DNA of 9,741 nt, taken from NCBI GenBank assembly GCA_021158805.1, contig JAGGTZ010000113.1, positions 1 through 9,741 on the forward strand. Reading direction: 5' to 3'. This document shows positions 1 to 9,741 of the stretch, one piece after another (positions within the stretch are counted from its first letter, which is position 1; each line of letters starts with the position of its first letter). Both the position numbers and the translations under genes were made by a program. Source of the DNA: Thermoproteota archaeon (lineage in GTDB: Archaea > Korarchaeota > Korarchaeia > Korarchaeales > Korarchaeaceae). The notes under the pieces were generated by a model, which saw only the letters and a list, made by a program, of their open reading frames with translations, did not search any database and had not been told where the DNA came from.

Positions 1-1131
1 CAGAAGCCAAAGCAAGTGATTGAGGCTATAACGAAGTTCTATGAATTCCTCAACGCTAATGTACATAGGGGAATTCACTACCTGAGTAGAGAGGCCTCTG
101 AGCTCTATGAAGGGGCTCATGAAGTGTTAGCCAAGTTCATAAATGCCGAGTTCGAGGAGATAGTATTTACCTCCAACACAACTGATTCCATAAACCTAGT
201 AGCCTGGAGCTGGGCTGCCCAAAACCTGAAGGAAGGCGATCGGATAGTGCTCACAGTAATGGAGCACCACAGCAACATACTCCCTTGGAGGGCCATTGCC
301 AGGATTAAGGGTGCAGAAATAGTTTATGCGGACATCGATGAGGAAGGTATACCTAAAATGAAGGAATTAGAGAGTCTTATAGATGAAAAAACAAAGCTCG
401 TCGCTATATCAGGCATGTCCAATGTGACCGGAGCTATTGTAGATGTAGAAAGAGTGTCTAAACTTGCTCATGAGGTAGGGGCCCTCATCCTAGTAGATGG
501 AGCTCAGATGGTTCCTCATATGCCTGTAGATGTTAAAAAGCTGGATATAGACTTTCTGGCATTTTCAGGACATAAGATGCTTGGGCCTACGGGGACCGGG
601 GTTCTTTACGGTAAAAAAGAGCTTCTTGAGGAAATGCCCCCAGTTAAGCCGGGTGGTGGGACGATAAGGGATGTAACACTAGAGAGCGAGGAATGGGCCC
701 CCCTCCCCTGGAAGCATGAGGGCGGTACACCGAATATAGCTGGGGGTATAGGGCTCGCTGAAGCCGCTAAGTACCTCATGAGAATAGGGATGGAGAATGT
801 GAGGGAACATGAGGTAAAATTGACTGAGAGGGGTCTTAAGCTAATGGAAGATATGGAAGGTGTAGTTCTCTATGGTCCAAGGGATGTAAGCAAGAGAGGA
901 GGGATTATCAGCTTTAATGTTGAGGGTATGGATCCCCATATGGTAGGAGCTCTACTTGATTCGAGAGGAATAGCTGTTAGAACAGGCCTCCACTGTGCGC
1001 ATCCATTACACTACAGGCTTAATGCCCCAATGGGGACTGTAAGGGCTAGTTTCTACATATATAATACCCTAGAGGAAATAGATAGGTTCGTCGAGGAATT
1101 AAGGGACATTGTTGGACTAAGGTCCCAGTAG
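1..1131 (+). CDS. sufS: Cysteine desulfurase, SufS/CsdA type (5' end outside window)
   Basis: PLP enzyme that takes sulfur from L-cysteine as a persulfide, giving alanine and sulfur for Fe-S cluster and other sulfur-transfer work in the cytoplasm. Counting from the GTG at 16, I see HHSN (84-87, PLP-stacking His), VDGAQ (160-164, PLP-binding Asp), SGHK with Lys187 as the Schiff-base lysine, and RTGLHCAHP with catalytic Cys327. The RxGxHCAxP loop is the mark of the SufS/CsdA group rather than NifS/IscS. The frame stays open to base 1 with residues QKPKQ, which fit the family's conserved N-terminal region, so the GTG at 16 is internal. About 20 N-terminal residues are probably missing (family about 400 residues). 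The stop TAG is at 1129-1131. No suf scaffold gene is visible; any would lie upstream. All catalytic residues are present, so it should be active. Confidence 0.95.
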   Translation, partial: QKPKQVIEAITKFYEFLNANVHRGIHYLSREASELYEGAHEVLAKFINAEFEEIVFTSNTTDSINLVAWSWAAQNLKEGDRIVLTVMEHHSNILPWRAIARIKGAEIVYADIDEEGIPKMKELESLIDEKTKLVAISGMSNVTGAIVDVERVSKLAHEVGALILVDGAQMVPHMPVDVKKLDIDFLAFSGHKMLGPTGTGVLYGKKELLEEMPPVKPGGGTIRDVTLESEEWAPLPWKHEGGTPNIAGGIGLAEAAKYLMRIGMENVREHEVKLTERGLKLMEDMEGVVLYGPRDVSKRGGIISFNVEGMDPHMVGALLDSRGIAVRTGLHCAHPLHYRLNAPMGTVRASFYIYNTLEEIDRFVEELRDIVGLRSQ

Positions 1132-1211
1132 GTCTCTCGAGAAGTGTGAGGATCTTTATTCCATCTAAAGCACATTAAGAACTTGGGATAATGGCAAGGA
1201 GAAAAATGGGA

Positions 1212-1221
1212 GAATTTATCA
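1212..1221 (+). promoter_or_regulatory. TATA-like box of the amidohydrolase gene (leaderless mRNA likely)
   Basis: The sequence GAATTTATCA follows a purine-rich stretch that could serve as a BRE. Its centre lies about 28 bases before the ATG at 1244, so archaeal spacing would start transcription at or next to the start codon. No Shine-Dalgarno sequence precedes the ATG, which fits a leaderless transcript. The call rests on position and composition only. Confidence 0.35.
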
Positions 1222-1243
1222 GTAATACACACCTAGCTCAGAT

Positions 1244-2677
1244 ATGCTTAGAGTCATAGAAAATGCTAGAGTTATGGGGAGTTATCACAATAGCTGTATC
1301 GTGATAGAAAATGGCGTGATCAAGGAGTTTGGAGGGTCATCTTTATGTGATAAGTACAGAGGAGTTGCTAAATATCTTGATGCTCAAGGAAAGGTTGTCA
1401 TTCCTGGTCTAATAGACTCTCATATGCATCTTTCTAGTTATGCTGTTGGTAAGGTCAGACTTGACTTAAGAGGGGTTACGAGCATAGAGGACTTAAAGGA
1501 AGCGGTAAGATCGAGAGCATTATCACTTGGAGAAAGTAAGTGGATTGTGGGTATGGGATGGGATCACGAGCAATTTAGAGAGAAGAGGCTTCCTAACAGA
1601 TTTGACTTGGATGAGGTGGCTCCGAATAACCCAGTACTGTTAATTAGGGTATGCGGACATATGGGTGTTGCTAATACGCTTGCCCTTCGTAAACTCGGTT
1701 TAGAATCTGAAGAGGGTCATCTATATGAGGATAGGCTGTATGAAGCCCTTAAAAGAGTACCTAAGCCTCCTAACTACAGAGATCTCCTCCTCGATTCTCT
1801 CTATGACCTAGCTTCGTATGGGATTACCAGAATATGTAGCATGAGTGTGTTAAGGGAGGAACTGGATGCGCTCTTACATCTCAGAGAGAGGCTTCCCATA
1901 TGGGTACACCTCTTCATGTCAGAGGAGGATTATACAAGAGTAGAAGATGGAAGGGTCTCTGTCGAGGGAATCAAGGTTTTCGCTGATGGGAGTTTCGGGG
2001 CTAGGACGGCAGCACTCAGAGAGGATTATGCAGACGATCCGGGGAATAGGGGAGTACTCCTCAAGAGATCAGGTGAGCTAGTTAGATTGGCCAAGGTGTT
2101 AGAGGAGGATGGAAAAATGCTGGCAGTTCATGCAATTGGAGATCGCGCCCTAGAAGAGGTCCTTGGCGCTTTAAAGCTAGTGAAAAACATTAGAGTAGAG
2201 CACGCCTCACTGATGCCACCTGACCTCCTTCAAGAATTCAAGAACAGACAGCCTGTGGTATTTGCCGTTCAGCCCCACTTCACCATAAGTGATAGCTGGC
2301 TAGAGGAGAGGCTGGGAGATAGAGTTAAGTATGCTTACAACTACAGGGCGATGATAGAGGCCGGTTTCACTCTAGCTGGCAGCAGTGATGCACCAATAGA
2401 ACCGGTAAATCCGTGGATAAGCATAGGTGCTGCCTTAACAGGAGGCCTCCTAGGTGTTCCTCCCCTTGCTATCGATGAAGCCCTCGAGATGTATACCTCC
2501 TCAGGCCTGAGAGCTTGTGGCGTTAAGAAGGCCCCTCTCTCACCTGGAAGTCCTGCAGACCTGGTGATCTTAGATGAGAGCCCTTGGCATCTTAACAAGC
2601 TCGATATTCCCGGGATAAGAGCTTTGTTAACATTTGTAGAGGGTAATGTAGTGTATGGAGAAGGAAAATGGTATTAA
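1244..2677 (+). CDS. YtcJ-like metal-dependent amidohydrolase
   Basis: Amidohydrolase-superfamily hydrolase (Amidohydro_3, YtcJ/NfdA-like), expected to cleave a C-N bond in a small amide or cyclic compound with a bound divalent metal; the substrate cannot be read from sequence. An N-terminal beta-sandwich strand (LRVIENARV) leads to PGLIDSHMH, with metal ligands His60 and His62. Then come MGWDHEQF (104-111), a CGHMGVAN region (137-144), IKVFADGSFGART with the probable bridging Lys244, AVHAIGDRA with His296, VEHAS with His320, and GSSDAP with catalytic Asp382. PGSPADLVILD (434-444) closes the sandwich. It has 477 residues, a little shorter than many YtcJ proteins (about 530). There is no signal peptide, so it is cytoplasmic. 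ATG 1244 is chosen because VIENARV begins the family fold at once. The genes on either side do not reveal a pathway. Family call is strong, function open. Confidence 0.92.
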   Translation: MLRVIENARVMGSYHNSCIVIENGVIKEFGGSSLCDKYRGVAKYLDAQGKVVIPGLIDSHMHLSSYAVGKVRLDLRGVTSIEDLKEAVRSRALSLGESKWIVGMGWDHEQFREKRLPNRFDLDEVAPNNPVLLIRVCGHMGVANTLALRKLGLESEEGHLYEDRLYEALKRVPKPPNYRDLLLDSLYDLASYGITRICSMSVLREELDALLHLRERLPIWVHLFMSEEDYTRVEDGRVSVEGIKVFADGSFGARTAALREDYADDPGNRGVLLKRSGELVRLAKVLEEDGKMLAVHAIGDRALEEVLGALKLVKNIRVEHASLMPPDLLQEFKNRQPVVFAVQPHFTISDSWLEERLGDRVKYAYNYRAMIEAGFTLAGSSDAPIEPVNPWISIGAALTGGLLGVPPLAIDEALEMYTSSGLRACGVKKAPLSPGSPADLVILDESPWHLNKLDIPGIRALLTFVEGNVVYGEGKWY

Positions 2678-2752
2678 TGGCCTCTTCAGTAGAAGAAGCA
2701 TTCTAAACTACCCTGATTAGGTACCAAGTAACACCCTACATAACCATTCTAA

Positions 2753-2757
2753 TTTTT
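2753..2757 (+). terminator. Possible T-rich terminator after the amidohydrolase gene
   Basis: A TTTTT run lies about 75 bases after the amidohydrolase stop and before the next gene. Archaeal RNA polymerase often stops at such runs without a hairpin. No stem is visible next to it, so the call is weak. Confidence 0.2.
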
Positions 2758-2771
2758 CTTGTGGATCAACG

Positions 2772-2779
2772 CTTTTAGC
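2772..2779 (+). promoter_or_regulatory. Possible TATA box of the dehydrogenase gene
   Basis: CTTTTAGC is centred about 37 bases before the TTG start at 2812. Transcription would begin near 2801, giving a leader of about ten bases that holds the GGTGGG ribosome site. The match to a TATA consensus is modest. Confidence 0.25.
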
Positions 2780-2800
2780 TTGCTATCCAGCTGAAGCTGT

Positions 2801-2806
2801 GGTGGG
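2801..2806 (+). promoter_or_regulatory. Shine-Dalgarno-like site that supports the TTG start at 2812
   Basis: GGTGGG, five bases before TTG 2812, can pair with the archaeal 16S 3' end. The frame has a TAG stop at 2776-2778 and no ATG or GTG before this TTG. The next ATG in frame (2881) would remove the first 23 residues, including part of the first helix of the Ldh2 fold. Confidence 0.4.
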
Positions 2807-2811
2807 TCCAG

Positions 2812-3921
2812 TTGTTATCATATGATAAGTCCCCACCTTTGCCACTTCAGGACTACTATTTCGTAAAATACGAAGATTTAATGGATTTTATCGAATCGAT
2901 CTTCATAAAACTAGGGGTACCTAAAGAAGATGCTCACTGGGTAGCCGATAATCTTGTTGCAGCAGATCTCAGGGGCATTGAATCTCACGGGGTAGCTAGG
3001 CTGAGGAGATACGTTGATGGCATAATGAACGGAGCTGTTAAAGCTAGGCCAAACATAAGGATAGTTAGGGAAAGCCCTGTTCATGCCTTGATAGACGGAG
3101 ATTCTGGTCTAGGTCAGGTTGTTGGGAGAAAGGCCATGGAGCTAGCGGTAAAAAAGGCTAAAGATAACTTCTTGGGCATGGTGTTAGTTAGAATGAGCAA
3201 CCATTTTGGAATCTCGGGCTACTACGCGATGATCGCTCTAGAACATGACATGATAGGCCTATCCATGACCAATGCTAGACCACTAGTTGCTCATACTGGT
3301 GCTCTAGGGAAGTGGATAGGTACAAACCCCATCTCCCTAGCAGCTCCGACGAAGAACCCACCGCCGTTTGTTCTGGACATGGCAACAAGCATAGTTCCAA
3401 TAGGAAAAATGGAGACCTACTCTAGAAAAGGTAAGAAGGCCCCAATGGGATGGGGCATCGACTCCCAAGGCAAGTACACTGATGACCCAGCAGTTATTAG
3501 AAAAGAAGGGGCCCTACTACCCCTAGGTGGCCTAAAGGAACTGTTTGGTGGGCATAAAGGGTATGGGCTCGCGGTTTTAGTTGAGATACTCTCCGCGGTG
3601 CTAAGCGGATCGGCCATACTAGACGATGTGGGTCAGACCCAGGGGCCCGGCCCAAGTAATGTAGGCCACTTCTTCATGGCTATAAACATTGAGGGGTTCA
3701 TGCCCATAGAAGAATTTAAGGAGAGAATGGACCTTATGATACAGAAGCTGAAATCAGCGCCTTTACATCCAGAGTCCGAGAGGATATGGATACATGGAGA
3801 GAAATCCTGGCTAACAACCCAAAAGAGGTTAAGAGAGGGAATTCCTATCTATAAGAAGACTATGCAAATGATGAGGGAAGTGGCAGATCAGGTTGGGGTA
3901 GGATTCCCCTGGCAGCTATGA
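2812..3921 (+). CDS. Malate/L-lactate dehydrogenase, Ldh2 family
   Basis: NAD(P)-dependent 2-hydroxyacid dehydrogenase of the Ldh2/MDG2 family, a fold unrelated to classical LDH/MDH. Members reduce oxaloacetate, pyruvate, sulfopyruvate, cyclic imino acids or ureidoglycolate partners, so the substrate is not certain; malate dehydrogenase is the usual activity in thermophilic archaea. Visible motifs are ADLRGIESHG (51-60, with Arg54 and catalytic His59), MSNHFGISGYYA (128-139, His131), WIGTNPISLAAP (168-179), FVLDMATS (186-193, Asp189), MGWGID (212-217), PLGG (237-240) and GGHKGYGLA (246-254). The 369 residues match the family's usual 340-370. TTG 2812 is chosen because it follows GGTGGG; ATG 2881 is the alternative. 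It converges with the LeuA-like gene across a 60-base gap. All family residues are intact, so it should be active in the cytoplasm. Confidence 0.93.
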   Translation: MLSYDKSPPLPLQDYYFVKYEDLMDFIESIFIKLGVPKEDAHWVADNLVAADLRGIESHGVARLRRYVDGIMNGAVKARPNIRIVRESPVHALIDGDSGLGQVVGRKAMELAVKKAKDNFLGMVLVRMSNHFGISGYYAMIALEHDMIGLSMTNARPLVAHTGALGKWIGTNPISLAAPTKNPPPFVLDMATSIVPIGKMETYSRKGKKAPMGWGIDSQGKYTDDPAVIRKEGALLPLGGLKELFGGHKGYGLAVLVEILSAVLSGSAILDDVGQTQGPGPSNVGHFFMAINIEGFMPIEEFKERMDLMIQKLKSAPLHPESERIWIHGEKSWLTTQKRLREGIPIYKKTMQMMREVADQVGVGFPWQL

Positions 3922-3981
3922 ACCCTTCATCTACTATTTATCTCATCTAATCAATAAAGTTGGAGGGAGATCGAATAAGGG

Positions 3982-5520
3982 TTAGGCCTTTATCCTATTT
4001 ACTGAGTCCTCAAGTGCTTTAAGAGAGGCCTCTAATATGTCAGGGCTCGTTCCACTCGCCTCAACCTCTCCTTCTGGTCCTAAGATCCTGAGTAACACCT
4101 CTCCAATCGCATCAGTCCCCGAGGATATCGCTCTAAGCCTAAATCTCCTGAGCTTGAAGTCGGGAATGCCTTTCAAGGATCTTATAGTATTTGCCAGTGC
4201 ATCTACTGGACCTACTCCATATGAGGCAGCTCTAAATTCCTTGTCACCTACTTTGGCCTTTATTTGAGCTGTTGGCGTTATCCCAGATCCTGTTACAACG
4301 AGCCATTCCTTTATCTCGAACCACCTGCCCTCCTTCCTACCTAAGATTTCATTAACGATCGACTGAAATACACCCTCGGTTATCCTGACTCCTTTATCTG
4401 CTAGTTCCTTCACCTTAGCCAGTATTTCCTCGACTTGCTCGTCTGTGACCTTATATCCCATCTCCCTTAGCACTTCAATAACGGCAGTTCTCCCAGAGAG
4501 TTTCCCTACAATGAACCTTCTCCTCCTTCCTACCTCCTCTGGGGGAATGGATTCGTAGGTGGCTGGGTCTATGGAGAGGGCATGGACATGAACTCCAGCC
4601 TCATATGTATAAACCAGCGGGCCAACGACAGGCATTATCTCATATACAGGGACGCCACTAAGCCTCTCAACGAGTTCACTCACCTCAGCTAAAAGCTGGG
4701 TTTGTACGTTAGTTTCTACGTTCAAGATTTCCTTAAGGGCGACGACAACCTGCTCCAGTGGGGCTATTCCTGCCTTCGGTCCAAGTCCATTGACAGATAC
4801 TTGCACCTGATCGGCCCCCGCCATAACAGCGGCCAGCGAGTTAGCTGTCGCCATGCCGAGGTCGTTGTGGAAAGCCACGCTTATGGGTTTACTTAGCCTA
4901 GCCTTGGCCTCCTCTACCATTCTCTTGGCGCCATCGGGGGTAAGTATGCCCACGGAGTCGGTGAGATTTATTCTCGAAGCTCCTGCCTCTTCAGCCTCTT
5001 TACATAATTTCCAGAGGAATTCCGGATCAGCACGACTTGCATCCTCCGCTGAGAATTGTACCTCTACCCCTCCCGATTTAGCAAGAGCTATTGACTCGAT
5101 TACCTGTTCTAAAGCCTCCTCCTCAGTTAATCGAAGCCTCTTCTCCAGGTGAAGCTTGCTAGCCGGCATGAATATGTGTATGCTATCTACCTCGCTCTCT
5201 AAAGCCAGTTCTATATCCGTTCTCCTGGCTCTAGCCAACGCACAGATATCAGCAGAGAAGCCAGCTCTAGAGATCCTCTTCACCGCTCTAACGACCTCAG
5301 CTACGGCTTTTCTCTCTCCTTCAGATGCAGCAGGGAATCCAGCCTCTATGACATCTACCCCTAATGCATCAAGAGCCATTGCAATTTCTACTTTTTCATC
5401 AGCGGAAAATGAGACGCCTGGTACAAGTTCTCCTTGAGTAAGGGTTGTATCGAATATCCTCACCCTCGAAGGCATTCCAGAGGATGGGATGTTGAATGAA
5501 CTCATAGGACTTAGGGTCAC
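3982..5520 (-). CDS. LeuA-like (2-isopropylmalate synthase family) protein with altered active site
   Basis: DRE-TIM metallolyase-family protein with LeuA architecture: TIM barrel (about 18-285), linker subdomains (about 290-395) and a C-terminal leucine-sensing-type regulatory domain (about 400-510, including GVGPVDA at 435-441 and ISSGTDAIG at 465-473). LeuA normally condenses acetyl-CoA with 2-oxoisovalerate for leucine synthesis. Here the signature DTTLRDGEQ reads DTTLTQGEL, so catalytic Arg becomes Thr28 and metal-binding Asp becomes Gln29. The metal pair HCHND reads AFHND, leaving only His218. GERAGN reads GPKAGI (247-252), HESGIH reads YEAGVH (306-311) and GKHSGR reads GKLSGR (339-344). 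FSAEDASR (156-163), NLTDSVG and HNDLGMA remain. At 512 residues it is full length with no frameshift, so it is not a plain pseudogene. The start is GTG 5520; ATG 5505 or 5475 are possible, and 5475 best fits the family. No leuB/C/D genes lie nearby. It may be a paralogue with new chemistry or a regulatory role. Confidence 0.88.
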   Translation of the reverse strand: MTLSPMSSFNIPSSGMPSRVRIFDTTLTQGELVPGVSFSADEKVEIAMALDALGVDVIEAGFPAASEGERKAVAEVVRAVKRISRAGFSADICALARARRTDIELALESEVDSIHIFMPASKLHLEKRLRLTEEEALEQVIESIALAKSGGVEVQFSAEDASRADPEFLWKLCKEAEEAGASRINLTDSVGILTPDGAKRMVEEAKARLSKPISVAFHNDLGMATANSLAAVMAGADQVQVSVNGLGPKAGIAPLEQVVVALKEILNVETNVQTQLLAEVSELVERLSGVPVYEIMPVVGPLVYTYEAGVHVHALSIDPATYESIPPEEVGRRRRFIVGKLSGRTAVIEVLREMGYKVTDEQVEEILAKVKELADKGVRITEGVFQSIVNEILGRKEGRWFEIKEWLVVTGSGITPTAQIKAKVGDKEFRAASYGVGPVDALANTIRSLKGIPDFKLRRFRLRAISSGTDAIGEVLLRILGPEGEVEASGTSPDILEASLKALEDSVNRIKA

Positions 5521-5528
5521 ACCCTTCT

Positions 5529-5534
5529 AAAAAA
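5529..5534 (-). terminator. Possible T-run terminator of nurA-herA
   Basis: On the - strand a TTTTTT run lies about 25 bases after the herA stop and just before the LeuA-like gene. It would act as a hairpin-free archaeal terminator. It lies very close to the predicted start of the LeuA-like transcript, so read-through into that gene is also possible. Confidence 0.3.
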
Positions 5535-5551
5535 GAGTTTCCCCTGCTAAG

Positions 5552-5560
5552 TTAAATTTT
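5552..5560 (-). promoter_or_regulatory. Possible TATA box of the LeuA-like gene
   Basis: On the - strand AAAATTTAA overlaps the herA stop codon. It is centred about 36 bases before GTG 5520 and 51 before ATG 5505, which would put the transcript start near 5530. With that start, GTG 5520 would sit about ten bases into the mRNA and has no clear Shine-Dalgarno sequence. Confidence 0.3.
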
Positions 5561-8093
5561 ATCCCATTTTCCTCCAAGCTTCGTCGGGAGGGCTCACCGC
5601 CTTTGAAGGGAGGCTCACCACTTCAACCTCCACCTCAATGGGGAAGGGTATAGGACTTGCCATACCCCATATGAGGGCTTCGTGATCCGAGAGACTTGGA
5701 AGGTAACTGCTCAGGTCATCTACCTCGGTATATCTCATTATAGCCTCTTGGTCGTTTCCATTCCTTAGTCTAAAGGCGACGACGGTATTGGTCTGGCTTA
5801 TTACGCTTTTAGACACGTAAGCAGGTCTCTGAGTCACAACTACAAATCCTAGGTTATATCCCCCCGCCTGACTTATGGCTTCTATTATCGACTGAGCTGT
5901 CCCAGCTTCATAGGGATCTCCCACAATATTGTATCCCTTCTCGGGCACTAGGTACTGAGCTTCCTCTATAACTACTATGAGAGCAAAATCTCCATGATTT
6001 CTCCTATCAACAGCGTGTCTTACAAGCCTTCTTACAATCTCTCTTACGGCGAGGAACTGCTCCTCGTAATCTGTATCCATGGAAAAATCAACTATCACTA
6101 GGGGGTGCTTTCTGACCTCTTCCACAATGTCGAGACCTAACCCCCTTCTCCTCGTCGAGGAGAACTCCCTCTTCAATCTAGATTCGATGTCTGCAACTAG
6201 AGAAGATTTAATCCTCATCTCCCTCGCTACCTTCCTCAAAGACTTGATCAGAACGTCAAGCTCTAGCTCATCCCCTTGAGACATCGTTTCCTCTGCAGCA
6301 CTAAGGAGGAGTCTGTAGGATAGAGTTCCCTGCCTATACCCTAGCTTCTTGGCTATATCTCTTGGCCTAGAAAGTCCATGTTTAGGTAGGAAGGCTGAAT
6401 AGCTATAGACCACAGCCCCCTTACTAGATAATCCTAGATATTCGCCTCTTCTATCTAAAATTAGGAATCTAGGCCTAGGGATCCTAGTCTGTGCCTTAGA
6501 CACCATACTGGCTATGAAGCTGCTGTTATGTACGAAAGCTCCATTGGCTAGGAAGTTATGGGCGGAGTCGACCTCTAAGTCGTAGACGAACCTATCCGTA
6601 GTAACAACTTTCTTCACCTCTACGACTTCCTCTAGATTGACATAGGCTTTCTGTAATACTTTTCTGGGCTTTTTATGAATCAGCTGTCCATAAACTCTAC
6701 TACTTCCGTCGATTACTAGCTCAGAAAGGGCCATCTGTAGTGTTAACTCGTCGACAATGAGGCCATTCTGGCAATGGCCAACTACTGTGACTCCTATTAG
6801 GGAGAGAAGTGTGGAGAGCTCATAAATATACTCTCCAGTTATAATTATCCTCTCCATTGATCTTACATCATGTTTCGGAGCCATCTTCCTGATAAGGAAC
6901 TCCCTTAGGGCATTAATTCTCGGATAAAGAGCAGTTCCTGTGAAGTGAACGTAAGTCTCTGGGAGATTAAGGATGGAGGCGATTCCCCCGGAGATCCCGT
7001 CCATCAGCAGGTCTGATTTAGCGATGACCACACCCTCAAGGATCTCATACTCTACTCCAGCCTCTTCACAAGCCCTTGCCGGATCTGCTACATTCTTATC
7101 GAAGATCCAGACCTCCTTTCCCCACCTACCTGGGATTCCCTGAGCTAGTGCTATTCCAATTAATCTATCCATATAGATTAGGTCTTCATTGACCTTGGGA
7201 GGTTTAAGACCAACCCCTCTGGGCACTATGAGGTACTTCTTTCTCATAGCAGCCAACTTCTTCGGCGTAACCGCTACTACATTCTCTCCATCCGGACTGA
7301 CTATGAGGCTATGGTCTTCTGTTACTCTCAGTATCCTACCAGTTGACGTCCTAATCTCATAGATGTCCTTGTCATTTACATGTCTGTAGGCATATCTAAT
7401 CCTCCCCCATGTTGGGGTCATCCCCTTGCCTAAGGAGATCGTATAAAGCTCTTGGCTGGATAGATCAACGACCCCCTCCCTCATACTGGCTGGAAGGAAT
7501 GAATCCACGAACTTCTTTATTGGCCCTAGGAAGTACTTACCGTTGGTAGCATCATATATGACCACTACACTATCTCCGGTTACGCTTTTACCACTCCTAG
7601 TCATTCCGGTGACGAACATATGTCCCTTTGCTACGGAGGCTAGGTCTAGGTGGAAGGGTATTGAGGTGCCCTTGATCCTACCGATCTTGATAGGGAGGCC
7701 AGAATGGCCCTTCACGGACAAGAATGAGGAGAGCTCTAAGGTAGAAGGTCTAGAAACCGGTGCCAAGGTTGGAGGAGGCGCCTCTAATCCCCTGATTTTT
7801 CCAGTTAAGGGATCCCTGTATCCCAAAACCTCACATTCTGCCACTATATATTCTAGCTCGCTCGAGTAGTCGGAAATGAGCCCTGAGCTCGTGGCTATTA
7901 ACGCGGCTCTTCCTAGATCTACCTCCTCATTTATGGAGTATATCTCCTTCGCCCTCAAGAATACGAGAGCATCCTTCCATGGATGAGAAACAGTATAAAA
8001 TTCGCCTAGAGATATTTTTGAACCTTTTAAGGCTACAAATGAGACCCTCCTCGGGGTCGAGCGGGATATGACATAACCAACCACACCGCTCAA
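5559..8093 (-). CDS. herA: DNA end-processing ATPase HerA, interrupted by an in-frame intein
   Basis: Hexameric FtsK/HerA-class DNA translocase that works with the nuclease NurA, and in most archaea with Mre11-Rad50, to resect double-strand break ends. The precursor has 844 residues; removing the intein (170-523) leaves 490, the normal HerA length of about 500. Order: N-terminal HAS-barrel (about 1-115), Walker A split as GMTRSGK (163-169) and Ser524, Walker B ALIVVIEEAQ (704-713, Glu710/Glu711), TQRP (754-757) with the probable sensor Gln and arginine finger, then a C-terminal part ending near FPIEVEVEVV (817-826). The start is TTG 8093, which overlaps the nurA stop by four bases (TTGA) and has GGAGAGGT three bases before it. 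GTG 8084 is a weaker option. Without splicing the P-loop is broken, so the precursor should be inactive as an ATPase. Confidence 0.95.
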   Translation of the reverse strand: MSGVVGYVISRSTPRRVSFVALKGSKISLGEFYTVSHPWKDALVFLRAKEIYSINEEVDLGRAALIATSSGLISDYSSELEYIVAECEVLGYRDPLTGKIRGLEAPPPTLAPVSRPSTLELSSFLSVKGHSGLPIKIGRIKGTSIPFHLDLASVAKGHMFVTGMTRSGKSVTGDSVVVIYDATNGKYFLGPIKKFVDSFLPASMREGVVDLSSQELYTISLGKGMTPTWGRIRYAYRHVNDKDIYEIRTSTGRILRVTEDHSLIVSPDGENVVAVTPKKLAAMRKKYLIVPRGVGLKPPKVNEDLIYMDRLIGIALAQGIPGRWGKEVWIFDKNVADPARACEEAGVEYEILEGVVIAKSDLLMDGISGGIASILNLPETYVHFTGTALYPRINALREFLIRKMAPKHDVRSMERIIITGEYIYELSTLLSLIGVTVVGHCQNGLIVDELTLQMALSELVIDGSSRVYGQLIHKKPRKVLQKAYVNLEEVVEVKKVVTTDRFVYDLEVDSAHNFLANGAFVHNSSFIASMVSKAQTRIPRPRFLILDRRGEYLGLSSKGAVVYSYSAFLPKHGLSRPRDIAKKLGYRQGTLSYRLLLSAAEETMSQGDELELDVLIKSLRKVAREMRIKSSLVADIESRLKREFSSTRRRGLGLDIVEEVRKHPLVIVDFSMDTDYEEQFLAVREIVRRLVRHAVDRRNHGDFALIVVIEEAQYLVPEKGYNIVGDPYEAGTAQSIIEAISQAGGYNLGFVVVTQRPAYVSKSVISQTNTVVAFRLRNGNDQEAIMRYTEVDDLSSYLPSLSDHEALIWGMASPIPFPIEVEVEVVSLPSKAVSPPDEAWRKMG
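6525..7586 (-). mobile_element. Intein inside the HerA P-loop (354 residues)
   Basis: Protein-splicing element covering precursor residues 170-523. The first residue is Ser170 in SVTGDSVVV (block A). Block B is RVTEDHSL (256-263) with the TxxH pair Thr258/His261. Block F is FVYDLEV (502-508) followed by AHNFLANG, and block G ends in His522-Asn523, with Ser524 as the +1 nucleophile. These are the residues of a standard class 1 splicing path using Ser at both junctions. Joining Lys169 to Ser524 rebuilds GMTRSGKSS, an exact Walker A motif, which fixes the borders. The central part (about 305-450) has the size of a LAGLIDADG homing endonuclease, but LIGIALAQG (311-319) is only a degenerate copy of the first motif, with Gln where an acidic residue is expected. 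Splicing is expected to work; DNA cutting probably does not. Confidence 0.93.
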
Positions 8094-9163
8094 TCGACCT
8101 CTCCCCTCTGCAGGGAGAATATGGCCGTCCTATCCACACCTTCAATTCCGATTTTAGAGGAGAGATCTCCGAGCATTAGCCTATACATCAAGGAGGCCTG
8201 CTTATCAGTTAGCTTAGAGAGCCTATCGACAGCTATTACAGGAATGGGAAGTCCTGTCGACGGTTCTGAGAGGCTGTAAATAACGCTAGCAAGCTTATCG
8301 GAACCTTCTAGAGCATATTCTGGGATATCGAGTCTGAAGGGTTTTGCTCCCCTCCTGATATAGAGAGCCCATGGTCTGTACATACTGGGCCTATCTAACC
8401 ATGGTACCATATCCTCCCATCTTGAGACGATGGGAACAGGTCCAACAGCTTCACCTTCTCCCAACAAGGTCGTAGAGAGTAGGGAGTCTGGGTACCTATC
8501 TAAGCCGAGCCATGCTGCTAGGTAGGTGCTTCTGACCCTCTTGACTATACCTACTACAGGGACGCCAGAAACCCTTGCGAGTCTCAGTAAACTACCCAAT
8601 GTCTGTAAAGCCCTATCATAAACCTCAAGGTAAGCTGGCGAATGATTTCTACCTCCTGGTCCATAATAGTTCCTTGGAAGGTAGAGTGGGCCGTCTAGAA
8701 GAAGAATATCCGAATGTTCTACTAGCCTAAGGGCCACCCTGTACATCAAGTAGTACCCAAGCAATGAGGAGAACTTCCTCCCCTCCTCATCATCAAAGTA
8801 GGCTTTAGGCGGCTTTACAGTAGCAATTATTGGTCGTCCTAACTTATTTACCCCTAAAAAAGTGGCCCCGACTGCTATGCTTACCGGCTGGTATCCTAGC
8901 ATGAGATCCTTGCCGTTAGATCCAGCGTCAACAGCCGATATCCTTAAGTCCTGTGTAGGGACTTTCCTAAGTCTCGTTATCGGTAAGATTTTCCTTAGAT
9001 CAGGGGACAGAGATCCGACCCTATTTATCAGTTTACTTAGGTTTTCAGCCATCTCAGCTGCTAATTCCTTTAACAACTCGTAGTACTTATCGTAAGTCTT
9101 TATTACAGGCTCAAGCTCTCTGCCAGCTAAGCTTACCTCCCCGGCCGGGTCCCTCCTTTTCAT
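8090..9163 (-). CDS. nurA: 5'-3' nuclease NurA, partner of HerA
   Basis: Mn-dependent exo/endonuclease that forms a dimer docked on the HerA hexamer and trims the 5' strand at DNA breaks. The NurA fold shows the first catalytic aspartate in ISAVDAGSNGK (75-85, Asp79), an acidic patch DDEEGRKF (124-131), LLLDGPLYL (154-162, Asp157), VVGIVKRVRSTYL (203-215, Lys208), and the last motif PVIAVDRLSKLT (308-319, Asp313). The length of 357 residues is typical. A charged helical stretch (about 20-50) may help dimer or HerA contact. ATG 9163 follows GGAGAGGT with a three-base gap and a good TATA box further up. It is the first gene of a two-gene operon with herA, overlapping it by four bases. mre11 and rad50, often beside this pair, are not in the window on this side. 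Confidence 0.92.
   Translation of the reverse strand: MKRRDPAGEVSLAGRELEPVIKTYDKYYELLKELAAEMAENLSKLINRVGSLSPDLRKILPITRLRKVPTQDLRISAVDAGSNGKDLMLGYQPVSIAVGATFLGVNKLGRPIIATVKPPKAYFDDEEGRKFSSLLGYYLMYRVALRLVEHSDILLLDGPLYLPRNYYGPGGRNHSPAYLEVYDRALQTLGSLLRLARVSGVPVVGIVKRVRSTYLAAWLGLDRYPDSLLSTTLLGEGEAVGPVPIVSRWEDMVPWLDRPSMYRPWALYIRRGAKPFRLDIPEYALEGSDKLASVIYSLSEPSTGLPIPVIAVDRLSKLTDKQASLMYRLMLGDLSSKIGIEGVDRTAIFSLQRGEVD
8097..8104 (-). promoter_or_regulatory. Shine-Dalgarno site of herA, fixes the TTG start
   Basis: On the - strand GGAGAGGT lies inside the end of nurA, three bases before TTG 8093. It supports the TTG start and coupled translation with nurA. Confidence 0.6.
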
Positions 9164-9166
9164 GAA

Positions 9167-9174
9167 ACCTCTCC
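9167..9174 (-). promoter_or_regulatory. Shine-Dalgarno site of nurA
   Basis: On the - strand GGAGAGGT stands three bases before ATG 9163. The core GGAG has a seven-base spacer. The octamer and spacing are the same as before herA. Confidence 0.55.
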
Positions 9175-9194
9175 ATTCTCGTCACAAAGTTATG

Positions 9195-9204
9195 CATTAT
9201 AATG
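9195..9204 (-). promoter_or_regulatory. Probable TATA box of the nurA-herA operon
   Basis: CATTATAATG, itself a perfect 10-base palindrome, is centred about 36 bases before the nurA ATG. Transcription would start near 9173, leaving a leader of about ten bases that carries the ribosome site. Other AT-rich stretches nearby, such as 9211-9222, could also serve. Confidence 0.4.
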
Positions 9205-9323
9205 TTATTTCCCAAAAATATCATTGATTTCACCTGGAGTAATAATCATTTTTTATATTCTACTAGCTTTTTTCAATCAAAAAATACCGAGAAATTCAAT
9301 CCCAGAATATGATATCAAAAAGA

Positions 9324-9333
9324 TTATATTTAA
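9324..9333 (+). promoter_or_regulatory. Probable TATA box of the right-edge gene
   Basis: TTATATTTAA, preceded by purine-rich AAAAAGA as a possible BRE, predicts a transcript start near 9354, about seven bases before ATG 9361. It is nested in a short inverted repeat, GATTA (9322-9326) and TAATC (9331-9335). Confidence 0.45.
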
Positions 9334-9349
9334 TCAAAATTAATTTTGA
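9334..9349. repeat. Perfect 16-base palindrome at a promoter, possible operator
   Basis: TCAAAATTAATTTTGA reads the same on both strands. It touches the TATA box (9324-9333) and reaches nearly to the predicted transcript start, the usual place for an archaeal repressor to block RNA polymerase. ATCAAAA words occur at 9276, 9314 and 9333, the last overlapping the palindrome. AT-rich DNA makes chance matches more likely, so operator function is inferred. Confidence 0.4.
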
Positions 9350-9360
9350 CTTGACTTGAA
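9346..9360 (+). repeat. Short tandem pentamer repeat before the right-edge gene
   Basis: TTGAC TTGAC TTGAA, three near-identical pentamers, directly precede ATG 9361 and share four bases with the 16-base palindrome. Their role is unknown. Confidence 0.3.
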
Positions 9361-9741
9361 ATGGTTGTCGAGGGGGCCACACCAAAAAGGGAGGACCTGA
9401 TGCAGGATCTATCCAATGAGGATGAACTGCTAAGTGACCTACTTTCTGACCTGAGAGTAAAAGAGATTGGAAAGATAGATTTATCGGACTCTAACTATTT
9501 CTTAGTGGTCCCCTCCTCGGCTGATTTCTCCCTCTTAGATAAGGTACTCTCTGATGATATAGGGAGGATAAGGGCTGTAATTATCCTAGACGATGGTCTC
9601 TATGGTGATGGATCTGAGGAGTTCACCTATAAGCTATCGATAGTAACCTCCGGTCGTGTAAAAGAGATTTCACTTGGCAGACCAGACCAATTGACGATAA
9701 TAAGGGTGCTCTCTAAGGCCAAAAGCCTCATGGGAGATATG
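9361..9741 (+). CDS. Unrecognised protein, N-terminal part only
   Basis: An open frame of 127 codons runs off the right edge without a stop. I do not recognise the family. The protein begins MVVEGATPKRED, has an acidic helical stretch (about 14-32, with DLLSDL), then alternating strand-like and charged segments such as YFLVVPSS (46-53), IRAVIILDDGLYGDG (70-84) and LTIIRVLSKAKSL, which suggest a soluble alpha/beta domain. No membrane segment or signal peptide is seen. The coding character is good: no stops, codon use like its neighbours, and a promoter-like region ahead. ATG 9361 would be almost leaderless given the TATA box at 9324. ATG 9400, preceded by GGGAGG at five bases, is a serious alternative that drops 13 residues. 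It is divergent from nurA and may be unrelated to it. Confidence 0.7.
   Translation, partial: MVVEGATPKREDLMQDLSNEDELLSDLLSDLRVKEIGKIDLSDSNYFLVVPSSADFSLLDKVLSDDIGRIRAVIILDDGLYGDGSEEFTYKLSIVTSGRVKEISLGRPDQLTIIRVLSKAKSLMGDM

What the first reader, a model, noticed from the sequence alone, without database searches (positions are those of the whole stretch)
3982..5520. Full-length LeuA-family protein that has lost the arginine and two of three metal ligands
DRE-TIM metallolyases are defined by a conserved Asp-Arg-Glu set. Here the Arg and Asp of the first strand are Thr28-Gln29 (codons ACT CAA, not one base from the usual ones), and the first His of the metal HxH pair is Ala216. GERAGN, HESGIH and GKHSGR are also changed. 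The second His and the FSAED Glu remain. The open frame, barrel and regulatory domain are all intact, so selection seems to maintain a protein that should not do the normal metal-dependent Claisen condensation. It could be a new enzyme, a pseudoenzyme partner that binds a true LeuA, or a sensor of leucine or another ligand.
Basis: partly seen in the sequence, partly recalled or inferred. Interest (0 to 1): 0.75.

Follow-up and report, generated by a model that had tools for sequence, protein, structure and literature searches.

The report
LeuA copy stripped of its metal site
Korarchaeum archaea keep, usually beside a normal copy of the leucine-making enzyme LeuA, a second copy whose metal-holding active site has been taken apart while its amino-acid-sensing type of domain stays intact, so it likely works as a sensor or regulator rather than as an enzyme.

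Summary
The frame lies on the minus strand (5520 to 3982) and belongs to one well-supported clade of LeuA paralogues, present in 15 of the 16 held genomes of one archaeal genus (Candidatus Korarchaeum, inferred). None of 30 aligned rows keeps the Arg-Asp of RDGE, the first metal His or the Asn of GERAGN; the second His, present in the window, is replaced in 24 of 30. It is not a decaying gene: dN/dS is 0.04-0.12, close to the true LeuA, which 14 of the 16 genomes also carry. Constraint is lost unevenly: compared with that LeuA, divergence is about 3.9-fold higher on the pocket face, 1.7-fold in the rest of the barrel, 1.1-fold in the regulatory domain. The CoA-side Glu-His-Tyr set is kept in 30 of 30 rows. 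One 99%-complete species (G002) lacks the leu operon, ilvC and ilvD yet keeps this gene, so it is likely needed neither for leucine synthesis nor as LeuA's partner. Best reading (inferred): a pseudo-synthase that senses leucine or a similar ligand. Main rival: a metal-free acyl-CoA enzyme. Some records name it 2-isopropylmalate synthase, in my view wrongly.

The parts
3982..5520 (-). LeuA-like frame without metal site (512 aa from GTG; likely start ATG at 5505, 507 aa)
   Evidence: start by comparison with orthologues
4669..5466 (-). HMGL-like TIM barrel, residues 19-284
5434..5439 (-). Thr28-Gln29 in place of Arg-Asp of RDGE (MAMS Arg89-Asp90)
4867..4875 (-). Ala216-Phe217-His218 in place of the metal HxH (MAMS His288/His290)
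4765..4767 (-). Ile252 in place of the Asn of GERAGN
4774..4779 (-). Pro248-Lys249, fixed in the clade (30 of 30); Glu-Arg in 114 of 114 canonical rows
5044..5046 (-). Glu159 (MAMS Glu227), kept
   Evidence: 30 of 30 rows
4588..4590 (-). His311 (MAMS His388, proposed general base), kept
   Evidence: 30 of 30 rows; role from PMC11532901 passages
4555..4557 (-). Tyr322 (MAMS Tyr399), kept
   Evidence: 30 of 30 rows
4390..4629 (-). HCS_D2 linker subdomain, residues 298-377
   Evidence: PF22617 E 5.2e-23
3991..4383 (-). LeuA_dimer allosteric domain, residues 380-510; constraint close to that of the true LeuA
5559..8093 (-). HerA-type helicase with intein, upstream neighbour 38 bp from the LeuA-like frame
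8090..9163 (-). NurA nuclease, upstream of herA on the same strand
   Evidence: PF09376, synteny
2812..3921 (+). Ldh_2 oxidoreductase, convergent neighbour
   Evidence: PF02615; near the gene in 12 of 16 loci of the genus

Best explanation
This is a paralogue of LeuA, held under strong purifying selection across one archaeal genus, that has lost the Arg, Asp, first His and Asn of the metal and keto-acid site but keeps a LeuA_dimer domain about as constrained as that of the true LeuA, and it likely works as a ligand-sensing pseudo-synthase rather than as a 2-isopropylmalate synthase. Shown: the residue losses, the selection, the canonical LeuA beside it, the uneven loss of constraint, and its presence in a genome where the leu operon, ilvC and ilvD were not found. 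Inferred mechanism: the protein dimerises through its LeuA_dimer domain as LeuA does. Leucine or a related amino acid binds in the regulatory pockets at the dimer interface. The resulting shift is passed to a barrel that can no longer hold a metal-chelated keto acid, but whose CoA-side residues (Glu159, His311, Tyr322) are intact and may still bind an acyl-CoA. The output would be a change in binding to a partner that I cannot name.
Against: Glu159, His311 and Tyr322 are invariant (30 of 30), although among 90 other archaeal rows the set is Met-His-Phe in 43 and Met-His-Tyr in 9; a pure sensor would not obviously need them. Several pocket replacements are themselves fixed in 30 of 30 (V33, F217, P248, K249, Y306), which suggests a pocket that still binds something. 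Conserved positions were not lost significantly less often in the regulatory domain (2 of 32) than in the catalytic part (21 of 131; Fisher p 0.25). No ligand, partner or output is shown. The leucine contacts could not be checked residue by residue. The G002 argument rests on one genome.
Confidence: 0.48

Rival explanations
1. A metal-free acyl-CoA enzyme: the protein has dropped the metal-chelated 2-oxo acid but still uses the Glu159-Tyr322-His311 set to handle an acyl-CoA, with a different acceptor or with water.
For: The three residues equivalent to MAMS Glu227, His388 (proposed base) and Tyr399 are kept in 30 of 30 rows. New pocket residues V33, F217, P248, K249 and Y306 are fixed in 30 of 30 rows. 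Lost conserved positions cluster on the pocket side (13 of 49 against 8 of 82, Fisher p 0.015 on a set that I chose by hand), as in a remodelled site.
Against: The pocket face is strongly relaxed relative to the true LeuA (3.9-fold), and so is the segment 302-325 that carries His311 and Tyr322 (0.248 against 0.062, 4.0-fold). The equivalent of Gln93, which contacts acetyl-CoA, is L14, M13 or Q3. The adjacent genes (nurA, herA) suggest no pathway.
Confidence: 0.25
2. A dead regulatory partner of the canonical LeuA, as HisZ is for HisG: the two would form mixed dimers in which this subunit supplies the regulatory domain and trans-acting residues.
For: Fourteen of the 15 genomes with the gene also carry canonical LeuA. 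The regulatory domain, whose leucine pockets lie at the dimer interface in LeuA (PMC11057210 passages), is about as constrained as LeuA's own. [quoted passage not shown]
Against: G002 keeps the gene; no canonical LeuA or leu operon was found in it. The two genes are unlinked: one follows herA, the other lies beside leuC.
Confidence: 0.17
3. An ordinary 2-isopropylmalate or citramalate synthase that binds its metal through other residues.
For: The whole-length profile NF002085 (2-isopropylmalate synthase) is passed above its cut-off, 541.8 against 517 bits.
Against: Arg, Asp, first His and Asn are lost in 30 of 30 rows and the second His in 24 of 30. By eye I saw no new conserved metal ligand set among the clade's invariant positions. 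A canonical LeuA exists beside it in 14 genomes, and the gene persists in G002 where the leu operon, ilvC and ilvD were not found.
Confidence: 0.03
4. A recent pseudogene that has not yet decayed, or an assembly error.
For: Catalytic residues are lost.
Against: Full-length open frames occur in 14 of 16 genomes of the genus, plus one contig-edge fragment. dN/dS is 0.04-0.12. The clade is old: stem 0.75 changes per site and deep internal splits.
Confidence: 0.01

Closest known systems
LeuA / 2-isopropylmalate synthase (canonical Korarchaeum copies and M. tuberculosis LeuA)
   Same: Same three domains in the same order, 46-51% identity to Korarchaeum LeuA, same predicted fold; the base His, Tyr and Glu are kept.
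   Different: Arg-Asp of RDGE, one or both His of HxH and the Asn of GERAGN are lost; unlinked to leuC; kept in a genome where the leu operon was not found.
Methylthioalkylmalate synthase (6E1J), a LeuA descendant with a new role (passages)
   Same: Derived from LeuA by duplication and diverged in the pocket.
   Different: MAMS kept metal and Arg and lost the regulatory domain; this protein did the opposite.
HisZ, regulatory protein of HisG(S) (PMC9734150, abstract and section list seen; that HisZ is a dead histidyl-tRNA-synthetase relative is recalled)
   Same: A dead relative of an enzyme that serves as a ligand-responsive regulator.
   Different: HisZ acts on a catalytic partner; here no partner is shown and LeuA was not found in G002.
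Regulatory domain of Leptospira citramalate synthase with isoleucine (3F6G/3F6H)
   Different: That domain controls an active synthase (my own knowledge).

Membership tests
LeuA (2-isopropylmalate synthase) | HMGL-like barrel + HCS_D2 + LeuA_dimer domains in order | tested here: met
   PF00682, PF22617, PF08502 above cut-off
LeuA (2-isopropylmalate synthase) | Arg-Asp of RDGE (substrate Arg and first metal ligand) | tested here: not met
   T/S and Q/L in 30 of 30 rows
LeuA (2-isopropylmalate synthase) | HxH metal pair | tested here: not met
   first His absent in 30 of 30, second absent in 24 of 30, present in the window
LeuA (2-isopropylmalate synthase) | base His with Tyr and Glu (MAMS His388, Tyr399, Glu227) | tested here: met
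   30 of 30 rows; mapping by the 6e1j alignment and PMC11532901 passages
LeuA (2-isopropylmalate synthase) | place beside other leucine genes | tested here: not met
   directly downstream of herA in 14 of 15 complete loci, elsewhere in G002; the canonical copy lies beside leuC in 13 of 14 genomes, the contig of the 14th (G004) ending inside leuA
[quoted passage not shown]
   needs protein
DRE-TIM metallolyases | TIM barrel fold | tested here: met
DRE-TIM metallolyases | Asp and Arg of the DRE set and divalent metal site | tested here: not met
   Asp and Arg lost in 30 of 30 rows; the Glu of EAG kept in 30 of 30
Pseudoenzyme regulatory subunit of a paralogous enzyme (HisZ-like) | always found with the active paralogue | tested here: not met
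   14 of 15 genomes; G002 has the gene, LeuA not found
Pseudoenzyme regulatory subunit of a paralogous enzyme (HisZ-like) | physical complex with the active enzyme | not testable with these tools
   needs protein or paired-chain models

The most novel reading that the evidence does not exclude
A DRE-TIM barrel that gave up its metal: a metal-free acyl-CoA enzyme in which the retained Glu159-Tyr322-His311 set activates a thioester without a chelated 2-oxo acid, switched on or off by an amino acid bound to the LeuA_dimer domain. It would be, as far as I know, the first member of the superfamily to work without a metal, and a protein whose function is tied neither to leucine synthesis nor to LeuA.
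Probability: 0.22. Interest if true: 0.72.

Novelty: new variant of a known kind. Interest (0 to 1): 0.5.

Why it matters
It looks like a clean natural split of LeuA's two jobs: the catalytic site was taken apart and the allosteric domain was kept, over the history of a genus. That makes a direct test possible of whether an amino-acid-sensing domain can be kept for its own sake in archaea, where few amino-acid sensors are known (my own knowledge). It also bears on annotation. The window's protein passes the NCBIfam 2-isopropylmalate synthase profile and a clade member is so named in public records (P0016), so metabolic reconstructions could credit a leucine pathway enzyme to genomes such as G002, where the leu operon was not found.

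Tried and rejected
Sequencing error or pseudogene: rejected by orthologues, open frames and dN/dS. Obligate leucine-pathway enzyme: argued against by G002. A functional link to HerA-NurA: herA lies directly upstream on the same strand in 14 of the 15 complete loci (G002 is the exception; G004's contig starts inside the gene), with gaps of at most 47 bp in 13 of these 14 and 558 bp in G011; nurA is seen before herA in 11 of the 14, the contigs of the other three starting or ending inside herA. The flanking genes are largely kept too, so I read this as general synteny, not as evidence of a shared job. Other lineages with the same loss: none of the other 124 among the 142 proteins listed by two searches (motifs; four of these rows start downstream of part of the first motif), but only the best 120 per search were listed, so loss elsewhere in the family is not excluded. 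In the 29 genomes held for the phylum, the 13 outside the genus gave no member of the clade; matches in four of them (G022, G026, G027, G028) are of distant or canonical type by score. Context in G002 (solute-binding protein, transporter parts, AFOR, and a TIM-barrel protein below the Pfam cut-off) gave no lead. In the G002-like trio the D2 part diverges faster than the barrel (0.281 against 0.120 between G002 and P0009); unexplained. Literature: 'isopropylmalate synthase' with 'pseudoenzyme', 'Korarchae' with 'isopropylmalate synthase', 'DRE-TIM' with 'metal-independent' and five citramalate synthase terms found 0 papers each; some searches gave listings in which I saw no such protein, of which I opened four papers for passages and one for its abstract. 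Two papers on M. tuberculosis LeuA and one on the MAMS structure are not held, so the CoA and leucine contacts were not checked residue by residue.

Full report
What is there. The frame runs on the minus strand from 5520 to 3982, 512 codons. Several near orthologues start at the equivalent of the ATG of residue 6, window 5505. It has the three LeuA domains: HMGL-like barrel, HCS_D2 and LeuA_dimer. It passes the NCBIfam subfamily profile NF002085, 2-isopropylmalate synthase, 541.8 bits against a cut-off of 517, but no other of the 25 profiles shown. Residue mapping was made with the printed alignment to the plant enzyme 6e1j and the roles given in PMC11532901 (passages only): Arg89 is Thr28, Asp90 is Gln29, Gln93 is Leu32, Glu227 is Glu159, Thr257 is Ser189, His288 is Ala216, His290 is His218, His388 is His311 and Tyr399 is Tyr322.

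The loss is clade-wide. Eighteen protein clusters, P0001-P0018, 58-99% identical to the window's protein, share it. The next hits, P0019 on, are canonical, and the score gap is large (861 against 581 bits with the profile). In an alignment of 30 clade rows, 24 canonical Korarchaeum rows and 90 other archaeal rows, the five sites Arg, Asp, His, His, Asn read R-D-H-H-N in 21 of 24 Korarchaeum rows (three rows start downstream of the first two sites) and in 89 of 90 others. None of the 30 clade rows has R, D, the first H or N. Identical rows and two fragments (G004 of the clade, canonical G005) were dropped before these counts. The 30 rows overlap in origin (loci and database clusters of the same or near species), so they are not independent, and the function of the 90 archaeal rows rests on annotation. 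So the clade conserves no metal site of the usual kind. The Glu of EAG (the third letter of DRE, by my knowledge) is kept in 30 of 30.

Who has it. The window's genome G000 (1.46 Mb, 79% complete) also holds a canonical leuA in two contig-edge pieces, one followed by leuC, and a distant LeuA-like gene in a second cluster. Of 16 held genomes in the genus, 15 have the paralogue: 14 with full-length copies (G014 with two), and a contig-edge fragment in G004; none in G013, 70% complete. Canonical LeuA is in 14 of 16 (not in G002 or G013). None of the other 13 genomes held for the phylum has the clade. The genus is Candidatus Korarchaeum by inference: P0017, so named, has a longest contig of 760474 bases, the length of G011:C2. 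I recall, and did not look up, that the length of G009's single contig is that of Ca. K. cryptofilum. The canonical copy lies beside leuC in 13 of 14 genomes (G004's contig ends inside leuA), with a LeuB-like gene on the same contig close by in those 13; the identities of leuC, leuD and leuB were checked by profile in G009 only, where LeuB is below the cut-off of its best profile.

Selection and age. The clade is one side of a branch with 100/100 support, and the canonical Korarchaeum set 100/99 (58 rows). The split of the other archaea from these two is weak (71/38), so a sister relation to Korarchaeum LeuA is likely but not firm. In its favour, the regulatory domains of the two are more alike (0.479) than either is to other archaea (0.355 and 0.370). 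dN/dS is 0.039 to 0.120 in nine pairs of the clade and 0.042 to 0.082 in seven canonical pairs; three clade pairs and two canonical pairs gave no dS and so no ratio.

Where constraint was lost. In 12 genomes with both genes, mean pairwise divergence is 0.282 against 0.156 in the barrel from residue 54 (ratio 1.81), 0.274 against 0.178 in D2 (1.54) and 0.262 against 0.244 in the regulatory domain (1.07). The barrel-to-regulatory ratio is 1.69, bootstrap 1.24-2.31. G014's bin holds two copies of the clade; I paired one of them with its canonical copy by guess. On all rows, the 62 pocket-face columns (a rough set from the model's strands) diverge 0.223 against 0.057, the strand core 0.236 against 0.095, the rest of the barrel 0.357 against 0.211, the D2 segment 302-325 0.248 against 0.062, the rest of D2 0.367 against 0.257, and the regulatory domain 0.296 against 0.264. 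Of 163 positions at least 90% conserved in canonical rows, 105 are kept, 35 mixed and 23 lost. The lost ones lie in the catalytic part in 21 of 131 cases and in the regulatory part in 2 of 32, which is not a significant difference (p 0.25). Within the catalytic part they favour the pocket side, 13 of 49 against 8 of 82 (p 0.015, set chosen by hand). Against a plain dead pocket, Glu159, His311 and Tyr322 are E-H-Y in 30 of 30, whereas the 90 other archaeal rows show M-H-F in 43, E-H-Y in 38 and M-H-Y in 9.

The G002 test. G002 (99% complete, 40 contigs) keeps a full-length copy, 69% identical, and not next to herA. Its best matches to leu-operon LeuC (48%) and LeuB (42%) belong to a second cluster of which other genus members carry a version besides their leu operon. 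It has no IlvD match and only a 20-bit IlvC match, while IlvD is found in 14 of the 16 genus genomes and IlvC above cut-off in 10 and as a strong fragment in two more. In G009 the leu operon, ilvC and ilvD lie at separate places, so one assembly gap is unlikely to remove all of them. This argues that the protein's job is independent of leucine synthesis and of canonical LeuA. Caveats: it is one genome, and the second cluster (NifV-like, IPMI-like and LEU3-like by profile) has unknown substrates.

Mechanism and verdict. The pattern (metal and keto-acid residues gone, CoA-side Glu-His-Tyr kept, regulatory domain about fully constrained, persistence where the pathway was not found) fits best a ligand-sensing pseudo-synthase (0.48). 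A metal-free acyl-CoA enzyme is the main rival (0.25). A LeuA partner like HisZ comes next (0.17). Nothing here shows a ligand, a partner or an output. It is a new variant of a known kind: a dead or repurposed paralogue in a superfamily for which the searches found no description of a member without a metal; that library lacks most subscription journals.

Noticed in passing
window 5559-8093 (minus): HerA-type helicase carries an intein inside its Walker A loop (GMTRSGK|S...VHN|S). The same site is filled in all 14 relatives' HerA genes examined: ten loci of the genus, G002, and three genomes outside the genus.
   Followed up: partly
window 8090-9163 and 5559-8093 (minus): nurA and herA overlap by 4 bp. 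The pair is found together in other genera too, where no LeuA-like gene follows (six loci, L072-L077).
   Followed up: partly
window 2812-3921 (+): Ldh_2 oxidoreductase, tail to tail with the LeuA-like gene and near it in 12 of 16 loci of the genus; nearest named profile is L-sulfolactate dehydrogenase but far below its cut-off.
   Followed up: no
L004; L078:2976-6995: Second cluster of LeuA-like, LeuC-like, small-subunit-sized and LeuB-like genes in the genus; in G002 its LeuA-like gene is nearest to the NifV/homocitrate synthase profile, below cut-off; substrates unknown.
   Followed up: partly
L002/L003 (G000:C147 and C101): The own genome's canonical leuA lies on two contig ends that overlap and are 99.5% identical at the protein level, probably strain variation in the bin.
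   Followed up: no
L034 and L035 (G014): G014 holds two different copies of the LeuA-like gene with two nurA-herA runs, which fits its 7% contamination: probably two species in one bin.
   Followed up: no
window 9361-9741 (+); L034:11962-12843: Gene divergent from nurA, kept in ten loci of the genus (281-293 aa), with only a weak winged-helix match; the gene at that place in G002 (257 aa) did not match it.
   Followed up: no
L052, L066, L067: In three canonical leuA frames my ORF caller (first ATG, GTG or TTG) began only just before RDGE, although the match extends further upstream; the true start is unclear.
   Followed up: no
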